Source: Methylococcales symbiont of Iophon sp. n. MRB-2018 (GTDB taxonomy: Bacteria > Pseudomonadota > Gammaproteobacteria > Methylococcales > Methylomonadaceae). Taken from it: a stretch of 64,000 bases of DNA. Location of the stretch: contig QPIL01000122.1 of NCBI GenBank assembly GCA_003666325.1, positions 1 through 64,000 on the forward strand, given 5' to 3'. Positions 1 through 64,000 of this stretch are shown piece after piece; position 1 is the first letter of the stretch, and each line of letters opens with the position of its first letter. The translations under genes and the position numbers were made by a program. The notes under the pieces were generated by a model. The model saw nothing but the letters and a program-made list of their open reading frames with translations, made no database searches and was not told the origin of the DNA.

Positions 1-111
1 TAAATAGTAGTCTTTATCAGCATCACAAAAGAAAACATCACCACGGCGATTGCCTCTCTGGGTAATGTGATGTGGGATATTAGCAAATACGCTTCTGGCT
101 TGTCTTGGCAT
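1..111 (-). CDS. REP-associated Y1-type transposase (RAYT), N-terminal part
   Basis: Only the first 37 codons lie in the window; the gene runs off the left edge. The translation begins MPRQARSVFANIPHHITQRG and continues with GNRRGDVFF, the usual opening of IS200/IS605-like REP-associated tyrosine transposases ('PHHITQRGNRR'). The catalytic HUH motif and tyrosine would lie outside the window. Such enzymes act on short palindromic repeats. The GGGTAGCGTCCCC-type repeats start about 17 bp upstream of the ATG and the window holds other REP-like hairpins, so it may be linked to them. Family assignment rests on the N-terminus only; completeness cannot be judged. Confidence 0.75.
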   Translation of the reverse strand, partial: MPRQARSVFANIPHHITQRGNRRGDVFFCDADKDYYL

Positions 112-127
112 AGGTGTATTTTAACAG

Positions 128-309
128 ATAAAAGGGTAGCGTCCCCTTATTTCCGATAAAAGGGTAGCGTCCCCTTATTTCCAAGGGTAGCGTCCCCTTA
201 TTTCCACCCTTATTTCCACCCTTATTTCCACCCTTATTTCCACCCTTATTTCCCACCCTTATTTCCCAGCGTCCCCTTATTTCCCAAAGGGTAGCGTCCC
301 CTTATTTCC
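128..309. repeat. Tandem repeat array upstream of the RAYT gene
   Basis: Four copies of a roughly 22-bp unit with core GGGTAGCGTCCCCTTATT are interleaved with five to six copies of a shorter 12-bp unit, ACCCTTATTTCC, which is the right-hand part of the larger unit. The array starts next to the 5' end of the transposase gene. The core contains GGG...CCC half-sites typical of RAYT-associated sequences. There are no unique spacers, so it is not a CRISPR array. Confidence 0.85.
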
Positions 310-586
310 CTCTAGTTTATACACATATTGTGCATGCTCTTAATAAGGATATGGTGAAAAGCCCACTGGATTTTTAAACTGTTCTGATTTTCTACCCCCC
401 TCCCCTGTTTGATTTGCTTTTTTTCCAGTTGATGGGATTGTTATGCAATATGTGCAGCTTTGCTGTGCAACTTTTATTCTCTCTGGTTTCATTTATTCGG
501 CACTTAATTGGCCGTTCTTTTCTGATAGCCTTAGATCAGAGAGCAAAACAATTTTCAAGATGAATAAATTCTCTGCATTTGCAGCA
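310..586. other. Spacer with no supported gene
   Basis: Between the tandem array and the repeat A copy there is AT-rich sequence with a short C-run near 395. A 74-codon frame at 443-667 has no recognisable domain and its 3' third is dispersed repeat, so it is not called. Confidence 0.5.
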
Positions 587-686
587 ATACCCTATTCAAC
601 AAATAAACACACCAATCTAGCTTCCATATTATCACCTTATAAGCTAACTAAAATAGTGGGTTATTAATAAGTAGCCCACTATTTTT
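587..686 (-). repeat. Dispersed repeat A, copy 1
   Basis: On the minus strand this reads hairpin, then AAGGTGATAATATG, then a short frame ending in LFVE. It closely matches the plus-strand sequence at 26526-26626 and more loosely 53262-53339. The hairpin arms are AAAATAGTGGG and CCCACTATTTT around TTATTAATAAGTAG. Unlike the copy at 26526 it is not followed by repeat B. Confidence 0.8.
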
Positions 687-747
687 AGGGTCTATGCCAT
701 TTATGTGGATACTCAAATTTCAGTTTTCTACTATTTGTCATCGACCG

Positions 748-2028
748 TTAGTCAAGAAACCAGAGACTCAACCAAGGCACATAGGTGATTATCAGTAAAC
801 AAAGTAGCAGTATCAGTATAAAAGGTAATGTGGCCTGATAAAGCTCGGTAATAGGTCGACAAAAGCGGTAACTGGCAATAAAGAGATTCATTCCTACTGG
901 TGGTGTTAAATAACCAATTTGCATATTGGCTAAAAAAATAATACCTAAGTGTATAGGGTGAATCCCATAACCCAGTGCTACAGGAACAATTAACGGTACC
1001 ACAATAATCAAAGCTGAAAATATATCCAGAATAGCCCCTAAAACCAGCAAAAACAGATTCAGTACAATAAGAAATGTTAAGCGACTATCAACATTCTCTT
1101 TCACCCATTCAAACAGCCACATTGGCACTTCGGCATCCACTAAATAATTGGTGAATGCCATTGAAACAGCTAAGATCAATAAAATGCCACCTACCATTTG
1201 CATAGATTGTGACATCACATTTATCAACTGTTTTAAATTAATTTCTTTATAGAGAAAACATTCTACAATCAATACATACAGTGCGGTCACTGCAGCAACT
1301 TCAGATACAGCAAAGAAACCGCCAAAAATACCTAAAAATATAAAAAAAGGTAATGGTAATTCCCAGGCTGCATCACATACTGCATCAAACGCCTGTGGCC
1401 AGGAAAAGCTAGTCTTTTCAGCCACTCTATGTCGTGTTATCCATGCCACCCACAAGGCTAAAACAACCACCATTAACAATCCAGGCAATAAACCTGCCAT
1501 AAACAATTCTGTTAAGGTAAAACTCTGCCCCAAGTTCATTTGCTGAACAATAATGCCATATAAAATTAACGGAATGGAGGGAGGCAATAATAATCCCAAG
1601 CTGCCTGTTGAAGTCACTAATCCTAGACTAAATTTTTCGTCATAACCTTCTTTAAGCAAGGCTGGTAAAAGCAATGCGCCCAAGGCTACAATAGTCACAC
1701 CTGAAGCACCGGTAAGTGCGGTAAAAACTGCACACGCAAGCAAAGAAACGATAGCTAACCCTGCTGGTAGCCAGCCAAAAAACACCCTCGTTAATTTTAT
1801 TAATCGTTCGGAGGCATTACTTTCTGAAAGAATATAACCTGCAAAAGTAAATAAAGGTAAAGCCAATAATAAAGGCGTTTCAGTCATCCTTAACAACTCT
1901 ATCGCTATAATTGAAAGGTCAATTTTGGCAGAATAGAATCCCATCAATGCTGCAGATAAAATAACGGCAAATAAAGGGGCTCCAAATAACATCATAAGCA
2001 ACAACAGCATAATCAAAACATACGTCAT
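748..2028 (-). CDS. dctM: TRAP transporter large permease (DctM family)
   Basis: A 426-residue, very hydrophobic protein with about 12 predicted membrane segments, the usual size of TRAP large permeases. Family features include the start 'MLLLLMMLFGAPLFAVILSA', 'TGASGVTIVALGALLLP', 'GLLLPPSIPLILYGI' and the C-terminal 'NMQIGYLTPPVGMNLFIAS'. It forms the ion-driven import channel for organic acids in the inner membrane with the small permease, whose gene overlaps its start by 4 bp (ATGA), implying coupled translation. No periplasmic binding protein gene (dctP) is adjacent, so the substrate cannot be inferred. Confidence 0.93.
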   Translation of the reverse strand: MTYVLIMLLLLMMLFGAPLFAVILSAALMGFYSAKIDLSIIAIELLRMTETPLLLALPLFTFAGYILSESNASERLIKLTRVFFGWLPAGLAIVSLLACAVFTALTGASGVTIVALGALLLPALLKEGYDEKFSLGLVTSTGSLGLLLPPSIPLILYGIIVQQMNLGQSFTLTELFMAGLLPGLLMVVVLALWVAWITRHRVAEKTSFSWPQAFDAVCDAAWELPLPFFIFLGIFGGFFAVSEVAAVTALYVLIVECFLYKEINLKQLINVMSQSMQMVGGILLILAVSMAFTNYLVDAEVPMWLFEWVKENVDSRLTFLIVLNLFLLVLGAILDIFSALIIVVPLIVPVALGYGIHPIHLGIIFLANMQIGYLTPPVGMNLFIASYRFCRPITELYQATLPFILILLLCLLIITYVPWLSLWFLD

Positions 2029-2498
2029 TCCATCTCCCTCAAATCAAATAATGCAGAGAGAATATAACGCAAACCTATAATAAAAAAGGCAAAGGGAATA
2101 ATGGATTCACATATCCAGTTAGGTACAAAAGCAAAGGCCAGTCCACCCTCTTCATATTCCACTTTTACAAATTTAAAACTGTAAAACATCACCATAAAAC
2201 AAACCACTGCCGTAAAGGTATCTGTTATACGTTTAACGATGGTTTGCATGTGCTCACTTAAAACCTGTGAAAAAACCTCGATAGTTATATGCTTCCCTTG
2301 TCTACTAGCCACCATGGCTCCGATTAATGTCATCCATAACAGGGCAATTCTGAGAAAAGAATCCATCCAGAGAAATCCCGCTGAAAAGAAATTGCGCATA
2401 ATAATTTGTACAACGGCTAGCACAATCATTGATAGCAACAAAAGCACGAGAATTCCTGTTTCTGTTTTAAGTAAAAATTTATAGCATTTAAGTATCAT
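2025..2498 (-). CDS. dctQ: TRAP transporter small permease (DctQ family)
   Basis: A 157-residue protein with four predicted membrane helices. The typical DctQ stretch is 'LWMDSFLRIALLWMTLIGAM' followed by 'ASRQGKHITIEVF', around residues 42-75. It partners the large permease immediately downstream. The usual first gene of the set (dctP) is missing; the upstream side is occupied by the ISL3 transposase relic, suggesting the operon was rearranged. Confidence 0.9.
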   Translation of the reverse strand: MILKCYKFLLKTETGILVLLLLSMIVLAVVQIIMRNFFSAGFLWMDSFLRIALLWMTLIGAMVASRQGKHITIEVFSQVLSEHMQTIVKRITDTFTAVVCFMVMFYSFKFVKVEYEEGGLAFAFVPNWICESIIPFAFFIIGLRYILSALFDLREME

Positions 2499-2534
2499 GG
2501 CTAATAAAAAATGGGCTGTGTTGAATAGAGTGAG

Positions 2535-2818
2535 GCATTAAATTTTAGTGTTCCAGCGAGTAGGTAAATCTTATCAATAAGGTTGCTATTTCGGAAACCG
2601 CTGGCTCTGCGTTTAGCCATTTGAATTTTGTTATTAATACTTGCAAGCGTTAGGCTTTTTTTGGTTTAGGGAAAAGCGTGAAGTTCACTTAATAAGGCTT
2701 TCTTGCTATTAGATAATGCAGTCTGTTTTTTTTTGGGAAGGTATATTTATGCCCTTTTAATTCATTATGCTCTTGTCTTTTTTGTTGCTGAACTTTATCC
2801 GTTCAATTCTTCATAGAC
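2535..2818 (-). pseudogene. Relic of an ISL3-family transposase (C-terminal pieces)
   Basis: No open frame spans it, but minus-strand translation gives consecutive fragments of an ISL3 transposase: 'DKVQQQKRQEHNELKGHKYT', then after a frameshift 'NSKKALLSELHAFP', then after a gap 'KIQMAKRRASGFRN' and 'LIDKIYLLAGTLKF'. The last piece is the conserved ISL3 C-terminus. The N-terminal half and the internal DDE region are absent. This fills the gap between ppk1 and dctQ and marks an old insertion. Confidence 0.75.
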
Positions 2819-2826
2819 TCTTATCT

Positions 2827-4896
2827 TTACTGAAAAGACTTTAAAAGCTCCTGCTGAATTAAATATGGCTCTTCGCCTTCAGCAGGTTTAAGTTGTACAT
2901 AATTGCCTTCACTTTGTAATATCCAAGCTTGCGTATTATCTTTTAAATACCCCGTTAAATCCCTAAGTACTCTATCTTGTGACTTTTTGTTTTCTATGGG
3001 AAAACAGACCTCAACCCGTCTAAACATATTTCTACTCATTAAATCAGCACTCGCTGCATACACTTCCCATGTACCATCATTAGCAAAAGCAAAAACACGC
3101 GTATGTTCTAAAAAACGTCCAATAATTGAACGGACTTCAATATTTTCTGACAAGCCTACAATTCCAGGACGCAGACAACAAACACCGCGTACAATTAAAC
3201 TAATTTTTACACCCACTTGTGATGCTCTGTATAAGGCTTTAATTAATTCTTCTTCATCAACAGCATTTACTTTAATAAGGATTTCTGCTACTTTTCCATT
3301 TTTTTTGTTTTCTATTTCTCTTCCAATTTTTTCCAGTAATCCTTTATGTAAAGTAAATGGTGATTGTAATAATTTATGTAATTTAGCCATTTTCCCTAAA
3401 CTGGTCAATTGCACAAAAATACGCCTGACATCTTCGCCTAATTCTTTGTTACAACTGAACAAGCCATAATCGGTATATACCTTAGCCGTTGTTGGATGAT
3501 AATTACCTGTACCTATATGTACATAATTACGTAAGGTCTTGCCTTCTTTTTTTAATATCAAACACATTTTTGCATGTGTTTTATAGCCTACGACACCATA
3601 CACTACATGAACGGCAGCTTCTTGTAATTTAGCGGCTAGATCAATATTTTCTTTCTCATCAAATCTTGCTCTTAATTCGATAACCACAGTGACTTCTTTA
3701 CCTGCCTTGGCTGCCTTGACTAAAGCGGCGACAACTGGTGAGTCTACTCCTGCTCTATACAGTGTCTGCTTGATAGCCAAAACGTGTGGATCAATAGCAG
3801 CTTGTCGAATAAATTCAACAACTGGCAAAAAAGACTCGTAGGGATGATGTAGCAAAAAATCCTGTTTTTTAATAGCCTCAAAAATATTCTTCTTTCTACC
3901 TAGTCGAGAAGGAACGCTGGATTTATAAGGGATAAATTTAAGATCGGGGCGTTCAATCATGTTATATATTTCTAGTAATCGACTTAAATTAACAGGACCT
4001 TTTGCGTAAAAAATACGCTCCGAATTCATGCTGAACCGTTCTTTTAAGAAAAAGACGGTTTGTTCAGGACAATTTTCATCAATCTCCATGCGTACTTCAT
4101 CGCCATAATTACGCATGACTAATTCACCTTCTACCGCATGCATCAGATCATCAACGGCATCATCATCAACAAAAAAATCACTGTTACGAGTGACTCGAAA
4201 TTGATGACAGCCTTTAACTGTCATACCGGTAAATAACTCATTAACAAAAGCATGAATAACGGACGATAAAAAAACAAAATCATTCGGTCCACTATCAGCT
4301 TCTTCCGCAGGAAACTGAATAATACGAGGTAATGCTCTAGGTACTTGTAATATGGCTCTACCGCTATTTCGACCAAAGGCATCTTTGCCTGTCAAAGAAA
4401 TAATAAAATTTAAACTTTTATTAAGGATACGCGGAAAGGGATGGGCTGAATCCAGTCCTACCGGTGTGAGAATGGGTAATAACTCTTTATTAAAGAATTT
4501 TTCTATCCATTTACGTTGTGTTGCCGTCCATTTATCTCGCCTTACAAAGCGAATATTTTCTTCGTTTAATTGTGGAATTAATAATTCATTAAGAACCCGA
4601 TATTGTTCTTCAACCAATTCATGTGCTTTATGTCCTATCTTTTCCAACTGCTCATGCGGTGTCAAACCGTCTATACTGCATGCACTTGGGTCAATATTTG
4701 CCATTTGTAACACACTGGCAACACGCACTTCATAAAACTCATCCAGATTAGAACAAGAAATACATAAATATTTTAACCGTTCTAACAAAGAAATCGTTTC
4801 ATCTTTTGCCTGAGCTAAAACGCGAACATTAAATTCTAATAAACTCAGTTCACGATTAATGTAATATTCTGGATTCTCTAGTTGTTCTATTTCCAT
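2827..4896 (-). CDS. ppk1: Polyphosphate kinase 1
   Basis: Cytoplasmic or membrane-associated enzyme that reversibly makes inorganic polyphosphate from ATP. At 689 residues it has the usual Ppk1 length. Domain order is the N-terminal helical domain ('YINRELSLLEFNVRVL' near residue 12), head domain ('TPVGLDSAHPFPRI' near 144) and two phospholipase-D-like C-terminal domains. The autophosphorylated histidine is H441 in 'YKTHAKM', and the second active-site histidine is H467 in 'GTGNYH'. The start is followed directly by the conserved ENPEYYINRELS. No ppx gene is adjacent. Confidence 0.97.
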   Translation of the reverse strand: MEIEQLENPEYYINRELSLLEFNVRVLAQAKDETISLLERLKYLCISCSNLDEFYEVRVASVLQMANIDPSACSIDGLTPHEQLEKIGHKAHELVEEQYRVLNELLIPQLNEENIRFVRRDKWTATQRKWIEKFFNKELLPILTPVGLDSAHPFPRILNKSLNFIISLTGKDAFGRNSGRAILQVPRALPRIIQFPAEEADSGPNDFVFLSSVIHAFVNELFTGMTVKGCHQFRVTRNSDFFVDDDAVDDLMHAVEGELVMRNYGDEVRMEIDENCPEQTVFFLKERFSMNSERIFYAKGPVNLSRLLEIYNMIERPDLKFIPYKSSVPSRLGRKKNIFEAIKKQDFLLHHPYESFLPVVEFIRQAAIDPHVLAIKQTLYRAGVDSPVVAALVKAAKAGKEVTVVIELRARFDEKENIDLAAKLQEAAVHVVYGVVGYKTHAKMCLILKKEGKTLRNYVHIGTGNYHPTTAKVYTDYGLFSCNKELGEDVRRIFVQLTSLGKMAKLHKLLQSPFTLHKGLLEKIGREIENKKNGKVAEILIKVNAVDEEELIKALYRASQVGVKISLIVRGVCCLRPGIVGLSENIEVRSIIGRFLEHTRVFAFANDGTWEVYAASADLMSRNMFRRVEVCFPIENKKSQDRVLRDLTGYLKDNTQAWILQSEGNYVQLKPAEGEEPYLIQQELLKSFQ

Positions 4897-4989
4897 AGGT
4901 TTTTATTCATTTTTTTAAATGTATTACAAAACGCTAAAATCATTCAGAACGAAATGCAATACAGGGTTTCGAGCCATCAGTTTCGTCTA

Positions 4990-5895
4990 TTATCTATTAC
5001 CTTGAATACCACCAGTATGTATGGTTAATATTTTTTGTCCTGCTTTAAAATAATCTTTTTGAATTAAATCAAACAAGCCATAAAACATTTTTGCGGTGTA
5101 AACTGGCTCTAGTACAATGTTATGACAAGTTTTAAAGTCATTGATAAATAATAATAGTTCATTATTACATTTTGCAAAGCCACCGAAATGATAATCTAGC
5201 TGAATTAGCCAATGGATTTTATTTAAAGGATTGTTTTTTAGTAATTGTTCAACGTCTTTTGATAAAAAATCGGCACCTTTTAATGCAGAGAAACCCATAA
5301 CTTTTGTGTTTTCTGAGCACGATGCAATAATTCCAGCTAAAGTTGTTCCGCTGCCACAAGGTACACAAATAACGTCAAACTCTGTTTCCAGTTCAGTAAC
5401 AATATCTGCCACACCTTTTAATGCCAACGCTGTTGCCCCACCCTCTGGCAACCAATATTCACCGCTTTTATTACCCGGCAAAGCATCCTCTGCTTTCAAT
5501 TGTCGTAATGCTCTGTATGCCTCGCGAGAGACGTAACGTAAGTCCATACCCCATTTTTGCAAATCTAAGAGAGTTGGATTTTTCTGTTTGCCTTCTTCTC
5601 CTCGGATGATAGCTCTTGAATTTAAACCCAGTTGCTTACAGGTATAGGCTAAGGCATGTAAATGATTTGAGTAGGCACCGCCCATACTGATTATGGTATG
5701 GCTGCTCGACTTTAAAGCATGATCTAGACAATATTTTAATTTACGCCACTTATTTCCAGAAATAATTGGATGAATTAAATCATCTCGTTTAATCCAGCAT
5801 TCTATCTTTTTTTGTTCTAATAAAGGGCTAAATATTTGGCTCAGTGTGGATGCTTGAAAGCTACTTTCTAAGTCAGTCAGTTTGGCATGTAGCAT
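4990..5895 (-). CDS. PLP-dependent 1-aminocyclopropane-1-carboxylate deaminase / D-cysteine desulfhydrase family protein
   Basis: A 301-residue fold-type II PLP enzyme. The expected PLP lysine is in 'SGNKWRKLKY' (near residue 49), preceded by 'IKRDDLIHP'. The phosphate-binding loop is 'CGSGTTLAGI', and 'GGAYSNH' is the substrate loop typical of this family. Members either deaminate ACC or release sulfide from D-cysteine; sequence reading cannot choose. Its start overlaps the 3' end of folP by 23 bp, so it is probably cotranscribed with it. Confidence 0.85.
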   Translation of the reverse strand: MLHAKLTDLESSFQASTLSQIFSPLLEQKKIECWIKRDDLIHPIISGNKWRKLKYCLDHALKSSSHTIISMGGAYSNHLHALAYTCKQLGLNSRAIIRGEEGKQKNPTLLDLQKWGMDLRYVSREAYRALRQLKAEDALPGNKSGEYWLPEGGATALALKGVADIVTELETEFDVICVPCGSGTTLAGIIASCSENTKVMGFSALKGADFLSKDVEQLLKNNPLNKIHWLIQLDYHFGGFAKCNNELLLFINDFKTCHNIVLEPVYTAKMFYGLFDLIQKDYFKAGQKILTIHTGGIQGNR

Positions 5896-6706
5896 ATTTT
5901 ATAGCCCATGCTACATCCGCAGCTTGTCTGTTTTCTTTAACATCATGCACTCTAAACATTTGTACGCCGCCCATAACCCCTAATGCAGTAGTAGCAGCAG
6001 TTGCAGCAACGAGTTCGGCAGGCTCTGACACATCACAAAGACTGCCCATAAATCGTTTACGACTGGTGCCTAATAGAACGGGGAATCCCATTTCTACTAA
6101 TGGCTCTAAATGCGCCAATAAATTCAGATTGTCTTCTCTCCGTTTACCAAAACCAATGCCGGGGTCTATTATAATATTTTCTTTTTTAACCCCACTGTGC
6201 AATGCCTCTGCAATGCTATCGTTTAAACTATCCATGACCTCATTAACCACATTTTTATAATAAGGCTTATCTTGCATGGTTTTGGGGGTACCTTGCATGT
6301 GCATCAAAATAATAGCTACATTTTTTTCAGCGGCTATGCTAAAAATATGATGATCTTGCTGCCCTGCTGAAATGTCATTAATGATATTAGCACCTGCATT
6401 AATCGCTGCCTTAGCCACTTCACTTGAAGTCGTGTCAATGCTAATTAAAACCGTTTCTGACAGCTCACTTCTAAGCGCTAAAATAATAGGTACAACCCGT
6501 GAAATTTGACTATCAATACTGACTGGAGTTGAACCTGGGCGAGATGACTCACCACCAATATCAATAATATCTGCACCTTCTGAAAGCATTTTTTCAGTTT
6601 GCTGGAGAGCACACGCTACATTCATATATTGTCCGCCATCAGAGAAACTATCTGGGGTCACATTTAAAATCCCCATAATGATGGGTTTATTAATATTTTT
6701 GAACAC
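5873..6706 (-). CDS. folP: Dihydropteroate synthase
   Basis: A 277-residue TIM-barrel enzyme condensing 4-aminobenzoate with dihydropterin diphosphate. Signature 1 is 'MGILNVTPDSFSDGG' (residues 11-25), signature 2 is 'GADIIDIGGESSRPGS' (44-59), and later come 'NDIS' and the phosphate-binding 'GTSRKRF'. These all fit folate-type DHPS. It diverges from the pterin/C1 cofactor block that begins 75 bp away, so it may serve folate, the methanopterin-like cofactor, or both. Confidence 0.95.
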   Translation of the reverse strand: MFKNINKPIIMGILNVTPDSFSDGGQYMNVACALQQTEKMLSEGADIIDIGGESSRPGSTPVSIDSQISRVVPIILALRSELSETVLISIDTTSSEVAKAAINAGANIINDISAGQQDHHIFSIAAEKNVAIILMHMQGTPKTMQDKPYYKNVVNEVMDSLNDSIAEALHSGVKKENIIIDPGIGFGKRREDNLNLLAHLEPLVEMGFPVLLGTSRKRFMGSLCDVSEPAELVAATAATTALGVMGGVQMFRVHDVKENRQAADVAWAIKYATCQTD

Positions 6707-6780
6707 AATAGAGTCCTCTATATTATTTCTAAAAAAAGTTTCAGGTATAATGCCCCTTCTGATTAATTCTTAAATCAACA

Positions 6781-7317
6781 ATGAATCGAGCTAAAATTGC
6801 TTGGGCTATCACCGGTTCTGGTCATTATATAGAAGAATGCCTTGAATTCCTGCTCACTCTGAAAAATGTTGATGTCTATTTAAGCCAGGCAGGAGAAGAA
6901 GTGCTAAAAATGTATGGTGTTGATTTAAAAAATGTTCATGCTATACATTCTGTTTATAGAGATAAGGCTGCATCTGCACCCCCTGTGGGTCATTTTTATA
7001 AGGGTTATTATCATACCTTTGTGATGGCACCCACCACCTCCAATACCATTGCCAAATGTGTTTTAGGTATTGCTGATTCATTAGTCACTAATTTATATTC
7101 CCAAGCAGGGAAATGTCAGATACCTAGTATTATTTACCCCTGTGATATTGCACCTGCAATGGAAACCACGGCACCTAGTGGTAAAGTCATGGTTTACCCC
7201 CGAAAAGTTGACCTAGAGGCAACCGATAAAATCAAAACTTTTGAATATACCGAAGTGGTAGAAAGTGTCGATGAGCTTATAGTCAGCGTTAAACAACGGA
7301 TTAAATCACTGGCATGA
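6781..7317 (+). CDS. Flavoprotein (AfpA / dihydromethanopterin reductase-like)
   Basis: A 178-residue protein of the flavoprotein (PPC decarboxylase/UbiX-like) fold. The N-terminus 'IAWAITGSGHYIEECL' has the FMN-binding start, and 'APTTSNTIAKCVLGIADSLV' is the conserved second loop. Relatives include archaeal flavoproteins and dihydromethanopterin reductase (acceptor). It opens a four-gene run with 4-bp ATGA overlaps. The neighbours are methanopterin-type, so reduction of the pterin cofactor is the best inference; the exact reaction is not shown by the sequence. Confidence 0.8.
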   Translation: MNRAKIAWAITGSGHYIEECLEFLLTLKNVDVYLSQAGEEVLKMYGVDLKNVHAIHSVYRDKAASAPPVGHFYKGYYHTFVMAPTTSNTIAKCVLGIADSLVTNLYSQAGKCQIPSIIYPCDIAPAMETTAPSGKVMVYPRKVDLEATDKIKTFEYTEVVESVDELIVSVKQRIKSLA

Positions 7318-8717
7318 GTTCAAATAAGCCTGAGCATTTATTGTTTTTGACCGGCAAGCTGGCAGAAAAGCAATTAACATTGATTTTACAACAGATGGAA
7401 ACTGATTTTACCTACAATATTCATCAGCTTGGGGTTAAAGTAGCCGCTTTAATCACTACTGAAATGATCAGTCGACGCTTAAAAAACACCTTCAATGCCG
7501 ATAAAATAATTATTCCAGGACGTTGTCTTGGCGATATAATCGCTTTGTCTCAAACCTTCGGTATACCAGTAGAACGTGGCCCAGAGGAGCTGAAAGATTT
7601 ACCTTTGTTTTTTGGCAAAGCCGCACATAAAATTGATTTATCCCGCTACAAGATTAAAGTTTTTGCAGAAATTGTCGACGCACCCAATTTAACCGTTGAC
7701 CAAGTTATCAAACGTGCATTTTATTACCAGCAAAATGGTGCCGATGTCATTGATATTGGTTGCCTGTCAGAAACGCCTTTCCCACAAATGGAAGACATTA
7801 TCCGCACTCTAAAACAAGAATCTTTTACCGTCAGTATTGATTCTTTAGAGGATGATGATTTACTCAGAGGGGGGCAAGCGGGGGCAGATTACATACTAAG
7901 CTTGAGCAACAAAAGCCTCTGGATTGCCGATGAGGTAAATAGCACCCCCATTTTAATCCCAGAAATACATGGCGATTTATCATCCTTAGATTATGCTATC
8001 TCAAGGTTACAAGGTAAAAACAAACCTTTTATTGTTGACCCTATTTTAGACCCGATACATTTTGGCTTTACCGAATCTATTGTGCGTAATTATAACTTTA
8101 GACAGCAATATCCCAATGTGGAAATGATGTTGGGTGTAGGCAATATTACCGAACTAACCCACGCTGATACCTCAGGTATGAACACCCTATTATTAGGTAT
8201 CTGCTCTGAGTTAAATATTAACCATATTCTGACAACAGAAGTCAGTCAACATGCCTGTCGCGCTATTAAGGAAGCCGACCAAGCCCGGCGTATTATGTAT
8301 GCTGCACAGCAACGCAGTGCTTTACCTAAACATATTGATGCTAAGCTAATGACAGTTCATGACCTTGCACCTTTTCCCTATCAATTAGATGAAATCAATG
8401 AATTTGCGGCACAAATACGAGACCCCAGCTTTCGTATTCAAACCAGCCCAGAGGGGATTCATATTTATAATCGTGATGGCTTACATACTGCCACCGACCC
8501 TTTCGATCTTTTTCCAAAATTACAAGTAGATACCGATGCCAGTCACGCTTTCTATTTAGGTGTAGAATTAGCTCGTGCCGAAATTTCCTGGCAACTAGGC
8601 AAACGCTTTAATCAGGATCGGGCCTTAAATTGGGGCTGCGCTTCCAATACAACGGAACAAACTACAGATTTGCATAGCTTTAAACCAGCAGCAACCACTT
8701 TACAAAAAAACAAATGA
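7314..8717 (+). CDS. DUF6513 and pterin-binding (dihydropteroate synthase-like) protein
   Basis: A 467-residue two-part protein. Residues 1 to about 125 match the N-terminal domain found in methylotroph and archaeal H4MPT-linked proteins ('LLFLTGKLAEKQLTLILQQM'). Residues about 125-290 form a pterin-binding TIM-barrel segment ('GADVIDIGCLSETPFPQMED', 'FIVDPILDPIHFG'). A C-terminal extension follows ('FRIQTSPEGIHIYNRDG'). It overlaps both neighbours by 4 bp. The domain pair suggests handling of a pterin intermediate in methanopterin assembly; no enzymatic activity is proved by the sequence. Confidence 0.82.
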   Translation: MSSNKPEHLLFLTGKLAEKQLTLILQQMETDFTYNIHQLGVKVAALITTEMISRRLKNTFNADKIIIPGRCLGDIIALSQTFGIPVERGPEELKDLPLFFGKAAHKIDLSRYKIKVFAEIVDAPNLTVDQVIKRAFYYQQNGADVIDIGCLSETPFPQMEDIIRTLKQESFTVSIDSLEDDDLLRGGQAGADYILSLSNKSLWIADEVNSTPILIPEIHGDLSSLDYAISRLQGKNKPFIVDPILDPIHFGFTESIVRNYNFRQQYPNVEMMLGVGNITELTHADTSGMNTLLLGICSELNINHILTTEVSQHACRAIKEADQARRIMYAAQQRSALPKHIDAKLMTVHDLAPFPYQLDEINEFAAQIRDPSFRIQTSPEGIHIYNRDGLHTATDPFDLFPKLQVDTDASHAFYLGVELARAEISWQLGKRFNQDRALNWGCASNTTEQTTDLHSFKPAATTLQKNK

Positions 8718-9280
8718 TACAAGAAGTTATTGTCAGCACTCAAAATGCACAAGGTAAATCACACCTAGCTCCTATGGGGATTCATGTGCAGGCGGATGAA
8801 ATTATCATCCTGCCGTTTCGTCCCTCCAACAGTTTAAACAATATATTAGAATTAAAATCAGCCGTGATTAATTATTGTGATGATGTCCGTATTTTTGCTG
8901 GTTGTTTAAATGGAAAGCACGATTGGCCATTAACAAAAACAGACAAAATAGAGGGGCATTACCTCTCCACAGCACTGGCTCATAAAGAGCTTGAACTGAT
9001 TAAAATTGAAGATGACCCCACAAGACCTAAACTTTTTTTTAAAATAGTTCACAGTCAAAATCATGCGCCTTTTCGGGGTTTCAATCGCGCTCAATATTCG
9101 GTGCTGGAAGCGGCAATTTTAGTCAGTCGTTTACATATTCTACCCCTAGAAAAAATAGAATCTGAAATTGAATATCTAAAGATTGGTCTGGACAAAACCG
9201 CAGGTGATAACGAACGTGAAGCATGGGGCTGGTTAATCGCATTAGTGGATCAACACAAACAAAAGCAGTTGCAAACATGA
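8714..9280 (+). CDS. DUF447 family protein
   Basis: A 188-residue protein starting 'MIQEVIVSTQNAQGKSHLAP' then 'MGIHVQADEIIILPFRPS', the flavin-reductase-like split-barrel start of DUF447. This family is shared by methanogens and H4MPT-using bacteria. The C-terminal 'GFNRAQYSVLEAAILVSRLH' is conserved-looking. It overlaps the genes on both sides (ATGA), so the four proteins are probably made together. Its biochemical role is not established. Confidence 0.82.
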   Translation: MIQEVIVSTQNAQGKSHLAPMGIHVQADEIIILPFRPSNSLNNILELKSAVINYCDDVRIFAGCLNGKHDWPLTKTDKIEGHYLSTALAHKELELIKIEDDPTRPKLFFKIVHSQNHAPFRGFNRAQYSVLEAAILVSRLHILPLEKIESEIEYLKIGLDKTAGDNEREAWGWLIALVDQHKQKQLQT

Positions 9281-9948
9281 GTAAAATGCTCGCCAGTATT
9301 AACAGTCTTGAAGAGGCTCAATTCATACTCACCACTTCTGTTGATATTATTGATCTCAAGCAACCTAAGCTCGGTGCGTTAGGAGCGCTGCCTAGTGACA
9401 CCATTAAGAATATTGTAAAGCTGGTTGACCATAAAAAACCAATCAGTGCAACGATAGGCGATTTACCTATGAATGCTGATTTAATCTTTGATGCGGTAAC
9501 TGCCATGTCGAAAACACAGGTCGATTATATCAAGATAGGTTTTTTCCCTGGTGGGGATTGGCAGCAAACGCTTTCCAGACTCAATCAATTGACACAACAG
9601 AGGCAGCAATTAATTGCTGTACTATTCGCCGATAATGATCCTGATTTCAAAATTATTCCGTCATTAAAAGAAAACAGTTTTACAGGTGTTATGCTAGATA
9701 CTATGGATAAAACATCTGGGACTTTATCGCAGTTAATGTCTTTTAATGAATTAACTCTCTTTGTAAAATCTGCAAATGAAGCTGAATTATTCTGTGGCTT
9801 GGCAGGCTCACTTAAAACTGAAGATATTCCTGAGCTGTTAAAATTAAATGCTGATTATTTAGGTTTTAGAGGCGCTTTATGTGAGCAACATAATAGAACA
9901 GCACCTCTAAACACTGAATCAACAAATAAAGTCCTTGCTCATTTTTAA
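9277..9948 (+). CDS. (5-formylfuran-3-yl)methyl phosphate synthase-like protein (MfnB/DUF556 family)
   Basis: MfnB makes 4-(hydroxymethyl)-2-furancarboxaldehyde phosphate from glyceraldehyde-3-phosphate, the furan part of methanofuran. The protein has the family pattern 'DIIDLKQPKLGALGALP' with the catalytic lysine region, 'VDYIKIGFF' and 'GVMLDTMDKT'. The start is placed at 9277 because that ATG overlaps the DUF447 stop in the same ATGA arrangement seen in this operon; the longer frame from 9223 adds residues unlike the family. Length 224 residues is normal. Confidence 0.85.
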   Translation: MSKMLASINSLEEAQFILTTSVDIIDLKQPKLGALGALPSDTIKNIVKLVDHKKPISATIGDLPMNADLIFDAVTAMSKTQVDYIKIGFFPGGDWQQTLSRLNQLTQQRQQLIAVLFADNDPDFKIIPSLKENSFTGVMLDTMDKTSGTLSQLMSFNELTLFVKSANEAELFCGLAGSLKTEDIPELLKLNADYLGFRGALCEQHNRTAPLNTESTNKVLAHF

Positions 9949-9969
9949 CCAAACACCTTAAAAATATAG

Positions 9970-10620
9970 ATGGAAATTAGTAAAAACCCGTTAGGTAACC
10001 GATTCAGAGGCTATCTCCCTGTTATTGTTGATATTGAAACGGCAGGGTTTAATGCAAAAAAAAACCCGCTGTTAGAAATTGCCGCTGTTATTGTTGAGCC
10101 TGACCCACAAGGACTGCTACAAACCACAGAAACACATGCTTGTAATATCATCCCCTTTAAAGACTCAGAACTTGATGATGCCGCATTAAAATTTACCAAC
10201 ATTGACCCCTACCATCCTTTTCGCATGTCTATTGAAGAAAAAGAGGCACTGTCAAAAATATTTAAGCCGATCAAAGATGCGGTTAAACGTAATGACTGCT
10301 CACGCGCCATTTTAGTCGGTCACAACCCCGCTTTTGATATGAATTTTTTAAACGCAGCAATTGCAAGAACCAAGATAAAACGTAGTCCATTTCATCCTTT
10401 TAGTAGCTTTGATACAGCCACTCTAGGTGGATTGGTATATGGGCAAACCGTTTTGGCTAAAATTGCCAAAGCAGCTAATTTAGAATGGGATAGTAATAAA
10501 GCGCATTCGGCACTTTATGATGCAGAACAAACAGCCAAGCTGTTTTGTATGATAGTTAATCGTTGGAAAAAGCTGGAAGAGTTAGATAGAGCAGACTCAG
10601 GACTAAAAACTAAAAACTAA
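9970..10620 (+). CDS. rnt: Ribonuclease T
   Basis: A 216-residue DEDDh exonuclease that trims the 3' ends of tRNA and other stable RNAs. Exo motifs are visible: 'VIVDIETAGFNAKKNPLLEI' (Exo I), 'VGHNPAFDMNFLNAA' (Exo II) and 'AHSALYDAEQTAKLF' (Exo III with the catalytic His). 'TAGFNA' is characteristic of RNase T. The last residues (ADSGLKTKN) and the stop codon are encoded by a 7-bp repeat tract, so the natural C-terminus has been extended or replaced by repeat sequence. Confidence 0.93.
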   Translation: MEISKNPLGNRFRGYLPVIVDIETAGFNAKKNPLLEIAAVIVEPDPQGLLQTTETHACNIIPFKDSELDDAALKFTNIDPYHPFRMSIEEKEALSKIFKPIKDAVKRNDCSRAILVGHNPAFDMNFLNAAIARTKIKRSPFHPFSSFDTATLGGLVYGQTVLAKIAKAANLEWDSNKAHSALYDAEQTAKLFCMIVNRWKKLEELDRADSGLKTKN

Positions 10621-10640
10621 AAACTAAAGACGAAAGACAA
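10593..10640 (-). repeat. Heptanucleotide tandem repeat (repeat B tail type) at the rnt 3' end
   Basis: On the minus strand this reads GTCTTTCGTCTTTAGT followed by three TTTTAGT-type units and CCTGAGTC. It is the same 7-bp family as the tail of repeat B elsewhere. The plus-strand form supplies the last codons and the stop of rnt. Confidence 0.75.
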
Positions 10641-10668
10641 AAACGCCTTCCGTCTTGCTAAAACCAAA

Positions 10669-10992
10669 TTAGCTTTCTGCAGGTGCAGCCGCTGCTAACA
10701 TTTTAGCTAATTCACCTTTGCCGTGTAAGTCCATGATAATATCGCAACCACCTACTAATTCGCCTTTAATATAAAGCTGTGGGTAGGTTGGCCAGTTTGA
10801 ATAGGTTTTCAACGCTTCACGTACTTCCGGATCATCAAAAATATTAATGTACATAAAATTAGCATTACACTCTTTTAACACCTGTACAGTCTGTGCAGAA
10901 AAACCGCACTGAGGAAAATCAGGTGAGCCTTTCATATACAAAACAACTGGATGACCTTCTAATTGATCTTTAATTCTTGCTATAACATCCAT
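10669..10992 (-). CDS. grxD: Monothiol glutaredoxin Grx4
   Basis: A 107-residue monothiol glutaredoxin that carries and delivers [2Fe-2S] clusters. It has the CGFS active site in 'FPQCGFSAQTVQVL', 'WPTYPQLYIKGELVGGCDI' for glutathione binding, and an acidic end. The start is placed at MDVIARIKDQL (10992) rather than the ATG five codons upstream because family members begin there. Confidence 0.95.
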   Translation of the reverse strand: MDVIARIKDQLEGHPVVLYMKGSPDFPQCGFSAQTVQVLKECNANFMYINIFDDPEVREALKTYSNWPTYPQLYIKGELVGGCDIIMDLHGKGELAKMLAAAAPAES

Positions 10993-11156
10993 TACTAAAA
11001 CTCTCAAAAAAATAATAAGTTGGTAATTTTATCAAGTTTTATAAATTAAACAAAATAAATTTGCAATATAAGCAACAATTTCTTGCTTGTAACTATATTA
11101 CATATATAATTAAAGGTTTTTCGTTTTTAACTTATCATATCCGTCACTTAATAAAA

Positions 11157-12332
11157 ATGTCCTGTCATATCATGCCCACTTATAGACGTTTACCCGTTAC
11201 TTTTGACCGAGGCGAAGGCGTTTGGCTATGGGATAAAAATAATAAACGCTATTTTGATGCCCTTTCAGGTATTTCTGTCTGTAATTTAGGTCATTCCCAC
11301 CCTGCTATTCACCAGGCAATTTGTCAACAAAGTAAAAAATTACTACATACCTCCAATCTCTATGGTGTTGCTGCTCAAGAAATACTGGCAACAAAACTGA
11401 TTAATAAAAGCGGTATGGATAATGTCTTTTTCTGTAATTCAGGTGCAGAAGCGAATGAGGCTGCGATTAAAATAGCGCGTTTATACGGCCATCAACAAAA
11501 TATAAGCAACCCTTGTATATTGGTAATGAAACAAAGTTTTCATGGCCGCACTATGGCAACATTAAGTGCCTCTGGAAATCCAAAAATACAAGAAGGCTTT
11601 GCCCCCTTGCTTGAAGGCTTTATCCATATTCCTTTTGATGATATTACTGCCATTAAGCAAGCACTTGAACAGAACAGTAACATTGTTGCTATTATGCTTG
11701 AGCCTGTACAAGGTGAGGGTGGCGTACATATTCCTGCTACCAATTATCTCAACCAGGTGCGTCAAATTTGTACTGATAACAATTTATTGATGATGCTGGA
11801 TGAAATCCAGACAGGTATTGGCCGCACTGGAAAGCTGTTTGCTTATCAACATAATGCAATCATTCCAGATGTTTGTACATTGGCTAAAGCTTTGGCCAAT
11901 GGCGTACCCATTGGAGCCTGTCTTGCTAAAGGTAAAGCAGCAACTTTGTTAACGGCTGGCAAACACGGTTCAACCTTTGGTGGTAATCCACTGGCCTGTC
12001 ATACTGCTTGTGCGGTTTTAGACAGCTTGAGTGAAGCCTCCATCATAGAACAAGTTGAAGCCAAAGGCAGTCAAATTTGTAGCCTCTTGAGCGAGACACT
12101 AAAAGATAATAATGCTGTCCTTAACATCAGATACAAAGGTTTAATGATAGCCATTGATCTTGCCATGCCCTGCGCCGAATTAGTCGGTATTGCACAAGAA
12201 AATGGTTTATTAATTAATGTCACCAATGAAAAAACCATACGATTACTGCCTCCTTTAATCATCACTTCAGAACACATTGAATTTTTGACTGGGATATTGG
12301 CAAAACTTATTCAAGCATTTACAAAACAATAA
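11157..12332 (+). CDS. argD: Acetylornithine aminotransferase
   Basis: PLP-dependent class III aminotransferase of arginine biosynthesis that makes N-acetylornithine (it may also act in lysine synthesis). Family features: 'MPTYRRLPVTFDRGEGVWLW', 'FFCNSGAEANEAAIK', 'MLDEIQTGIGRTGKLF' and the PLP lysine in 'CTLAKALANGVPIGA'. An in-frame ATG at 11061 adds 32 residues with no family match; MSCHIMPTYRR at 11157 fits the normal N-terminus and gives 391 residues. It ends 7 bp before argF, so the two form an operon. Confidence 0.95.
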   Translation: MSCHIMPTYRRLPVTFDRGEGVWLWDKNNKRYFDALSGISVCNLGHSHPAIHQAICQQSKKLLHTSNLYGVAAQEILATKLINKSGMDNVFFCNSGAEANEAAIKIARLYGHQQNISNPCILVMKQSFHGRTMATLSASGNPKIQEGFAPLLEGFIHIPFDDITAIKQALEQNSNIVAIMLEPVQGEGGVHIPATNYLNQVRQICTDNNLLMMLDEIQTGIGRTGKLFAYQHNAIIPDVCTLAKALANGVPIGACLAKGKAATLLTAGKHGSTFGGNPLACHTACAVLDSLSEASIIEQVEAKGSQICSLLSETLKDNNAVLNIRYKGLMIAIDLAMPCAELVGIAQENGLLINVTNEKTIRLLPPLIITSEHIEFLTGILAKLIQAFTKQ

Positions 12333-12339
12333 TAAAACA

Positions 12340-13236
12340 ATGCAGCCCAGACATTTTATTAGCCTATTAGATCTAACTAGCGATGAGTTTCGCCGTTTAA
12401 TACATAGAGCTAAGCAATTAAAAACTAACAAAGACCCAGACTTTCAACCTCTTAAAGGTCAAGTCCTTGCCATGATATTTGAAAAGTCGTCAACACGAAC
12501 ACGCATTTCTTTTGCAACAGGTATGGCTCAGTTTGGCGGCAGTGCGCTATTTTTATCACCCAGAGATATTCAACTAGGTCGAGGCGAGCCTCTGCAAGAT
12601 AGCGCAAAAGTCATTTCTAGTATGGTTGACTGTATTATGCTAAGAACGCATTCTCATGAAATGGTCACTACTTTTGCAAAATACTCCTCAGTACCTATTA
12701 TCAATGGTCTGACTGATTTATTACATCCGTGTCAATTACTAGCCGATATGCAAGCTTTCTTTGAACACCGAGGTGATATAGAAGGCAAAACGGTTACTTG
12801 GATTGGTGATGGCAACAATATGTGTCATTCATATATTAATGCAGCACGGGTTTTGAACTTTACACTTAATATTGCTTGTCCAGAAGCTTATTACCCCAAG
12901 CAGGAAATTGTTGATAACGCTAAAGGCCATGTCCATATTTTTAATTCTACAGAAGCAGCCGCTGAAAATTCTGACCTGATTGTGACTGACGTATGGGCAA
13001 GTATGGGGCAAGAAGGAGAACAGAAAAAACGTGAAATCGCATTTAAAGATTTTCAAGTCACTAAAAACACCATGAATATAGCAAATAGTGATGCCCTGTT
13101 TATGCACTGTCTTCCTGCTCATAGAAACGAAGAAGTCACCGCAGAAGTCATTGATGGCTCTCAAAGTGTAGTATTTGATGCCGCTGAAAATCGTTTACAT
13201 GCACAAAAAGCATTACTTGAATTTTTACTTTGTTAA
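12340..13236 (+). CDS. argF: Ornithine carbamoyltransferase
   Basis: Makes citrulline from ornithine and carbamoyl phosphate. At 298 residues it is the short bacterial form. Key motifs are 'EKSSTRTRISF' (carbamoyl phosphate site), 'HPCQLLADM' and 'MHCLPAHRNEEV' (ornithine site with the catalytic Cys). It is the second gene of the argD-argF operon. Confidence 0.96.
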   Translation: MQPRHFISLLDLTSDEFRRLIHRAKQLKTNKDPDFQPLKGQVLAMIFEKSSTRTRISFATGMAQFGGSALFLSPRDIQLGRGEPLQDSAKVISSMVDCIMLRTHSHEMVTTFAKYSSVPIINGLTDLLHPCQLLADMQAFFEHRGDIEGKTVTWIGDGNNMCHSYINAARVLNFTLNIACPEAYYPKQEIVDNAKGHVHIFNSTEAAAENSDLIVTDVWASMGQEGEQKKREIAFKDFQVTKNTMNIANSDALFMHCLPAHRNEEVTAEVIDGSQSVVFDAAENRLHAQKALLEFLLC

Positions 13237-13269
13237 AATTTATTTAACAAGAAAACAAAAGGTGAAATC

Positions 13270-13941
13270 ATGAAAAAAACAATAATTACATTGCTTACTT
13301 TGTTAACAATCAGCCTATATTCTCAAGCTGAAACAATCTATGTTACTGATAGCCATAAATTTACCTTCAGAAGTAGTGACATTAAAAATGCAAAAATTTT
13401 AAAAATGGTTCCGAGTGGCACAGCACTTACGCTAATTAGTGTTGATAAAAGTACTGGCTATAGCAAAGTACGCAGTAATGATGGTACAGAAGGCTATATT
13501 CTAACTCGATATACTTTAAACAAGCCCATAAATCGCTGGCAATTAAAAAAAGCCAACAAACAGCTTAATACCCTAGAAAAAGCTTTTAGCTTGGCAAAAC
13601 AAGAATTAAATCAATTAAAGGGTAATAATCGCAAAACATTAAGTTCAAACCAGTCCCTTGCTCAAGAAAAAGACACGCTGAGCAAAGATCTTAATGATTT
13701 ACGTCAAACAGCATCTAACGCAGTGCAATTAAAGCAGCAAAGAGATCAATTGCAAGAGCGCGTCATTTCTGTAGAACGTGAATTACAGCAAGTTAAGCGT
13801 GAAAACCAGATACTGGAAGACAGTACTAATCAAGACTGGTTTTTATACGGCGGGATTTTATCGCTGGTTGCTACCATTTTAGGTTTTATACTGCCTAAAT
13901 TAAGCTGGCGCAGAAAAACTAATAATTGGGAGACTTTTTAA
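13270..13941 (+). CDS. SH3-domain membrane protein (TIGR04211 / YgiM-like)
   Basis: A 223-residue envelope protein. It has a cleavable-looking signal peptide (ending near SLYSQA), then a bacterial SH3 domain (residues about 20-85, 'YVTDSHKFTFRSS', 'GTEGYILTRYTL'). A long coiled coil (about 90-190) and one C-terminal transmembrane helix ('YGGILSLVATILGFILP') follow. The architecture matches the TIGR04211/YgiM group; function is not well defined. It follows argF by 33 bp but has its own ribosome-binding site AAAAGGTGA. Confidence 0.85.
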   Translation: MKKTIITLLTLLTISLYSQAETIYVTDSHKFTFRSSDIKNAKILKMVPSGTALTLISVDKSTGYSKVRSNDGTEGYILTRYTLNKPINRWQLKKANKQLNTLEKAFSLAKQELNQLKGNNRKTLSSNQSLAQEKDTLSKDLNDLRQTASNAVQLKQQRDQLQERVISVERELQQVKRENQILEDSTNQDWFLYGGILSLVATILGFILPKLSWRRKTNNWETF

Positions 13942-14000
13942 AAGCAAAGTTAATGAAAAGAAACCTCAGCAAAATGGCTTTAAGATTTATATAAAGAAAG

Positions 14001-14160
14001 GACTCAGGACTAAAGGCTTAGGGCTTAGGACTAAAGTAACTGGAATCTCTGTTACCGCACATCATTCCCGAAGTCTGTTATCGGGAATCTAGTTTTAAAC
14101 ACCTGGATTCCTGCTTAGAATATGCAGGAATGACAGAGGGAGTGAAGCGGATCTTATACA
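14001..14160 (-). repeat. Dispersed repeat B, copy 1 (full length, minus strand)
   Basis: Read on the minus strand it starts AAGATCCGCTTCACTCCCT, contains two hairpins (TTCCTGCATATTCTAAGCAGGAA and GATTCCCGATAACAGACTTCGGGAAT), then CCAGTTACTTTAGTCC and 7-bp units. It matches the plus-strand copy at 39713-39888 nearly base for base, and partly those at 26626 and 53001. Both hairpins are REP-like. Confidence 0.85.
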
Positions 14161-14189
14161 TAGCATAGACCCATTAATGTTTGTGTCCT

Positions 14190-14660
14190 TTATTTTTCAT
14201 TAGTGTGATAGCCCGCACCAACAAAGTAATTTTTGGTTGGAACTTTCATCACATAGGTATGTTTGGTGGTTATTTTTTTGTTGAGTTTCGCCCACTTATA
14301 ACTGACCCAACCTGCACCTTCCTCTAAAGCGGTTCTAGTAAATTCAAACGACATATAACTGCCATTTTTGTCATTAAACAGACTCAAATCTTTGCCTAAA
14401 AGCTCTGGCTTATAAGGATGTGCTAAGATTGCTACTCTGTCTAGCGCACCCACAAACAAATACAAATCACCTTGTGCAAACATACTCTTAGAATCATTAA
14501 CCTGCTTAATGAGTTCGTCTTTTCCTTGTGCTAGCGCCATGACCACTCCTTGCTCTACCAAGGCTTTAACTTGCTGCCTTTTGTCATGTTCATCGCTTGA
14601 TAACACTACACTTGTTAATGTTAACAATAGCAAACAAAATAATGCTTTACTATATTTCAT
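14190..14660 (-). CDS. Exported single-Cache-domain protein
   Basis: A 156-residue protein with an N-terminal signal sequence ('ALFCLLLLTLTSVVLS') followed by one small-molecule-binding Cache domain (sCache type). Visible pieces are 'GDLYLFVGALDRVAILAHP', 'GKDLSLFNDKNGSYMS', 'GAGWVSYKWAK' and 'YFVGAGYH'. There is no attached kinase or methyl-accepting domain, so it would be a free periplasmic ligand-binding protein. The ligand is unknown and no sensor gene is adjacent. Confidence 0.8.
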   Translation of the reverse strand: MKYSKALFCLLLLTLTSVVLSSDEHDKRQQVKALVEQGVVMALAQGKDELIKQVNDSKSMFAQGDLYLFVGALDRVAILAHPYKPELLGKDLSLFNDKNGSYMSFEFTRTALEEGAGWVSYKWAKLNKKITTKHTYVMKVPTKNYFVGAGYHTNEK

Positions 14661-14782
14661 GCTAAATTTTCCATTCTAAAAAAATGGCATTGTACTATAG
14701 CAATATTTATTAGATCAGAAAAATAATGCTTGCTTTGTATCAGTCCGCTCTTGCACCTCTTTTTTGCTAGGAATGGTTTGTT

Positions 14783-14798
14783 GGGTATTTTTATACCC
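14783..14798. promoter_or_regulatory. Short perfect palindrome upstream of ilvD
   Basis: GGGTAT-TTTT-ATACCC lies about 85 bp before the ilvD start codon in an AT-rich leader. It could be an operator or a small RNA hairpin. No binding protein can be named. Confidence 0.3.
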
Positions 14799-14881
14799 AT
14801 AAATTATTGTTTTTACTAAAATTATAAATTAAAATAAGCTATCCCTTTAATATTTATACATAAACTTTAGGAATAATATAC

Positions 14882-16573
14882 ATGGCTCATTCAGATGACA
14901 ATAATACACGCAGCTTTTCATCTTTAGTAGTTGACGGTATGGAACGTGCTCCCAGCCGTGCCATGCTGCATGCTGTTGGTTTTACCAATGAAGATTTTAA
15001 AAAACCACAGATTGGTATTGCATCCACTTGGAGCATGGTGACACCTTGTAATATGCATATTAATAATTTAGCCGACAATGCTGCCAAAGGTGTTAATGAT
15101 GCTGATGGAAAGGCAGTGATATTTAACACTATCACCATATCTGACGGTATCTCCATGGGTACTGAAGGGATGAAATATTCCTTGGTATCGCGTGAAGTTA
15201 TTGCCGACTCTATAGAAACAGTCGTGGGTTGTCAGGGTTTTGACGGCGTAGTTGCTATTGGTGGTTGTGATAAAAACATGCCTGGTTGCATGATGGCACT
15301 CGCTCGCTTAAATCGACCCAGTGTATTTGTCTATGGTGGCACCATCTTACCTGGCTACCATAAAGAAAAAAAACTGGATGTCGTCTCAGTTTTTGAAGCT
15401 GTAGGTGCAAGAGCCAATAACAAAATTGATGATGCAGAATTGTCCTGTATTGAACAAAAAGCCATTCCGGGTGCAGGCTCCTGTGGTGGCATGTATACTG
15501 CAAACACCATGGCCTCTGCGATTGAAGCATTAGGTATGAGTTTACCCAATAGCTCTGCACAAGCCGCTGTTTCTGAAGACAAACGAATGGATTGTAAACG
15601 TGCTGGTAGCGCTGTCTTAGAACTTTTAAAAAAGGATATTAAACCCAGCGATATCATGAGCAAAAAAGCCTTTGAAAATGCCATTACCATAGTGATAGCT
15701 TTGGGTGGCTCTACAAATGCAGTATTACATTTAATAGCCATGGCTAATGCCAGCCATATTGATATTACATTAGATGACTTTACTCGTATTGGCGCAAATG
15801 TGCCCATGCTGGCAGACTTAAAACCCAGTGGCCGCTATCAAATGGCTGAATTAATTGAAATTGGTGGTATACAACCACTAATGAAGATTTTACTGGATCA
15901 GGGCTTATTGCATGGTGATTGCTTAACTGTTACTGGGAAAACTCTAACTGAAAATCTAGCGGATGTACAACCCTATCCCGAAGGGCAGGATATGATTCGT
16001 CCTTTAGATAACCCCATTAAAAAAGATAGCCATTTAGCTGTTTTATATGGCAACTTGGCAACAGAAGGTGCAGTAGCTAAAGTCACTGGCAAAGAAGGTT
16101 TGGTATTCACCGGTACGGCTAAAGTATTTGAAACAGAAGAGATGGCATTACAAAGTATTCTTAATGGTGGCATCGTTAAAGGTGACGTTATTGTTATCCG
16201 TTATGAGGGACCTAGAGGCGGCCCTGGTATGAGAGAAATGCTTTCTCCAACTGCCGCTGTTATGGGAAAAGGCTTAGGACAAGAAGTAGCTCTAATTACA
16301 GACGGTCGCTTTTCAGGTGGCACCCATGGTTTTGTTGTTGGTCATATCACCCCTGAAGCATTTGTTGGTGGTACACTTGCCATTGTTGAAAATGGTGACA
16401 AAATCACCATTGATGCGGATAAAAAAGAATTAACTTTACATGTTGCTGAAAACAGCATTGCAGAACGTATAAAAGCATGGCAACAACCAGAAGCTAAATA
16501 TACCCGTGGGGTATTATCTAAATATGCAAAACTGGTTAGCTCAGCATCTTTAGGTGCAGTGACAGATAATTAA
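14882..16573 (+). CDS. ilvD: Dihydroxy-acid dehydratase
   Basis: Iron-sulfur enzyme of valine, leucine and isoleucine synthesis. At 563 residues it is the short IlvD form. Cluster cysteines lie in 'VGCQGFDG', '[13 protein letters not shown]' and '[16 protein letters not shown]'. The C-terminal swivelling domain contains '[20 protein letters not shown]' and '[10 protein letters not shown]'. A poor ribosome-binding site (TAGGAATA) precedes the ATG. It stands alone between spacers. Confidence 0.97.
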
Positions 16574-16584
16574 TTTTTTTTATT

Positions 16585-16618
16585 GTAGGCTGGATTAGCG
16601 ACAGCGTAATCTCGCTTT
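16585..16618. repeat. REP-like sequence
   Basis: GTAGGCTGGATTAGCG followed by ACAGCGTAAT resembles the widespread GTAGG(n)TGGATTAGCGnAGCGTAATCC palindromic repeats of gammaproteobacteria. The right arm is degenerate (CTCGC instead of CCAGC). Confidence 0.6.
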
Positions 16619-16723
16619 TTTGTTAGCGTGGACATGAATATACCCTGATCTTTAGGCTGAAAAATTAGCAACAACTTATTTATTACCGACTTTACTTTTT
16701 AATCACAGCATCAATGCACTCTT

Positions 16724-18025
16724 ATGCCAAACCAACAAGCTCACTTTGTAAACTGGTTTAGAGACTCTTCCCCCTATATCCACGCACATCATAATAAAAC
16801 CTTTGTTATATTCTTCAATGGCGAAGCCGTTATAAATGATTGTGATAATCTCATTCATGACTTTGCATTATTAAAAAGTCTAGGGATAAGACTTGTTTTA
16901 GTCCATGGCATTCGTCCACAAATTGACCAGCGCCTTAAACAACAAAATTTTACCTCTGTATTTCACCAAAATCTTAGAATTACTGACGAGCAAGTCTTAC
17001 AGTGTGTTAAAGAAGCCGCAGGGTTGGTACGAATAGAAATTGAAGCTTTATTATCCATGGGTTTGCCCAACTCACCTATGGCAGGTGCTAAAATTAAAGT
17101 CGCCTCGGGTAACTTTGTCATAGCAAAGCCATTAGGTATTATTGACGGTATTGATTATCAACATACGGGTAAAGTTAGACGTATAGAACATGCGGCTATT
17201 CATCAACAATTGGAAGATGACAATGTCGTTCTAATATCACCTATTGGCTACTCACCCAGTGGAGAAATTTTTAACCTAGCAGCAGAACAGGTCGCTACTG
17301 AAATTGCTATTGCCTTAAAGGCAGAAAAGCTGATTTTACTCACTGAACAAGATTGCCTATCAAATCAGCAATTAATTCAACAAATGACCACTGATGAGCT
17401 TAAAATCTTGCTCCAACAAGACATCAATAAACAACAAGCACAAACCCTCAATACTGCACTACAAAGCTGCCAAAGAGGCGTAGAGCGCGTTCACCTTATT
17501 AATCGAAAAACAGATGGTGCCTTATTGCTAGAATTATTCACCCGAGATGGCAGAGGTACATTAGTCAGCTCAAGCCCTTATGAAGAGATTCGTTCTGCTA
17601 ACTTAACGGATATTGCAGGCATTCTTGAACTCATTAAACCATTAGAACAAGCAGGACTATTAATTAGACGTTGCAGAGAAAAACTGGAAATAGAAATTAA
17701 GGATTATATTGTCATTGAACGTGATGGTTTGATTATTGGCTGCACCGCATTACATTTAATGAAAAATAAGCAATCTGCTGAAATAGCCTGTCTTGCTGTA
17801 CATGCCGATTACCAAAAACTTGACCGTGGCTATCGTCTTCTTGAGCATCTGCAAGTCAAAGCAAAAAAATTAAATATAAAGACCTTATTTGTACTATCAA
17901 CGCAAGCCATACATTGGTTTATAGAACGCGGTTTTAAAGAAGCTAAAATTGAATCCTTACCTGAGCAGCGAAAACAGTTTTACAATTACCAAAGAAATTC
18001 TAAAGTGCTTTTTAAAAATATTTAA
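16724..18025 (+). CDS. argA: N-acetylglutamate synthase (amino-acid kinase + GNAT)
   Basis: First step of arginine synthesis: acetylates glutamate from acetyl-CoA. At 433 residues it has the classical ArgA layout. The N-terminal amino-acid-kinase-like domain ('FVIFFNGEAVIND', 'LVLVHGIRPQIDQRL') provides arginine feedback control. The C-terminal GNAT acetyltransferase domain starts near residue 290 ('IRSANLTDIAGILELIKPLE', 'EIACLAVHADYQ'). It lies about 4 kb from argDF with unrelated genes between. Confidence 0.95.
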   Translation: MPNQQAHFVNWFRDSSPYIHAHHNKTFVIFFNGEAVINDCDNLIHDFALLKSLGIRLVLVHGIRPQIDQRLKQQNFTSVFHQNLRITDEQVLQCVKEAAGLVRIEIEALLSMGLPNSPMAGAKIKVASGNFVIAKPLGIIDGIDYQHTGKVRRIEHAAIHQQLEDDNVVLISPIGYSPSGEIFNLAAEQVATEIAIALKAEKLILLTEQDCLSNQQLIQQMTTDELKILLQQDINKQQAQTLNTALQSCQRGVERVHLINRKTDGALLLELFTRDGRGTLVSSSPYEEIRSANLTDIAGILELIKPLEQAGLLIRRCREKLEIEIKDYIVIERDGLIIGCTALHLMKNKQSAEIACLAVHADYQKLDRGYRLLEHLQVKAKKLNIKTLFVLSTQAIHWFIERGFKEAKIESLPEQRKQFYNYQRNSKVLFKNI

Positions 18026-18087
18026 AACGTCTTGAATAGCAAAACTCTAAACTAACCCCTTTATTTTACAATTGGAGTAAAAAAACA

Positions 18088-18471
18088 ATGATGAAACACT
18101 ATTTATTATTAATCTGTTTAATGTCTTCCAGTATTGCTTATGCAACTGAGGCAAAGAATGCGTGGAATGCGACAAAGTTGACAGAGTCAACGATCAAGAA
18201 AATTCAGCAGGCTCAGTATCAATACAAGAAGTGTGTAACCGATAAAATGCGACTAGCTGCTAAAGGTAATATTGATGTCAAAGATGCTACAGCGTCTATT
18301 ATGAAACTGTGCGAAGAGGTTTTGGCTCAAATGCGTCAGATCTATCTTGATAATGGTGTACCTGCTGTTATTGCCGACCGTCATTTAAAAAAAATGCGTA
18401 ATGATATTACCCGCCGTGTTATAAAACAGCTTATGTTTACCAAGGCAGCAGATAAAGCAGGTGCTCAGTAA
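18088..18471 (+). CDS. Small exported protein of unknown function
   Basis: A 127-residue protein with a clear signal peptide (residues 1 to about 20, cut predicted after 'SSIAYA'). The mature part is helical and basic, with two cysteines ('KKCVTDKM' and 'MKLCEEV') that could form a disulfide. An AATTGGAGTAA ribosome-binding region precedes the ATG. No family is recognised. It sits 60 bp after argA and may be cotranscribed. Confidence 0.7.
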   Translation: MMKHYLLLICLMSSSIAYATEAKNAWNATKLTESTIKKIQQAQYQYKKCVTDKMRLAAKGNIDVKDATASIMKLCEEVLAQMRQIYLDNGVPAVIADRHLKKMRNDITRRVIKQLMFTKAADKAGAQ

Positions 18472-18500
18472 AGGGCAAAATAAGGGACGTATTTCTAATT

Positions 18501-18526
18501 AGTCAATCCTTAAAAACCCAAACCAA
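18501..18526 (-). repeat. Dispersed repeat C, copy 1
   Basis: GTCAATCCTTAAAAACCCAA also occurs at 52961-52985 and, on the other strand with small changes, at 39935-39960. At the two other sites it flanks repeat B at a similar distance; here it stands alone. Confidence 0.65.
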
Positions 18527-18622
18527 AAACCCACCCCTACCCACTTAAAAACAGCTAAATTCTATTTGATTTTAAGTTTTTACATGGCACAACAAAAAAC
18601 AATAATTTTTTATAAAAAATAG

Positions 18623-18829
18623 CGCATTTTTTGCAAAAATAAAACAGAACTACTCAAAGTAAATATCTTGCGGTCATTAGATGCTATTCATATAGCCTGC
18701 GCCTTAGAGTGGCAATCAAAGTTGTTTGTATCATCGGATGCAAGGCAAGTAACAGCTACAATTAAATCTGGATTAAAAGTTGAATTTATAGAAGGATTTA
18801 AAGCAAAGAGACAAAAAAGTATAATTTAG
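18623..18829 (+). pseudogene. C-terminal relic of a PIN-domain (VapC-like) toxin
   Basis: An open frame without a start codon reads 'LRSLDAIHIACALE' then 'LFVSSDARQVTATIKSGLKV', the last third of a PIN-domain ribonuclease (conserved 'LDAIH.A.AL' and 'D.rQ..aa...GL'). The N-terminal acidic residues and any antitoxin gene are missing. It lies just upstream of hicAB in a patch of toxin-antitoxin remains. Confidence 0.65.
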
Positions 18830-18925
18830 TGTCCAGTTTTTGGGGGAATTTCACTCTAACCCCTTTGATTTTATTTCTACAAAACCCTTGTTGATAAATA
18901 GTATCATTAATGGTATTGTTTTTTC

Positions 18926-19180
18926 ATGGGTGGAGTAGAAAAAATAGTCACGGAAATGAAAACGAACTCAAAAGGAATTCGTTTTAGTGAACTTCAAAAA
19001 GTTTGTGCGTTTTATTTTGGTAAAGCCCGTCAAAGTGAAAGCAGCCACTGTATTTATAAAACTCCATGGATAGGAGATCCACGAGTTAATATTCAAAATA
19101 ACAAAGGAAAAGCTAAATCGTATCAAGTAAAACAAGTATTACTTGCTATAGAACAAATTGAGGTGAAGAATGGCTCATAA
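18926..19180 (+). CDS. hicA: HicA-family toxin
   Basis: An 84-residue probable mRNA interferase with a double-stranded-RNA-binding-like fold. The text 'RFSELQKVCAFYFGKARQSE' continues into 'SSHCIYKTPW' (catalytic His region) and 'PRVNIQNNKGKAKSYQVKQV', all typical of this HicA subgroup. The ATG at 18926 is chosen because MGGVEKIV matches family starts; a second ATG lies at 18956. The stop overlaps the hicB start by 11 bp, the usual coupled arrangement. Confidence 0.9.
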   Translation: MGGVEKIVTEMKTNSKGIRFSELQKVCAFYFGKARQSESSHCIYKTPWIGDPRVNIQNNKGKAKSYQVKQVLLAIEQIEVKNGS

Positions 19181-19499
19181 AATTGAGAAATATACCTATA
19201 GAGTCACTTGGTCAGAGGAAGATGAAGAGTTTGTAGGATTATGTTCTGAATTTCCAAGTCTTAGTTGGCTTGCTGAAACTTCAGAAAAAACCTTAAAAGG
19301 TATTCATTCCGTAGTGAAAGAATGTGTTGAAGATATGCTTAAAAATGGAGAAGAAATACCCACTCCAATATCTTCACGCAATTATAGTGGCAAATTTATG
19401 GTGCGTATTCCTCCAGAAGTACACAGACATTTAGCATTAGAGGCTATTGAAGCGGGTGTTAGTCTAAATCGTATAGCCAGTGCAAAATTAGCACATTAA
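19170..19499 (+). CDS. hicB: HicB-family antitoxin
   Basis: A 109-residue antitoxin. The partial RNase-H-like N-domain is 'YTYRVTWSEEDEEFVGLCSE'. A C-terminal ribbon-helix-helix DNA-binding segment is 'GKFMVRIPPEVHRHLALEAI' followed by 'GVSLNRIASAKLA'. It binds HicA and probably represses its own promoter. Both genes look intact, so this is a complete type II module. Confidence 0.9.
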   Translation: MAHKIEKYTYRVTWSEEDEEFVGLCSEFPSLSWLAETSEKTLKGIHSVVKECVEDMLKNGEEIPTPISSRNYSGKFMVRIPPEVHRHLALEAIEAGVSLNRIASAKLAH

Positions 19500-19610
19500 A
19501 AAACATAAGCAAAAAATCCAGATGACCATTTTATTGGGGGAACTTCAAGGTAACTTGATTCTACTCTGACCCTAATGACCCTAATATTCTAACTTAAAAG
19601 GATAAAAACT

Positions 19611-19987
19611 ATGTCAATAAGAGCTGAGGATAAAGATATAAAAATCTGATAATGGGGGATCTTTCTCAATTCCACATACCTGTTTATCAAAGGGTATACA
19701 CTTGGGATGCAGAGAACCAAATAAAGAGATTACTAGATGACATTATTGCATTTGGTAAAGAATATGAAGATGCCCCAAGAGCTATTTATTACATTGGAAA
19801 TGCTATTGTTAAGAACCAAACTCGAGGTTTTATAGATGAGCGTGTTGTCATTGATGGCCAGCAAAGAATTACAACAACAATACTAATTTTATGTGCAATA
19901 CGAGATGTATATTTAAAAATAATTAAAACCGATAAGGCTTTAGCTGAAGCAAATCAAATGGCGAATTCGACTAATAAATTTGTTTAA
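19611..19987 (+). pseudogene. DUF262 (GmrS/DndB-like) protein, frameshifted and truncated
   Basis: The ATG at 19611 gives MSIRAEDKDIKI then a stop. Shifting frame continues the family sequence as 'MGDLSQFHIPVYQRVYTWD' with 'QIKRLLDDI' and 'VVIDGQQRITTTILIL', the ParB-like DGQQR nucleotidase motif of DUF262. The frame ends after about 110 residues where full proteins run to 500 or more. One frameshift plus loss of the C-terminal part indicates a dead gene, probably from a defence system. Confidence 0.8.
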
Positions 19988-20059
19988 TAATGAATATTTA
20001 ACTTGTAAAAAATAAGTTGTATTCATAAGCCTGAACTGCTTGTGAACCAAATTTCAGAC

Positions 20060-20106
20060 AATAAAAAAGGGTGTAACGGTTAAATCGCTACAGCCCTTAT
20101 TTTATT
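20060..20106 (-). terminator. Rho-independent terminator after tRNA-Leu
   Basis: On the minus strand AAGGGCTGTA pairs with TACACCCTT around a 13-nt loop (one bulge), followed by TTTTTATT. It begins 3 bp beyond the tRNA 3' end and probably ends the tRNA (and rpoH read-through) transcript. Confidence 0.7.
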
Positions 20107-20108
20107 GG

Positions 20109-20193
20109 TGGTACCGAGGGCCGGAATCGAACCGGCACTTCCTAAGAAATTGGATTTTGAATCCAACGCGTCTACCAGTTTCGCCACCCCGGC
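20109..20193 (-). tRNA. tRNA-Leu (CAA)
   Basis: 85 nt with a long variable arm typical of class II tRNAs. The anticodon stem-loop reads TTGGA-TTCAAAA-TCCAA, giving anticodon CAA. The T loop GGTTCGATTCC and a genomically encoded CCA end are visible. It lies 50 bp downstream of rpoH on the same strand and is followed by a terminator. Confidence 0.95.
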
Positions 20194-20242
20194 ATCGAGC
20201 TGGGCATTATAAGCAATTATTAATAATATCGCTATTACTATT

Positions 20243-21097
20243 TTATGCTTCTAATGTAACTGCCACTTTCAATTTTTTCATCGCATTTTTTTCTAATTGT
20301 CTAATCCGTTCAGCTGAAACATTATAGCGAGCCGCCAAGTCATGCAAGGTTGCTTTCTTCTCAGATAACCATCGACTTTTTAAGATGTCTTGACTACGTT
20401 CATCAAGTTCAGATAATGCTTCTGACAATAAGACTTCTTTATGCTCTTTCCAATCTGCATTTTCTATGAGTAATGCAGGATCTGCTCCCTGTTGTTGCAG
20501 ATAATTAGCGGGTGTAGAAATATTATCATCTGAATCATTAGCTGATAAATCAAATGCCATATCACGACCGTCTAATCGTTCTTCCATTTCATAGACTATT
20601 TTTATATCTACATTCAGGTTTTCTGCTATCGCTTCAGCATCATCTTTTGATAACCAAGCCAGATCTTTTTTTGATTTTCTAAGATTAAAAAACAGCTTAC
20701 GTTGTGCCTTTGTAGTGGCTACTTTAACGATACGACAATTCTTGATTACATATTCATGGATTTCTGCTTTAATCCAATGCACTGCAAAAGAAACCAAACG
20801 CACTCCCACTTCTGGGTCAAAGCGTTTAACCGCTTTCATCAAACCTACATTTCCTTCTTGCATCACATCGGCTAAAGGCAAACCATATCCACTATATCCA
20901 CGCGCAACATGAGCTACAAAACGTAAATTAGACATAACCAATTTACGTGCCGCTTCAAGATCACCAAAATCTCTGTATTGTACAGCCAAGTCATATTCTT
21001 GTTCTGGAGTCAGTTTAGGTAAATGACTCACGGTACTCATGTATGAATCAAAGCTACCTACTGATAAGCTCGTGGGTAAAGCTAATGTGTTGTCCAT
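20243..21097 (-). CDS. rpoH: RNA polymerase sigma-32 (heat shock) factor
   Basis: A 284-residue group 3 sigma factor directing heat-shock transcription. Region 2 has 'NLRFVAHVARGYSGYGLPLA' and 'DVMQEGNVGLMKAVKRFDP'. The RpoH box is 'QRKLFFNLRK'. Region 4.2 has 'RYNVSAERIRQLEKNAMKKL'. It follows ftsX by about 100 bp, the order known from other gammaproteobacteria. Confidence 0.97.
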   Translation of the reverse strand: MDNTLALPTSLSVGSFDSYMSTVSHLPKLTPEQEYDLAVQYRDFGDLEAARKLVMSNLRFVAHVARGYSGYGLPLADVMQEGNVGLMKAVKRFDPEVGVRLVSFAVHWIKAEIHEYVIKNCRIVKVATTKAQRKLFFNLRKSKKDLAWLSKDDAEAIAENLNVDIKIVYEMEERLDGRDMAFDLSANDSDDNISTPANYLQQQGADPALLIENADWKEHKEVLLSEALSELDERSQDILKSRWLSEKKATLHDLAARYNVSAERIRQLEKNAMKKLKVAVTLEA

Positions 21098-21198
21098 AAA
21101 AAGCCTCTTAAATTATAAAGCCGATAATTCTACCACTCAAACAATAAGAGTGCTAATAATAAGGTAAGTTTAATGTATTATTTTGTAAATTTAAAAAT

Positions 21199-22167
21199 CT
21201 ATTCTGGTTTTATCTGCTGGAGTTGATAATGTAAGACACCCCATGCTCCTAATATTCCCAGCAATGATGTCATTGCTAACAGTACTAATGTCTCTGTTAA
21301 GTTTAAGAAAAGTAACTTAAATGAGCCATCATAAAGAATGGATAAGTTTTCTATCGGATTCTGTATGATCATGATCATAAGAGCAACAAGCAAGCAAGCC
21401 ATTATACCCGCTATAAAACCCAACCAGAACCCAGTGTAAAGAAAAGGCCACTGGATAAAAGAGTGGGTGGCTCCAACTAATTTAGCTATTTGTACTTCAT
21501 CCTGTCTATTTTGTAACTCTAAGCGAATAGTATTACCCGTAATAAACAAGACTGCCAACCCTAATAAGCCACTTAGTAATATAGACCCTCTTTGCATAAT
21601 CTGCATAATTGATTGCAAGCGTTCTACCCACTGCATATCTATTTGGCTAAAATCTACCTGCACTAATTGTTCAAACTCCATCAGCAATTGTTCTAAACTT
21701 TGCAAATCATCCAATGTATTTTTAGGTAATATTTGGATAACAACGGGGAGAGGATTAGTTTCTAAAATATCTAAAACATCACCAAAACCACTGTAATCTT
21801 TAAATTCTTTCAGTGCTTGTTTTTTTGAGATTAAAACGACTTTATCCAGTTGCTTATTTTTTCTTATTTGTTGGGCTAATTGCTCACCCGATCTATCACT
21901 AACACCTGCTTTTAGGAATAAAGATATTTGATTATTTGCTTCTATACCCGCTGTTAATTGCTGCATGTTTGCAAGCAGTAAGTAAAACCCCAAAGCCAAA
22001 GATATTGCAATCGCCATCACTACAGCGGTCATTAATGAGGTAAAAGGATTTCTGGATAATCGTCCAAGACTTGAAAACAACGCATGTAAATGAATATGTA
22101 AATAGGCTTGTGATTTATCTAAAAAACCGTTGCTTTGTTGGTGGCGAGAATGCACTTTATTTTTCAT
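21199..22167 (-). CDS. ftsX: Cell division ABC-type protein FtsX
   Basis: A 322-residue inner membrane protein with a cytoplasmic N-terminus, one transmembrane helix, a periplasmic domain (about residues 80-180) and three C-terminal helices. The conserved stretch 'LQNRQDEVQIAKLVGATHSF' followed by 'QWPFLYTGFW' is diagnostic. With FtsE it controls peptidoglycan hydrolases at the septum. Its start overlaps the ftsE stop by 4 bp. Confidence 0.95.
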   Translation of the reverse strand: MKNKVHSRHQQSNGFLDKSQAYLHIHLHALFSSLGRLSRNPFTSLMTAVVMAIAISLALGFYLLLANMQQLTAGIEANNQISLFLKAGVSDRSGEQLAQQIRKNKQLDKVVLISKKQALKEFKDYSGFGDVLDILETNPLPVVIQILPKNTLDDLQSLEQLLMEFEQLVQVDFSQIDMQWVERLQSIMQIMQRGSILLSGLLGLAVLFITGNTIRLELQNRQDEVQIAKLVGATHSFIQWPFLYTGFWLGFIAGIMACLLVALMIMIIQNPIENLSILYDGSFKLLFLNLTETLVLLAMTSLLGILGAWGVLHYQLQQIKPE

Positions 22168-22826
22168 GATGCACTGGTTTTAAGCTTGCCATTTTCTAAT
22201 GTTAATACTCTATGCCCCATCTGCTTTAATAAATCAATATCGTGACTTGCAATCAACACGGTCACGCCTACATTTTGGAATTTCTCAAATAACCGCATGA
22301 CTTCCGCTGATAATTCAGGATCTAGGTTTCCAGTAGGTTCATCGGCTAAAATCAATTGCGGTTTGTTGACAACTGCTCTGGCAATTCCTACCCGTTGCTG
22401 TTCACCACTTGACAGCGCCAATGGGTATTTTTTTTCTTTCTGTAACAAGCCTACTTTATCCAGTGCAGCCCTGACTCTTCCTGCTATTTGCTGTTGTCCA
22501 TACCCTGAAATAACCAGAGGCAAAGCCACATTATCAAAAATAGTTCTATCATGTAATAACTTATTATCCTGAAAAATCAGTCCCAACTTTCTACGAATAA
22601 AAGGAATTTGTTTTTCTCTGACTTTACTTAAATTCTGCCCATCTAACAATACATGCCCACGACTACAAAGCTCCATCATGGCTATTAATTTTAACAGTGT
22701 ACTTTTCCCTGCACCTGAGTGCCCTGTTAAAAAAGCCATTTCACCTTTTTGTAAATGAAAACTTACGTCAATTAATGCATCTCCTGCATCTTGATATCGC
22801 TTGCTGACATGATCAAATTTGAGCAT
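22164..22826 (-). CDS. ftsE: Cell division ATP-binding protein FtsE
   Basis: A 220-residue ABC ATPase. Walker A is 'GHSGAGKSTLLKLI' (about residue 35), the signature is 'LSSGEQQRVGIARAV', and Walker B is 'LILADEPTGNLDP'. It pairs with FtsX. It starts 1 bp after the stop of the fused cox15-ftsY gene, so all are probably one transcript. Confidence 0.96.
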   Translation of the reverse strand: MLKFDHVSKRYQDAGDALIDVSFHLQKGEMAFLTGHSGAGKSTLLKLIAMMELCSRGHVLLDGQNLSKVREKQIPFIRRKLGLIFQDNKLLHDRTIFDNVALPLVISGYGQQQIAGRVRAALDKVGLLQKEKKYPLALSSGEQQRVGIARAVVNKPQLILADEPTGNLDPELSAEVMRLFEKFQNVGVTVLIASHDIDLLKQMGHRVLTLENGKLKTSAS

Positions 22827-22827
22827 C

Positions 22828-24846
22828 TTAGTCTTTTACAAAAAGTGCATTGACAAAAGCATCTGCATTAAAGTCCTGTAAATCATCAATCCCCTCTCCT
22901 ACGCCGATAAAGCGAATAGGAAGACCAAATTGTCTAGCTAAAGCAAATATAACACCGCCTTTAGCAGTGCCATCTAATTTAGTTAATGCTAAAGCCGTCA
23001 ACTCAACAGACGCATTGAATATTTTGGTTTGTGATAAAGCATTTTGTCCAGTACCTGCATCTAATACCAGCAAAACTTCATGTGGTGCAGCTTCATCCAC
23101 TTTGCCCATAATACGTTTAATTTTACTTAACTCTTCCATCAAGTTAGCTTTTGTATGCAAGCGCCCTGCTGTGTCTGCAATAAGTACATCAATATTTTTT
23201 GCCTTCGCTGATTGAACTGCATCAAATATAACAGAGGCAGAATCTGCACCAGTTTGCTGCGCTATCACTTGAATATTATTACTTTCCCCCCAAGCTTCTA
23301 ATTGTTCTACAGCCGCCGCTCTAAAGGTATCACCCGCTGCCAACATGACACTATGCCCTTGTATTTGTAAGCGCTTTGCTAATTTTCCAATGGTTGTTGT
23401 TTTACCTACTCCATTAATACCTACCACTAAAATAACAAAGGGTGTTTCTTGTTGTGGAATTTCAAGGGGTTGACAACAGGGTTGTAGAATTTCCAGCAAA
23501 CTTTCTTTTAATACAATCTCCAGTGCTTCGCCATCATTTAATTGATCTTTTTCTAAACGTTCAGTCAATGTTGCAATGATCTGTGTTGTTGTATCTATCC
23601 CTATATCTGCCATTAATAGACTGGACTCAATCTGCTCTAGTAAATCATCATCAATACCTTTTGGGGCTAGGCTAATATTTGATAAAACGCCAGCTAAACC
23701 CGTTCGAGTTTTCTGTAACTGTGTTTTTAATCTTAAATACAGTGATTCTGCCGAGGGTTGCCGATAAATTTCTTCTTCAACTTCAATCTCAACAACGGAT
23801 TCTTTAGTAGCATAAGAATCTTTATCATCTAGCTGTTCTTGTCCCTCATTCAATCCATCAATGAAAGCATATTTGCTGTAAAAGCTCATTGAGATAACAG
23901 GCAACATTAATAATGCAGCCAAAATATTGTGCACAATAGTTAATCCTATCGGTGCTCCAAAGCGAATGGTCATAACACCTAAAGAAATTTGTATCATAAG
24001 CAAAATACTTAATAACAAACCCGCTTTACGCACAGGACGTGAATATTGTTCTGAAGTAGCACTTAGTATTAATAAAGTCAGTAATATAAAACTAAATACG
24101 GCTCCCGCTCTGTGCATCCAGTGTATTGCAACTTGTCCATCAAAGGACAGCACGCCAGCATAGTTCTTTTCCAGTCCTGCAAATATATCTAGTGCGTTTA
24201 GATAATCAACAGTAGGTATCCATTGATTATTACAACGAGGAAAATCCGTACAGGCTAATGTGGCATTATTTTCACTCGTCCAAATGCCTAAAAAAACCTG
24301 AATGCACAAAACAACAATGGCAATATTTGCCAAGACTCTAGGAATTGAATGATTCTTTTGTTGGTGCAAAAAAATATTGCTCTGCCCTCTTAGATACAGC
24401 CTATACAACAACCAGAATACAAAAAAACCGGTGAATGACTGTGCCGTCACTACTATCGGCATGGCATTTAAGTCAATTGCAAATTTATCTAAGACCAGAT
24501 AAAAAGCAATCAGCAGTAATAACAACAAAGTAGATGTCACTACCGCACAGCGGCAGTGCTTTTGTTTCCAAGCTGCAAAGGCCAAAATAATAACTAAAAG
24601 CCCTAAAATAGCAGCCGTATAGCGGTGGATGATTTTTGTCCATGCTTTGGTAATATTAAACCGAGTTTGAGGAAAGTCTGCCGCAGCCTGAACTCTAAAC
24701 TCCACGTCATCAAAGACAAGTGCTTTTCCAAAACAGCCAGGCCAGTCTGGACATGCTGATCCTGAATTTGACACTTGCACTATGGAACCCCAAAAAACAA
24801 CGAGTAATGCAATTATTAAAGTAATTAAGGTGATTTTTCTAAACAT
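22828..24846 (-). CDS. ftsY: Fusion protein: heme A synthase (Cox15/CtaA) + signal recognition particle receptor FtsY
   Basis: One uninterrupted 672-codon frame. Residues 1 to about 325 are a Cox15-type heme A synthase with eight predicted helices ('SGSACPDWPGCFG', 'KIIHRYTAAILGLL', 'IHWMHRAGAVFSF', 'IVHNILAALL'). Residues about 330-362 are an acidic linker (many D/E). Residues about 363-672 are a full FtsY NG domain: GINGVGKTT at 477-485, DTFRAAAVEQL at 506-516, DTAGR at 558-562, TKLDGTAKGG at 622-631. Heme-ligand positions H74, H242/H245 and H306 are kept, but the expected second-helix His is Q136. No in-frame ATG with a ribosome-binding site precedes the FtsY part. Gene order (oxidase genes on one side, ftsEX on the other) explains the join. 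FtsY activity is likely; heme A activity is uncertain. Confidence 0.88.
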   Translation of the reverse strand: MFRKITLITLIIALLVVFWGSIVQVSNSGSACPDWPGCFGKALVFDDVEFRVQAAADFPQTRFNITKAWTKIIHRYTAAILGLLVIILAFAAWKQKHCRCAVVTSTLLLLLLIAFYLVLDKFAIDLNAMPIVVTAQSFTGFFVFWLLYRLYLRGQSNIFLHQQKNHSIPRVLANIAIVVLCIQVFLGIWTSENNATLACTDFPRCNNQWIPTVDYLNALDIFAGLEKNYAGVLSFDGQVAIHWMHRAGAVFSFILLTLLILSATSEQYSRPVRKAGLLLSILLMIQISLGVMTIRFGAPIGLTIVHNILAALLMLPVISMSFYSKYAFIDGLNEGQEQLDDKDSYATKESVVEIEVEEEIYRQPSAESLYLRLKTQLQKTRTGLAGVLSNISLAPKGIDDDLLEQIESSLLMADIGIDTTTQIIATLTERLEKDQLNDGEALEIVLKESLLEILQPCCQPLEIPQQETPFVILVVGINGVGKTTTIGKLAKRLQIQGHSVMLAAGDTFRAAAVEQLEAWGESNNIQVIAQQTGADSASVIFDAVQSAKAKNIDVLIADTAGRLHTKANLMEELSKIKRIMGKVDEAAPHEVLLVLDAGTGQNALSQTKIFNASVELTALALTKLDGTAKGGVIFALARQFGLPIRFIGVGEGIDDLQDFNADAFVNALFVKD

Positions 24847-24849
24847 TTT

Positions 24850-25446
24850 TTAACCAATCTGTGAAATTCTTAGTAATTTTTTCAAGTCTTTTTTGACTTT
24901 ATAGGGATCAAAATCTGCCCCGTATTGCATCATTAAATTGCCAAATGGGTCCATTAAAAAAAGCATGCCTTCGGGAATATCTGCTTTTCTTATAGATTTT
25001 AGTTTTTGTAAGAGTGAAGGTGATGCCGTAGCTCTTAATAGCCGCGTATCTTCTTTCCACCACTGTTTTGCCATTTTATTATCAACTTCTGGAATGATTA
25101 CAACTAAACGCCGAATCCGCGTAAGCTCTTTGTTCATCATTAAACGTAATTGCTTTGTTTTATGAATGGCTTGCAGACAAAACTCACGGCATTCCTTACT
25201 GGTAATCACATTAATTAATACCCAGTGACCTTTGATCTCTACCATATTCTGCCGAGAAAACGGATCAAAGCCAATAAATTCATTTATTTCTGTGGTGATT
25301 GGAGGAATAATTAATTCACCATTATTGGTCCCTTTTTCTATCCAGTCGGTATTTTTTGCTAAATACCCTGCATATACAAAAGGTATTATCGACACCAATA
25401 GGATGATGATAATTGTTCTATTGTTTTTTTTATGATGTTCATTCAT
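24850..25446 (-). CDS. Oxidase-cluster membrane-anchored thioredoxin-like protein
   Basis: A 198-residue protein with an N-terminal anchor helix ('TIIIILLVSIIPFVYAGYL') and a domain with thioredoxin-like layout. 'GHWVLINVITSKECREFCLQ' carries a CX3C pair like the copper-binding CXXXC of SCO proteins; 'IPEGMLFLMDPFGNLMMQYG' is the usual late strand. It lies between surf1 (8-bp overlap) and cox15 (3 bp apart), where other proteobacteria keep a similar gene. A role in CuA or heme insertion is inference from position. Confidence 0.7.
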   Translation of the reverse strand: MNEHHKKNNRTIIIILLVSIIPFVYAGYLAKNTDWIEKGTNNGELIIPPITTEINEFIGFDPFSRQNMVEIKGHWVLINVITSKECREFCLQAIHKTKQLRLMMNKELTRIRRLVVIIPEVDNKMAKQWWKEDTRLLRATASPSLLQKLKSIRKADIPEGMLFLMDPFGNLMMQYGADFDPYKVKKDLKKLLRISQIG

Positions 25447-26170
25447 TAGTCGTTCTACTAAACCTTATAAATAAAAACGTTAAAGTAATCGCTAAACCAA
25501 ACCACTGTAGCGCGTAAGCAATATGTTTTTCTGGCTGCATAATTTTTATTTCTTTCCACTTCCTGAGATAGCCTTCATTCATTTTAGGATCTAATTCTAT
25601 CTGCAATGAAAGCAAAGGATAAGTGAGTTTCTTAGACAAAACTTGTGAATCTACAATTTGTACAACTGAAGGCCAACCCTCTGTTGGAATTTCAGCTCCT
25701 GCTAATTTTAAACCCACACTTGGAAACTGATTTACTTTCCCCATTAATGTATTTTTTAATACGGCTATAGATACGTCAGGTAATATTTGTCTATCTTTGT
25801 TTAAAGGTAACCAGCCTCTATTAACCAGTACTGATTGACTGATTCCCTTCACTTTAAAAGGCGTTAAAATAAAATAACCTACTTTCCCATCTACAATTTG
25901 ATTATCTATCAAAAACTGATGCTGTGAATCGTAAACCCCTGTTAATTCAATTTTTCTATGTCTATATTCTAAAGCATGACTATTCACTAATGTTGCCAAT
26001 GAAATAGCTTCTTCAGAGCCTGCTAGTTGTTGTTTATCTAAAAATAGCCTTTTTTCTTCAGCGCGTCCTAATTGCCAGAAACCTAAGGAAAATAATACAA
26101 TTAAAAAAAATGCGTATAGTATTAGCGATAAAATACTAAATTTGTATCTTGTTTTCACAAATTCCAACAT
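25439..26170 (-). CDS. SURF1 family cytochrome oxidase assembly protein
   Basis: A 243-residue protein with one membrane helix at each end and a periplasmic domain between. Family marks are 'LGFWQLGRAEEKRLFLD', 'VLVNRGWLPLNKDRQ' and the C-terminal 'HIAYALQWFGLAITL'. It helps insert heme A into subunit I. It is in the oxidase assembly run with the thioredoxin-like gene. Confidence 0.93.
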   Translation of the reverse strand: MLEFVKTRYKFSILSLILYAFFLIVLFSLGFWQLGRAEEKRLFLDKQQLAGSEEAISLATLVNSHALEYRHRKIELTGVYDSQHQFLIDNQIVDGKVGYFILTPFKVKGISQSVLVNRGWLPLNKDRQILPDVSIAVLKNTLMGKVNQFPSVGLKLAGAEIPTEGWPSVVQIVDSQVLSKKLTYPLLSLQIELDPKMNEGYLRKWKEIKIMQPEKHIAYALQWFGLAITLTFLFIRFSRTTNE

Positions 26171-26194
26171 TTTTTTTGAATACTCACTACTGCC

Positions 26195-26485
26195 ATGTCT
26201 ATCAAACTGTTTTTCATCATTGTCTTCGTATTAATGCTTGTGAGTCTAGGCGTTGCCTTGTTTAATCTTGTCAGACATAAAGAACAGGAGCATTCTAGCA
26301 AAACTGCCAAAGCACTGACTTATAGAATTAGTTTTTCATTACTATTACTTGTATTATTATTTATTGCTTATACAACGGGCATGATAAAACCACAAGGAAT
26401 TGGTGCCAGAATCCAGCAATTACAGCAAGAAAAAATTCAACAACAACAATCCGTCTTACCCAATGATACCCTATTCAATAAATAA
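26195..26485 (+). CDS. Twin transmembrane protein (DUF2909 family)
   Basis: A 96-residue protein with two helices ('LFFIIVFVLMLVSLGVALFN' and 'FSLLLLVLLFIAYTTGMI') and the conserved 'KALTYRISFSLLL'. DUF2909 proteins sit in oxidase clusters; function unknown. It starts 24 bp from surf1 in the opposite direction, so the two share a divergent promoter region. Confidence 0.85.
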   Translation: MSIKLFFIIVFVLMLVSLGVALFNLVRHKEQEHSSKTAKALTYRISFSLLLLVLLFIAYTTGMIKPQGIGARIQQLQQEKIQQQQSVLPNDTLFNK

Positions 26486-26525
26486 ATATACTAATATGTG
26501 CTTATATTAGCGCCTTATGTGTTTG

Positions 26526-26690
26526 CTAAAAATAGGGGCTACTTATTGATAATCCACTATTTTTAGTTGGCTAATAAGGTGATAATATGAGTGATACATT
26601 AGTGTATTTATTTGTTGAACATGGTATAAGATCCGCTTCACTCCCTCCGTCATTCCTGCATGTTCTAAGCAGGAATCCAGAGACTGTCTT
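26526..26690 (+). repeat. Dispersed repeat A joined to a partial repeat B
   Basis: 26526-26626 is repeat A (hairpin, AAGGTGATAATATG, short frame). From 26626 it runs into repeat B (AAGATCCGCTTCACTCCCTC, first hairpin) which breaks off near 26690. An open frame of 40 codons (26587-26709) starts at the conserved ATG and reads through the junction; it is not supported as a gene. Confidence 0.8.
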
Positions 26691-26874
26691 AAAAGGCAAT
26701 ATTTTTTGATTTTTATTTGGAGTTAATTTTTAGGTCAGTTCGCAGCCTTTGAGGTCTTATCCCCAAACTCCCATCATTCACACAAAAACACATCAATTTA
26801 ACCATTATTTTGCATAATCCACAAAATGGCTGCCCAGAACTTCAACACCATAAGAAATTACCAAAAATCAAGGG

Positions 26875-26950
26875 GTCTTTAGTCTTTAGTCTTTAGTCTT
26901 TAGTCTTTAGTCTTTAGTCTTTAGTCTTTAGTCTTTAGTCTTTAGTCTTT
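26875..26950 (+). repeat. Perfect heptanucleotide tandem repeat (GTCTTTA)n, about 11 copies
   Basis: An unbroken run of the 7-bp unit GTCTTTA. The same unit forms the tail of repeat B. It lies between repeat B and the terminator of the oxidase operon. The 26691-26874 stretch holds no gene that I can see. Confidence 0.95.
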
Positions 26951-26954
26951 TGGC

Positions 26955-26992
26955 AAAAAAAAAGCGCAACCTCTACAAGTCACGCTTTTTTT
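26955..26992 (-). terminator. Rho-independent terminator of the cytochrome oxidase operon
   Basis: On the minus strand AAAAAAAGCGTGACTTGT-AGAGGTTGCGC is followed by nine T. The A/T arms make it usable in both directions. It lies 11 bp after the ctaE stop. Confidence 0.7.
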
Positions 26993-27002
26993 GTGTGGTA
27001 TT

Positions 27003-27869
27003 TTATAGAATATAAACAAATATAAATAACCCTACCCAAACCACATCAACAAAATGCCAATACCAGGCAGCACCTTCAAAGGCAAAGTGATTTTCAGGCG
27101 TAAAATGCCCCTTCCAGCTTCTGAACAATACCACTGATAATATAATCGCACCGACACAGACATGAAAACCATGAAAGCCTGTCAACATAAAGAATGTTGA
27201 ACCATAAACACCAGAACCTAAGGTTAAACCCATTTCATGGTACGCTTCATAATACTCAATAGCCTGGAAACCAACAAACAAAAAACCTAGGGTTACCGTT
27301 GCCATTAAGCCTTTAATCAACTGCTCTCTATTTTTGGCCAATAAGCCATGATGCGCCCAAGTACATGTTACTCCACTGGTTAATAATAATAAGGTGTTGA
27401 GGAAAGGTAGACCAAAAGCACCCATTTCTTCATAATCACCGCCAACATTGCCAGGGCCATTAGTCGGCCATACAGATTCAAACCCAGGCCATAATAGATT
27501 GGATGATTTTCCAGGTCCACCGCCTATTCCAGCCAGCCAATCAACAGATATATTTCGCGTGTACCATAATGCACCAAAGAAAGCGGCAAAAAACATCACT
27601 TCTGAAAAAATAAACCACATCATTCCCATACGATATGAAATGCCGACACCATGGTTATACATACCCGATTCACTTTCACTGGACTGCAAAGTAAACCAAC
27701 CTGTCAACATGACAATAAAGATCATTAGCCCCAACATCATCATGGTTGGACCTATTGAATTCCCATTAAGATAATTGGCAAACCCTGCCAGCATCATCAT
27801 AAGCCCACCTGTACCTATAATTGGCCAAACGGCTTTATGTGGAATGTAATATGCGACATCTGTAGACAT
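27003..27869 (-). CDS. ctaE: Cytochrome c oxidase subunit III
   Basis: A 288-residue seven-helix protein. Family marks: 'KAVWPIIGTGGLMMMLAG', 'GMMWFIFSEVMFFAAFFGAL', 'LLTSGVTCTWAHH', and the C-terminal 'FEGAAWYWHFVDVVWVGLF'. It stabilises the proton-pumping core. It is the last gene of the ctaC-ctaD-small ORF-ctaG-ctaE run. Confidence 0.96.
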   Translation of the reverse strand: MSTDVAYYIPHKAVWPIIGTGGLMMMLAGFANYLNGNSIGPTMMMLGLMIFIVMLTGWFTLQSSESESGMYNHGVGISYRMGMMWFIFSEVMFFAAFFGALWYTRNISVDWLAGIGGGPGKSSNLLWPGFESVWPTNGPGNVGGDYEEMGAFGLPFLNTLLLLTSGVTCTWAHHGLLAKNREQLIKGLMATVTLGFLFVGFQAIEYYEAYHEMGLTLGSGVYGSTFFMLTGFHGFHVCVGAIILSVVLFRSWKGHFTPENHFAFEGAAWYWHFVDVVWVGLFIFVYIL

Positions 27870-27882
27870 AAGCTACCCCTTG

Positions 27883-28428
27883 TTATTGTTTAACTGATAT
27901 TGTGCTGTTATCAAAAAATGTATAAGCCAATGTGATTGTTTTATACTTTGCAGGTAAGTCTGTATCAACAACAAAACGAACCGGCATAGTTTTACCTTGG
28001 TTTGGCTCGAACCTTTGTTCCGTAAAGCAAAAACATTCTGTTTTTTTAAAAAAATTTGCGGCAGGCCCTGGTGTAATACTAGGAATCGCCCGTGCAATCA
28101 TTGGTTTATTCGTTTTGTTTTCTGCGTAAAAATTCACCGTGTAATATTGTCCAGGGTGTACTTTTATTTTTTTTGTTTCAGCAAAAAAAAGCATGGGTGC
28201 AGATTCATTAAGAGAGGTTACAAATTCCACTGTTATCTCTCTTGTTGTATCAATTTCATACTTTGTTTCGACAGCAGCGACTTGTGCTGTTTTACCATTC
28301 AGTCCGGTAATATCACAAAACACATCATATATCGGCACTAAAGCAAAACCAAAACCGAACATTGCTATTACAACAAAAAATAATTTTCTTACTAATTTCG
28401 TATGTTTTCTCTCTAGTTCATTGTTCAT
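27883..28428 (-). CDS. ctaG: Cytochrome c oxidase assembly protein CtaG/Cox11
   Basis: A 181-residue copper chaperone for the CuB site. It has one N-terminal membrane helix ('KLFFVVIAMFGFGFALVPIY') and a periplasmic domain. 'KTECFCFTEQRF' holds the copper-binding CFCF motif, and 'MPVRFVVD' follows. Its ATG overlaps the stop of the 32-codon gene before it (ATGA). Confidence 0.95.
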   Translation of the reverse strand: MNNELERKHTKLVRKLFFVVIAMFGFGFALVPIYDVFCDITGLNGKTAQVAAVETKYEIDTTREITVEFVTSLNESAPMLFFAETKKIKVHPGQYYTVNFYAENKTNKPMIARAIPSITPGPAANFFKKTECFCFTEQRFEPNQGKTMPVRFVVDTDLPAKYKTITLAYTFFDNSTISVKQ

Positions 28429-28523
28429 AACGACATGGATCTCATCACTGCATAGACATAAAGCGTCGCAGAAAATGCAAGCAAAATAATAGCTGTCAAA
28501 ATATTTTTTGTTCTTATTTTCAT
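28425..28523 (-). CDS. 32-residue single-helix oxidase-cluster protein
   Basis: Short frame translating MKIRTKNILTAIILLAFSAT and ending YAVMRSMSL: positively charged N-terminus and one membrane helix. It fills the position of the small 'cytochrome oxidase assembly' peptides often found between subunit I and CtaG. Its stop overlaps the ctaG start by 4 bp, good evidence that it is translated. Confidence 0.65.
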   Translation of the reverse strand: MKIRTKNILTAIILLAFSATLYVYAVMRSMSL

Positions 28524-28555
28524 TTTATATAGACCAAAATTAAATTGCCTAGTTA

Positions 28556-30163
28556 TTAGAAGTGTTCTGTTGGAATTTCATCAGGTGGTGTTTCAAATGT
28601 ATGATAGGGTACAGGCGATGGAAGCCTCCATTCTAAACCATGCTCACTCGCACCTTCCCATACTTCATCCGTTGCTTTTTCGCAATCTATCCCTCTAATT
28701 GTTTTATAAACAATGTAGACAAATAACAACTGGCTAAATCCATAAACAAACGCACCAATACTGGAAATCATATTCCAATCTGCAAATTGCACCGCATAAT
28801 CAGGAATACGACGCGGCATACCCGCCAAGCCTAAAAAGTGCTGGGGGAAGAAAAGGATATTGACAGAAATAACGGATAACCAGAAATGTAGTTTCCCTAA
28901 TCTTTCATCGTACATATTACCTGTCCACTTAGGCAACCAGAAATAACATCCTGCCATAATCATAAAAATAGAGGCTGGTACTAAAACGTAATGAAAATGA
29001 GCCACAATAAAATAAGTATCATGGTACTGGAAATCAACCGGTGCCAATGACATCATTAAACCAGTAAAACCACCAATAGTGAACAATATGACAAAAGCGA
29101 CCGAAAACAACATCGGGGTTTCAAAAGTCATCGCACCTTTCCACATGGTTGCTGTCCAGTTAAAAACTTTAACCGCAGTAGGAACAGCAATGATCATAGT
29201 GGCATACATAAAATATAACTCACCCACCAAAGGCATTCCCACAAGAAACATATGATGCGCCCATACTATGAAAGAAAGAAAAGCAATCGCTGCCGTAGCA
29301 TAAACCATGGAGGCATAACCAAATAAAGGTTTACGCGCAAAAACAGGGATAATCGTAGAAGCTATACCAAATGTCGGTAAAATCAACACATAAACTTCGG
29401 GGTGCCCAAAAAACCAGAAAAGATGCTGATAAAGCACTGGATCACCACCACCAGCAGCATCAAAGAAGCTGGTATCGAAAAAGCGGTCGGTTAATAGCAT
29501 AGTCACTGCACCAGCAAATACAGGCATAATGGCTATCAGTAAAAAAGCGGTAATGATCCATGTCCAAACAAATAAAGGCATTTTCATTAATGACATAGCA
29601 GGTGCTCGCATATTAAAAATAGTCGCGATAATATTGATCGCTCCCATAATAGAAGAAATACCTAACAAATGGATAGAAAAAATCGCAAAAGGTAAAGCAT
29701 TACCTGTTTGTAAGACCAAAGGAGGGTACATTGTCCAGCCCGCAGCAGGAGCCCCTCCCTCTACAAATAAAGTGCTAAACAACAATAAAATGCCAGCCAC
29801 TAACATCCAGAAACTCATATTATTCATCCGAGGTAATGCCATATCTGGAGCGCCAATCATCATCGGTATCTGCCAGTTAGCGAAACCAACAAATGCAGGC
29901 ATCACTGCACCAAAAATCATTACCAATGCATGCATAGTGGTCATAGAGTTAAAGAACTGAGGCTCAACAAATTGCATACCTGGTTCAAATAATTCAGACC
30001 TTATTATCAAAGCCATTACACCACCTACAAAAAACATAGCTAGTGCAAAAACTAGATACATGGTGCCAATATCTTTATGGTTAGTGGTTACTATCCACCG
30101 CATAAATCCCTTTGCAGGCCCGTGATCGTGATGATCATCATTTTCAACTGTCACAGCAGACAT
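28556..30163 (-). CDS. ctaD: Cytochrome c oxidase subunit I
   Basis: A 535-residue 12-helix catalytic subunit. Ligands seen: H78 (low-spin heme a), H254 with E256/Y258 in '[11 protein letters not shown]' (CuB and His-Tyr link), and the '[14 protein letters not shown]' histidines for heme a3/a. It reduces oxygen and pumps protons in the inner membrane. 57 bp separate it from ctaC. Confidence 0.98.
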
Positions 30164-30220
30164 ACTTAGTACCTCTTAAAAATATTTAAAAAAGAATCCA
30201 GACAGATCATGCTTAAAAAC

Positions 30221-31375
30221 TTAGACATCATCTTCATCTACCGTAATCGCTGATTGTTTCTCTTGGATAATAGACGGCTGAATTGAATCTCCCACAGTAT
30301 TACTCAAGTCATTACGAATAAAAGTAACTACCGAAGCAAAATCAACGGGGCTTAACATTTGAGCAAAAGCCGGCATCATTCCCTTACCATTCATTATTAA
30401 CTCTATTTGAGTTTCAATATCACCAGTGACTACTGGACTTCCACTTAACGCAGGAAAAACACCCTGCATCCCTTTACCGTCACCCATGTGGCATGATGCA
30501 CAGTTATTTGCGTAGACACCCGCACCTTTAGTTATTAATTCATCCACAGACCATTCTCTATTCGCCGCATTAGCATTTGCAATCACTAAGGCTTTTTGTT
30601 CTTTCACCCATTCTGCATAATCTACTTTTTCCATCGCAATCAATACAATGGGCATAAAAGCATGATCTTGACCACACAATTCAGCACATTGTCCTCGGTA
30701 TGTACCTGGCTCATCAACCATTGTCCAGTTTTCATTAATAAATCCTGGAACCGTATCTTTTTTCCAGCCTAAATCAGGTACCCACCAAGAATGAATCACA
30801 TCCGCAGCAGTAAACAGAAAACGAATTTTGGTGTTAATAGGAATAACCACAGGGTTATCTACATTCAATAGATAATGAGGAACACTCTGGGGATCAATCC
30901 CAGAACCTACATGCCGTGCTTTATTGCTTTCTTCATCCAAGCTACTGAAAAAATGGATCCCTTCTTCCAGATATTCATATTCCCACTTCCACTGCCAACC
31001 GGTGACTTTAATCGTCATTTCAGTATCGGAAGTATCATCAATAGCAATCATTGCTTTGGTGGCAGGGATAGCCATGATCACTAGAATGATAGTTGGAATG
31101 ATTGTCCAAATAATCTCAATCGTTGTATTCTCATGAAATTGTTCTGCTTTGTGCCCCATAGATTTTCGATGATAATAAATCGAATAAAACATGACACCAA
31201 AAACAACAACACCAACAGCTACACAAATCCATAAAGCAATCATATGCATTTCATAGACTTCGTGACTGAGCTTGGTTGCACCTTGCATTAAATTCATGGT
31301 GTAATCAGCTTGTGCAACTCCGATGCCAATAGTCATTAGACCAATAACAGTAAGCAGTTGCTTAGTTTTTCTCAC
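30221..31375 (-). CDS. ctaC: Cytochrome c oxidase subunit II with C-terminal cytochrome c domain
   Basis: A 384-residue subunit with signal peptide (ending near 'GVAQA'), two helices, and a cupredoxin domain with the CuA ligands H195, C230, C234, H238 and M241. An extra c-type cytochrome domain carries CASCH at residues 292-296. This makes the enzyme caa3-type. It is the first gene of the operon. Confidence 0.97.
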   Translation of the reverse strand: MRKTKQLLTVIGLMTIGIGVAQADYTMNLMQGATKLSHEVYEMHMIALWICVAVGVVVFGVMFYSIYYHRKSMGHKAEQFHENTTIEIIWTIIPTIILVIMAIPATKAMIAIDDTSDTEMTIKVTGWQWKWEYEYLEEGIHFFSSLDEESNKARHVGSGIDPQSVPHYLLNVDNPVVIPINTKIRFLFTAADVIHSWWVPDLGWKKDTVPGFINENWTMVDEPGTYRGQCAELCGQDHAFMPIVLIAMEKVDYAEWVKEQKALVIANANAANREWSVDELITKGAGVYANNCASCHMGDGKGMQGVFPALSGSPVVTGDIETQIELIMNGKGMMPAFAQMLSPVDFASVVTFIRNDLSNTVGDSIQPSIIQEKQSAITVDEDDV

Positions 31376-31411
31376 GGAGTAACCTCCAGTTTAAAGTTAT
31401 AAATTCGTTAT

Positions 31412-31510
31412 GCGTGGTCTGGAATACAATGCCCTACCACTTAATATTACAAAATGACCCACCACGCACCAAGCCGGTAATTTTAACCTATGCAAGGGTT
31501 GTATTCCAGA
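31412..31510. repeat. Nested inverted repeats upstream of ctaC (possible MITE or operator)
   Basis: TCTGGAATACAA (31418-31429) and TTGTATTCCAGA (31499-31510) are perfect inverted copies 69 bp apart. A second pair, GCGTGGT (31412) and ACCACGC (31461), lies partly inside. The ends resemble those of the 52250-52439 element (CTCTGGAACGGA). It lies between the oxidase operon start and bioD. Confidence 0.5.
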
Positions 31511-31613
31511 ACAGCTCTAAATGTTTTTATGATTTATTACAATATTTTCTATATAAATAACAATATAACCCACCCAAGTATTTGTCTTTTATATAATTTT
31601 AATATATTTAACT

Positions 31614-32279
31614 TTATAAATTTATTTTGGAAGCTAGATAATTAACATCCAGTTTTTCAGTAAAGGGTAAAACCCCCAATAAAGGAGCTGATGTTCTGTT
31701 GCTTATGCTTTCAATGTTTTCTGCCATTAATTGCATATCAGAATCAAGGCACATGGCAATCCATCCTGCACATTCTATTCCATCTGCTTGTATTTGTCGG
31801 AGTGTTAATCGTGCATGATTGATACATCCCAGCTTTATTGCAACTACCAAAATAACGGGTATGTCTAAAGCAATGACTAAATCAGACATATCATAGTGTT
31901 CTGACAGTGGTACTAGCCATCCTCCAGCACCTTCAACAATAACCCTATCTACTTTTGCTTGTAATTTTCCAAAGCTATCAACAATAAGTTTTAACTGAAT
32001 TTCATTTTCTTTATTCGCCAAATGCGGTGCTACTGACATTTCAAAAGCATAGGTGTTTATTTCTTTATATTGCAGATGAATAGATGCGTTTTCTTGCAAC
32101 AAAAGTGCATCTTTATTTTTAAACTGCCGACCATCCCATTGGCATCCAGTGGCTACTGGCTTCATTCCTGCTACTGAATACCCTTGTTGCTTAAAATAGT
32201 ACATTAGAGCTAGAGATGCCCAGGTTTTTCCTACGTTTGTATCTGTACCTGTTATAAAATAAGCTTTGCTATTATTCAA
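31614..32279 (-). CDS. bioD: Dethiobiotin synthetase
   Basis: A 221-residue ATP-dependent carboxylase. 'FITGTDTNVGKTWASLALM' is the modified P-loop, 'GMKPVATGC' the substrate loop, and 'VIVEGAGGWLVPL' the active-site strand. Last gene of the bio operon, 8 bp after bioC. Confidence 0.95.
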   Translation of the reverse strand: MNNSKAYFITGTDTNVGKTWASLALMYYFKQQGYSVAGMKPVATGCQWDGRQFKNKDALLLQENASIHLQYKEINTYAFEMSVAPHLANKENEIQLKLIVDSFGKLQAKVDRVIVEGAGGWLVPLSEHYDMSDLVIALDIPVILVVAIKLGCINHARLTLRQIQADGIECAGWIAMCLDSDMQLMAENIESISNRTSAPLLGVLPFTEKLDVNYLASKINL

Positions 32280-32287
32280 AATAATAC

Positions 32288-33085
32288 TTAACTTTGTGCA
32301 GAAACAAAAATAACTTCATAAGTAGCAGGAATTGATTCTTTAGTTCGATAGTTTTTTTCATATTCGGCTATCATTAATTGCATTTTCATTCTACTTATTG
32401 TGTTTTGACTTTGAGCAGAAAACACCTTATTTGCCCCAATATCTTTTAACTCTTTCATTAACGCCACTACTGAGGTGTAGCTTGATTTATAACGTTTTTT
32501 TTTAATTTTAATGTTTTTAAACCCTGTTTCTTTTAAAAACAACCTGATATTAGTTTCCTCATAAAATTTATTCACATGGATATGCTTGTCAACTTGAGCC
32601 CAAGATTGTTTTAACTCTTGTAAAGTCCCCGTACCAAATGTAGAAAACAGCAACTGCCCATCGGCCTTCAATACCCGTTTAAAATCTTCAAAGACCGTAG
32701 TTAAGTCCACACACCACTGTAAAGCCAAATTGGATACAATTTTATCCACTGTAGCCGTAGGCAATGGTAATTTTTCGGCATCTGCACAAATAAATTGAAT
32801 GTTATTTAATTGTTTCAATTTTCTACGTGCAATGTATAGCATGGCATGAGCAATATCAACCGCTATCATTTGCTTTGCTGATTCTGCTGACATCAACTGT
32901 TGCATTAAAAAACCGGTGCCACAGCCTAAATCAATCACCTGTTCATTCGCTATATTAATATCAAATTGAGAAATCAAATCCAGCGCAACTTGCCTTTGTA
33001 ATAAGGCAGAATCATCATAGCGATTTGCTGCTGCTGAAAACGAGCGCCTGATTTTATTTTTTTCGGTAGCAAATGCCGCACTCAT
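32288..33085 (-). CDS. bioC: Malonyl-[acyl-carrier protein] O-methyltransferase BioC
   Basis: A 265-residue SAM methyltransferase: 'RRSFSAAANRYDDSALLQRQ' is the BioC N-terminus and 'VIDLGCGTGFLM' the SAM site. It caps malonyl-ACP to prime pimelate synthesis. Its ATG overlaps the bioH stop. Confidence 0.94.
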   Translation of the reverse strand: MSAAFATEKNKIRRSFSAAANRYDDSALLQRQVALDLISQFDINIANEQVIDLGCGTGFLMQQLMSAESAKQMIAVDIAHAMLYIARRKLKQLNNIQFICADAEKLPLPTATVDKIVSNLALQWCVDLTTVFEDFKRVLKADGQLLFSTFGTGTLQELKQSWAQVDKHIHVNKFYEETNIRLFLKETGFKNIKIKKKRYKSSYTSVVALMKELKDIGANKVFSAQSQNTISRMKMQLMIAEYEKNYRTKESIPATYEVIFVSAQS

Positions 33086-33843
33086 ACAAAACCACGCACT
33101 ATTTGAATAAGCTCAGATGAATGCGATAAAAAAGGCGCATGCCCTGCCCCAGAAATAATATTTAACTTACTTTTGCATGATAATTTTTGTATGCTATGAC
33201 CCGCTTGTAAAGGCACCAATGTATCTTTATCACCTTGAATGATCATTAGTCCACATTTTAATGCAGCCAGATCTTCTCTCAAATCAGCGCGCTTTAGAAT
33301 TTCTAAGGCTTGTTTCAACACAGTTTCTGTCGGTGGATCACATTCATCAATAGCTGACTTTAGTTGTTTCAATAATTTTTTTCCATTCGTTAAACCGTGT
33401 ACTTGCAGTGCAAGAAAGCGAAGCAATGTTGACTGACAACTGAGTTGCAAATTTTCTGCAAATTCTTCTAACAACTGAACTTGCATCCCCGGCCAATCTT
33501 TTGTCTGTGTAAATTTTGGATTCCCTGCCAGACATATTAGTAAATTAATTCTATCGGGATATTGCTTAGCCATTGTTATCGCTATTGACGCACCTAATGA
33601 CCAGCCCAATAAACAAAATGGAGTATCTGGCATTTCATCAATCAATACTGCGTTGATTTTCTCTAATGTAAAAGGCTTAACCACCTCACTAAGCCCGTGC
33701 CCAGGTAGATCTAAGCAAGTCACTTGATAGTTTTGTGCTAATTGTTGTGCAAAGGAACGCCAAATACCCGTATGCATTGCCCAACCATGAATAAGTACAA
33801 TAGCTTTGCCTTGTCCATAGACCTCTTTATGCACTTTAATCAT
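33082..33843 (-). CDS. bioH: Pimeloyl-[acyl-carrier protein] methyl ester esterase BioH
   Basis: A 253-residue alpha/beta hydrolase. 'VLIHGWAMHTGIWRSF' is the oxyanion region, 'LLGWSLGASIAI' the nucleophile elbow (Ser), and 'ISGAGHAPFLSH' the catalytic His. It removes the methyl cap to stop chain elongation. It overlaps both neighbours by 4 bp. Confidence 0.94.
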   Translation of the reverse strand: MIKVHKEVYGQGKAIVLIHGWAMHTGIWRSFAQQLAQNYQVTCLDLPGHGLSEVVKPFTLEKINAVLIDEMPDTPFCLLGWSLGASIAITMAKQYPDRINLLICLAGNPKFTQTKDWPGMQVQLLEEFAENLQLSCQSTLLRFLALQVHGLTNGKKLLKQLKSAIDECDPPTETVLKQALEILKRADLREDLAALKCGLMIIQGDKDTLVPLQAGHSIQKLSCKSKLNIISGAGHAPFLSHSSELIQIVRGFV

Positions 33844-35000
33844 AATGCAGTCGACTCCAAAGCATCTAATAATTGATCAATCTGCTGCTCATCATGATTT
33901 GCTGAAAAAGTAATGCGCAACCGTGCCTGTCCTTTAGCAACAGTCGGTGGACGAATAGCACTGACTAAAAAACCTTTATCCAACAAGTCATTACTCAATC
34001 TTATCGCACTTTGGCTATCGCCAATTAATAGCGGTTGAATAGCCGAAGCTGATGGCAATATTTGTAAACCTATCTGTTTTGCACCTAAAGTAAAGCGATT
34101 AGCTAATTTCAATAACTTATCTCTTCGCCAGTTTTCAACCATTAAAATTCGCAGACTGGTTCGTGTGGCTTCTGCTATTGCAGCGGGTAAGGCCGTGGTA
34201 AAAACATAGCTCCTGGCTTTTTGTATTAGAGTTTCAATCAATATCTCTGAGCCAGCAACAAAGGCACCAAAGGTACCAAAGCTTTTCCCTAAAGTGCCCA
34301 TTAGCACGGCTACATCTTGTTGCGACAAACCATAATGTTCAACAATGCCACCCCCTGTTGCCCCCAAAACACCAAAACCATGTGCATCATCAACCATTAA
34401 CCAAGCCTTGTTTTTTTTTGCAGTCAAACTCAGCTCGGGTAATAAAGCTAAATCGCCATCCATGCTAAAAACCCCATCGGTGACAATCAATGATTTTCGT
34501 TTGCTTAATTTGATTTTTGTTTGAAGATTTTCAATGTCCTTATGCATATAGCGTTTAAAAATTGCGCCAGATAATAAGCCACCGTCTAATAAGGAAGCAT
34601 GATTTAAACGGTCTTCAAAAACAAAATCCCCACGAGTCAATAACGCAGAAATAATGCCTATATTTGCCATAAAGCCCGTTGAAAATAATAATACGCGATC
34701 TCTGCCAGTAAATGCAGCCAACTCTTCTTCCAAAGCATGATGGCTCGATGTATGACCACAAATCAAATGTGCAGAACCTGTCCCTACACCGTATTGATTA
34801 GTTGCTTTTTTAAACGACTCAATCACTTCTGGATGATTCGCCAGCCCTAAATAATTATTACTACTAAAATTGATAACTTTTTTACCATCTATCTCAATAC
34901 AAACGCCCTGAGATGATGAAACAAGCCTTCTGGAACGGTAAATATTTTGTTTTTTTAATGACTCTAAATCATCTTCTAAACTAGCAAAACCAACCGTCAT
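33840..35000 (-). CDS. bioF: 8-amino-7-oxononanoate synthase
   Basis: A 386-residue PLP enzyme. '[20 protein letters not shown]' is the typical start, '[12 protein letters not shown]' the PLP-interacting Asp/His, and '[14 protein letters not shown]' has the PLP lysine. It overlaps bioB and bioH by 4 bp each. Confidence 0.96.
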
Positions 35001-36013
35001 CCTGCGTAACTGGAACCGCCAGATCTTAAACCTAAGCGATTAAATAGTGCTATATCATGGTTACTCATGGGGTTATCTGTTGTTAGCAGTTTGTCACCAT
35101 AAAATATTGAATTTGCGCCAGCAAAAAAACACATTGCCTGCATTTCATCTGACATTTCTTTTCTACCCGCTGATAACCGTACTCTGGATTCAGGCATTAA
35201 AATTCTGGCAACAGCTATAGTTCTAATAAAAATAAGTGGGTCTAATGCTTCCGTGCCTTGTAACGGGGTGCCTTCCACTTGCACCAGCATATTAATAGGG
35301 ACACTTTCTGGATGTTTGGGTAAATTAGCTAATTCAATTAACAGCTTTGCCCTATCAATATCAGATTCACCCATACCAACAATACCGCCACAACACACAT
35401 TGATATCTGCATCTCTGACTCGTTTTAAAGTATCCAGTCTATCTTGATAGCTACGTGTGGTAATGACTTCTGAATAATATTCTTTAGAAGTATCCAAATT
35501 ATGATTGTAATAATCCAGTCCACCTTCTTTCAACGCTTTGGTTTGCTTATCAGTCAACATACCTAATGTGACACAAGTCTCCATACCTAGTGCTTTAACA
35601 CCCTGTACCATTTTTACCACACGTTCTATATCTTTATCTTTAGGACTGCGCCAAGCTGCCCCCATACAAAAACGGGAAGCACCTTGATCCTTTGCTAATT
35701 GAGCAGATTTGATCACATCATCAACTGGCATTAAAGCCTCTGGCGTTAAATCTGCATCATATCGTGCGCTTTGTGGACAATATCCACAATCTTCTGAACA
35801 TGAACCCGTTTTAATACTTAATAAGCTACTAATTTGCACCTCATTAGGGTCAAAATTTTCTCTATGTATAGATTGTGCTTTAAACAGTAAGTCATTAAAA
35901 GGTAAAGCATATAATGCTTGCACTTCATCTAATTGCCAATCATTTCTAAGGCTAGTCGCCATTTTTAATTGGGTATTTAAGGAGATTTGATCTATATTAG
36001 GATTTGCAGACAT
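34997..36013 (-). CDS. bioB: Biotin synthase
   Basis: A 338-residue radical SAM enzyme inserting sulfur into dethiobiotin. The [4Fe-4S] cysteines are in '[11 protein letters not shown]', and '[13 protein letters not shown]' and '[11 protein letters not shown]' are conserved. It leads the five-gene operon bioBFHCD. A promoter should lie in the 90-bp gap to the divergent comF; I could not fix it. Confidence 0.97.
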
Positions 36014-36105
36014 CTGTTAATCTCTTGGTTTTGTCTTTTATGGAATCGGATTTATTCACCCTTAAGCAGAGCAACAAATAAACTCGTCAACCTACTTTAA
36101 TAAAA

Positions 36106-36807
36106 ATGGTAAACAACTGGTTTAATATTATACAGGATTACCTGCTTCCGCCTACTTGCATCTTATGTGGTAATAAAGGTTTTGAGTCACAAGACATCTG
36201 TAAACCTTGCTTCATCAACCTTAAAAAAAATTTTCATTGCTGTTATCGTTGCGCTGAAATCTTTGAAACAGCCAATATAAAGCCGTTATTATGTGGACGC
36301 TGCATTAATCAAACACCCGCGTTTGATGAAACCTATGCACCTTTTATATATCAGGATGTTTTACGCCACTTGATTAGTACTCTTAAATTCAAACAACAAT
36401 ATAAAAACGCACGTTTACTGGGTTTTCTATTGGCTGATTATTTGCAAAAAACCGCAGAACTTCCAGAGTTAATCATCCCAGTCCCTTTACATAAACAACG
36501 ATTTAGGGAGCGTGGTTTCAATCAATCAATAGAAATTGCTAAATCGGTTTCTAAACATCTAAAAATTCCTATTGACACTCACTCATGCATCCGAACTCGC
36601 AATACACAGCATCAGATCGCGTTGCCTGCAAAACAACGCCGATCCAATATAAAAAGTGCTTTTAAAGTCGGCAAAATCATAAAAGCCCAACATATTGCAA
36701 TAATCGATGATGTTATGACCACTGGCTCAACAGTCAACGATCTAGCTAAAACATTAAAAAAATCTGGCGTTGATCGTGTAGATATTTGGGTTTGTGCAAG
36801 AGCTTAA
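36106..36807 (+). CDS. ComF family phosphoribosyltransferase-like protein
   Basis: A 233-residue protein. The N-terminal zinc-finger pairs are 'CILCGNKGFESQDICKPCF' and 'CCYRCAEIF'/'LCGRCI'. The C-terminal PRTase domain has 'VPLHKQRFRERGFNQSIEI' and 'IAIIDDVMTTGSTVNDLA'. Linked to DNA uptake in competent species; role here unproved. Divergent from bioB, a common arrangement. Confidence 0.92.
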   Translation: MVNNWFNIIQDYLLPPTCILCGNKGFESQDICKPCFINLKKNFHCCYRCAEIFETANIKPLLCGRCINQTPAFDETYAPFIYQDVLRHLISTLKFKQQYKNARLLGFLLADYLQKTAELPELIIPVPLHKQRFRERGFNQSIEIAKSVSKHLKIPIDTHSCIRTRNTQHQIALPAKQRRSNIKSAFKVGKIIKAQHIAIIDDVMTTGSTVNDLAKTLKKSGVDRVDIWVCARA

Positions 36808-36871
36808 TTGGCTTCATAGACCCCATTAAGTGTATGGGTTGACATTTTTCTTCCTTTTATTGTTGGGTTTG

Positions 36872-37071
36872 ATTGAAAATTGAAAATTGAAAATTGAAAA
36901 TTGAAAATGGGAAATTGAAAATTGAAAATTGAAAATTGAAAATGGGAAATTGAAAATTGAAAATTGAAAATGGGAAATTGGAAATGGGAAATGGGAAATG
37001 GGAAATTGAAAATTGAAAATTGAAAATTGAAAATGGGAAATGGGAAATGGGAAATGGGAAATGGGAAATGG
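36872..37071 (-). repeat. Heptanucleotide tandem repeat of about 28 units
   Basis: 200 bp of 7-bp units, mostly GAAAATT and GGAAATG, in blocks. On the minus strand it stays open in all frames, giving FPFPISHF- or FNFQFSI-like peptides. It interrupts an antitoxin gene directly after its 24th codon. Confidence 0.95.
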
Positions 37072-37139
37072 TCGTTACAAACCTGCTCCATCGTTTTAGA
37101 TAAATTTGCACGGACAGCGGTGTAGCTTATAGCATCCAT
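37068..37139 (-). pseudogene. N-terminal remnant of a Phd/YefM-family antitoxin
   Basis: The first 24 codons, 'MDAISYTAVRANLSKTMEQV' then CNDH, are the typical start of a YefM/Phd-type antitoxin. Reading then enters the 7-bp repeat. The long frame continuing to 36804 is repeat translation plus a 13-residue tail with no antitoxin similarity. No matching YoeB/Doc toxin follows. Confidence 0.8.
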
Positions 37140-37272
37140 AAGGGCCTCATTAACAATAGGTTAATGATTAGAGTACAGTGGGACAATCACACACAACAAA
37201 AAATTCCAGTTGACCGCTTGATTTCTTGATTTGTTCTTGATTTGTTAGCTGGCTGACCCCGTTATCTTCTTT

Positions 37273-37542
37273 TTAAAATAAATCACTGTGAGATCCAAGC
37301 CTAGCCACTTGGAGTGCGTCTGAATTTACTTTATAAATTAATAGTAAGCCTGGCTTTATATGGCATTCACGAAATTTTGCCCCATTGCCAGATAACGCAT
37401 GGTCTTTATGTTTCTTATCAAGAATTAAGTTTTTTTCTAATGTCAAAATCACTTCAAATATGGTTTTTAAATCTGCTAATGGTAAGTTCCGTACTTTTTT
37501 AAAATCTTTTTTAAACTGGTTTGAGTATCTAATTTTAAGCAT
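37273..37542 (-). CDS. yafQ: YafQ-family mRNA interferase toxin
   Basis: An 89-residue RelE-superfamily toxin. 'LKIRYSNQFKKDFKKVR' is the family start, 'DHALSGN' and 'RECHIKPGLLLIYKV' hold conserved active-site residues, and the final 'RLGSHSDLF' has the key C-terminal histidine. Its start overlaps dinJ by 8 bp. It looks intact. Confidence 0.92.
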   Translation of the reverse strand: MLKIRYSNQFKKDFKKVRNLPLADLKTIFEVILTLEKNLILDKKHKDHALSGNGAKFRECHIKPGLLLIYKVNSDALQVARLGSHSDLF

Positions 37543-37810
37543 TGCTTAGTTTAATTTGCAGATCATTAAAAAGTTCAGCTACATTATCCACTGTATGTCC
37601 ATTGCCCTTTTCAAGCTCTTGAATAGCTTGTATTGTAATAGGGTTCAGTTGTTTGGCTTTTAGTTCAAATGGAATCCCACCATAGTTGATAACTGCTTTT
37701 GCAAATAGTTTTATGGCTTGAGATGGACTTAGTCCTATTTCTTCGCAAACATGAGAAAACTGTGTTTTCATGTCGTGATCAATGCGTGTGCTAATAATGT
37801 CTGTTTTCAT
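37535..37810 (-). CDS. dinJ: DinJ/RelB-family antitoxin
   Basis: A 91-residue antitoxin. The N-terminal ribbon-helix-helix ('ISTRIDHDMKTQFSHVCEEI' then 'GLSPSQAIKLFAKAV') binds DNA and the C-terminal part neutralises YafQ. Order antitoxin-toxin with overlap is standard and implies autoregulation. Confidence 0.92.
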   Translation of the reverse strand: MKTDIISTRIDHDMKTQFSHVCEEIGLSPSQAIKLFAKAVINYGGIPFELKAKQLNPITIQAIQELEKGNGHTVDNVAELFNDLQIKLSNA

Positions 37811-37919
37811 TTTTGTACTCTAAATTAGTTTTTATTGGATGCAACTATAATACAAATGCAGTACAGATGTAATACAAACAAATGTATTTTGGTGTTAATT
37901 GTTGAAATTCAGAGAATCA

Positions 37920-38176
37920 AGGGCTCAGCCAGCTTGATTCTTTCTATCTCCGCCATGGATAATCAAGCGGGCTTGTATAGCGAATCAATAACAACTTTGG
38001 CGAAATCCGCTGATGTGACGCTAACAGATGTAGAATCTGTTAAACGAGGTGAGTATTCAGTGCCGAAAACCCTATTAAAAGATGCTTTCAGTATGACCCA
38101 CCTTGTCAATAGCAAACCCGTATACAAGCAAAACCTACTGAGTAATAGCGACATTGTGATTATTATATCTAAGTAA
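37920..38176 (+). pseudogene. Probable C-terminal relic of a PpiD-like peptidyl-prolyl isomerase
   Basis: The frame ending at 38176 reads 'SESITTLAKSADVTLTDVES' then 'VPKTLLKDAFSM' and 'NSKPVYKQNLLSNSDIVII', which resembles the last 70 residues of PpiD (a pattern of 'P..ll..aF.m....KPvy....L.n.d.vvi'). No start, signal anchor or parvulin domain precedes it; upstream is the dinJ promoter side. A 24-codon frame follows at 38183-38257 (MNITGASRESFKKFLAPLTG...), too short to judge. Identification is by eye and tentative. Confidence 0.4.
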
Positions 38177-38308
38177 GATACAATGAACATTACAGGGGCT
38201 TCTCGCGAATCATTTAAAAAATTCTTAGCCCCTTTAACTGGCGACATTATCAGCTAATTTAAGCCTTAAAGCTGATGTGACCTTCTCCCAAAAACCTGAG
38301 TAACTAAT

Positions 38309-39568
38309 ATGAAACTACATTGGCAAATTTTTATAGCAATAGGTCTGGCAGTGGTTGCTGGCATTTTAACCGGAGAAACAGCAGGCATTGGCTCATTTCA
38401 GTTTTATGACCTGTATGTCTTCTTAGGAGACTTATTCCTTAATGCCTTAAAAATGCTGATTGTGCCATTGATCTTTTCATCCATTATCTGCGGTATTGGC
38501 AATATGGGTGATTTAGGTGGACTGGGTAGATTGGGCGGTAAAACAATCGCTTATTATATGTCCACCAGCGTGGTGGCTATTCTTGTTGGCTTATTATTGG
38601 TTAACATTGTTGAGCCAGGCATTATAGATGGCGAGCCAGTACGCGATAGAGTCGGTTTAACGGCAGATATTAGCGATATTGCGGCAAAGATTGAAGGCAA
38701 AGGGGCAAGTGATTTAACAGGCATATTCTTACGCATGGTGCCAACTAACATTGTTGCCGCAGCGGCAAATGGGCAAATGTTAGGCTTGATATTTTTTGGT
38801 CTACTCTTCGGCTATTTCCTGACGCACATTGCCAAGGAAAATAAAACGGTCTTGTTGGCGTTTTGGAATGCCGTGTTTGAAGTCATGATGAAAATGACCG
38901 ATTGGGTGATGAAATTCGCCCCGTTTGGCGTATTTGGCTTAGTGGCAAAGGTTGTCGCCTCGACAGGTTTAGCGGCTTTCTTACCGCTGGCATATTTCTT
39001 TTTTACCGTAGTCTTTGCACTAGGCATACATATGTTTGTTATTCTGCCAATAGCTTTAAAGTGGCTAGGCAAGGTGCAAGCTTTACGACACTATAAAGCG
39101 ATGTTTCCAGCTTTGTTAACTGCCTTCTCAACCAGCTCCTCTTCAGCCACACTGCCGTTGACCATGGAGTGCGTTGAAAAAAATGCCGGCGTTTCTAACA
39201 GAACCAGTAGCTTCGTTTTACCTCTGGGTGCAACCATCAATATGGATGGTACCGCATTGTATGAATGTGTAGCGGCGATGTTTATTGCACAAGCTTACGG
39301 CTTAGACTTAGGCGTGACAGAGCAATTCCTCATTGTTATCACGGCACTGGTTACATCCATTGGTGTCGCAGGTATCCCAGCCGCCAGTTTAGTGGCTATC
39401 AGCATTATATTAGCCACCATTGGTTTGCCATTAGAGGGTATTGGTTTAATACTCGCCGTAGACCGCATATTAGATATGTGTAGAACCAGCGTTAATGTTT
39501 TTAGTGACTCGTGTGGTGCGGTGATTATTGCCCGAAGTGAAGGCGAAGATCAGGTTTTACGTTCCTGA
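38309..39568 (+). CDS. Dicarboxylate/amino acid:cation symporter (DAACS family)
   Basis: A 419-residue inner membrane transporter. Family marks are 'LNALKMLIVPLIFSSIICGI', the serine-rich 'LLTAFSTSSSSATLPLTM' hairpin, 'LPLGATINMDGTALYECVAA', and 'VDRILDMCRTSVNVFSD'. It imports C4-dicarboxylates or glutamate with Na+ or H+; substrate not decided. It stands alone, and its GC content looks higher than the flanking relics. Confidence 0.93.
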   Translation: MKLHWQIFIAIGLAVVAGILTGETAGIGSFQFYDLYVFLGDLFLNALKMLIVPLIFSSIICGIGNMGDLGGLGRLGGKTIAYYMSTSVVAILVGLLLVNIVEPGIIDGEPVRDRVGLTADISDIAAKIEGKGASDLTGIFLRMVPTNIVAAAANGQMLGLIFFGLLFGYFLTHIAKENKTVLLAFWNAVFEVMMKMTDWVMKFAPFGVFGLVAKVVASTGLAAFLPLAYFFFTVVFALGIHMFVILPIALKWLGKVQALRHYKAMFPALLTAFSTSSSSATLPLTMECVEKNAGVSNRTSSFVLPLGATINMDGTALYECVAAMFIAQAYGLDLGVTEQFLIVITALVTSIGVAGIPAASLVAISIILATIGLPLEGIGLILAVDRILDMCRTSVNVFSDSCGAVIIARSEGEDQVLRS

Positions 39569-39712
39569 GTTATGCTGAGAGTTCTCACTTTGACAGTTTA
39601 AAATCGTGTTGATAAAAATCATCTGGCAGTTGAATTCTCTTTAGCATTGTTTTGTTGGTAAAAAAACAATTATCATACTATGTTCATAGTGCTATTGTTT
39701 TTTGAATATAGT

Positions 39713-39960
39713 ACAAGAGCCGCTTCACTCCCTCCGTCATTCCTGCATGTTCTAAGCAGGAATCTAGGTATTTAAAACTAGATTCCCGATAACAGACTTC
39801 GGGAATGACATCTGGTAACAGAGACTCCAGTTACTTTCGTCTTTCGTCTTTCGTCTTTCGTCTTTAGTCCTGAGTCCTGAGTCTTTTTAAAACTTGACTA
39901 TGTATTTTGTTGCGTTTATTTTTATAAATAAAATGGTTTTGGGTTTTTTAAGGGTTGACC
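39713..39960 (+). repeat. Dispersed repeat B (full) with 7-bp tail and repeat C
   Basis: 39713-39888 holds repeat B: AAGAGCCGCTTCACTCCCTC, two REP-like hairpins, CCAGTTA, then four CTTTCGT units, CTTTAGT and two CCTGAGT. After 46 bp comes repeat C (GGTTTTGGGTTTTTTAAGGG, 39935-39960). This is the most complete copy of the element in the window. The rest of the 486-bp gap before infA shows no gene. Confidence 0.85.
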
Positions 39961-40054
39961 AATTATTGGTAAAGACCACAAAGGTGGCTTTGTCACTATT
40001 GCTTGTTACACAGCTATGCTATGATGATCGGTTTTTAACAACAGAGTAATAAAG

Positions 40055-40273
40055 ATGGCAAAAGAAGACCAAATCGAAATGGATGGAAAAGTAATTGATA
40101 CTCTTCCTAATACCATGTTCCGAGTAGAGCTAGAAAATGGTCATGTTGTAACAGCATATATTTCTGGAAAAATGCGCAAACATTATATTCGTATTCTTAC
40201 TGGAGATTCAGTTAAAGTAGAAATGACCCCTTACGATTTAAGCAAAGGTCGTATTACTTTCCGTACCCGCTAA
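40055..40273 (+). CDS. infA: Translation initiation factor IF-1
   Basis: A 72-residue S1-like OB fold: '[20 protein letters not shown]', '[20 protein letters not shown]' and '[20 protein letters not shown]', exactly the bacterial IF-1 pattern and length. Convergent with clpA; the clpS-clpA-infA grouping is common in gammaproteobacteria. Confidence 0.98.
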
Positions 40274-40286
40274 GTTCAACCAAAAA

Positions 40287-42563
40287 CTAGGTTTTAACTT
40301 TTTCAGATACAGCCAGATCTTTACTTTCAATTGAAAAGGCAAGCTCCTTATTTTTAACATAAATACGCACATATCCCCCATTGGCTAACTTTCCAAATAA
40401 TAAGTCATTAGCCAAAGGCTTTTTGATTTTTTCTTGAATTAATCGAGCCATCGGTCTTGCACCCATTTTAGGATCGCAACCGTGTTCTGCAAGCCATAAT
40501 CTAGCGTCAGCTTCCAATGCTAATGTTACATTTTTTTCAGTTAATACCGCTTCAAGTTCAAAAATAAACTTATCAACCACACTGCCTACAATGGATACAT
40601 CCAGAGCTTTAAACTGCACTATTGCATCTAAGCGATTTCTGAATTCAGGTGAAAAGTTTTTTTCTATCATATTCAATCTGTCAGATGAATGATCTTGCTG
40701 AGTAAATCCAATAGAAGCCCGACTGTCTTCTTCTGAACCCACATTACTCGTCATTACTAAAATAATATTGCGAAAATCTGCTTTTCGACCATTATTGTCT
40801 GTTAATGAACCATAATCCATCACTTGTAATAACAAATTAAAAATATCAGGATGCGCTTTTTCGATCTCATCCAACAATAAAACAGCATGAGGGTGCTTGG
40901 AAACCGCTTCCGTCAACAAACCACCTTGGTCATACCCCACATAACCTGGAGGTGCTCCAATTAAACGGGAAACCGTATGTCGTTCCATATACTCAGACAT
41001 ATCAAAACGAATTAATTCAATGCCCATGACCTTAGCCAGTTGCTTGGTCACCTCTGTTTTACCCACACCTGTTGGACCTGCAAATAAAAATGACCCTATA
41101 GTTTTGGATACATCTCTTAAGCCTGCGCGTGATAATTTAATCGCTGATGTCAATTCAGAAATGGCATCATCCTGACCAAACACTAACATTTTTAAGTTTT
41201 TCTCTAAAACAGCTAATTTTTCCTTGTCGTTGCTAGAAATTGACTGCTCAGGGATTCTTGCCATCTTGGCAACAATTTCTTCAATTTCGGCAATATCAAT
41301 CAGTTCTTTACGTTTATCTTCTTTAAATAAACGCTGTCTTGCACCTGCCTCATCAATCACATCAATCGCTTTATCTGGTAAAAACCGATCGGTTATAAAA
41401 CGATCAGATAACTCTGCTGCCAACCTGATTGCCTCTTTAGTATATTTAAGCTGGTGATGCTCTTCAAATCGAGACGTCAGACCTGATAAAATTTTAATGG
41501 TATCTTCCACTGAAGGTTCTACAATATCAATTTTTTGAAATCTTCTTGTCAATGCCTGATCTTTTTCAAAAATCCCACGGTATTCCTGATAAGTGGTAGA
41601 ACCAATACAGCGGAGATGTCCCGATGCCAAAACAGGTTTAATTAAGTTTGATGCATCCATCACACCACCCGAAGCAGACCCTGCTCCAATAATAGTATGA
41701 ATTTCATCTATAAATAAAATAGAGTGCGGTTCTTTTTTTAACTGATTGACTAATGCTTTCAAGCGTTTTTCAAAATCTCCCCGGTATTTAGTACCTGCTA
41801 CCAAAGCACCTAAATCTAATGAATAAATAACACTTTCTAATAAAAATTCAGGCACTTCCTCTTCAATAATTCTTTTTGCCAAACCTTCCGCAATGGCAGT
41901 TTTACCAACGCCAGACTCACCCACTAGCAAGGGATTGTTTTTTCTTCTACGACACAATACTTGAATAGTTCTTTCTACTTCTTGCTCCCTACCAATCAAT
42001 GGATCAATATTCCCTTGCAAAGCTTCATGATTGAGATTGGTAGCATATTTTTCCAAGGGCGACTCTGTCGTGTCTGCTACAGGAATTGCTCCTTTTGCTT
42101 CACTGCTTTGTTGTTCGGTTTTATCCCGTTCTACCTTGGAAATACCGTGCGCAATAAAATTAACAACATCCAAGCGAGTCACATCAAATTTATTCAATAA
42201 ATACACAGCGTGAGAATCTTGTTCACTGAATAAAGCAACAAACAAATTAGCACCCGTTACTTGTTTTTTATTGGAAGCCTGAACATGAAAAACAGCACGC
42301 TGCAACACCCGTTGAAAACCCAAAGTAGGTTGCGTTTCACGCTGAACATTCTCAGGAATTAAAGAGACAGTTTCATCAATAAATTGGGTTATTTCGCCAC
42401 GCAAACCAGAACAATCACTACCACAGGCCTCTAAAATGGGTTTTACTGTACTATTGTCTATAAGAGCAAGTAATAAATGTTCAACAGTAATGAACTCATG
42501 CTGCTTAGAATGCGCATAAGTAAAGGCATGATTTAAAGTAATTTCTAATTCTTTGCTTAACAT
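40287..42563 (-). CDS. clpA: ATP-dependent Clp protease ATP-binding subunit ClpA
   Basis: A 758-residue AAA+ unfoldase that feeds substrates to ClpP. It has the N-terminal adaptor-binding domain (1-150). D1 Walker A is 'LLVGESGVGKTAIAEGLAKR', D2 Walker A is 'LFAGPTGVGKTEVTKQLAKV', and Walker B is 'VLLLDEIEKAHPD'. It lies 19 bp after clpS, so they form one operon. Confidence 0.97.
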   Translation of the reverse strand: MLSKELEITLNHAFTYAHSKQHEFITVEHLLLALIDNSTVKPILEACGSDCSGLRGEITQFIDETVSLIPENVQRETQPTLGFQRVLQRAVFHVQASNKKQVTGANLFVALFSEQDSHAVYLLNKFDVTRLDVVNFIAHGISKVERDKTEQQSSEAKGAIPVADTTESPLEKYATNLNHEALQGNIDPLIGREQEVERTIQVLCRRRKNNPLLVGESGVGKTAIAEGLAKRIIEEEVPEFLLESVIYSLDLGALVAGTKYRGDFEKRLKALVNQLKKEPHSILFIDEIHTIIGAGSASGGVMDASNLIKPVLASGHLRCIGSTTYQEYRGIFEKDQALTRRFQKIDIVEPSVEDTIKILSGLTSRFEEHHQLKYTKEAIRLAAELSDRFITDRFLPDKAIDVIDEAGARQRLFKEDKRKELIDIAEIEEIVAKMARIPEQSISSNDKEKLAVLEKNLKMLVFGQDDAISELTSAIKLSRAGLRDVSKTIGSFLFAGPTGVGKTEVTKQLAKVMGIELIRFDMSEYMERHTVSRLIGAPPGYVGYDQGGLLTEAVSKHPHAVLLLDEIEKAHPDIFNLLLQVMDYGSLTDNNGRKADFRNIILVMTSNVGSEEDSRASIGFTQQDHSSDRLNMIEKNFSPEFRNRLDAIVQFKALDVSIVGSVVDKFIFELEAVLTEKNVTLALEADARLWLAEHGCDPKMGARPMARLIQEKIKKPLANDLLFGKLANGGYVRIYVKNKELAFSIESKDLAVSEKVKT

Positions 42564-42582
42564 GGCATTCTCTTTATAGGGT

Positions 42583-42906
42583 TTAAACTTCTTCCATGGA
42601 ACACATTAATGGATGGTGATGTTTGCGTGAATACTCATTAACGATATGCACCTTGGTTTCTGCAACGTCTCGTGCATATATACCACAAATACCCACACCT
42701 TCAGTATGAACTTGTAGCATCACTTGCGTTGCTTTTTCTTCATTCATACTAAAATAATCCGTCAATATTTCAACAACAAAATCCATGGGCGTAAAATCAT
42801 CATTTAACAGCATCACTTTAAACAGGGGTGGAGGCTTTAATTTCGGCTTAGCTTCCTGTACGGCTAAACCCGTATCATTATCTTGGGATGGATCACTATC
42901 AGACAT
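42583..42906 (-). CDS. clpS: ClpA adaptor protein ClpS
   Basis: A 107-residue adaptor that hands N-degron substrates to ClpA. '[20 protein letters not shown]' holds the N-end-recognition pocket (the NDD..PM pattern), and '[20 protein letters not shown]' is conserved. The 240-bp gap beyond its start (to 43150) contains nothing I recognise. Confidence 0.96.
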
Positions 42907-43150
42907 ATTACCAATAACAGTAAATCAATTGACAAAGAGTATAGATAAACACCCTACTCCTACACTATAAAATTGTGATAAACCTGCTTGTTTTACTTTT
43001 ATTCAATTATAAAAGAAAAATAGAGGTCAAACACACAGGTCTTTATTACAAACGCACTTATTTCAGTTCAAAACTTATACCTTTAAGTTTAACATAGTGC
43101 CTAATTTCATATACTTCAATCTTTAAGAAATTTCAACATAACTCTTAAAG

Positions 43151-45730
43151 TTATAGCAAATCATTCAGTTGAGCGTCTTGAACGACTTTAAAATCCGTAT
43201 CAATTGCCTCAAAATGCTTTACAGCACAAGAATTTTTATATTTTTCGCTATCCCTCAAATTTTGCAAATCATTCACAAATTTACTTTCTCTGACTAAATA
43301 CAATTTTTCTTGTTCATCCTCTTGCCACACAATCGCCCAATCGGGATTATAAGTACCAATCGGCGTGTCCACCACAAACCACGGTGGCATTTTTGCAAAG
43401 ACTTTGACATTCTCACTAGCATCTAAACTTTGGGCAAATTTCTTTTCACCATCGCTATCAAATATACTGTAATCATAAATAGACTTATCGGATGGCACAA
43501 TTTTGTCCTCATAAGTTTCAATATCGTTAAACAGCGACATACTCCAACAATCATCTACTTCGTGATATTGAATGCCATTTAGCAATTCGTCTTTTAGTGT
43601 GTGTTTAATAATCAAAGCCACGCCTCTAATAAAATCTTGTGGATTGTCAAACACGCTATTTAAACAATCAATACCTGCTAAAACACTCAAAATTGTGGCT
43701 TTGGTTAATCCAGTTTCTTGCTCTAATGCCGTTGTCAAATTCTGAATTTGATACTGCTTACTTATTCTACTGCCCACATTTTCACTACTATAAATACCTT
43801 GAATTTTGTCATCTTCCATCACTAAATTTTGCCGTTCAACCTTAATCATAGGCGGCTTAATTTCTAATTGCTCATCAATATTTTTAACTATTTTTATAAC
43901 TAAATCATCGCTATTAAGTTGCACATCATATTTAGTTTTATGTTTAATCTTTTTCCATAAAATCTTAAAATTCGCATCATTTGTGGCAAACTGTTTTTTA
44001 AACTTCACTGTTGTGCGTTTTTTCTGTGATGGCGGGGTTATGCCTTTCTGCCCCGATTCATCAAACTCAGTTTGCAAAGTGGATACATAATCTTGGTAAG
44101 ATTCATTCGGCACCACCACCAATTTATTAATACCGCTGTCATAAATCCGTGTGCCATTTTTATCCAAACACAGACGCATTCCACGTCCGATTTCTTGGCG
44201 TTTTTTCATCACAGAAAGGGTTTCATTCAAGGTGCAAATGGTAAAAATATTCGGATTATCCCAGCCCTCTTTTAATGTTGAGTGGGAAAAAATAAAACAA
44301 GTATCTTCACTAAAAGACAATAGCCGCTCTTTGTCCTTCATAATTAAATCATAAGTGGCTTTATCGCTTTTAGAATTGCCCTTGGTGTCTTTGTAATTTT
44401 TGCCAGTTTTAGAAAAATAACCATTATGCACCTGAGCAACTTGCTTGTTTTTAAAAAAATCTGAGGTGGATTTTAAGGCTTCAAATTCTGCTTCAAAAAT
44501 TTGTTTAATTAGCCCTTCCTCATCCACATAATTTTTGACTTTATCAATAAAAAATAACGATAAAACTTTAATTCCTGCGCCTAATTGCTTTTGTTTGGCA
44601 AAATGGTTTTTAATGGTTTCCCGAATTTGCACCCGAAAAATATCTGCCTTGTCTTCTGACTTGGTTTCAGTAACGCAATAAAACACACCACCAGTCAATT
44701 CCACGCCTTTTTCAGATATTTTTTCAATGTATAAATTTTGGTATTTGTCATTTTTGGTTTTTTGAAAAACACTGCTGCCTAACTTAAATAACAAAGTTTT
44801 AAAAATATATTCCCCAGTTTCTTGCTTCACTTCAACTTTAATATTGGCACTGGCTTGTTCGTTAAAATCCAATTTAACAATCTCAAAAGTGAAACTATTG
44901 GCATCATCTTTGACCACCGAAGCAATCTCAATTTTCTTAACCAAACCCTTGTTATAAGCAGTAAAAGGCGAGAGTGAATACACCAAGTTGTACAGGTTTT
45001 TATGGGTGGCAGAATAGCGTAATTTAAAAATGGCGTTGAGTTTACTCAGCGCCGATTTTGATAAATCACTTTCCATATTTTGTGGCTCGTCTAGCACCAA
45101 AATTGGCTGAGTTTGAGCAATAAACTCTATCATTTTGCCCTGCGTATCATCACGTCTGTCTTCATTGATAATATTATTATCCGAATTAAATGCTTGAATA
45201 CTCATTACCAAAATACTCAGCTCATTACTGCTGGAAAAATCCCTCAATAAACTAATTTTTCGCCGACTTTCACCTTCATAAGCAAACACAATACGATTGG
45301 TATTAAAACTTTTATAAAAATGCGATTGCGTGCTACGCAAGGTTTTCAGCACCCCTTCACGTACTGCCACAGACGGCACAATAATGATAAATTTAGACAG
45401 ACCATAACGCTGATGTAGTGTAAAAATCGTCTTTAAATAGACATAAGTTTTGCCCGTGCCAGTCTCCATTTCCACCGAAAAATCACGCAAATTCTGCTCG
45501 TCAATCTCTCTATCAGATTTGTCTAAATTACGCTTTTGAATGGCGGATAAATTGCGTGTAAGTTTGTCATTATCAATCAACAATTGATTAGCCACAATGC
45601 CAAAATGTCTGCCCCCAGAAAGGCTAAAACCCACATCATCCACATTGCCAATAAATTCATCGGCAAATAAATCCACCACCGCATCTACCGCATCAGTTTG
45701 ATAATCTAGGGTTTCATATTGGATTTTCAT
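43151..45730 (-). CDS. res: Type III restriction-modification system endonuclease subunit (Res)
   Basis: An 859-residue helicase-nuclease that cuts DNA after translocation between unmethylated sites. Walker A is GTGKT at 91-95 and the DEAD-like box is DEPQ at 214-217. Helicase motif VI is 'RQEIGRGMRLCLD'. A C-terminal PD-(D/E)XK nuclease has PD at 796-797 and ESK at 815-817. Its ATG overlaps the relE stop by 4 bp. Last gene of the six-gene operon that starts with mod. Confidence 0.93.
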   Translation of the reverse strand: MKIQYETLDYQTDAVDAVVDLFADEFIGNVDDVGFSLSGGRHFGIVANQLLIDNDKLTRNLSAIQKRNLDKSDREIDEQNLRDFSVEMETGTGKTYVYLKTIFTLHQRYGLSKFIIIVPSVAVREGVLKTLRSTQSHFYKSFNTNRIVFAYEGESRRKISLLRDFSSSNELSILVMSIQAFNSDNNIINEDRRDDTQGKMIEFIAQTQPILVLDEPQNMESDLSKSALSKLNAIFKLRYSATHKNLYNLVYSLSPFTAYNKGLVKKIEIASVVKDDANSFTFEIVKLDFNEQASANIKVEVKQETGEYIFKTLLFKLGSSVFQKTKNDKYQNLYIEKISEKGVELTGGVFYCVTETKSEDKADIFRVQIRETIKNHFAKQKQLGAGIKVLSLFFIDKVKNYVDEEGLIKQIFEAEFEALKSTSDFFKNKQVAQVHNGYFSKTGKNYKDTKGNSKSDKATYDLIMKDKERLLSFSEDTCFIFSHSTLKEGWDNPNIFTICTLNETLSVMKKRQEIGRGMRLCLDKNGTRIYDSGINKLVVVPNESYQDYVSTLQTEFDESGQKGITPPSQKKRTTVKFKKQFATNDANFKILWKKIKHKTKYDVQLNSDDLVIKIVKNIDEQLEIKPPMIKVERQNLVMEDDKIQGIYSSENVGSRISKQYQIQNLTTALEQETGLTKATILSVLAGIDCLNSVFDNPQDFIRGVALIIKHTLKDELLNGIQYHEVDDCWSMSLFNDIETYEDKIVPSDKSIYDYSIFDSDGEKKFAQSLDASENVKVFAKMPPWFVVDTPIGTYNPDWAIVWQEDEQEKLYLVRESKFVNDLQNLRDSEKYKNSCAVKHFEAIDTDFKVVQDAQLNDLL

Positions 45731-46020
45731 AAATCGCTTAATCTTAATAATCGTTCACTGCGATATATTCTGATAACACTAATCATTTTACCTTGATGCA
45801 AATAAACGATTCTAAAGGGGGGTTTTACTATTTCTCTAATTTTTTTATTATCAAATTCAGGCACAATTCTGCCAATTTCAGGATGATTTTTTAAGGTTTG
45901 CACGCTAGCAATAATTGCAGGAATAAAGCTTCTGCCCGTTTTTTCAACTCCTTGTTGTCGATAATAACTGATAATGCTGTCCATATCACCAGTTGCGGTT
46001 TTAGAAAATTCTATTTTCAC
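45727..46020 (-). CDS. RelE/ParE-family toxin
   Basis: A 97-residue protein: 'KIEFSKTATGDMDSIISYYR', 'HPEIGRIVPEFDNKKIREIV' and 'PPFRIVYLHQGKMISVIRIY' with a final 'RSERLLRLSDL', a normal RelE/ParE plasmid-stabilisation fold. It overlaps the antitoxin by 4 bp and res by 4 bp, so it is built into the restriction operon. Confidence 0.88.
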   Translation of the reverse strand: MKIEFSKTATGDMDSIISYYRQQGVEKTGRSFIPAIIASVQTLKNHPEIGRIVPEFDNKKIREIVKPPFRIVYLHQGKMISVIRIYRSERLLRLSDL

Positions 46021-46253
46021 AAACCAAATTGTTTTTTGACTGATTCTAAACTTTGTGTGTCGCCTTGTTTAATATCTATCAAGCCCACAACAATATCTCG
46101 CATAAAATGCTGTTGTTCATTGTTTTGCTGCTGTATAAAATGCTTAAGCTTTGATTTAGGCTCTGGGTAAACACTGTCTAACAATGATTCTGCCAATGCC
46201 ACTCGCTCATTCGCTGGCATTTTTATGGCTTCTTGAATTAAATTTTTGTTCAT
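46017..46253 (-). CDS. Addiction-module antitoxin
   Basis: A 78-residue partner of the RelE-like toxin. 'EAIKMPANERVALAESLLDS' is the typical N-terminus of the 'putative addiction module component' family. The helical C-terminal part probably wraps the toxin. Starts by a 4-bp ATGA overlap with the 46-codon gene upstream. Confidence 0.8.
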   Translation of the reverse strand: MNKNLIQEAIKMPANERVALAESLLDSVYPEPKSKLKHFIQQQNNEQQHFMRDIVVGLIDIKQGDTQSLESVKKQFGL

Positions 46254-46390
46254 TTTTTCTCCTTGTGTTGGTAGTTTTTTGCCATGATTTTAGCCTCAAG
46301 CAACGCCTGCCCATAATCATCCAGCCGTTCAAATTTATCAGTTTTATCCACTAAATCTAATAATTCTAGTTCTTCTTTATCTAATTTCAT
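46250..46390 (-). CDS. 46-residue small protein between OLD-like ATPase and antitoxin
   Basis: The frame translates MKLDKEELELLDLVDKTDKF and ends in MAKNYQHKEKK: acidic helical start, basic end. A GGAAGT ribosome-binding region precedes the ATG, and the stop overlaps the antitoxin start (ATGA). The overlap supports translation. It resembles the short acidic peptides next to antitoxins, but no family is recognised. Confidence 0.6.
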   Translation of the reverse strand: MKLDKEELELLDLVDKTDKFERLDDYGQALLEAKIMAKNYQHKEKK

Positions 46391-46413
46391 TTTTACTTCC
46401 TATTTTTTTTGGA

Positions 46414-48099
46414 TTATGATGCTTGTTTTTTAGCAATTGCATAAATAGAATCTAATTTTTGTTGAACTTCTTGGTCTATCTCATCCTTTTTAAGATATTT
46501 AATCAGTGTGTAATAATCACTTTTATTTAAAATTGGAATGGTGCTTGTTTTTTGACTATAAGCAGATAATATCTGTCTTAATGACTCAGATCCATTGGTT
46601 TTTTTATCAAAAACATCAGGCTCTTGCAAAACTTTCTTAGCTTGCTGAATAGTTGCAATAACCCCGTTCATATTATCAAAAATTGATTGTTCAAATAAGT
46701 CATTGCCGTCAGCATGAGATTGTTCTTTTGCTTTTGCGTAGCAGTTCAAAACCTCAGCATTACAGAAATAATTCTCTATTTCAGCCTTTCCCCACATTAT
46801 CTCCTGCAAAGAGTTATGTTCTTGTAATACATTGCTAATATTGTCAAAAATAGCAATGCCTTTCAAATCTGACTTTGCTTCCAGCAAGCCAAAAAAATGT
46901 TCTCTTGCTTTGTTAGGCTGATTGCCAACATAATGCACAAACACTCTATCTAAATAAGGTTTAACTGGGTGTTCTAATTTTTCTGCAAATTCTTGCAATA
47001 TGGCTAAATCCGTTGCCCCTTCCAAATATAACACCCAACCCGTTTGCTCAGCACTGGCATAATCACTCCAGCCAATATTTTTTAACGCTTTTTTGGTTTG
47101 TGAGTTTGATTGTATTTTGTGTACCTTGCCAATAAAGGCAATCGCCGAATCGTTATCAACCGCTTCCTCTATCAATACTTCTGAATGTGTGGCTAATATA
47201 ACTTGTGATTGTTGAGTTTTAGCCACTTTAGACAACAAACGATAAACCTCTCTTTGTCTTAAAATCTCTAAATGAGCATCAGGCTCGTCCAGCAAAATAA
47301 TAGATTTTGGCTTTTGTAATAAATAACTAAGCAACAATAAAACTTGCAATAAACCACGTCCTGCCATTGCTAAATCTAACTCAATATTATCTTGTTTATA
47401 ATATAAATTAATTGTTCCGTTGACAGAATCATTCACAGGATTTAAAAAATCAATACCAAATAATTGTTTCATATAACCAACAACTTTTTGCCAATTATCG
47501 GAGGATTGCTCGTATAGCATAATGCACAAATTTCTCAATACTTGTGCCGTTTGCCCCTCGCCAATCAGAACATTTACCCTGCCGGGCTGAATTCTAGGCT
47601 CAACAATAGACAGTCCCGACATGGCAGGTAAAAAACTAATATTAATATTACTGGCTATTTTTGTTGCTTCATCCTTGTAATCCAATAGAGGTTTGCTATA
47701 AATAATTTCCGAGTTATGACGGTAAAATTTCAAGCCATATTCCCATGGCTTATTATGCTTGTCAAAACCCATAAGAATAATTTCAATATCAATATTTTTT
47801 TTACTACCTATGCGAGTTTTTTTGTTATTCCATAATAAAATACTATCCACTACTGGCAGGGCAATCAAATCTCTTCTATTGATGGTTGCCCCTTGCCTAG
47901 AAAGCCGCTTACCAGCCTTTTTTGCATACCAGGTTTTAAAACCAATATGCCATAAACATAAAGCCTGCAAAGCGGTGGTTTTTCCTGAATTATTTGGACC
48001 AATAAAAGCAAATGGATTGTAGGTTAATTCATCAGATAACTTAATATCGACATCTTGTTTAAATCCTTTGAAATTTTTAATAATAATTCTGTTAATCAT
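46414..48099 (-). CDS. OLD-like ATPase with C-terminal TOPRIM-type domain
   Basis: A 561-residue protein. An SMC/ABC-like ATPase forms residues 1 to about 335: Walker A GPNNSGKT at 34-41, signature 'MAGRGLLQVLLLLSYL' near 246, Walker B LLDEPDAHL at 269-277, switch His H305. A TOPRIM-like segment follows, with Glu in 'YLEGATDLAIL' (E360) and 'IAIFDN' (D419). This is the OLD nuclease layout used in phage defence. The second metal Asp is not obvious, so nuclease activity is uncertain. It sits 9 bp after mod. Confidence 0.82.
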   Translation of the reverse strand: MINRIIIKNFKGFKQDVDIKLSDELTYNPFAFIGPNNSGKTTALQALCLWHIGFKTWYAKKAGKRLSRQGATINRRDLIALPVVDSILLWNNKKTRIGSKKNIDIEIILMGFDKHNKPWEYGLKFYRHNSEIIYSKPLLDYKDEATKIASNINISFLPAMSGLSIVEPRIQPGRVNVLIGEGQTAQVLRNLCIMLYEQSSDNWQKVVGYMKQLFGIDFLNPVNDSVNGTINLYYKQDNIELDLAMAGRGLLQVLLLLSYLLQKPKSIILLDEPDAHLEILRQREVYRLLSKVAKTQQSQVILATHSEVLIEEAVDNDSAIAFIGKVHKIQSNSQTKKALKNIGWSDYASAEQTGWVLYLEGATDLAILQEFAEKLEHPVKPYLDRVFVHYVGNQPNKAREHFFGLLEAKSDLKGIAIFDNISNVLQEHNSLQEIMWGKAEIENYFCNAEVLNCYAKAKEQSHADGNDLFEQSIFDNMNGVIATIQQAKKVLQEPDVFDKKTNGSESLRQILSAYSQKTSTIPILNKSDYYTLIKYLKKDEIDQEVQQKLDSIYAIAKKQAS

Positions 48100-48108
48100 A
48101 ATTAACTC

Positions 48109-49977
48109 CTAAATAACTCGTAAATTAAAATTACGGGAAAAATTAACCTTTTGGGTGTCGGTGAGGGCGTTGTCGAGGCATACCAAAATATCGTCTGTGG
48201 TTAATTTTAAGGTTTCTATGGTATCAGTGTTAATTTTTTTGACTAAAGTGATTATCAGTGTGCGTTCTAATTGTGTGTCAATAATGCGGTAAAAATCGCC
48301 GTTTTGCTCAATATTGCTGGTCAATGGGAAACCTTGTTTTAGGGCGATTTCATAGGCTAAATCTAGCGGGTCAAAGTTAGACGTTAATGGGGTTTTTATG
48401 GCAGATTTTTCCAACGCCAATAAAGCCTGTTCGTCCTCGCCATCGTAGGGCTGATTAACGGTGTAATGGCTGGGGGCGAGGGAAAAGACTTTAAAGCCTG
48501 TTGGGTAGTTATTTTTGTCAATGGCACGTTTTAGGCGTTCAATGCTGATTTGTGAAATGGTTTTATAGCCTGCTTTGGCGGCTTCTGATTTTTCATCCAC
48601 TGCCTCGGGGATTTGCACCAAAATAAATTTTCGATTGCCCTTGTCTTGTTTATTTAAGTCCATTACTGCATGCCCTGTGGTGGCACTGCCTGCGAAAAAG
48701 TCTAGGACAATATCGTTTTCATTTGTTCCCATTTCAACCATTCTTTTTATTAAACCTAGTGGTTTTGGAAAATCGAAATACTTACCATTAAGTAGTTCTT
48801 TGATTAACAATGTTCCCTTTTCTGTATTAACTTCCTTGTCCCGCCAAACAGACCTAGCCATAGCGGTTTTTTCTCTATATTTTTCACAAATTTGCCATCC
48901 GCCATCTTTCATCGCCTTGCCAATTATATTAATATTTAACTGTTTTAATGCCTTAGGCTTGCCCCATCTCCAAACAGTATTTAAACCTTGAGAGACTTTT
49001 GGGTAAAGTTCAATCCAGTCTTTTTTCTTATCTAAAGATATTTCAAAAAAACCATTTTCGTCTTTATTGTTTGAATTTATATAGAATGGGTAATAAAGAT
49101 TTGGTCTATTCTTTGAATTAAATGCTATATTTCTATTTCTCAATTCTCTAATATCAAACTCACCGATTTCATCATGAAAGGCAAAAACTTTTTCATGGTC
49201 TATTAGGTTATTCATTTCAAACGCATCTATTTTTGAAAACACAAGTAAATTGTCGTGCATTCTTGCTATACCGCCATAATCTCTACCTCTAGGATTTCCA
49301 ACAACAGTGATATTGCCTAAAAAATTCTCCTCCCCAAACACCTCATTCATCAACATTTTTAAATGGTGTTGTTCGTTGTCGTCAATGCTGATGAAAATCA
49401 CGCCATCGTCTTTTAACAGTTGTTTAGCAAGGAAAAGTCGCGGATACATCATACTCAGCCATTGTGAATGGTATCTACCGTGGGCATCAGAATTGGTTTC
49501 TAACTTGATGCCGTTCTTACTTGCGCCAATACGCTCAAAATAATCACTTTTGCCTTCGGTAAAATTGTCTTTGTAGATGAAATCCTTGCCGGTGTTGTAA
49601 GGCGGGTCGATGTAAATCATCTTGATTTTATGGTGATAATGCTTTTGCAAGAGTTTTAGCACTTCAAGATTGTCGCCCTCAATAAATAAATTATCGCTGT
49701 TGTCAAAATCCACTGAGGCAGATTTTTGTGGCTTGAGGGTGGCAAAACTGGGGCGAGAAATAGCCTTAAAAGCCTCATTTTTGCCCGCCCAAGAAAAGGC
49801 GTAGCGGTCTTTGTCGTCTGCTAGTGCGTCTTTATCTGCTAAAAACTGCTTGAGTGCATCAAAATTAATTTTACCTTCGCTAACAAACTGTGGAAATAAG
49901 GCACTGAATTTGGCTAATTCATCGGCAAATATATCTTTTGAGGTAGCTGTTACTTTTTTGATATTGTTGTTTGACAT
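48109..49977 (-). CDS. mod: Type III restriction-modification system methyltransferase (Mod)
   Basis: A 622-residue beta-class adenine-N6 methyltransferase. Catalytic motif IV DPPY is at 124-127 (in 'IYIDPPYNTGKDFIY') and comes before SAM motif I 'DFFAGSATTGHAV' in the C-terminal half. The region between (about 210-400) is the target-recognition part and fixes the DNA site. First gene of the operon; the 169 bp upstream must hold the promoter. Confidence 0.94.
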   Translation of the reverse strand: MSNNNIKKVTATSKDIFADELAKFSALFPQFVSEGKINFDALKQFLADKDALADDKDRYAFSWAGKNEAFKAISRPSFATLKPQKSASVDFDNSDNLFIEGDNLEVLKLLQKHYHHKIKMIYIDPPYNTGKDFIYKDNFTEGKSDYFERIGASKNGIKLETNSDAHGRYHSQWLSMMYPRLFLAKQLLKDDGVIFISIDDNEQHHLKMLMNEVFGEENFLGNITVVGNPRGRDYGGIARMHDNLLVFSKIDAFEMNNLIDHEKVFAFHDEIGEFDIRELRNRNIAFNSKNRPNLYYPFYINSNNKDENGFFEISLDKKKDWIELYPKVSQGLNTVWRWGKPKALKQLNINIIGKAMKDGGWQICEKYREKTAMARSVWRDKEVNTEKGTLLIKELLNGKYFDFPKPLGLIKRMVEMGTNENDIVLDFFAGSATTGHAVMDLNKQDKGNRKFILVQIPEAVDEKSEAAKAGYKTISQISIERLKRAIDKNNYPTGFKVFSLAPSHYTVNQPYDGEDEQALLALEKSAIKTPLTSNFDPLDLAYEIALKQGFPLTSNIEQNGDFYRIIDTQLERTLIITLVKKINTDTIETLKLTTDDILVCLDNALTDTQKVNFSRNFNLRVI

Positions 49978-50146
49978 ATTAAATCGTTCATTGTTATTTT
50001 CTGAATTTTCCTCATTTAACCCTATAAAAATTGGAGTTATTCCAGAGGTGGTAAAACTTGACAGTTACTGCGTGGCTAAGACAAGTAAATCGCTCAAATA
50101 TGAGCAACACTCTTTCAAGCATAGAATAGCTGGTAAATAATGTGAA

Positions 50147-50758
50147 CTAAATGTTGTTAATAGGTGATTTATCAGGGTTTAGGTTGTGAAATTGCAGTTG
50201 AATAAAAGTATTTTCTTTATCTTGAAAGTATTGGAAACGGGTTAAACTTGCATGATCAACTTGTAAATTGAATATTTTATTAATAGGTAAGTCAAGCAAT
50301 AAAGCAAACAAGGCGCGAATGACACCGCTATGGGTTATGACTAAAATATGTTTGCCAGTGTGTTGTTTGAGTAGACTTTCCCATGCGAGGTTGATTCTAG
50401 CGATAAATTCTGTAAACGCTTCAGCATTCTTTGGCGTGTATTTAACAGGGTCTTGGTAGAATAAAAGTAATTCTGTTGCGTCTATTTGTGTCGCTGTTTT
50501 TCCTTCCCAGTCACCAAAATGAATTTCTTGCCAATCGGCTTCAATGATAAGCGGTGTATTATTTTGTTGGCTTATATTGTACGCAAATTTACTGCACCGA
50601 AGTAGAGGAGAGCTGATAATCTGATCCCAGCACCGATTAGCAACCGTATTGTGCATTTGTTGCCAACCTGATTGACTGAGTAGATCATCGGTACTGCCTC
50701 GGTAATAAGAACCGCCTATCACTTCACCATGGCGAAGAAAATCAACAGTGGTTTGCAT
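50147..50758 (-). CDS. Histidine phosphatase family protein
   Basis: A 203-residue phosphoglycerate-mutase-like phosphatase. The catalytic 'FLRHGEVIGGSYYRGSTDDL' start and 'ILVITHSGVIRALFALLL' give the two histidines. Closest by eye to CobC-type alpha-ribazole phosphatases, but no cobalamin genes are near, so the substrate is open. It lies 22 bp after argH on the same strand. Confidence 0.88.
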   Translation of the reverse strand: MQTTVDFLRHGEVIGGSYYRGSTDDLLSQSGWQQMHNTVANRCWDQIISSPLLRCSKFAYNISQQNNTPLIIEADWQEIHFGDWEGKTATQIDATELLLFYQDPVKYTPKNAEAFTEFIARINLAWESLLKQHTGKHILVITHSGVIRALFALLLDLPINKIFNLQVDHASLTRFQYFQDKENTFIQLQFHNLNPDKSPINNI

Positions 50759-50780
50759 GATTAATCAATATAAAAAGCGA

Positions 50781-52169
50781 TCAATTCATTTTCTCTCTAG
50801 CTGATTTTATAGCTTGTCTAACGGTATCAGGGGCTGTGCCTCCAATATGTTTCCTGGCAGCAACAGAGCCTTCTAGTTTTAGTATATCAAATACGTCCGC
50901 TGTAATTTCAGGTGAAAACTGTTGCAATTCTGCTAAGGAGAGTTCGGATAAATCACGTTTAGAATCAATCCCTAGGCGTACAGCAAGCCCTACCACTTCA
51001 TGGGCATCACGAAATGCCATACCTTTAATTACCAGATAATCAGCCAAATCGGTTGCAGTAGCAAAACCTTGTTTAGCGGCATGATACATATTTTCTCTTT
51101 TAGCACTGAGATGTGGCACCATATCGGCAAAAGCACGTAATGAATTGAGCAAGGTATCTGCGGTATCAAATAAAGGTTCTTTATCTTCCTGATTATCTTT
51201 GTTGTAAGCCAACGGCTGACCGTTCATTAGCATGAGCAATGAAACCAAATGGCCAGTAACACGACCCGATTTGCCACGCACTAACTCGGGCACATCTGGG
51301 TTTTTCTTTTGTGGCATAATGGACGAACCAGTACAGAAAGCATCTGGTATATCTATAAAATCAAATTGTGCGCTGGCCCAGATCACTAATTCTTCAGAAA
51401 AACGGGATAAATGCATCATGATTAAACTGCCTGCCGCAGTAAATTCAATAGCAAAATCTCTATCACTGACAGAGTCCAGTGAGTTATTGGATGGCTGCGA
51501 AAAGCCTAATAACTCAGCCGTCATATATCGGTCAATAGGATAGCTGGTACCTGCTAAAGCAGCAGCACCTAATGGCATAATGTTAATCCGTTTACAACAA
51601 TCTTGCAGACGTTCTTTGTCGCGCGAAAGCATTTCAAACCAAGCCATTAAATGATGACCAAAAGTCACTGGTTGTGCTACTTGTAAATGGGTAAAACCAG
51701 GCATAATGGTATCCGCTTCTTTCTCGGCTAAATCCAAAATAGCGTATTGCAGACGTTCTAATTGGGTATTAATATGGCTAATTTCATTGCGTAAATACAA
51801 TCGAATATCAGTAGCGACCTGATCATTTCTGGAACGTCCCGTATGTAATTTTTTACCGGCGATACCGATTAACTCAGTTAGACGCGCTTCGATGTTCATG
51901 TGTACATCTTCTTGCGCTATTGACCAATTAAACTCGCCTTGATCAATTTCTTTAGTAATGGTGGTTAAGCCATTAATAATATCAGTCAGTTCGGTTTTAT
52001 TCAGAATGCCAATTTTACAAAGCATTTTGGCGTGAGCCATGGAGCCTTCAATATCTTGTAATGCCATACGTTGATCAAAACCAACAGATGCGGTAAAAAA
52101 TTCAACAAAAGCATCGGTTGCCTGAGCAAATCTAGCACTGGAAAGCTTGTTGCTATTAACGGTGGTCAT
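50781..52169 (-). CDS. argH: Argininosuccinate lyase
   Basis: A 462-residue enzyme releasing arginine and fumarate. The family signature '[20 protein letters not shown]' is present, with '[19 protein letters not shown]' and '[17 protein letters not shown]'. No argG is adjacent. Confidence 0.97.
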
Positions 52170-52249
52170 TATTTAATTTTGGATTATAAAAAGGGGTGAA
52201 TTATACCGCTAAAATCAAAATTTTTAATTATAAAGAGACTTTAGCATAC

Positions 52250-52439
52250 CTCTGGAACGGATAAAAAAGGCTAGAAGTTTTCCATCTTTCAGCCAAAATA
52301 ACATGCAATAACGCACTATTACACTTGTATTTTGACTAAACCCATTTTCAAAAATAAATGATACAATCTAGCACCCATTTATTCTTGAAAATGGTATAAA
52401 CCCTGAAAAATTCTATCCCTTTTTTTGTCCGTTCCAGAG
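52250..52439. mobile_element. MITE-like element with 21-22 bp terminal inverted repeats
   Basis: The left end CTCTGGAACGGATAAAAAAG and right end CTTTTTTTGTCCGTTCCAGA are near-perfect inverted copies. Inside, 52342-52360 and 52376-52394 form an 18/19-bp hairpin (CCATTTTCAAAAATAAATG versus its complement). About 190 bp in all, no coding frame. It lies between argH and dsbB (divergent), so it may supply or disturb their promoters. No clear target duplication is seen. Confidence 0.6.
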
Positions 52440-52457
52440 TTATGTTGAGGTCTCATT

Positions 52458-52961
52458 ATGTTGCAACTAATAAAATTTAATCCTCGCATCTGGTTTTTAC
52501 TGGGTTTTGGCAGTTGTTTTCTTATCTTAGCGATAGCTGCCTATTTTCAATTTGTAGAAGAACTGGAACCTTGCCCATTATGTATTTCGCAAAGAATCAT
52601 GGTTTTGATAACGGGCATTATCTTTCTCATAGCCAGCATCCACAATCCAAAACACTGTGGCTTAAAAATCTATTCTATAGTAGGGACTTTCACTGCTTTG
52701 GTGGGTGCAAGTATTTCAATCCGTCACCTATGGATACAAAACTTACCCCCTGAGAAAGTCCCTGAGTGTGCTCCAAGTCTGGAGTATATGTTTGAAAACT
52801 TTCCATTACTGGATACCATTAAATTAATGCTTAATGGCACTGGAGAATGTGCTGATATATTATGGGTTTTTTTAGGCGTGAGTATTCCAGGCTGGACTTT
52901 AGTCGCTTTTATAGGTCTCGCTCTATTAAGTTTGTTACCACAGTGGAGTTTAGTTAAATAG
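52458..52961 (+). CDS. dsbB: Disulfide bond formation protein DsbB
   Basis: A 167-residue inner membrane protein with four helices that reoxidises DsbA. The first Cys pair is 'EPCPLCISQR' (CPLC), and the second periplasmic pair lies in 'PECAPSLEYM' and 'GTGECADILW'. Normal length. A dsbA gene is not in the window. Confidence 0.95.
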   Translation: MLQLIKFNPRIWFLLGFGSCFLILAIAAYFQFVEELEPCPLCISQRIMVLITGIIFLIASIHNPKHCGLKIYSIVGTFTALVGASISIRHLWIQNLPPEKVPECAPSLEYMFENFPLLDTIKLMLNGTGECADILWVFLGVSIPGWTLVAFIGLALLSLLPQWSLVK

Positions 52962-53100
52962 TCAATCCTTAAAAACCCAAACTAAAAAATATATAAAAAA
53001 GACGAAGGACTCAGGACTAAAGTAACTGGAACTTCTGTTACCACATGCAAGAATGACGGAGGGAGTGACGCGGATCTTATTACCCTATTCAACAAATAAC
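52961..53100 (-). repeat. Repeats C, B (internally deleted) and the end of A, minus strand
   Basis: 52961-52985 is repeat C; 53001-53079 is repeat B lacking its middle (one hairpin reduced, CCAGTTACTTTAGTCCTGAG retained); 53080-53100 is the end of A (GTTATTTGTTGAATAGGGTA on the minus strand). Repeat C begins on the last base of the dsbB stop codon. 53101-53261 shows no supported gene. Confidence 0.75.
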
Positions 53101-53261
53101 TCTGAATGAAAGAGCTTTAGTTGCTCTGTGTTTGGGTTGATTTTGTTAGTATGTTTTATTAGCAATAACGACCAAGAAATAGCCGTTATTTTACCAAATA
53201 CTGCTTGTTTTATCTATGCTTTTTGTTTAATTTATTGTTATAAATCAGATGGTTGTTTTGC

Positions 53262-53339
53262 TTTTAAGGGTTGGCTAAATAGGTTGATCATGAATAAAAA
53301 TCCTGTGCCAGCTAGGTTTTTATTTATTGAATATGGTAT
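53262..53339 (+). repeat. Dispersed repeat A, degenerate copy
   Basis: TTTTAAGGGTTGGCTAAATA leads to an ATG at 53290 and a frame with RFLFIEYGI, matching the LFVE(Y/H)GI frames of the other A copies. It stops at GGTATTAA, exactly at the tupA stop codon on the other strand. Confidence 0.55.
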
Positions 53340-54202
53340 TAATCCAAAGAAAGACGGTTCAGTTTTTCGTTGTTTACTTGGGTTTTATCAGCATCATGCT
53401 GGCTGATAACATCGGCATAAAATAATGTTTGTCCTTTTATTTTAACATTAGCGATGATGGCTTGACCTTCATCACTGGTGATAAAATCCATATACTGTTT
53501 GGCTAATTGATATTTTACATGCGGATGTTTTTCTGGATTAACAGCGATGATGTGATAGGGGTTGTGTAAAGGCGGGTCATTTTCAAACATAATTTGCAAG
53601 TCAATTTTACCTTGGAAGGCAAGGTAGGTACCTCTGTCTGTCAGGGTATAGGCTTGTTTTTCATCGGCTATTTTTAAAACAGCACCCATGCCTTGACCTG
53701 CTCGTACATACCATGAACCCACAGGATCAAGGTTGGCCATCTGCCATAAAGATTTCTCTTTTTTGTGGGTGCCTGAGTCGTCGCCTCTGGATATAAATTC
53801 GGCTCTGCTCTGGGCTATTTTTTGCAGTGCATCCAGCACCGATATAGCAGATTTGAGTTTGGCTAAATCGCTTTTTGCTCCCACTAGAACAAAGTCATTA
53901 TACATTACAAAGGTACGCTCAACGCCATGACCTGCATTAATAAAAGCAAGTTCAGATTTGGGCGCATGGACAAAAAGCACATCGACATCGCCATTTTCTC
54001 CAAGTTTTAATGCTTTACCCGTTCCGACTGCAATAATATCTAGGCGGCAATTAAATTTTTTTTCAAAAACAGGGTTTAATACAGCTAATAATCCTGAATT
54101 TTCTGTACTGGTGGTAGTCGCTAGTCGGAGAATATTTTCTGCTTGACTGTTAAATCCGTAAAGCACGATACTGAGGGTAAATAATAGTTTGAAACAATTC
54201 AT
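53339..54202 (-). CDS. tupA: Tungstate/molybdate-type ABC transporter substrate-binding protein (TupA-like)
   Basis: A 287-residue periplasmic protein with a signal peptide (cut near 'NSQA'). The diagnostic oxyanion loop 'LRLATTTSTENSGLLAVL' is present, with 'VDVLFVHAPKSE' and 'SRGDDSGTHKKEKSLW', which match TupA/WtpA-type binding proteins. Tungsten or molybdenum would serve formate dehydrogenases in a C1 user. It diverges from the ATPase gene and no permease gene (tupB) lies beside either. Confidence 0.88.
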   Translation of the reverse strand: MNCFKLLFTLSIVLYGFNSQAENILRLATTTSTENSGLLAVLNPVFEKKFNCRLDIIAVGTGKALKLGENGDVDVLFVHAPKSELAFINAGHGVERTFVMYNDFVLVGAKSDLAKLKSAISVLDALQKIAQSRAEFISRGDDSGTHKKEKSLWQMANLDPVGSWYVRAGQGMGAVLKIADEKQAYTLTDRGTYLAFQGKIDLQIMFENDPPLHNPYHIIAVNPEKHPHVKYQLAKQYMDFITSDEGQAIIANVKIKGQTLFYADVISQHDADKTQVNNEKLNRLSLD

Positions 54203-54276
54203 TAAGATTTGATCTTGTGGATAAAAAAAGCAAATACAGTGAGGGTTTATTTAATGCTAACAGGGGGGTGCTATAA

Positions 54277-55266
54277 ATGATGTATGCCTATCAGTTGAGA
54301 AACATCCAGTATTCTTATGGTAAAACATTGGCCTTATCCTTGTCAGAATTAAATATAAAAGCGGGGGAAATCACCGCTTTGATTGGCCCAAATGGTTGTG
54401 GCAAAAGTACGCTACTCAATTTGCTGGCCCTTTTAGAAAAAACGCAGAGTGGGCAACTTAGGTGTTTTCCCCAAACAGTAACTAAGCAGCCTATTTATAA
54501 TCTTAGGAATAGAATAGCTTTACTTCCACAAAAACCTTATATGCTAAGAGGCAGTGTATTTAATAATCTAAATCTGACTTTGAAGTTTCATAAGATAAAA
54601 CAAGAAAGTCGATTAGATCTGATTCATTCTACTTTGGAGAAATTAAATATTATTGAATTGATTCATCAACAAGCAAAAACATTATCAGCTGGAGAGTTAC
54701 AAAAAATAGCTTTGGCGCGGGCTATTATTACCGACCCTGATATATTGTTAATGGATGAACCGTTTAGTTATCTTGATTACAGTAGTGAACAAACATTGGA
54801 AAGTTTTATTGGTAACTATGTTAAAGAGAGTAGTAAAACCTTGATATTTAGCACTCATAATCGTTTGCAGGGCATAGCGATAGCTGATGAGGTTGTTTCA
54901 CTGGTTAAAGGTAAATCAGTTGCAACCCCATTAATCAATGTGTTTCATGGCACAGTTAATATGCAGTTATTTAATACTGGAAATATTCAGATTCTGCTAC
55001 CAGAGTGTAAAAAAGATTATCAACATGTTTCTATAGATCCGCGTGAAATTGTTTTGTCAAAAGAGCTTATAAAATCCAGTATGCGTAATCAATTTCAAGG
55101 CAAAGTATTAGCTATTACGGATGAGGCAAATAAAATTAGAATGACTGTTTTAGCCGGAGAGTTATTTCAGGTATTAATAACCTATCAAGCATTAAAAGAT
55201 TTGAATGTGTCTTTAGGAGATATACTTTGGGTTAACTTTAAAAGTAATGCTGTTATTGCTTTTTAG
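54277..55266 (+). CDS. ABC transporter ATP-binding protein, tungstate/molybdate type (TupC-like)
   Basis: A 329-residue ATPase. Walker A is 'GPNGCGKSTLLNLL', the signature 'LSAGELQKIALARAI', and Walker B 'ILLMDEPFSYLDYS'. A C-terminal region (about 215-329) resembles a TOBE-like oxyanion-sensing domain ('QHVSIDPREIVLSKE', 'FQGKVLAITDE'). The start is MMYAYQLRNIQYSYGKT. Functional link with tupA is by position and domain; the permease is missing here. Confidence 0.82.
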   Translation: MMYAYQLRNIQYSYGKTLALSLSELNIKAGEITALIGPNGCGKSTLLNLLALLEKTQSGQLRCFPQTVTKQPIYNLRNRIALLPQKPYMLRGSVFNNLNLTLKFHKIKQESRLDLIHSTLEKLNIIELIHQQAKTLSAGELQKIALARAIITDPDILLMDEPFSYLDYSSEQTLESFIGNYVKESSKTLIFSTHNRLQGIAIADEVVSLVKGKSVATPLINVFHGTVNMQLFNTGNIQILLPECKKDYQHVSIDPREIVLSKELIKSSMRNQFQGKVLAITDEANKIRMTVLAGELFQVLITYQALKDLNVSLGDILWVNFKSNAVIAF

Positions 55267-55408
55267 GCTCAAGAATTAACAAGATACATTAGCCCAAAAC
55301 CTCTGCCAATTTTTTAAAATTCCTTATATAGGACACTTCAAGAAGCCTTTGCTTTTTACTCCGATTTTTTTGTTTGGTCTCATAATATTCAACAACTAAA
55401 TTTCCAAC

Positions 55409-55741
55409 TCATAACCCATCTGTTTTTGCAGCCATAATGAAATCATTAACATGTAAGCCTTTTATTTTATGAGTCCACCAGCAAACCGTTGTTGTTCCCC
55501 ATTCTGTCAAAATAGAGGGATGGTGGTTTTCTTCTTCTGCCAGAACAGCAACTTGTTGAGTAAAAGCAACCGCATCGACAAAATTGTTAAATGTAAAAAC
55601 TCGCTTTAATCGTTTAATGCCCTTCTCTTCAATAATATCCCAATACGGTAATTGCTGCATAAACTCAGCAATCTCTTCTTCTGTAGCAAGTGGAGCGCCC
55701 ACTTTACAGGCCTCACAGGTGTTTCTGCTTAATTGATTCAT
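55409..55741 (-). CDS. phhB: 4a-hydroxytetrahydrobiopterin dehydratase
   Basis: A 110-residue pterin-4a-carbinolamine dehydratase: 'FNNFVDAVAFTQQVAVLAEE' followed by 'ENHHPSILTEWGTTTVCWWT' with the catalytic HH, then 'HKIKGLHVNDFIMAAK'. It recycles pterin cofactor; phenylalanine hydroxylase is not nearby. Confidence 0.94.
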   Translation of the reverse strand: MNQLSRNTCEACKVGAPLATEEEIAEFMQQLPYWDIIEEKGIKRLKRVFTFNNFVDAVAFTQQVAVLAEEENHHPSILTEWGTTTVCWWTHKIKGLHVNDFIMAAKTDGL

Positions 55742-55768
55742 TTGTTCTCCAAAAAAGTAAAATAAAAG

Positions 55769-56164
55769 TTAATCATTTTCTTCCACAGTCATTCTTTCAG
55801 TCTCCAGAAGCTCTGCCATAAATTCAATATAAGGAGCCATCTGTGAAGTGAGCGGAATTTTCCATTCCTTATTCACAACGCGAGATAAGATATTACTCAA
55901 CCAAATACGATTTGACTCAGCTTGCTTGATAATCACTTTATAGCAATCGCCATCTGTAATAATTCCAAAACCTTCTAGCCAAACATCAATAGTTTCCGAT
56001 TCACCGACTAGCTGTATCTGCATGTATACTTTACGCCTTTCTAGGTCAAAACTAAAACCAGTTAAGGCTGCAATATCTTTAAGAACAATATTTGCAATCC
56101 ATGACACCAGTTTATTAGGTGTCCACTTAATCACGGTTTTTGTTAGGTTTATTTTAAAACTCAT
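55769..56164 (-). CDS. Conserved-looking protein of unknown function
   Basis: A 131-residue soluble protein, mixed alpha/beta, starting MSFKINLTKTVIKWTPNKLV with a beta-rich middle ('RKVYMQIQLVGESETIDVWL') and an acidic end. No signal or membrane segment, no cysteine-rich motif. It lies between phhB and tusCD on the same strand, 27 bp before phhB, so it is probably cotranscribed. I do not recognise its family. Confidence 0.65.
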   Translation of the reverse strand: MSFKINLTKTVIKWTPNKLVSWIANIVLKDIAALTGFSFDLERRKVYMQIQLVGESETIDVWLEGFGIITDGDCYKVIIKQAESNRIWLSNILSRVVNKEWKIPLTSQMAPYIEFMAELLETERMTVEEND

Positions 56165-56287
56165 AGATCATCTCTCAATTTAATAGTAGTTCTGCGATAT
56201 AACATACACTATGGGACCTCGGCATACTTTAAAGGATTAAGATTTCTTGGGATACGGCAATACCGGTGTAGAAAAACACCCTTAACC

Positions 56288-56653
56288 CTACAAAATAATG
56301 TCAAATGTCTTCATCAATTCATTGATTTTTATTCGCTCTACCAAATCCGTTGGTAAATTCAAATCACTGGGTTTAAGCCCTCTCTCCTGCAATGATTCTA
56401 ACTCAACATACAGCGCATTAATATCATACATTTCCAGTGCATTTAAAATACACAAGGTATCTTTTAAGCCTTGCTTTTCAGGCTGCTGGTTTTTTTTTAA
56501 CTGATGAACGCCATCATCCAAAAATAATAACGCCAGTTTTTGTTCAAATGCAGCCGTGGTTAAAATAATATCCAGTTTTTCTTGCAAATGAACCCCATGA
56601 TGAGGCGCTGCCGACATTACAAATAAGAATTTTTTAACCCTCATCTGTTTCAT
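56288..56653 (-). CDS. tusC: Sulfurtransferase complex subunit TusC (DsrF-like)
   Basis: A 121-residue DsrE-fold protein: 'KKFLFVMSAAPHHGVHLQEK' and 'AAFEQKLALLFLDDGVHQL' are the usual TusC start. It relays sulfur to tRNA 2-thiouridine synthesis. It overlaps tusD by 4 bp. No tusB-like gene follows. Confidence 0.85.
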   Translation of the reverse strand: MKQMRVKKFLFVMSAAPHHGVHLQEKLDIILTTAAFEQKLALLFLDDGVHQLKKNQQPEKQGLKDTLCILNALEMYDINALYVELESLQERGLKPSDLNLPTDLVERIKINELMKTFDIIL

Positions 56654-57039
56654 CCAAACACTATAAATCGATCTGCTAATAGAGTGGCTTCTAGTAATTG
56701 ACCCAAGCCTGATATTCTAAAGCCATCAGCTAGATCATTGTCCATTTTGCCTTGTCTGCTTGCTTCATCTGCAATCAACAAACCTCGTCTTTGTGCGGCA
56801 GATATACACACTACCAAATCTATCTTATGTATTGTAGCTAATGCTGTCCATTGTTTCGTAAGTTGCAACTCGTCATCGGCAGGTGTTATGTATTTGTAAG
56901 CATGATAAATACCTTCTTGATAAAAAAATACTCTAAAGATTTCATGCTGTCTTTTAATTAAGGCTTTTATTAATTGAAAGGCACTATAAGCAACATAAGA
57001 ATCATTAGGGTTTGCGTTAATTTGTATGGCATATTTCAT
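56650..57039 (-). CDS. tusD: Sulfurtransferase complex subunit TusD (DsrE-like)
   Basis: A 129-residue protein. The active-site Cys is in 'IDLVVCISAAQRRGLLIADE'; the start 'MKYAIQINANPNDSYVAYSA' and the end 'GLGQLLEATLLADRFIVFG' fit TusD. It hands persulfide sulfur from TusA onward. First gene of the pair. Confidence 0.9.
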   Translation of the reverse strand: MKYAIQINANPNDSYVAYSAFQLIKALIKRQHEIFRVFFYQEGIYHAYKYITPADDELQLTKQWTALATIHKIDLVVCISAAQRRGLLIADEASRQGKMDNDLADGFRISGLGQLLEATLLADRFIVFG

Positions 57040-57131
57040 AGCGTTTTTAATATTTTAATCTTGCTTTCATTATTGTTTTATAATGACTGGATAATTCATC
57101 AACCAAAACTTTGTTTTTTTGCTCGGTTTTT

Positions 57132-58586
57132 ATGCTATTTATACCTAAAATATTTGTCACAGCACTATTCCTTATCTTTTTTACATTACCACTACAGGCT
57201 ATTGATATTGAAGATATCCAGCTACCTGATATGGGAGATTCTTCTGGCGCCCTAATATCACCTTTACAAGAAAAGGAGTTAGGCGACTCATTTTTCAGAA
57301 GTCTGCATTCTAAAATAAAAATCAATCAAGACCCAGAAATCCAACACTATATTCGATCCATTGGCGGACAATTAGTCGCTAACAGCGACTTACCCTCTAA
57401 CCCTTTTCATTTTTTTGTAGTGCTAGACAAGAGAATCAATGCTTTCGCTGGTCCAGGTGGATATATTGGCATTAATGCCGGTTTATTTTTATTAACAAAA
57501 TCTGAAAGTGAATTAGCTTCCGTTATCGCACATGAGGTTGCTCATGTTACTCAGCGTCATTTGTATAGAGCCTTTGAAGCAGCCAGTAAATTATCAATAC
57601 CCACCGCAGCAGCTACATTAGCTGCCATTTTATTAGGCACACAATCCACCGCTTTGGGTCAAGCAGCTTTAGTTGCCATTCAAGCGGGTAGTGTTCAATT
57701 TCAAATAAATTTCACTCGGGATAATGAAAAAGAAGCGGATCGCGTAGGTATGAAAACCTTATCAAAATCTAATTTCAACCCACACGGTATGCCTGTTTTC
57801 TTTGAACGACTACAGCAATCAACCCGTTATTACGGTCAAGGTATTCCTGAGTTTTTACGTACCCACCCTGTTTCCTCTTCACGCATTGCTGATACACGGG
57901 GCAGAGCCAATAAATATGGCTATAAACAATACCCTGACTCTCATGACTATTTATTAACCCGCGTCAAACTTAGAGTTATGATAGCGCCTGAATTAAAACA
58001 AGTGCTTAAATATTTTCAAATCAGAGAACAACAAGGGACAAAAGAACAAAGAGCTATTGCTCGCTATGGTGTTGCTCTTGCACAAATAGAGCTACAAAAC
58101 TTTAATATCGCCAAACATATTCTTCAGCAATTAACAATCCAATACCCTAACCAAGTGCAATATGCCTATGCCTTTGTAAATTTAGTTATTGCGAGCAACG
58201 ACTATTCAGATGCAATAAAACTACTGCATAAATATGTGGCTCATTTTCCTTCTAATCATGCGATAAAAATCAAATACATTTCTACTTTATTAGAAACTGG
58301 AAATATAGAAAAAGCGAAAACAATATTGCAATCTTTAGATTATGCAAGCAAGAAACAACCACTATATTATGAGTTAATGGCTGAAAGCTATGCAAAATCC
58401 GATCAGGCTGCTGAATCACACCACTATTTAGCAGAATATTATTATGCTATAGGTCATACTCAATCCGCTATTTTACAAATCAAGCTGGCGAAAAAAGCCA
58501 AAGGTATTAATTTTTATCTGCAAACTATTTTTGATGAACGCCTACAGTTCTTTATGAATGAAGAAAAAGAACGTAAATTGAATTAG
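57132..58586 (+). CDS. bepA: Periplasmic beta-barrel assembly-enhancing protease BepA (M48)
   Basis: A zinc metalloprotease and chaperone for outer membrane proteins. It has a signal peptide ('FVTALFLIFFTLPLQA'), an M48 domain with 'SVIAHEVAHVTQRHL' (HEXXH) and the third ligand Glu in 'DNEKEADRVGMK', and C-terminal TPR repeats (about 290-470). The ATG at 57132 gives a normal signal peptide and 484 residues; a TTG seven codons earlier is less likely. Confidence 0.92.
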   Translation: MLFIPKIFVTALFLIFFTLPLQAIDIEDIQLPDMGDSSGALISPLQEKELGDSFFRSLHSKIKINQDPEIQHYIRSIGGQLVANSDLPSNPFHFFVVLDKRINAFAGPGGYIGINAGLFLLTKSESELASVIAHEVAHVTQRHLYRAFEAASKLSIPTAAATLAAILLGTQSTALGQAALVAIQAGSVQFQINFTRDNEKEADRVGMKTLSKSNFNPHGMPVFFERLQQSTRYYGQGIPEFLRTHPVSSSRIADTRGRANKYGYKQYPDSHDYLLTRVKLRVMIAPELKQVLKYFQIREQQGTKEQRAIARYGVALAQIELQNFNIAKHILQQLTIQYPNQVQYAYAFVNLVIASNDYSDAIKLLHKYVAHFPSNHAIKIKYISTLLETGNIEKAKTILQSLDYASKKQPLYYELMAESYAKSDQAAESHHYLAEYYYAIGHTQSAILQIKLAKKAKGINFYLQTIFDERLQFFMNEEKERKLN

Positions 58587-58825
58587 TAAACTGCAATTAA
58601 AACTTTTTTTAAAGGTCTGACCACTCATATCATATAATTTTATTCAATAATCATGCCCATATAGGGCGTGATTTTCCAAGTTACCATAAAATATCAGAGC
58701 AAAATAATAGTCAGTAAATGCTTGTTTTTAAATAAACCTACAAGTTCTAGTGGAATACAAGCGCATGTTTTTTAACCCTTAATAAAAAAGTTCATTTTTT
58801 CCCAATATAAATGTAATATTTTTTA

Positions 58826-58855
58826 TAGACAGTTTTGTTTTTTTTATTATACACT
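58826..58855 (+). promoter_or_regulatory. Sigma-70-type promoter of the candidate small RNA
   Basis: TAGACA (58826-58831) and TACACT (58850-58855) with an 18-bp T-rich spacer. It would start transcription near 58862, just before the structured region. Confidence 0.45.
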
Positions 58856-58861
58856 CTATGT

Positions 58862-59040
58862 CCGACTTATGGATGGCACGGCTCTATGCCGCAATGAGGA
58901 GGAATGACTTCTAATAAAGTCATATAATAATAAAAAATAATAATTGCTTGGTTTACTTTGCCAAAAAGGCATAAGCGTATACAACAACATAATAATAATA
59001 AAATTAAAACGCGAGCTCACTTTAAGTGGGCTTTTTTTAT
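58862..59040 (+). ncRNA. Candidate small RNA (or pyrF leader) with three hairpins and a terminator
   Basis: After the promoter-like sequence there are hairpins CGGC-TCTAT-GCCG (about 58880), ATGACTT-CTAATA-AAGTCAT (about 58906-58925) and TGCC-AAAAA-GGCA (about 58960). Unpaired A-rich AATAATAATAAAA stretches lie between them. It ends in a classic terminator at 59014-59038. No open frame fits. The A-rich AAYAAYAA tracts resemble Hfq/Crc-binding RNAs, but no family match is claimed. It ends 58 bp before pyrF. Confidence 0.5.
59014..59038 (+). terminator. Rho-independent terminator before pyrF
   Basis: AGCTCAC-TTTAA-GTGGGCT (one G-U pair) followed by seven T. It precedes the pyrF start by 60 bp, so it either ends the small RNA or works as an attenuator for pyrF. 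Confidence 0.8.
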
Positions 59041-59097
59041 GCCTACAAGAAAACCTATCTTACAAGCCCCCTGTTTAATTTATTTGGAGCCTATTTA

Positions 59098-59862
59098 ATG
59101 ACCACACCTTTTCTATCCACCAAAGCTATTCCTGTACGCGAAAGATTGATTATGGCGCTAGATCTTCCCAGCATATCTGAAGCCCAAACCATGGTTGAAT
59201 ATCTGGGAGACTCCGTCATTTTCTATAAAGTCGGAATGGAACTTTTTATGTCGGGTGATTATTTCGGTTTTATTGAATGGCTTAAAGAACGCGATAAAAA
59301 AGTCTTTGTTGATTTAAAGTTCTTTGATATTTCTGCCACAGTGGGAGCTGCAATTAAAGCATTAAGTAACAAAGGTGTAGACCTTGCCACCATTCATGGT
59401 AATGATGCCATTATGGAAGCGGCGGCAGCAAACAAAGGCGAGTTAAAAGTATTAGCCGTGACGGCTCTAACTAGCCTTGACCGAGGCGACCTTGATGATT
59501 TAGGCTTTAAATGTGATGTAAGAGAGCTGGTGTTATCTCGGGCTAAGCGTGCTTTACAGATTGGCTGCGATGGCATTGTTTCGTCTGGACTTGAAGTATC
59601 CATGTTAAGGGAGGAACTGGATAACCGCTTATTAGTCATCACTCCAGGCATTAGACCCGTTGATAATCGCGAAGATGACGACCAAAAACGTGTAGTCAGT
59701 GTTGAACAGGCTTTTCAAAACGGTGCAGACTATATTGTAGTTGGCAGACCTATTCGTGATGCTAAAAACTGCAAGGCAATGGCTGAAAAAATTCAACAAC
59801 AGATTGCTTCTCAATTTGTAACAACTCACCATGATTCAGTTGGTTTTAAATCTACGGAGTAG
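59098..59862 (+). CDS. pyrF: Orotidine 5'-phosphate decarboxylase
   Basis: Last step of UMP synthesis. A 254-residue TIM barrel: 'RLIMALDLPS', the catalytic 'KVFVDLKFFDISATVGAAIK' (DxKxxD-type) and 'VITPGIRPVDNREDDDQKRV'. The start at 59098 follows a GGAG site; the upstream in-frame ATG at 59026 falls inside the terminator. Confidence 0.95.
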   Translation: MTTPFLSTKAIPVRERLIMALDLPSISEAQTMVEYLGDSVIFYKVGMELFMSGDYFGFIEWLKERDKKVFVDLKFFDISATVGAAIKALSNKGVDLATIHGNDAIMEAAAANKGELKVLAVTALTSLDRGDLDDLGFKCDVRELVLSRAKRALQIGCDGIVSSGLEVSMLREELDNRLLVITPGIRPVDNREDDDQKRVVSVEQAFQNGADYIVVGRPIRDAKNCKAMAEKIQQQIASQFVTTHHDSVGFKSTE

Positions 59863-59916
59863 ATATATTCATTATTTCCAAGAGAGTTTAATCCAACGTA
59901 AGGCAACTATTCATTG

Positions 59917-60255
59917 TTAACCTGGAGGCCAGGTTAATTGTCTACCACCCAATAAATGTAGGTGTAGGTGATACACTTCCTGCCCACCCTTTTTATTGCA
60001 ATTAAAAACTGCTCTATAGCCATCTTCCGCCAATCCTTCCTGTTTGGCTAATTTAATAGCCGTTTGCAATAAATAACCGCTAAGTGATACATCATCCAGA
60101 TCATTCAAAGTAACAATATGAACTTTAGGAATAATCAAGATATGAACTGGGGCTTGTGGATTGATGTCTCTAAAAGCTAAAACATTTTCATCTTCAAAAA
60201 CCACATCCGCTTTAATATCCCCCGTTACTATTTTACAAAACAAACAATCAGACAT
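59917..60255 (-). CDS. HIT family purine nucleoside phosphoramidase (HinT-like)
   Basis: A 112-residue protein: 'CLFCKIVTGDIKADVVFEDE' is the start and 'GQEVYHLHLHLLGG' the HxHxH nucleotide-binding triad. Typical length. The 133 bp upstream hold no recognised signal. Confidence 0.95.
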   Translation of the reverse strand: MSDCLFCKIVTGDIKADVVFEDENVLAFRDINPQAPVHILIIPKVHIVTLNDLDDVSLSGYLLQTAIKLAKQEGLAEDGYRAVFNCNKKGGQEVYHLHLHLLGGRQLTWPPG

Positions 60256-60388
60256 TTTTTATTTCCTTATTATAATTTAGCGTGCCTATTAGCAAACAGA
60301 GTACTCAGCACCTAGGTATAAGATTCTACTATTAAGCCATCTCTTGCTGGCAAGGGTTTGGCTGAGGAGAGGGCTTTGAAGAGTATCT

Positions 60389-60988
60389 CTACATCATTCT
60401 TCGTCGCCCATCAAAAGCATGAGACAAGGTACCGCTATCAGTAAATTCAAGCTCTCCTCCCATAGGCACTCCATGAGCAATTCTACTGGCTTGAATATCA
60501 TACTTTTTAGCTACCTCTGCAATAAAATGTGCCGTTGCCTCACCTTCTACGGTTGAATTAGTCGCTAAAATAATTTCTTTAATTAGGCCTTGAGCCAAGC
60601 GTTGTTCTAACTGTTCCATTCCTATTTCATCTGGCCCAATACCATCTAAAGGTGATAATCGCCCATGTAACACATAGTAGAGTCCTTTAAAAACAACAGC
60701 TTGATCAACTACCCAGACATCTGCTGGGCTTTCTACCACACATAGCGTAGACGGGTCTCTAGCCGTATGGGCACAAATTTCGCATAAATCTTGCTCTGTC
60801 AGCGTTCTACATTGCTGGCAATGTCCAATTTCATCAATAGCACGCCGTATAGTATCAGCTAAATGCCGAGCACCTTGTTTATCACCTTGTAATAAATGAA
60901 AAGCCATGCGCTGCGCCGATTTTGACCCCACCCCCGGCAAACAACACAAATTTTGTATGAGCTGACCTAACAGTCCTTTCCCTTGCAT
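60389..60988 (-). CDS. recR: Recombination protein RecR
   Basis: A 199-residue recombination mediator with RecF/RecO. Helix-hairpin-helix 'CCLPGVGSKSAQRMAFHLL', zinc finger 'CQQCRTLTEQDLCEICAH', and TOPRIM 'LCVVESPADVWV' are in order. The ybaB stop overlaps its start by 1 bp; conserved dnaX-ybaB-recR operon. Confidence 0.97.
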   Translation of the reverse strand: MQGKGLLGQLIQNLCCLPGVGSKSAQRMAFHLLQGDKQGARHLADTIRRAIDEIGHCQQCRTLTEQDLCEICAHTARDPSTLCVVESPADVWVVDQAVVFKGLYYVLHGRLSPLDGIGPDEIGMEQLEQRLAQGLIKEIILATNSTVEGEATAHFIAEVAKKYDIQASRIAHGVPMGGELEFTDSGTLSHAFDGRRRMM

Positions 60989-61311
60989 TAAAAGGGCATT
61001 TGAAAACCTGGAGGTAGTGGCATACCCGCTGTTACTTCTGACATTTTTTCTTTTTTTATTTTAGATACTTTATGTACAGCGTCATTTATTGCAGCAGCAA
61101 CCAGATCTTCTAGCATGTCTTTATCATCAGCTAACAATGAATCATCAATCGTCACTTTTCTGACTTCGTGTTTACCTGTCATCAAGATTGAAACCAGACC
61201 TGCACCCGCTTCTCCTTGAATTTGCATAGCAACTAATTCATCTTGTGCTTTTTTTACATTTTCTTGCATTTTTTGGGCTTGTTGCATTATATTACCCAGT
61301 GCATTTTTCAT
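60988..61311 (-). CDS. ybaB: YbaB/EbfC family nucleoid-associated protein
   Basis: A 107-residue DNA-binding protein: '[20 protein letters not shown]', '[20 protein letters not shown]' and the end '[13 protein letters not shown]'. It overlaps the dnaX stop by 4 bp. Confidence 0.96.
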
Positions 61312-62960
61312 AATTTCTCCGAGTTTGTTGTATTGCTCAATTTTATATCTATAGATTCCGTCGTTCCAGACATTATTCTGGCATCAAAATGTTCTTTCAA
61401 GGCTTGAACATTTTCATCATTATTAATAGAGTTTACTGCATCCTGTTGTCTTTGTTCACCCTTCTGAATGATTTTTCTGGCGGGTGTTACAACATCTGTC
61501 GTACCTAGTTCAATCTTTAACTTTATTGGATAAGAACAATAAGCTTGCAATGCTTTTTGTAATTTTTCCTCAGCCCGTGTACTTTTAAGCTGTGCATGTC
61601 CAGAATCCAGCAATAGATGACAGACGTTATCATCCATACTTATCAATACACAGTTATTGGCTAATTGTAGTGAAAAACTCCTTAACCCCATTTTGGAAAC
61701 AATAACAGACCAGTTATTAATAGCACTGTTTTCATCTATTCTATTTTTCTGGCTGTTATTTTTGGATTTTATATTTTCTTTGACAGTTGGCGTAGAAACT
61801 TGCTGTTCTGGTTTTTCAATTTTTGGTTTTTTTTCTTTAGCTACAACGAGAGGATTCTTTTGCTCGGGTATTTCCCTATTATCAGGTCTGAAAGTTAGCA
61901 TTCTCAACATCACCATTTCAAAGCCACTGCGTGGGTCGGGTGCCAAATCTAAATCATTCTGCCCTATTAAAGCTATTTGATAAAACAATTGCACTTCTTC
62001 TGTAATAAGAAGTTCTGATAGTTGGGGAATAATATCCGAATCAAACGCATTATCCACAAAACTAGGTACTGCTTGGGTAATGGTTACTCTATGTAAAACG
62101 GCTAAAACCTGTTGCAAAATTGCTGAAAAATCAGGTGTTAATTGTGAAACATCCTCTATTCTCTGTAATAATTCTGCCGCGTTATTATTAGCTAATGCCA
62201 ATAAAATATCATCCACAGGTTGTTGTGCAACTGTGCCTAGCATAGTGTTCACTGTTGCTAATACTACCTCACCATTGCCAAAAGAAATCGCCTGATCCAA
62301 TAGGCTTAAACCATCTCGCATACTGCCATCCGCAGCTCTGGCAATCAACTTGAGTGCAGCCACGTTAAATTTGATTTGTTCTTGTTCCAGAATAAAACAC
62401 ATCTGTGCAGTAATTTGCTCTGGCATTAATCGTTTAAGATTAAATTGCAAACAGCGAGATAGAACCGTCACCGGGATTTTCTGAGGGTCAGTGGTGGCTA
62501 ATAAAAACTTAATATGTGGAGGAGGTTCTTCCAGCGTTTTAAGCAAGGCATTAAAACTATGTCCAGAAAGCATATGTACTTCATCAATCAGATAAACTTT
62601 ATATTTACCTTGGTGCGGTGCATATTGTGCATTATCCAATAAGTCACGGGTCTCTTCTACTTTTGAACGCGAAGCCGCATCTACTTCTATTAAATCCAGA
62701 AATCGACCTTCATTAAAAGCCAGACAAACCTGACAACTGCCACAGGGGTTAGAATCTGTCAGGTTTTCACAGTTCATTGCTTTGGCCAAAATCCTAGCCA
62801 CTGTGGTTTTACCTACACCGCGAGTACCAGTAAACAAATAGGCATGATGAAGTCGATCATGGCGCAATGCATTAGCAAGCGATTGGCTTACATGTTCCTG
62901 ACCGACAAGCTGGTTAAAATTCTGAGGGCGCCATTTTCTGGCTAAAACCTGATAAGCCAT
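61308..62960 (-). CDS. dnaX: DNA polymerase III subunits gamma and tau
   Basis: Clamp-loader ATPase. The start is placed at [15 protein letters not shown] (62960); an upstream in-frame ATG (63020) lies inside the 4.5S RNA gene. Walker A is '[17 protein letters not shown]', the zinc module '[16 protein letters not shown]', and the SRC motif '[13 protein letters not shown]'. 550 residues make the full tau form. An eight-A run at codons 376-378 could give a -1 frameshift to a short gamma form. Confidence 0.96.
61827..61834 (-). promoter_or_regulatory. dnaX: Possible -1 frameshift slippery run in dnaX
   Basis: GAA AAA AAA CCA: slippage by one base gives codons ACC AAA AAT then TGA, so a 381-residue gamma-like protein would result. 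E. coli dnaX uses A-AAA-AAG in the same role. I did not find a clear upstream Shine-Dalgarno or downstream hairpin stimulator. Confidence 0.5.
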
Positions 62961-62991
62961 AGAGACTCTGAGGAAAAAATAAAAGATTGGG

Positions 62992-63103
62992 CGGAAACTG
63001 TGCCAGCCACATCCCAGCACACGAATCTGCTGCTACCGTTGCTCCCTTCCGAGTCTGGCGGGGTTTACAGCGTATCGTTGCGAGAGAACCAACACAGTAA
63101 CCA
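62992..63103 (-). ncRNA. ffs: 4.5S signal recognition particle RNA
   Basis: The minus strand reads TGTTGGTTCTCTCGCAACG, then the conserved Ffh-binding loop CTCGGAAGGGAGCAACGG, then GTGTGCTGGGATGTGGCTGG; ends ACTGTG/CACAGT pair. This is the small bacterial SRP RNA. It lies about 30 bp upstream of dnaX, as in many gammaproteobacteria. Exact ends are estimates. Confidence 0.93.
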
Positions 63104-63142
63104 TAATGCTTTCAGCCAGTGACTGAAAGAGTCGATATTATG
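63102..63142. terminator. Hairpin between xerD and the 4.5S RNA gene
   Basis: CTTTCAG-CCAGTGA-CTGAAAG, extended by CATAAT...ATTATG outside. It lies after xerD and just before the 4.5S RNA on the minus strand. There is no T-run, so it may be a terminator without tail or an RNA hairpin. Confidence 0.4.
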
Positions 63143-63188
63143 CTGTAATCAGACGATTTAGGCAACCATTCATTTTAATAAATTTACT

Positions 63189-64000
63189 TCACCCTCTAGG
63201 ATGAAATTGAGTATGCATTTGCTTTAGTCTTTGTTGTGCAATATGGGTATATATTTGAGTCGTAGCTAAGTCAGAATGACCTAATAATAACTGTACAACA
63301 CGTAAATCTGCCCCATGATTCAATAAATGCGTGGCAAATGCATGTCGTAGCGTATGTGGAGACAATGCGCTAGATATCCCAGCCTTGACAGAATAGCGTT
63401 TAATAATATGCCAAAATGCCTGTCGCGTCATACCTGACCCTCGTTTAGTAACAAACAGAAAGTCACTTTGTCTGCTTGCTAAAATATCAGATCTGACACC
63501 ACTAATATATTGTTCAAGCCAATCCATAGCCTGCTCTCCAACAGGTACTAAACGCTCTTTATTACCTTTACCCACAACGCGAACTAGACCTTGCCTAAAA
63601 CTGACTTGCTCAAACTTTAAACCCACCAGTTCAGTGACTCTTAAACCGGTCGCATAAAGTAGTTCTAGCATCACCTTATCTCGAAAGCCGAGGACATCAG
63701 TAATTTCAGGGCTAGCAAGTAACAAATCAACATTTGTTTCAGAAAGTGACAGCGGTAATTTTTTACCTATATTAGGTGCCTCAATCAATACCGTAGGATC
63801 AATTTCTAGTGTGCCTTCTCTCCGTAAATAGCCATAGAAACGACGCAACGTAGATAGAATTCTGGCTGATGAACGACTACTTACACCTTCTTTATAGCGA
63901 CTTGCTAAAAATGAGGCAATGTCATACTCACTCACAGCAAGCAAAGATTTAGACTTAAGAAACTTTAAAAAAATTCTTAAATCACTGCCATAAGCTGAAA
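63189..64000 (-). CDS. xerD: Site-specific tyrosine recombinase XerD, 5' end outside the window
   Basis: Chromosome dimer resolution recombinase. The open frame continues to the right edge ('SAYGSDLRIFLKFLKSKSLL' before 63944), so the true start is beyond 64000 and the TTG at 63944 is not the start. Catalytic residues: Arg in 'ATGLRVTELVGLK', Lys in 'GKGNKERLVPVG', 'LSPHTLRHAFATHLLNHGAD' (HxxR), His in 'LLGHSDLATTQIYTH' and the Tyr that follows. C-terminus normal. Confidence 0.93.
   Translation of the reverse strand, partial: SAYGSDLRIFLKFLKSKSLLAVSEYDIASFLASRYKEGVSSRSSARILSTLRRFYGYLRREGTLEIDPTVLIEAPNIGKKLPLSLSETNVDLLLASPEITDVLGFRDKVMLELLYATGLRVTELVGLKFEQVSFRQGLVRVVGKGNKERLVPVGEQAMDWLEQYISGVRSDILASRQSDFLFVTKRGSGMTRQAFWHIIKRYSVKAGISSALSPHTLRHAFATHLLNHGADLRVVQLLLGHSDLATTQIYTHIAQQRLKQMHTQFHPRG

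Follow-up and report, generated by a model that had tools for sequence, protein, structure and literature searches.

The operon beside folP and the C1 genes of its host

The window, the whole stretch of 64,000 nucleotides that was analysed, contains at 6781-9948 four genes on the plus strand which diverge from folP and are joined by three ATGA overlaps (7314-7317, 8714-8717 and 9277-9280). This arrangement had been described in a sequence-only reading and is confirmed here. The features are:

5873-6706, minus strand: folP, dihydropteroate synthase (DHPS) of the folate pathway, with a GTG start (TIGR01496, PF00809)
6707-6780: divergent intergenic region of 74 bp between folP and the flavoprotein gene, predicted from the sequence to be, probably, the home of both promoters
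6781-7317, plus strand: afpA/dmrB flavoprotein, probable dihydromethanopterin reductase (phmmer match to 3wis/4mwg; PF02441)
7314-8717, plus strand: DUF6513 protein (PF20123)
8714-9280, plus strand: DUF447 protein, for which an FMN-dependent role in the pterin branch is proposed (PF04289 and PF20766)
9277-9948, plus strand: mfnB, (5-formylfuran-3-yl)methyl phosphate synthase, the first furan step of methylofuran (PF04476)

FolP exceeds the cut-off of TIGR01496 twofold (327.5 against 162.6 bits) and matches PF00809 with an E-value of 1.3e-85. MfnB scores 236.7 bits against PF04476 (cut-off 22.4) and 276.6 bits, under the cut-off of 297, against NF002576. In the raw list of open reading frames mfnB begins earlier than its ATGA start, at 9223. 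Promoter-like matches over 6500-10100 were near shuffle level (16 versus 11.3 ± 3.3) and therefore no promoter is claimed. Of 15 folP loci of relatives, our own locus included, nine have a divergently oriented afpA match next to folP, one of the nine being in pieces.

The first gene product, previously called just a flavoprotein, can be labelled more sharply. Its residues 4-177 match 3wis/4mwg, 'Putative dihydromethanopterin reductase (AfpA)', with an E-value of 6.3e-49 (phmmer), and it is probably a dihydromethanopterin reductase of the AfpA/DmrB type; the likeness to these structures is one of sequence and the activity is putative here. With 108.4 bits it stays under the cut-off (192.45) of the archaeal AfpA model TIGR02699 (NCBIfam), which places it as a bacterial type outside the archaeal equivalog. 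The match to TIGR02700 ends at profile position 136 of 234, and the C-terminal part of the archaeal DmrX-type proteins is missing.

Tetrahydromethanopterin (H4MPT) is a one-carbon carrier in methanogens and many methylotrophs. The sequence-only reading saw a pterin and furan C1-cofactor block and named mch, mtdB, fae and fhc as the genes on which this depends. All of these are present in the genome, which carries fae, mch, mtdB and fhcBADC as well as pmoCAB; together with the gene families of the operon they support the block as described. FTR and RFAP synthase, a CitG-like gene and a TIGR03123 protein, which we take to be MfnF, are encoded as well. MtdB shares 50.7% identity with its Azoarcus counterpart across 297 of 303 residues, and PmoA is nearer to solved methane (483.7 bits) than to ammonia (262.6 bits) monooxygenases. 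With fae, mch, mtdB, fhcBAC/FTR and RFAP synthase, the host has the gene set of an H4MPT-using methylotroph.

The DUF6513 and DUF447 proteins

The DUF6513 protein scores 127.8 bits against PF20123 (cut-off 23.9) and 196.6 bits against TIGR00284, under that model's cut-off of 256.65. It consists of an N-terminal DUF6513 domain, a DHPS-like barrel at about residues 110-335 and a DUF4346-like C-terminal tail which scores below the Pfam cut-off. At an E-value of 0.01 no match to TIGR01496 or PF00809 (Pterin_bind) was obtained, and two relatives that were scanned reach 21.6 and 18.8 bits with PF00809, below the cut-off of 25.5. For this reason the protein may work like FolP and is not classed as FolP. 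In hhalign runs, which are single comparisons and not database searches, the barrel matched a FolP profile with 84-87% probability and a single FolP sequence with 16.7%, while the contrasts gave 0.1-0.6% for MetH, 0.6-1.8% for MfnB, 1.1% for RFAP synthase and 0.1% each for DUF447 and AfpA. The FolP profile was built from 13 of 15 loci and the MetH profile from 14 of 15, chosen by signature motifs (two and one dropped). The earlier claim that this protein has its own pterin-binding barrel thus finds support in remote homology at the level of profiles, whereas the Pfam model and the single sequence do not reveal it. A MetH-like methyltransferase domain, considered because GTGN resembles the MetH motif GGVSN by eye, was rejected on the profile comparison.

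Three aspartates (D147, D176 and D242) are invariant in all 11 members of the DUF6513 family and align with the FolP aspartates of strands 2, 3 and 6; presumably they line the pterin pocket. The FolP loop motifs TPDSF, SRK and RVHD occur in none of the 11. In DHPS these loops serve the binding of pyrophosphate and pABA, and with their loss the chemistry of DUF6513 may differ from that of DHPS. In our proposal DUF6513 plays for H4MPT the part that FolP plays for folate: it would couple 6-hydroxymethyl-dihydropterin pyrophosphate to ribofuranosylaminobenzene phosphate, supplied by the RFAP synthase encoded elsewhere in the genome, and the divergent FolP would couple the same pyrophosphate to pABA for folate. 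As to the question of two DHPS-like steps, raised from the sequence, it is sensible to read the block as holding two DHPS-like proteins, FolP serving folate and DUF6513 probably serving H4MPT. MptN, which had been listed there among DHPS-like proteins, has to be removed, as its NCBIfam name is tetrahydromethanopterin glutamate ligase. Against the proposed coupling role of DUF6513 speaks that the M. jannaschii protein reported to have this activity is MJ0301, which has another fold.

A possible, if doubtful, alternative is that DUF6513 binds a pterin for another job, as a methyltransferase-like protein or a chaperone, and that an unrelated enzyme or FolP itself performs the coupling. The lost loop motifs, the additional N- and C-terminal domains and weak similarity both to a methyltetrahydrofolate methyltransferase model and to the C-terminus of MtrA-type proteins would fit such a role. 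However, the matching profile is that of FolP and not of the MetH pterin domain, and Sulfolobus possesses DUF6513 and has no PF00809 match. In a structure-sequence search with DUF6513 a designed TIM barrel outranked sulfonamide-type and true DHPS chains, which counts against the proposed coupling role. The prediction from the protein folded alone was unusable (pLDDT 36). No relatives were found in the viral contigs scanned. DUF6513 is not named in the literature searched, and earlier proposals for orf19/orf20 (see below) in other papers are possible.

The DUF447 protein exceeds the cut-offs of both PF04289 (76.4 versus 24 bits) and PF20766 (57.8 versus 24.8 bits). Its AF2 model (pLDDT 91.4) has a split-barrel flavin-binding fold. 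The closest solved structure is 3b5m (Z 24.1), followed by the FMN-bound archaeal structures 2nr4 (MM1853; Z 21.5), 2iml (A. fulgidus; Z 20.7) and 2ptf (MTH_863; Z 15.9), which share family and fold with the window protein at about 20% identity. We propose that it is an FMN-dependent enzyme and acts in the pterin branch.

Gene order was followed in the best 80 of 99 DUF447 loci, by title all archaeal but one (Clostridia). As they come mostly from methanogens, they were used for gene order and the DUF447 alignment and not for separating the pterin from the furan branch. In 22 of these 80 loci DUF447 directly follows a CitG-like gene (19 with a bacterial profile, 22 with an archaeal one), which applies to 22 of the 23 loci outside the Methanobacteriales. 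The remaining 57 loci, 52 of which have at least 900 bp upstream, lack this pairing. The literature searched held no paper joining triphosphoribosyl-dephospho-CoA with methanopterin. An AfpA-type gene directly follows DUF447 in nine of the 80 loci, and both archaeal flavoproteins of this type that were scanned (n = 2) exceed the cut-off for 'dihydromethanopterin reductase (acceptor)'. In the Methanosarcinaceae among these loci, DUF447 is flanked by the CitG-like and the AfpA-type gene. With bacterial profiles, DUF6513 was matched in none of the 80.

This neighbourhood could also mean that DUF447 is a mere flavin reductase which passes electrons to DmrB/AfpA: split-barrel flavin reductases make up a large share of its fold-search lists, it directly adjoins AfpA-type genes in nine archaeal loci, and in the window DUF6513 alone separates it from AfpA. 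We consider this unlikely, since DUF447 is present in all 11 Mch-bearing genomes described below and an AfpA match (E 0.001) in six, five DUF447-bearing genomes thus giving no match to the supposed partner. Sulfolobus and Haloferax have DUF447 too.

Distribution and the branch served

Of 239 Pseudomonadota genomes, the 11 in which Mch was found are also the ones, and the only ones, with DUF6513 and with DUF447. RFAP synthase is over its cut-off in these 11 and two more, MfnB is found in the 11 and one more, and genome G191 has MfnB without DUF6513 or DUF447. In all ten other positive genomes DUF6513 adjoins DUF447 and a copy of mfnB lies within about 2 kb (one is a contig-end piece); one of the ten (L030) repeats the order of all four genes. 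Given this synteny, the clustering is not due to chance. That ordinary folate genes lie together here by chance, for which the adjoining folP might speak, is contradicted by co-occurrence and synteny and hardly deserves credence.

Among the 14 control genomes, matches to FTR, MfnB and TIGR03123 were confined to M. jannaschii and M. acetivorans, those to RFAP synthase and DUF447 extended to Sulfolobus and Haloferax as well, and DUF6513 was detected in M. jannaschii and Sulfolobus. M. acetivorans has no DUF6513 domain match; TIGR00284 is matched in the control archaea M. jannaschii, M. acetivorans and Sulfolobus. A PF00809 match is missing only in Sulfolobus. The accessible text of two papers reports a folate analogue with methanopterin traits in Sulfolobales (PMC3261824, PMC3432047), and Haloferax is described, in the part of the source at hand, as a folate user (PMC8305020). 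Since Haloferax nevertheless has matches to RFAP synthase, DUF447 and the CitG family, these families are no proof of H4MPT. Based on four control archaea, two of them without furan markers, the distribution suggests that DUF6513 and DUF447 both serve the methanopterin rather than the methanofuran side.

Their company with mfnB in all ten other genomes might be taken to mean that both serve methylofuran, and the island genes orf5, orfY and orf17, earlier without known function, were found to be methylofuran genes in the available part of PMC8141765. We hold this to be quite improbable: Sulfolobus, with both families, and Haloferax, with DUF447, are devoid of FTR, MfnB and TIGR03123, G191 shows the reverse, and in Methanosarcinaceae DUF447 stands between the CitG-like gene and a gene of the dihydromethanopterin reductase type (n = 2 scanned). 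Because both orphans go with the pterin branch, the company of MfnB is not to be read as a furan role, and a neighbouring mfnB is no ground for a methanofuran assignment of either protein. Joint assembly of both cofactors, as envisaged in the sequence-only reading, gains support from proteins that fuse MfnB with FolB, present in 5 of the 12 genomes bearing MfnB.

Proposed pathway and comparison with known islands

On balance, we favour the view that the block is an H4MPT and methylofuran operon of an aerobic methanotroph, in which MfnB acts on the furan and DUF6513, DUF447 and DmrB/AfpA act on H4MPT; what precisely DUF6513 and DUF447 catalyse is inferred. MfnB would make the furan phosphate of methylofuran. 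FMN-binding DUF447 would act after the coupling by DUF6513, most likely in the reductive step that turns the ribofuranosyl ring into the deoxyribitol found in H4MPT, and DmrB/AfpA would come last, reducing dihydromethanopterin to H4MPT. Ring reduction needs reduced FMN; a statement of this requirement was not found in the literature search. A more detailed version, in which DUF447 is an FMN-dependent reductase opening the ribofuranose of the pterin-ribofuranosylaniline to give deoxyribitol, the CitG-like enzyme (probably Orf7) adds the second ribose and DUF6513 couples the pterin, is offered as a speculation with rather low expectation. If it were true, the set of DUF447, CitG-like protein and DUF6513, from methanotrophs to Sulfolobus, would be an unassigned core of methanopterin-type cofactor synthesis.

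The non-pterin part of H4MPT is built in no fewer than nine steps, and in the portion available of an inventory from 2011 the methanopterin proteins entered as unknown are estimated at seven (PMC3087415). DUF6513 and DUF447 in the pterin branch, the latter paired in archaea with CitG-like and AfpA-type genes, become testable candidates.

Compared with FolP, DUF6513 shares the barrel profile and the three strand aspartates and differs in its loops and added domains. The operon as a whole belongs to a known kind of methylotroph island; new here is the branch assigned to the two orphans. In the sections available of PMC3615186 and PMC8141765, an 'archaeal-like' H4MPT/methylofuran island with the order orf19-orf20-afpA-orf21-orf22 is described for Methylosinus trichosporium and a cluster for Methylorubrum, and a paper from 2005 on such islands is cited in the reference list. 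As far as these sections go, afpA, mfnB (Orf22) and two other orfs lie side by side there as in the window, whereas the window operon is without orf21 (mfnE) and has the order afpA-DUF6513-DUF447-mfnB beside folP. From the gene company alone, DUF6513 is probably orf19 or orf20, and the two orphans together would correspond to orf19 and orf20. The same four-gene order as in the window is present on Azoarcus and Thiodictyon plasmids. On the Azoarcus plasmid pAZKH the set lies in one cluster with mtdB, mch and fae and with genes for RFAP synthase, an amino acid kinase, a member of the hydantoinase family and a HisA/HisF-like protein, whereas the C1-cofactor genes of the window genome are scattered over at least contigs C12, C34, C48 and C59.

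Gene content of the operon and the host genome

Four plus-strand genes, connected by three ATGA overlaps, diverge from folP, which is separated from the flavoprotein gene by 74 bp.

Genes at the operon (coordinates, strand, assignment and its basis)
4990-5895, minus: PLP-dependent (PALP) enzyme gene
5873-6706, minus: folP (Pfam, NCBIfam)
6781-7317, plus: AfpA/DmrB-type flavoprotein (Pfam, NCBIfam; solved relative 3wis/4mwg)
7314-8717, plus: DUF6513 protein (Pfam, NCBIfam)
8714-9280, plus: DUF447 protein (Pfam, NCBIfam)
9277-9948, plus: MfnB (Pfam, NCBIfam)

The PALP gene and the 3′ end of folP, on the same strand, overlap by 23 bp. Judged by sequence, the flavoprotein belongs to the AfpA/DmrB type: among solved structures, 3wis/4mwg, a 'putative dihydromethanopterin reductase (AfpA)', is the one relative that it matches at E 0.001 (E 6.3e-49). 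Sections of PMC6193120 report that AfpA rescued the C1 growth phenotype of Methylorubrum extorquens after knockout of dmrA, and that the beta-proteobacterial AfpA group was renamed DmrB. The four-gene operon is real, conserved and functionally coherent, and operons of its kind are already known.

The genome (2.09 Mb, 98.58% complete) contains a pmoCAB-like set, and its PmoA scored at best 483.7 bits against solved methane monooxygenases and 262.6 bits against ammonia monooxygenases. The sequence-only reading of a C1 cofactor block would have been refuted by a lack of mch, mtdB, fae and fhc genes in the rest of the genome, which is not the case: mch, mtdB and fae were found together with FTR, fhcB, fhcA and fhcC, as was the synthase for ribofuranosylaminobenzene phosphate (RFAP). 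From this gene content, the host most likely lives as an aerobic methanotroph and has an H4MPT/methylofuran route. A RimK-family ligase gene adjoins mch, a CitG-like gene lies between fae and this ligase gene, and a TIGR03123 protein is encoded, which we take to be MfnF. The cofactor genes are spread over at least four contigs, the operon being one of several islands. Contig C59 holds a tandem pair of mtdB-like genes (locus L158:6-674 and 700-1593), the first known in part, as the fetched stretch starts within it.

Probable association of DUF6513 and DUF447 with the pterin branch

Among 239 Pseudomonadota genomes, DUF6513 occurs in 11, and DUF447 and Mch were each detected in the identical 11. 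MfnB is present in these and in G191; RFAP synthase is over the cut-off in the same 11, G015 and G174, with a weak match also in G027. DUF6513 and DUF447 are adjacent in all ten positive genomes besides the window's own, with mfnB at most about 2 kb away in each (in one as a piece at a contig end). AfpA was detected in just 6 of the 11 genomes. An afpA match diverges from folP at 9 of 15 folP loci of relatives (the window's own included), so the closeness of afpA and folP is a lineage trait and no general rule. In a same-family relative (L128), the folP-adjoining afpA match is fragmented across more than one frame, by assembly error or decay. The RFAP-synthase-family genes of two same-class genomes, G015 (L038:9371-10336) and G174 (L039:9364-10341), are found in genomes where family searches gave no Mch, DUF6513, DUF447 or MfnB match; a different C-glycoside product seems possible.

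The same family searches reported 14 named control genomes. Here, the furan markers FTR, MfnB and TIGR03123 are restricted to M. jannaschii and M. acetivorans. RFAP synthase and DUF447 match in these two, Sulfolobus and Haloferax, CitG in these four and E. coli, Mch in M. jannaschii, M. acetivorans and Haloferax but not Sulfolobus, and DUF6513 in M. jannaschii and Sulfolobus. TIGR00284 matches in M. jannaschii, M. acetivorans, Sulfolobus and four bacteria (three of the seven over the cut-off). Therefore, DUF447 and DUF6513 persist where furan markers are missing. Sulfolobus is the sole control of the 14 without a PF00809 match. The Sulfolobales folate analogue combines traits of tetrahydrofolate and methanopterin, according to parts of PMC3261824, and sulfopterin is covered in part of PMC3432047. 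Haloferax is an awkward case, with RFAP-synthase-, DUF447- and CitG-family matches despite the folate use described in a section of PMC8305020.

In a search with archaeal DUF447 (best 80 of 99 loci, taxonomy by title), the gene immediately upstream is CitG-like in 22 of the 80, that is in 22 of the 23 outside Methanobacteriales (exception: L045), and in none of the other 57 (Methanobacteriales and one Clostridia title), 52 of which include 900 bp or more of upstream sequence. The next gene downstream is of the AfpA type in 9 of these best 80 of 99 loci, and the two AfpA-type proteins scanned (L048, L051) are both over the cut-off for dihydromethanopterin reductase. With these archaeal neighbours and the fae-CitG-mch company in the window's genome, DUF447 is thus linked in bacteria and archaea alike to genes of the pterin branch, though not in every lineage. 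The contig titled Clostridia bacterium (L098), with its archaeal-type DUF447 gene, is probably a wrongly labelled methanogen contig. Several Methanobrevibacter assemblies hold paired DUF447 loci (L080/L114, L088/L119, L087/L118, L091/L116, L101/L115; paired by common assembly prefix or contig), possibly paralogs with different jobs.

Of the 12 MfnB-bearing genomes, 5 encode MfnB as a fusion with a dihydroneopterin aldolase (FolB) domain: G187, G059, G123 (with an additional amino acid kinase domain), G191 and G004 (seen in a partial copy).

MfnB-FolB fusions (locus and coordinates)
L024:5604-6752: fusion
L029:12751-14580: fusion with amino acid kinase domain
L031:10782-11936: fusion
L032:11870-12568: fusion, piece
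L037:8629-9738 (G191): fusion

Domain scans found no FolB domain in MfnB of the window, L023 and L028, three of the other seven genomes; the remaining four were called unfused on length alone (224-241 residues). With furan and pterin enzymes in one chain, the fusions further tie the synthesis of the two cofactors together. G191 carries its fusion (L037) in a genome where the family searches for Mch, DUF6513, DUF447 and RFAP synthase found nothing.

Candidate reactions of the two orphan families

DUF6513 matched solved structures of the dihydropteroate synthase type weakly in sequence searches. The single protein reached Sul3 (E 0.079). The family profile ranked a designed TIM barrel first (1.6e-7), then Sul2 (4.6e-6), with Sul3 and dihydropteroate synthase at 0.0056 and weaker. 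By hhalign, DUF6513 reached 16.7% against the window's single FolP, and 84.3% and 85.2% against the FolP profile (barrel alone 86.8%); its controls were MetH (0.1-0.6%), MfnB (0.6-1.8%), RFAP synthase (1.1%), DUF447 (0.1%) and AfpA (0.1%), and MetH against FolP gave 95.5%. Asp 147, 176 and 242 are invariant (11/11) and aligned with the FolP aspartates of strands 2, 3 and 6. The FolP motifs TPDSF, SRK and RVHD, whose residues serve pABA and pyrophosphate contacts, occur in none of the 11 family members. An RFAP-using enzyme would not need the pABA contacts, because RFAP lacks the carboxylate and carries a ribose phosphate; the missing pyrophosphate contacts would be harder to account for.

For DUF447, an AlphaFold2 model built with 31 archaeal relatives (pLDDT 91.4) has among its best solved matches the DUF447 proteins 3b5m (Z 24.1) and, with FMN bound according to their descriptions, 2nr4 (21.5), 2iml (20.7) and 2ptf (15.9). 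The remaining matches are divided between flavin reductases and further split barrels that bind flavin. The protein solved in 2nr4 is M. mazei MM1853, and the gene next to it is presumably the characterised M. mazei dihydromethanopterin reductase.

In the proposed pathway, RFAP synthase would form RFAP, which DUF6513 may couple to dihydropterin pyrophosphate. DUF447 with FMN may aid the reduction of ribofuranose to deoxyribitol; reduced FMN is used in ring reduction. The second ribose, alpha-linked as expected from CitG-type chemistry, would possibly be added by the CitG-like protein. DmrB would convert the dihydro form to H4MPT, and MfnB would start methylofuran. New here are the branch assignment and the specific candidate reactions for DUF6513 and DUF447, which we hold with moderate confidence.

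Comparison with known islands

Islands of Methylosinus trichosporium include mch-orf5-orf7-fae-fae-orf17 and orf19-orf20-afpA-orf21-orf22, as listed in part of PMC3615186. Passages of PMC8141765 name Orf22, Orf21 and Orf9 as homologs of MfnB, MfnE and MfnF, state that methylofuran requires orf5, orfY and orf17, and describe every gene of the cluster as essential for growth on methanol. By gene company, not sequence comparison, DUF6513 and DUF447 would be the remaining orf19 and orf20.

A search of 72,556 plasmid records gave 39 with a match to DUF6513 (E 1e-5) and 37 with a match to DUF447 (E 1e-2). On the Thiodictyon plasmid (L040), the set is flanked by formate dehydrogenase and DISARM-type genes, with transposases close by. 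The four-gene order of the window is the same on this plasmid of Candidatus Thiodictyon syntrophicum and on a plasmid of Azoarcus sp. KH32C, where the set is surrounded by RFAP synthase, mtdB, mch, fae, amino acid kinase, hydantoinase-family and HisA/HisF-like genes.

What the first reader, a model, noticed from the sequence alone, without database searches (positions are those of the whole stretch)
43151..49977. Type III restriction operon with an OLD-like ATPase, a small protein and a toxin-antitoxin pair built in between mod and res
Order on the minus strand: mod, OLD-like ATPase/TOPRIM, 46-codon gene, antitoxin, RelE-like toxin, res. The last four genes overlap by 4-bp ATGA junctions, and mod to OLD is 9 bp, so expression must be coupled. 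Known: mod and res alone make a type III system, and OLD nucleases act in phage defence. Inference: the toxin may punish loss of the methylase or res, and the OLD protein may add a second defence layer. The combined six-gene arrangement could be a composite system.
Basis: partly seen in the sequence, partly recalled or inferred. Interest (0 to 1): 0.72.

Follow-up and report, generated by a model that had tools for sequence, protein, structure and literature searches.

The report
Restriction operon with swappable defence cargo
A methane-oxidising bacterium carries a mobile type III restriction-modification operon whose mod-res junction, used across many bacteria as a slot for exchangeable toxin or defence genes, here holds an ATPase-TOPRIM defence gene, a toxin-antitoxin pair and a fragment of a second antitoxin.

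Summary
The six genes are real and exactly where reported. Mod and Res are an intact type III pair. The "OLD-like" protein is an intact ABC-ATPase with a C-terminal TOPRIM-like domain. The "RelE-like" toxin is ParE family. The 46-codon gene is the N-terminal half of a CopG antitoxin (intact paralogue plus BrnT-like toxin in a sister genome). The six-gene order was found nowhere else. A same-genus genome has mod-ATPase-res at another site, with the toxin deleted and both antitoxins truncated. The next-closest copies (Res 73% and 60%) carry other genes between mod and res. In a survey, the mod-res gap is bimodal: 30 bp or less, or 520-3,055 bp. In a phylum-wide draw of 32 operons, 15 are compact and 14 loaded; among near relatives 28 of 37 are loaded. 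Cargo recurs: RhuM, Fic/Doc, AlbA_2, ABC-ATPases, MNT/HEPN, PIN/RelE/HicA pairs. Best reading: a mobile type III operon with an exchangeable cargo slot. The ATPase-TOPRIM gene is probably an RM-coupled second defence layer (mechanism inferred). The toxin-antitoxin pair is dispensable, so "toxin punishes loss of mod/res" is not supported as essential. Toxins embedded in RM operons are known; I found no paper describing this slot in type III operons.

The parts
48109..49977 (-). mod: type III beta-class DNA methyltransferase (622 aa). DPPYNTG and FxGxxTTG motifs intact; central region (about residues 200-420) is the variable target-recognition part
   Evidence: MTase_III 2e-169; central region 15-25% identical to G119/G529 while the ends are mostly 80-97% to G119
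46414..48099 (-). ABC-type ATPase with C-terminal TOPRIM-like domain (561 aa), OLD/PARIS-like but its own subfamily
   Evidence: 47 homologues; invariant E360, D364, D419, E440, E442, N443, numbering of the 561-aa protein; pLDDT 86.7; best solved match OLD nuclease 6p74, E 5e-14
46250..46390 (-). 46-codon remnant: N-terminal half of a CopG-type antitoxin, ribbon-helix-helix part and partner toxin missing
   Evidence: 82% to G119:C11:42116; full-length 90-aa paralogue with toxin upstream; CopG_antitoxin 4e-4 and BrnT_toxin 2e-4, both below Pfam cut-off
46017..46253 (-). antitoxin of the ParE pair: Unstab_antitox-like N-terminus, C-terminal peptide shared with Phd-type antitoxins
   Evidence: PF09720 0.0097, below cut-off; C-terminal 37 aa align to Phd/ParE antitoxins of relatives; those are PhdYeFM
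45727..46020 (-). ParE-family toxin (97 aa, GTG start)
43151..45730 (-). res: type III helicase-endonuclease (859 aa), Walker A GTGKT and C-terminal RE_endonuc domain (PD...ESK) intact
   Evidence: REase_III 8e-221
45731..48108 (-). the mod-res cargo slot: 2378 bp between the mod stop and the res start, occupied in this genome by ATPase + antitoxin remnant + TA
43125..50157 (.). approximate extent of the acquired cassette: outside these points the DNA is about 95% identical to G119, where the two flanks lie on different contigs (C60, C63) and the RM operon lies elsewhere (C11)

Best explanation
This is a horizontally mobile type III restriction-modification operon of a methanotrophic gammaproteobacterium (PmoA present). 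Its mod-res junction is an exchangeable cargo slot. Mod methylates and, with Res, cuts unmethylated invading DNA. Between mod and res sit an ATPase-TOPRIM protein and a small TA region. The most likely role of the ATPase-TOPRIM protein is a second defence layer tied to the RM enzyme: co-expressed with Mod and Res, silent while the Mod-Res complex is intact or phage is absent, and cutting nucleic acid when phage DNA or an anti-restriction protein appears, in the manner of PARIS, OLD or PrrC. The ParE TA pair and the CopG-antitoxin fragment are small insertions into the same slot. The TA may have stabilised the cassette but is dispensable: a sister copy deleted the toxin exactly between short TGAAAAT repeats at the toxin and res starts. 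Shown here: gene content, intact motifs, tight junctions, mobility, slot variability, purifying selection on mod, ATPase and res, decay of the TA in the sister. Inferred: activation trigger, nucleolytic target, and any physical contact with Mod or Res.
For: Slot variability: closest copies hold different cargo: G119 ATPase + TA remnants, G529 a 314-aa protein with no Pfam match, G401 HAD hydrolase + RelB/YafQ. The mod-res gap is bimodal in 69 operons: 23 at 30 bp or less, 42 at 521 bp or more, 4 between. Cargo classes recur: RhuM, Fic, Fic/Doc + 341-aa protein, AlbA_2, OLD with PF20469, AAA_21 + DUF4276, YhcG, PDDEXK_3, PIN, HicA, YafQ. An independently annotated plasmid (Rhizobium p7) has mod-DUF262-res with DUF262 overlapping res by 4 bp. 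Mobility: found in 2 of 9 genus members, at different sites. ATPase retained and constrained (dN/dS 0.20; mod 0.21, res 0.12). Relatives of the ATPase sit beside type III-like methylase and/or helicase genes in about 9 of 80 loci across phyla. PADLOC best hits are AriA and NsnB, with fused AriAB aligned across the TOPRIM part. G119 res starts with the GTG that was the toxin start, with an antitoxin C-terminus still upstream: a deletion scar.
Against: No functional or expression data. The ATPase family is mostly stand-alone (about 70 of 80 loci), so it can work without RM. The second acidic residue of the TOPRIM DxD motif is absent in the window protein (DNIS), so catalysis is uncertain. Structural matches are domain-level only (TM about 0.3-0.4). 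Sampled loci are not phylogenetically independent; ORFs are mechanical.
Confidence: 0.6

Rival explanations
1. One reading: a true six-gene composite system in which the toxin kills cells that lose the methylase or res, so TA, ATPase and RM are one functional unit.
For: Overlapping start/stop junctions throughout. Related Phd-ParE pairs also sit directly before cas1 in the type I-E CRISPR loci of five relatives, which would fit TA pairs guarding defence operons.
Against: Six-gene order not found again. G119 keeps mod, ATPase and res without toxin. The 46-aa gene is a fragment. The TA-CRISPR pairs could equally be passengers.
Confidence: 0.1
2. The slot content is mere passenger insertion: the mod-res junction tolerates insertion because mod and res need not be tightly coupled, and ATPase and TA have no link to RM function.
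For: Cargo differs between near copies; the ATPase family is mostly stand-alone; TA decays without loss of RM.
Against: Gap distribution is bimodal and cargo is nearly restricted to toxin/defence families on the coding strand, often with 4-bp overlaps to res; random insertion would be expected to bring metabolic genes, transposases and both orientations. ATPase is under purifying selection at a level like mod.
Confidence: 0.25
3. The ATPase-TOPRIM protein is an extra subunit of the restriction enzyme itself (for example a regulator of Res nuclease or translocase activity), not a separate defence layer.
For: It directly follows mod with a 9-bp spacer and is kept in the sister copy; extra ATPase genes near type III mod/res are known (PMC8259958, a different SF2 helicase family located 5' of mod).
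Against: Close Res homologues without it carry quite different cargo or none, so Mod-Res appears to persist without it. Its relatives are mostly stand-alone.
Confidence: 0.05

Closest known systems
Canonical type III RM systems (EcoP1I, EcoP15I, HinfIII)
   Same: Intact beta-class Mod and helicase-endonuclease Res in mod-res order
   Different: Canonical pairs have mod and res adjacent; here 2.4 kb of defence/toxin genes lie between them
Type III m4C systems with an extra SF2 helicase-like ATPase (Eco86II, BspHIV; PMC8259958)
   Same: Type III operon with an additional ATPase gene of unknown role
   Different: There the extra gene is an SF2 helicase 5' of mod; here it is an ABC-ATPase-TOPRIM protein between mod and res
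PrrC in EcoprrI and RhuM/Doc/HEPN genes in RM operons (PMC3710099, PMC12707154)
   Same: Toxin or effector genes embedded in an RM operon as second-line defence; same cargo types (RhuM, Fic/Doc) appear in the type III slot surveyed here
   Different: PrrC is in a type I operon; the window cargo is ATPase-TOPRIM + ParE TA, with no HEPN nuclease
PARIS (AriA/AriB, fused AriAB)
   Same: ABC ATPase plus TOPRIM-like domain in one chain; PADLOC AriA 3e-22 and fused AriAB 2e-14, the latter spanning the TOPRIM region
   Different: Low scores; Pfam DUF4435 not matched; trigger and target unknown
OLD nucleases / Gabija GajA / Septu-retron PtuA
   Same: OLD-superfamily ABC ATPase; best solved structure match OLD 6p74
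   Different: No PF20469 OLD TOPRIM match; no GajB or PtuB partner gene; different family by sequence

Membership tests
Type III restriction-modification | beta-class Mod with DPPY and FxGxG motifs | tested here: met
   motifs read in sequence
Type III restriction-modification | Res with SF2 helicase and C-terminal endonuclease domain | tested here: met
   ResIII 5.8e-16, RE_endonuc 3.5e-34; REase_III 8e-221
Type III restriction-modification | mod and res in one operon, same strand | tested here: met
   separated by 2.4 kb of co-directional cargo
Type III restriction-modification | site-specific methylation and ATP-dependent cleavage | not testable with these tools
   needs methylome and restriction assay
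OLD nuclease | ABC ATPase (AAA_15/AAA_21) N-terminal domain | tested here: met
   47 of 47 homologues
OLD nuclease | OLD-type TOPRIM domain (PF20469) | tested here: not met
   no match in any of 47 members at 1e-3, while the L151 cargo protein matches at 4e-15
OLD nuclease | TOPRIM-like fold and acidic residues | tested here: inconclusive
   model has the strand-helix order with E360, D364, D419 and ExEN invariant, but DNIS lacks the second Asp; top fold match is OLD
PARIS (fused AriAB) | AriA ATPase and AriB TOPRIM/DUF4435 parts | tested here: inconclusive
   PADLOC AriAB 51 bits over residues 265-503; no Pfam DUF4435 match
PARIS (fused AriAB) | activated by anti-restriction proteins, cleaves tRNA-Lys | not testable with these tools
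   needs phage and Ocr assays
parDE/relBE type II TA | ParE/RelE-superfamily toxin | tested here: met
   PF05016 50.6 bits above cut-off
parDE/relBE type II TA | cognate antitoxin gene directly upstream | tested here: met
   4-bp overlap; C-terminal peptide shared with Phd-type antitoxins of related ParE pairs; N-terminal PF09720 match is below cut-off
BrnT/CopG TA (46-codon gene) | complete antitoxin with ribbon-helix-helix and partner toxin | tested here: not met
   only the N-terminal half present; full pair only in G119:C11:42 kb

The most novel reading that the evidence does not exclude
The mod-res junction of type III RM operons is a general, dedicated slot for guard cassettes: unrelated toxins and ATPase effectors (RhuM, Fic/Doc, AlbA_2, OLD-like, PARIS-like, TA) are exchanged there because expression between mod and res puts them under control of the Mod-Res complex, and they fire when that complex is lost or inhibited. 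The window operon would be the ATPase-TOPRIM version.
Probability: 0.3. Interest if true: 0.75.

Novelty: new variant of a known kind. Interest (0 to 1): 0.5.

Why it matters
Toxins embedded in type I RM operons (PrrC) led to the idea that bacteria guard their restriction enzymes against phage inhibitors. If nearly half of type III operons also carry an exchangeable toxin or effector between mod and res, guarding of RM may be far more general, and the slot becomes a place to look for new defence genes: several surveyed loci hold unannotated proteins there (the 314-aa gene of G529, the 341-aa partner of Fic/Doc). It also gives a clean comparative test, because close Mod-Res pairs exist with, without, or with different cargo.

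Tried and rejected
(1) Search for the identical six-gene order: not seen by ATPase in 301 genomes of the order, by Res in 201 of the family and 369 of the class, or in plasmids and E. coli genomes. (2) Filing the ATPase as an OLD nuclease: rejected as a strict claim, no PF20469. (3) The idea that the 46-codon gene is a new small regulator: rejected, it is an antitoxin fragment. (4) A helicase-methylase-ATPase system recalled from memory (PADLOC 'HMA') for the ATPase relatives next to methylases: the helicases in L030, L046 and L072 gave no PADLOC hit at 1e-10, so not filed. (5) Internal promoters and terminators: scan no better than shuffles. (6) Repeats flanking the cassette: no convincing long direct or inverted repeats. 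(7) Literature on type III cargo between mod and res: no paper found in the open library; subscription papers and REBASE are not covered, so novelty of the slot is provisional. (8) Viral fold library: only general ABC/SMC-like matches.
Full report
OBSERVATION. All six ORFs are present exactly as described. The mod stop and ATPase start are separated by 9 bp. The 46-codon ORF, antitoxin, toxin and res are joined by 4-bp overlaps (ATGA, GTGA, ATGA). Mod is a type III beta-class methyltransferase (PADLOC MTase_III 2e-169) and Res a full helicase-endonuclease (REase_III 8e-221; RE_endonuc 3.5e-34). The toxin is ParE family (3e-13). The antitoxin matches Unstab_antitox only weakly. The 46-codon ORF matches nothing in Pfam, NCBIfam or PADLOC.

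HOST AND MOBILITY. The genome (2.09 Mb, 123 contigs) contains a PmoA gene, so the host is a methanotroph. Only two of nine genomes of the genus hold this RM operon. In the second, G119, the operon is on contig C11 next to a prfC-like gene. The two window flanks, each about 95% identical to G119 DNA, lie there on contigs C60 and C63. The cassette (about 43125-50157) is therefore a mobile unit.

WHAT THE SISTER COPY SHOWS. G119 has mod-ATPase-res with Res 92% and ATPase 80% identical; the Mod ends are mostly 80-97% identical but the Mod centre only 15-25%: the target-recognition part has been exchanged. ATPase, mod and res are under purifying selection (dN/dS 0.20, 0.21, 0.12). The TA is decayed. 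One deletion runs from the 46-codon gene into the antitoxin. A second removes exactly the toxin, between the repeat TGAAAAT at the toxin start and the same repeat at the res start. As a result G119 res begins with the GTG that was the toxin start, and a piece of antitoxin remains upstream without its toxin. This supports loss of the toxin rather than later gain in the window, and shows the toxin is not needed to keep the operon.

THE 46-CODON GENE. G119 also has, about 19 kb away, a 90-aa protein 82% identical to it over 45 residues that continues into a ribbon-helix-helix-like segment, with a 95-aa BrnT-like toxin gene overlapping upstream. Pfam matches are CopG_antitoxin (4e-4) and BrnT_toxin (2e-4), both below cut-off. 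The 46-codon gene is thus the N-terminal half of such an antitoxin.

THE ATPASE. Residues 1-340 are an intact ABC ATPase (Walker A GPNNSGKTT, Walker B ILLDEPDAHLE, H-loop ATHSE). Residues from about 345 have TOPRIM-like strand-helix order with invariant E360, D364, D419, E440, E442 and N443 in 47 homologues; the model has pLDDT 86.7. The window protein has DNIS where most relatives have DRLD. Pfam OLD TOPRIM (PF20469) is not matched by any member. PADLOC ranks AriA and NsnB first and aligns fused AriAB across the TOPRIM part. The best solved fold is OLD 6p74 (E 5e-14), then retron/Septu PtuA and GajA. I call it an OLD-superfamily, PARIS-like ATPase-TOPRIM protein of its own subfamily. Relatives at about 42-48% identity occur in many phyla, mostly stand-alone, with about nine of 80 loci next to type III-like methylase and/or helicase genes.

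THE MOD-RES SLOT. I extracted Res homologues of the family and class and an HMM-based draw over the phylum and measured the mod-res interval. In 69 operons with mod upstream, 23 gaps are 30 bp or less, 42 are 521-3,055 bp, and four lie between. In the phylum draw alone: 15 compact, 14 loaded, 3 between, of 32. Among near relatives: 8 compact, 28 loaded, 1 between, of 37. The cargo is almost always on the coding strand and of toxin or defence type: RhuM (L140, L165, L179, L181, L182, L185, L215), Fic (L152, L153, L168, L190, L202), Fic/Doc with a 341-aa partner (L154, L157, L160, L180), AlbA_2 (L141, L196, L198), OLD with PF20469 (L151), AAA_21 with DUF4276 (L155, similar L164, L173), YhcG (L161), PDDEXK_3 (L142), UvrD-like (L162), PIN toxins (L156, L158, L159, L163, L214), HicA (L150), RelB-YafQ (L137), MNT/HEPN-like (L186, L203, L204), unknown (L136, L188, L201) (assignments for loci not scanned with Pfam are by sequence similarity or inspection). 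The two nearest outgroup copies carry different cargo between conserved mod and res genes: G529 (Res 73%) a 314-aa protein, with near-identical mod end and res start, and G401 (Res 60%) a HAD hydrolase plus RelB-YafQ. Independently annotated plasmids show both states: compact in E. coli, Enterococcus and Cupriavidus, mod-DUF262-res in Rhizobium p7, extra methyltransferase genes in Lactococcus.

TA IN OTHER DEFENCE OPERONS. The nearest relatives of the window toxin (about 43-54% identity) come with Phd-type antitoxins whose C-terminal peptide resembles the window antitoxin. In five genomes of the family (L218, L220, L223, L225, L226) the pair lies directly before a type I-E cas1, and in L225 after cas6e. 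The same TA kind has thus entered two kinds of defence operon. Guarding and passenger status both fit.

MECHANISM. Shown: intact RM, intact ATPase, tight junctions, mobility, exchangeable slot, TA dispensability. Inferred: the ATPase-TOPRIM protein is a second defence layer whose expression, and perhaps activity, is tied to Mod-Res. The analogy is PrrC in EcoprrI, where inhibition of the RM enzyme releases a tRNA nuclease, and PARIS, which senses anti-restriction proteins (both reviewed in PMC12707154; RM-embedded RhuM/Doc/HEPN in PMC3710099). Whether this ATPase senses Mod-Res, a phage inhibitor or phage DNA is open.

LIMITS. Sampled operons are not independent; ORF calling is mechanical; some contigs end inside the region; the literature library lacks subscription journals, preprints and REBASE, so the slot may be known to specialists.

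Noticed in passing
L218, L220, L223, L225, L226 (G092, G008, G086, G024, G036): Phd-ParE toxin-antitoxin pairs related to the window pair lie directly upstream of cas1e (in L225 between cas6e and cas1e) of type I-E CRISPR loci.
   Followed up: partly
L136 4319-5263 (-) (G529): 314-aa protein without Pfam or NCBIfam match occupies the mod-res slot of the closest copy outside the genus; candidate new defence gene.
   Followed up: partly
L154, L157, L160, L180 mod-res slot: A conserved 341-aa protein (no Pfam match for the L154 copy) is paired with a 146-151-aa Fic/Doc protein between mod and res; looks like an unnamed two-gene module.
   Followed up: partly
L030, L034, L046, L072, L077: Relatives of the window ATPase sit with a large type III-like methylase (PDLC03632 in L030, L046, L072) and a helicase of about 1000 aa; the helicases tested (L030, L046, L072) match no PADLOC model at 1e-10. 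Possible separate helicase-ATPase-methylase system.
   Followed up: partly
window 43125 and 50157: The window joins, across the RM cassette, two flanks that lie on different contigs in the same-genus genome G119, so acquisition coincided with or followed a rearrangement.
   Followed up: partly
L139, L144, L145, L146, L147: A group of type III loci has reversed order, res before mod; in four of them (L144-L147) res is preceded by conserved-size genes of about 495-498 aa and 147-160 aa.
   Followed up: no
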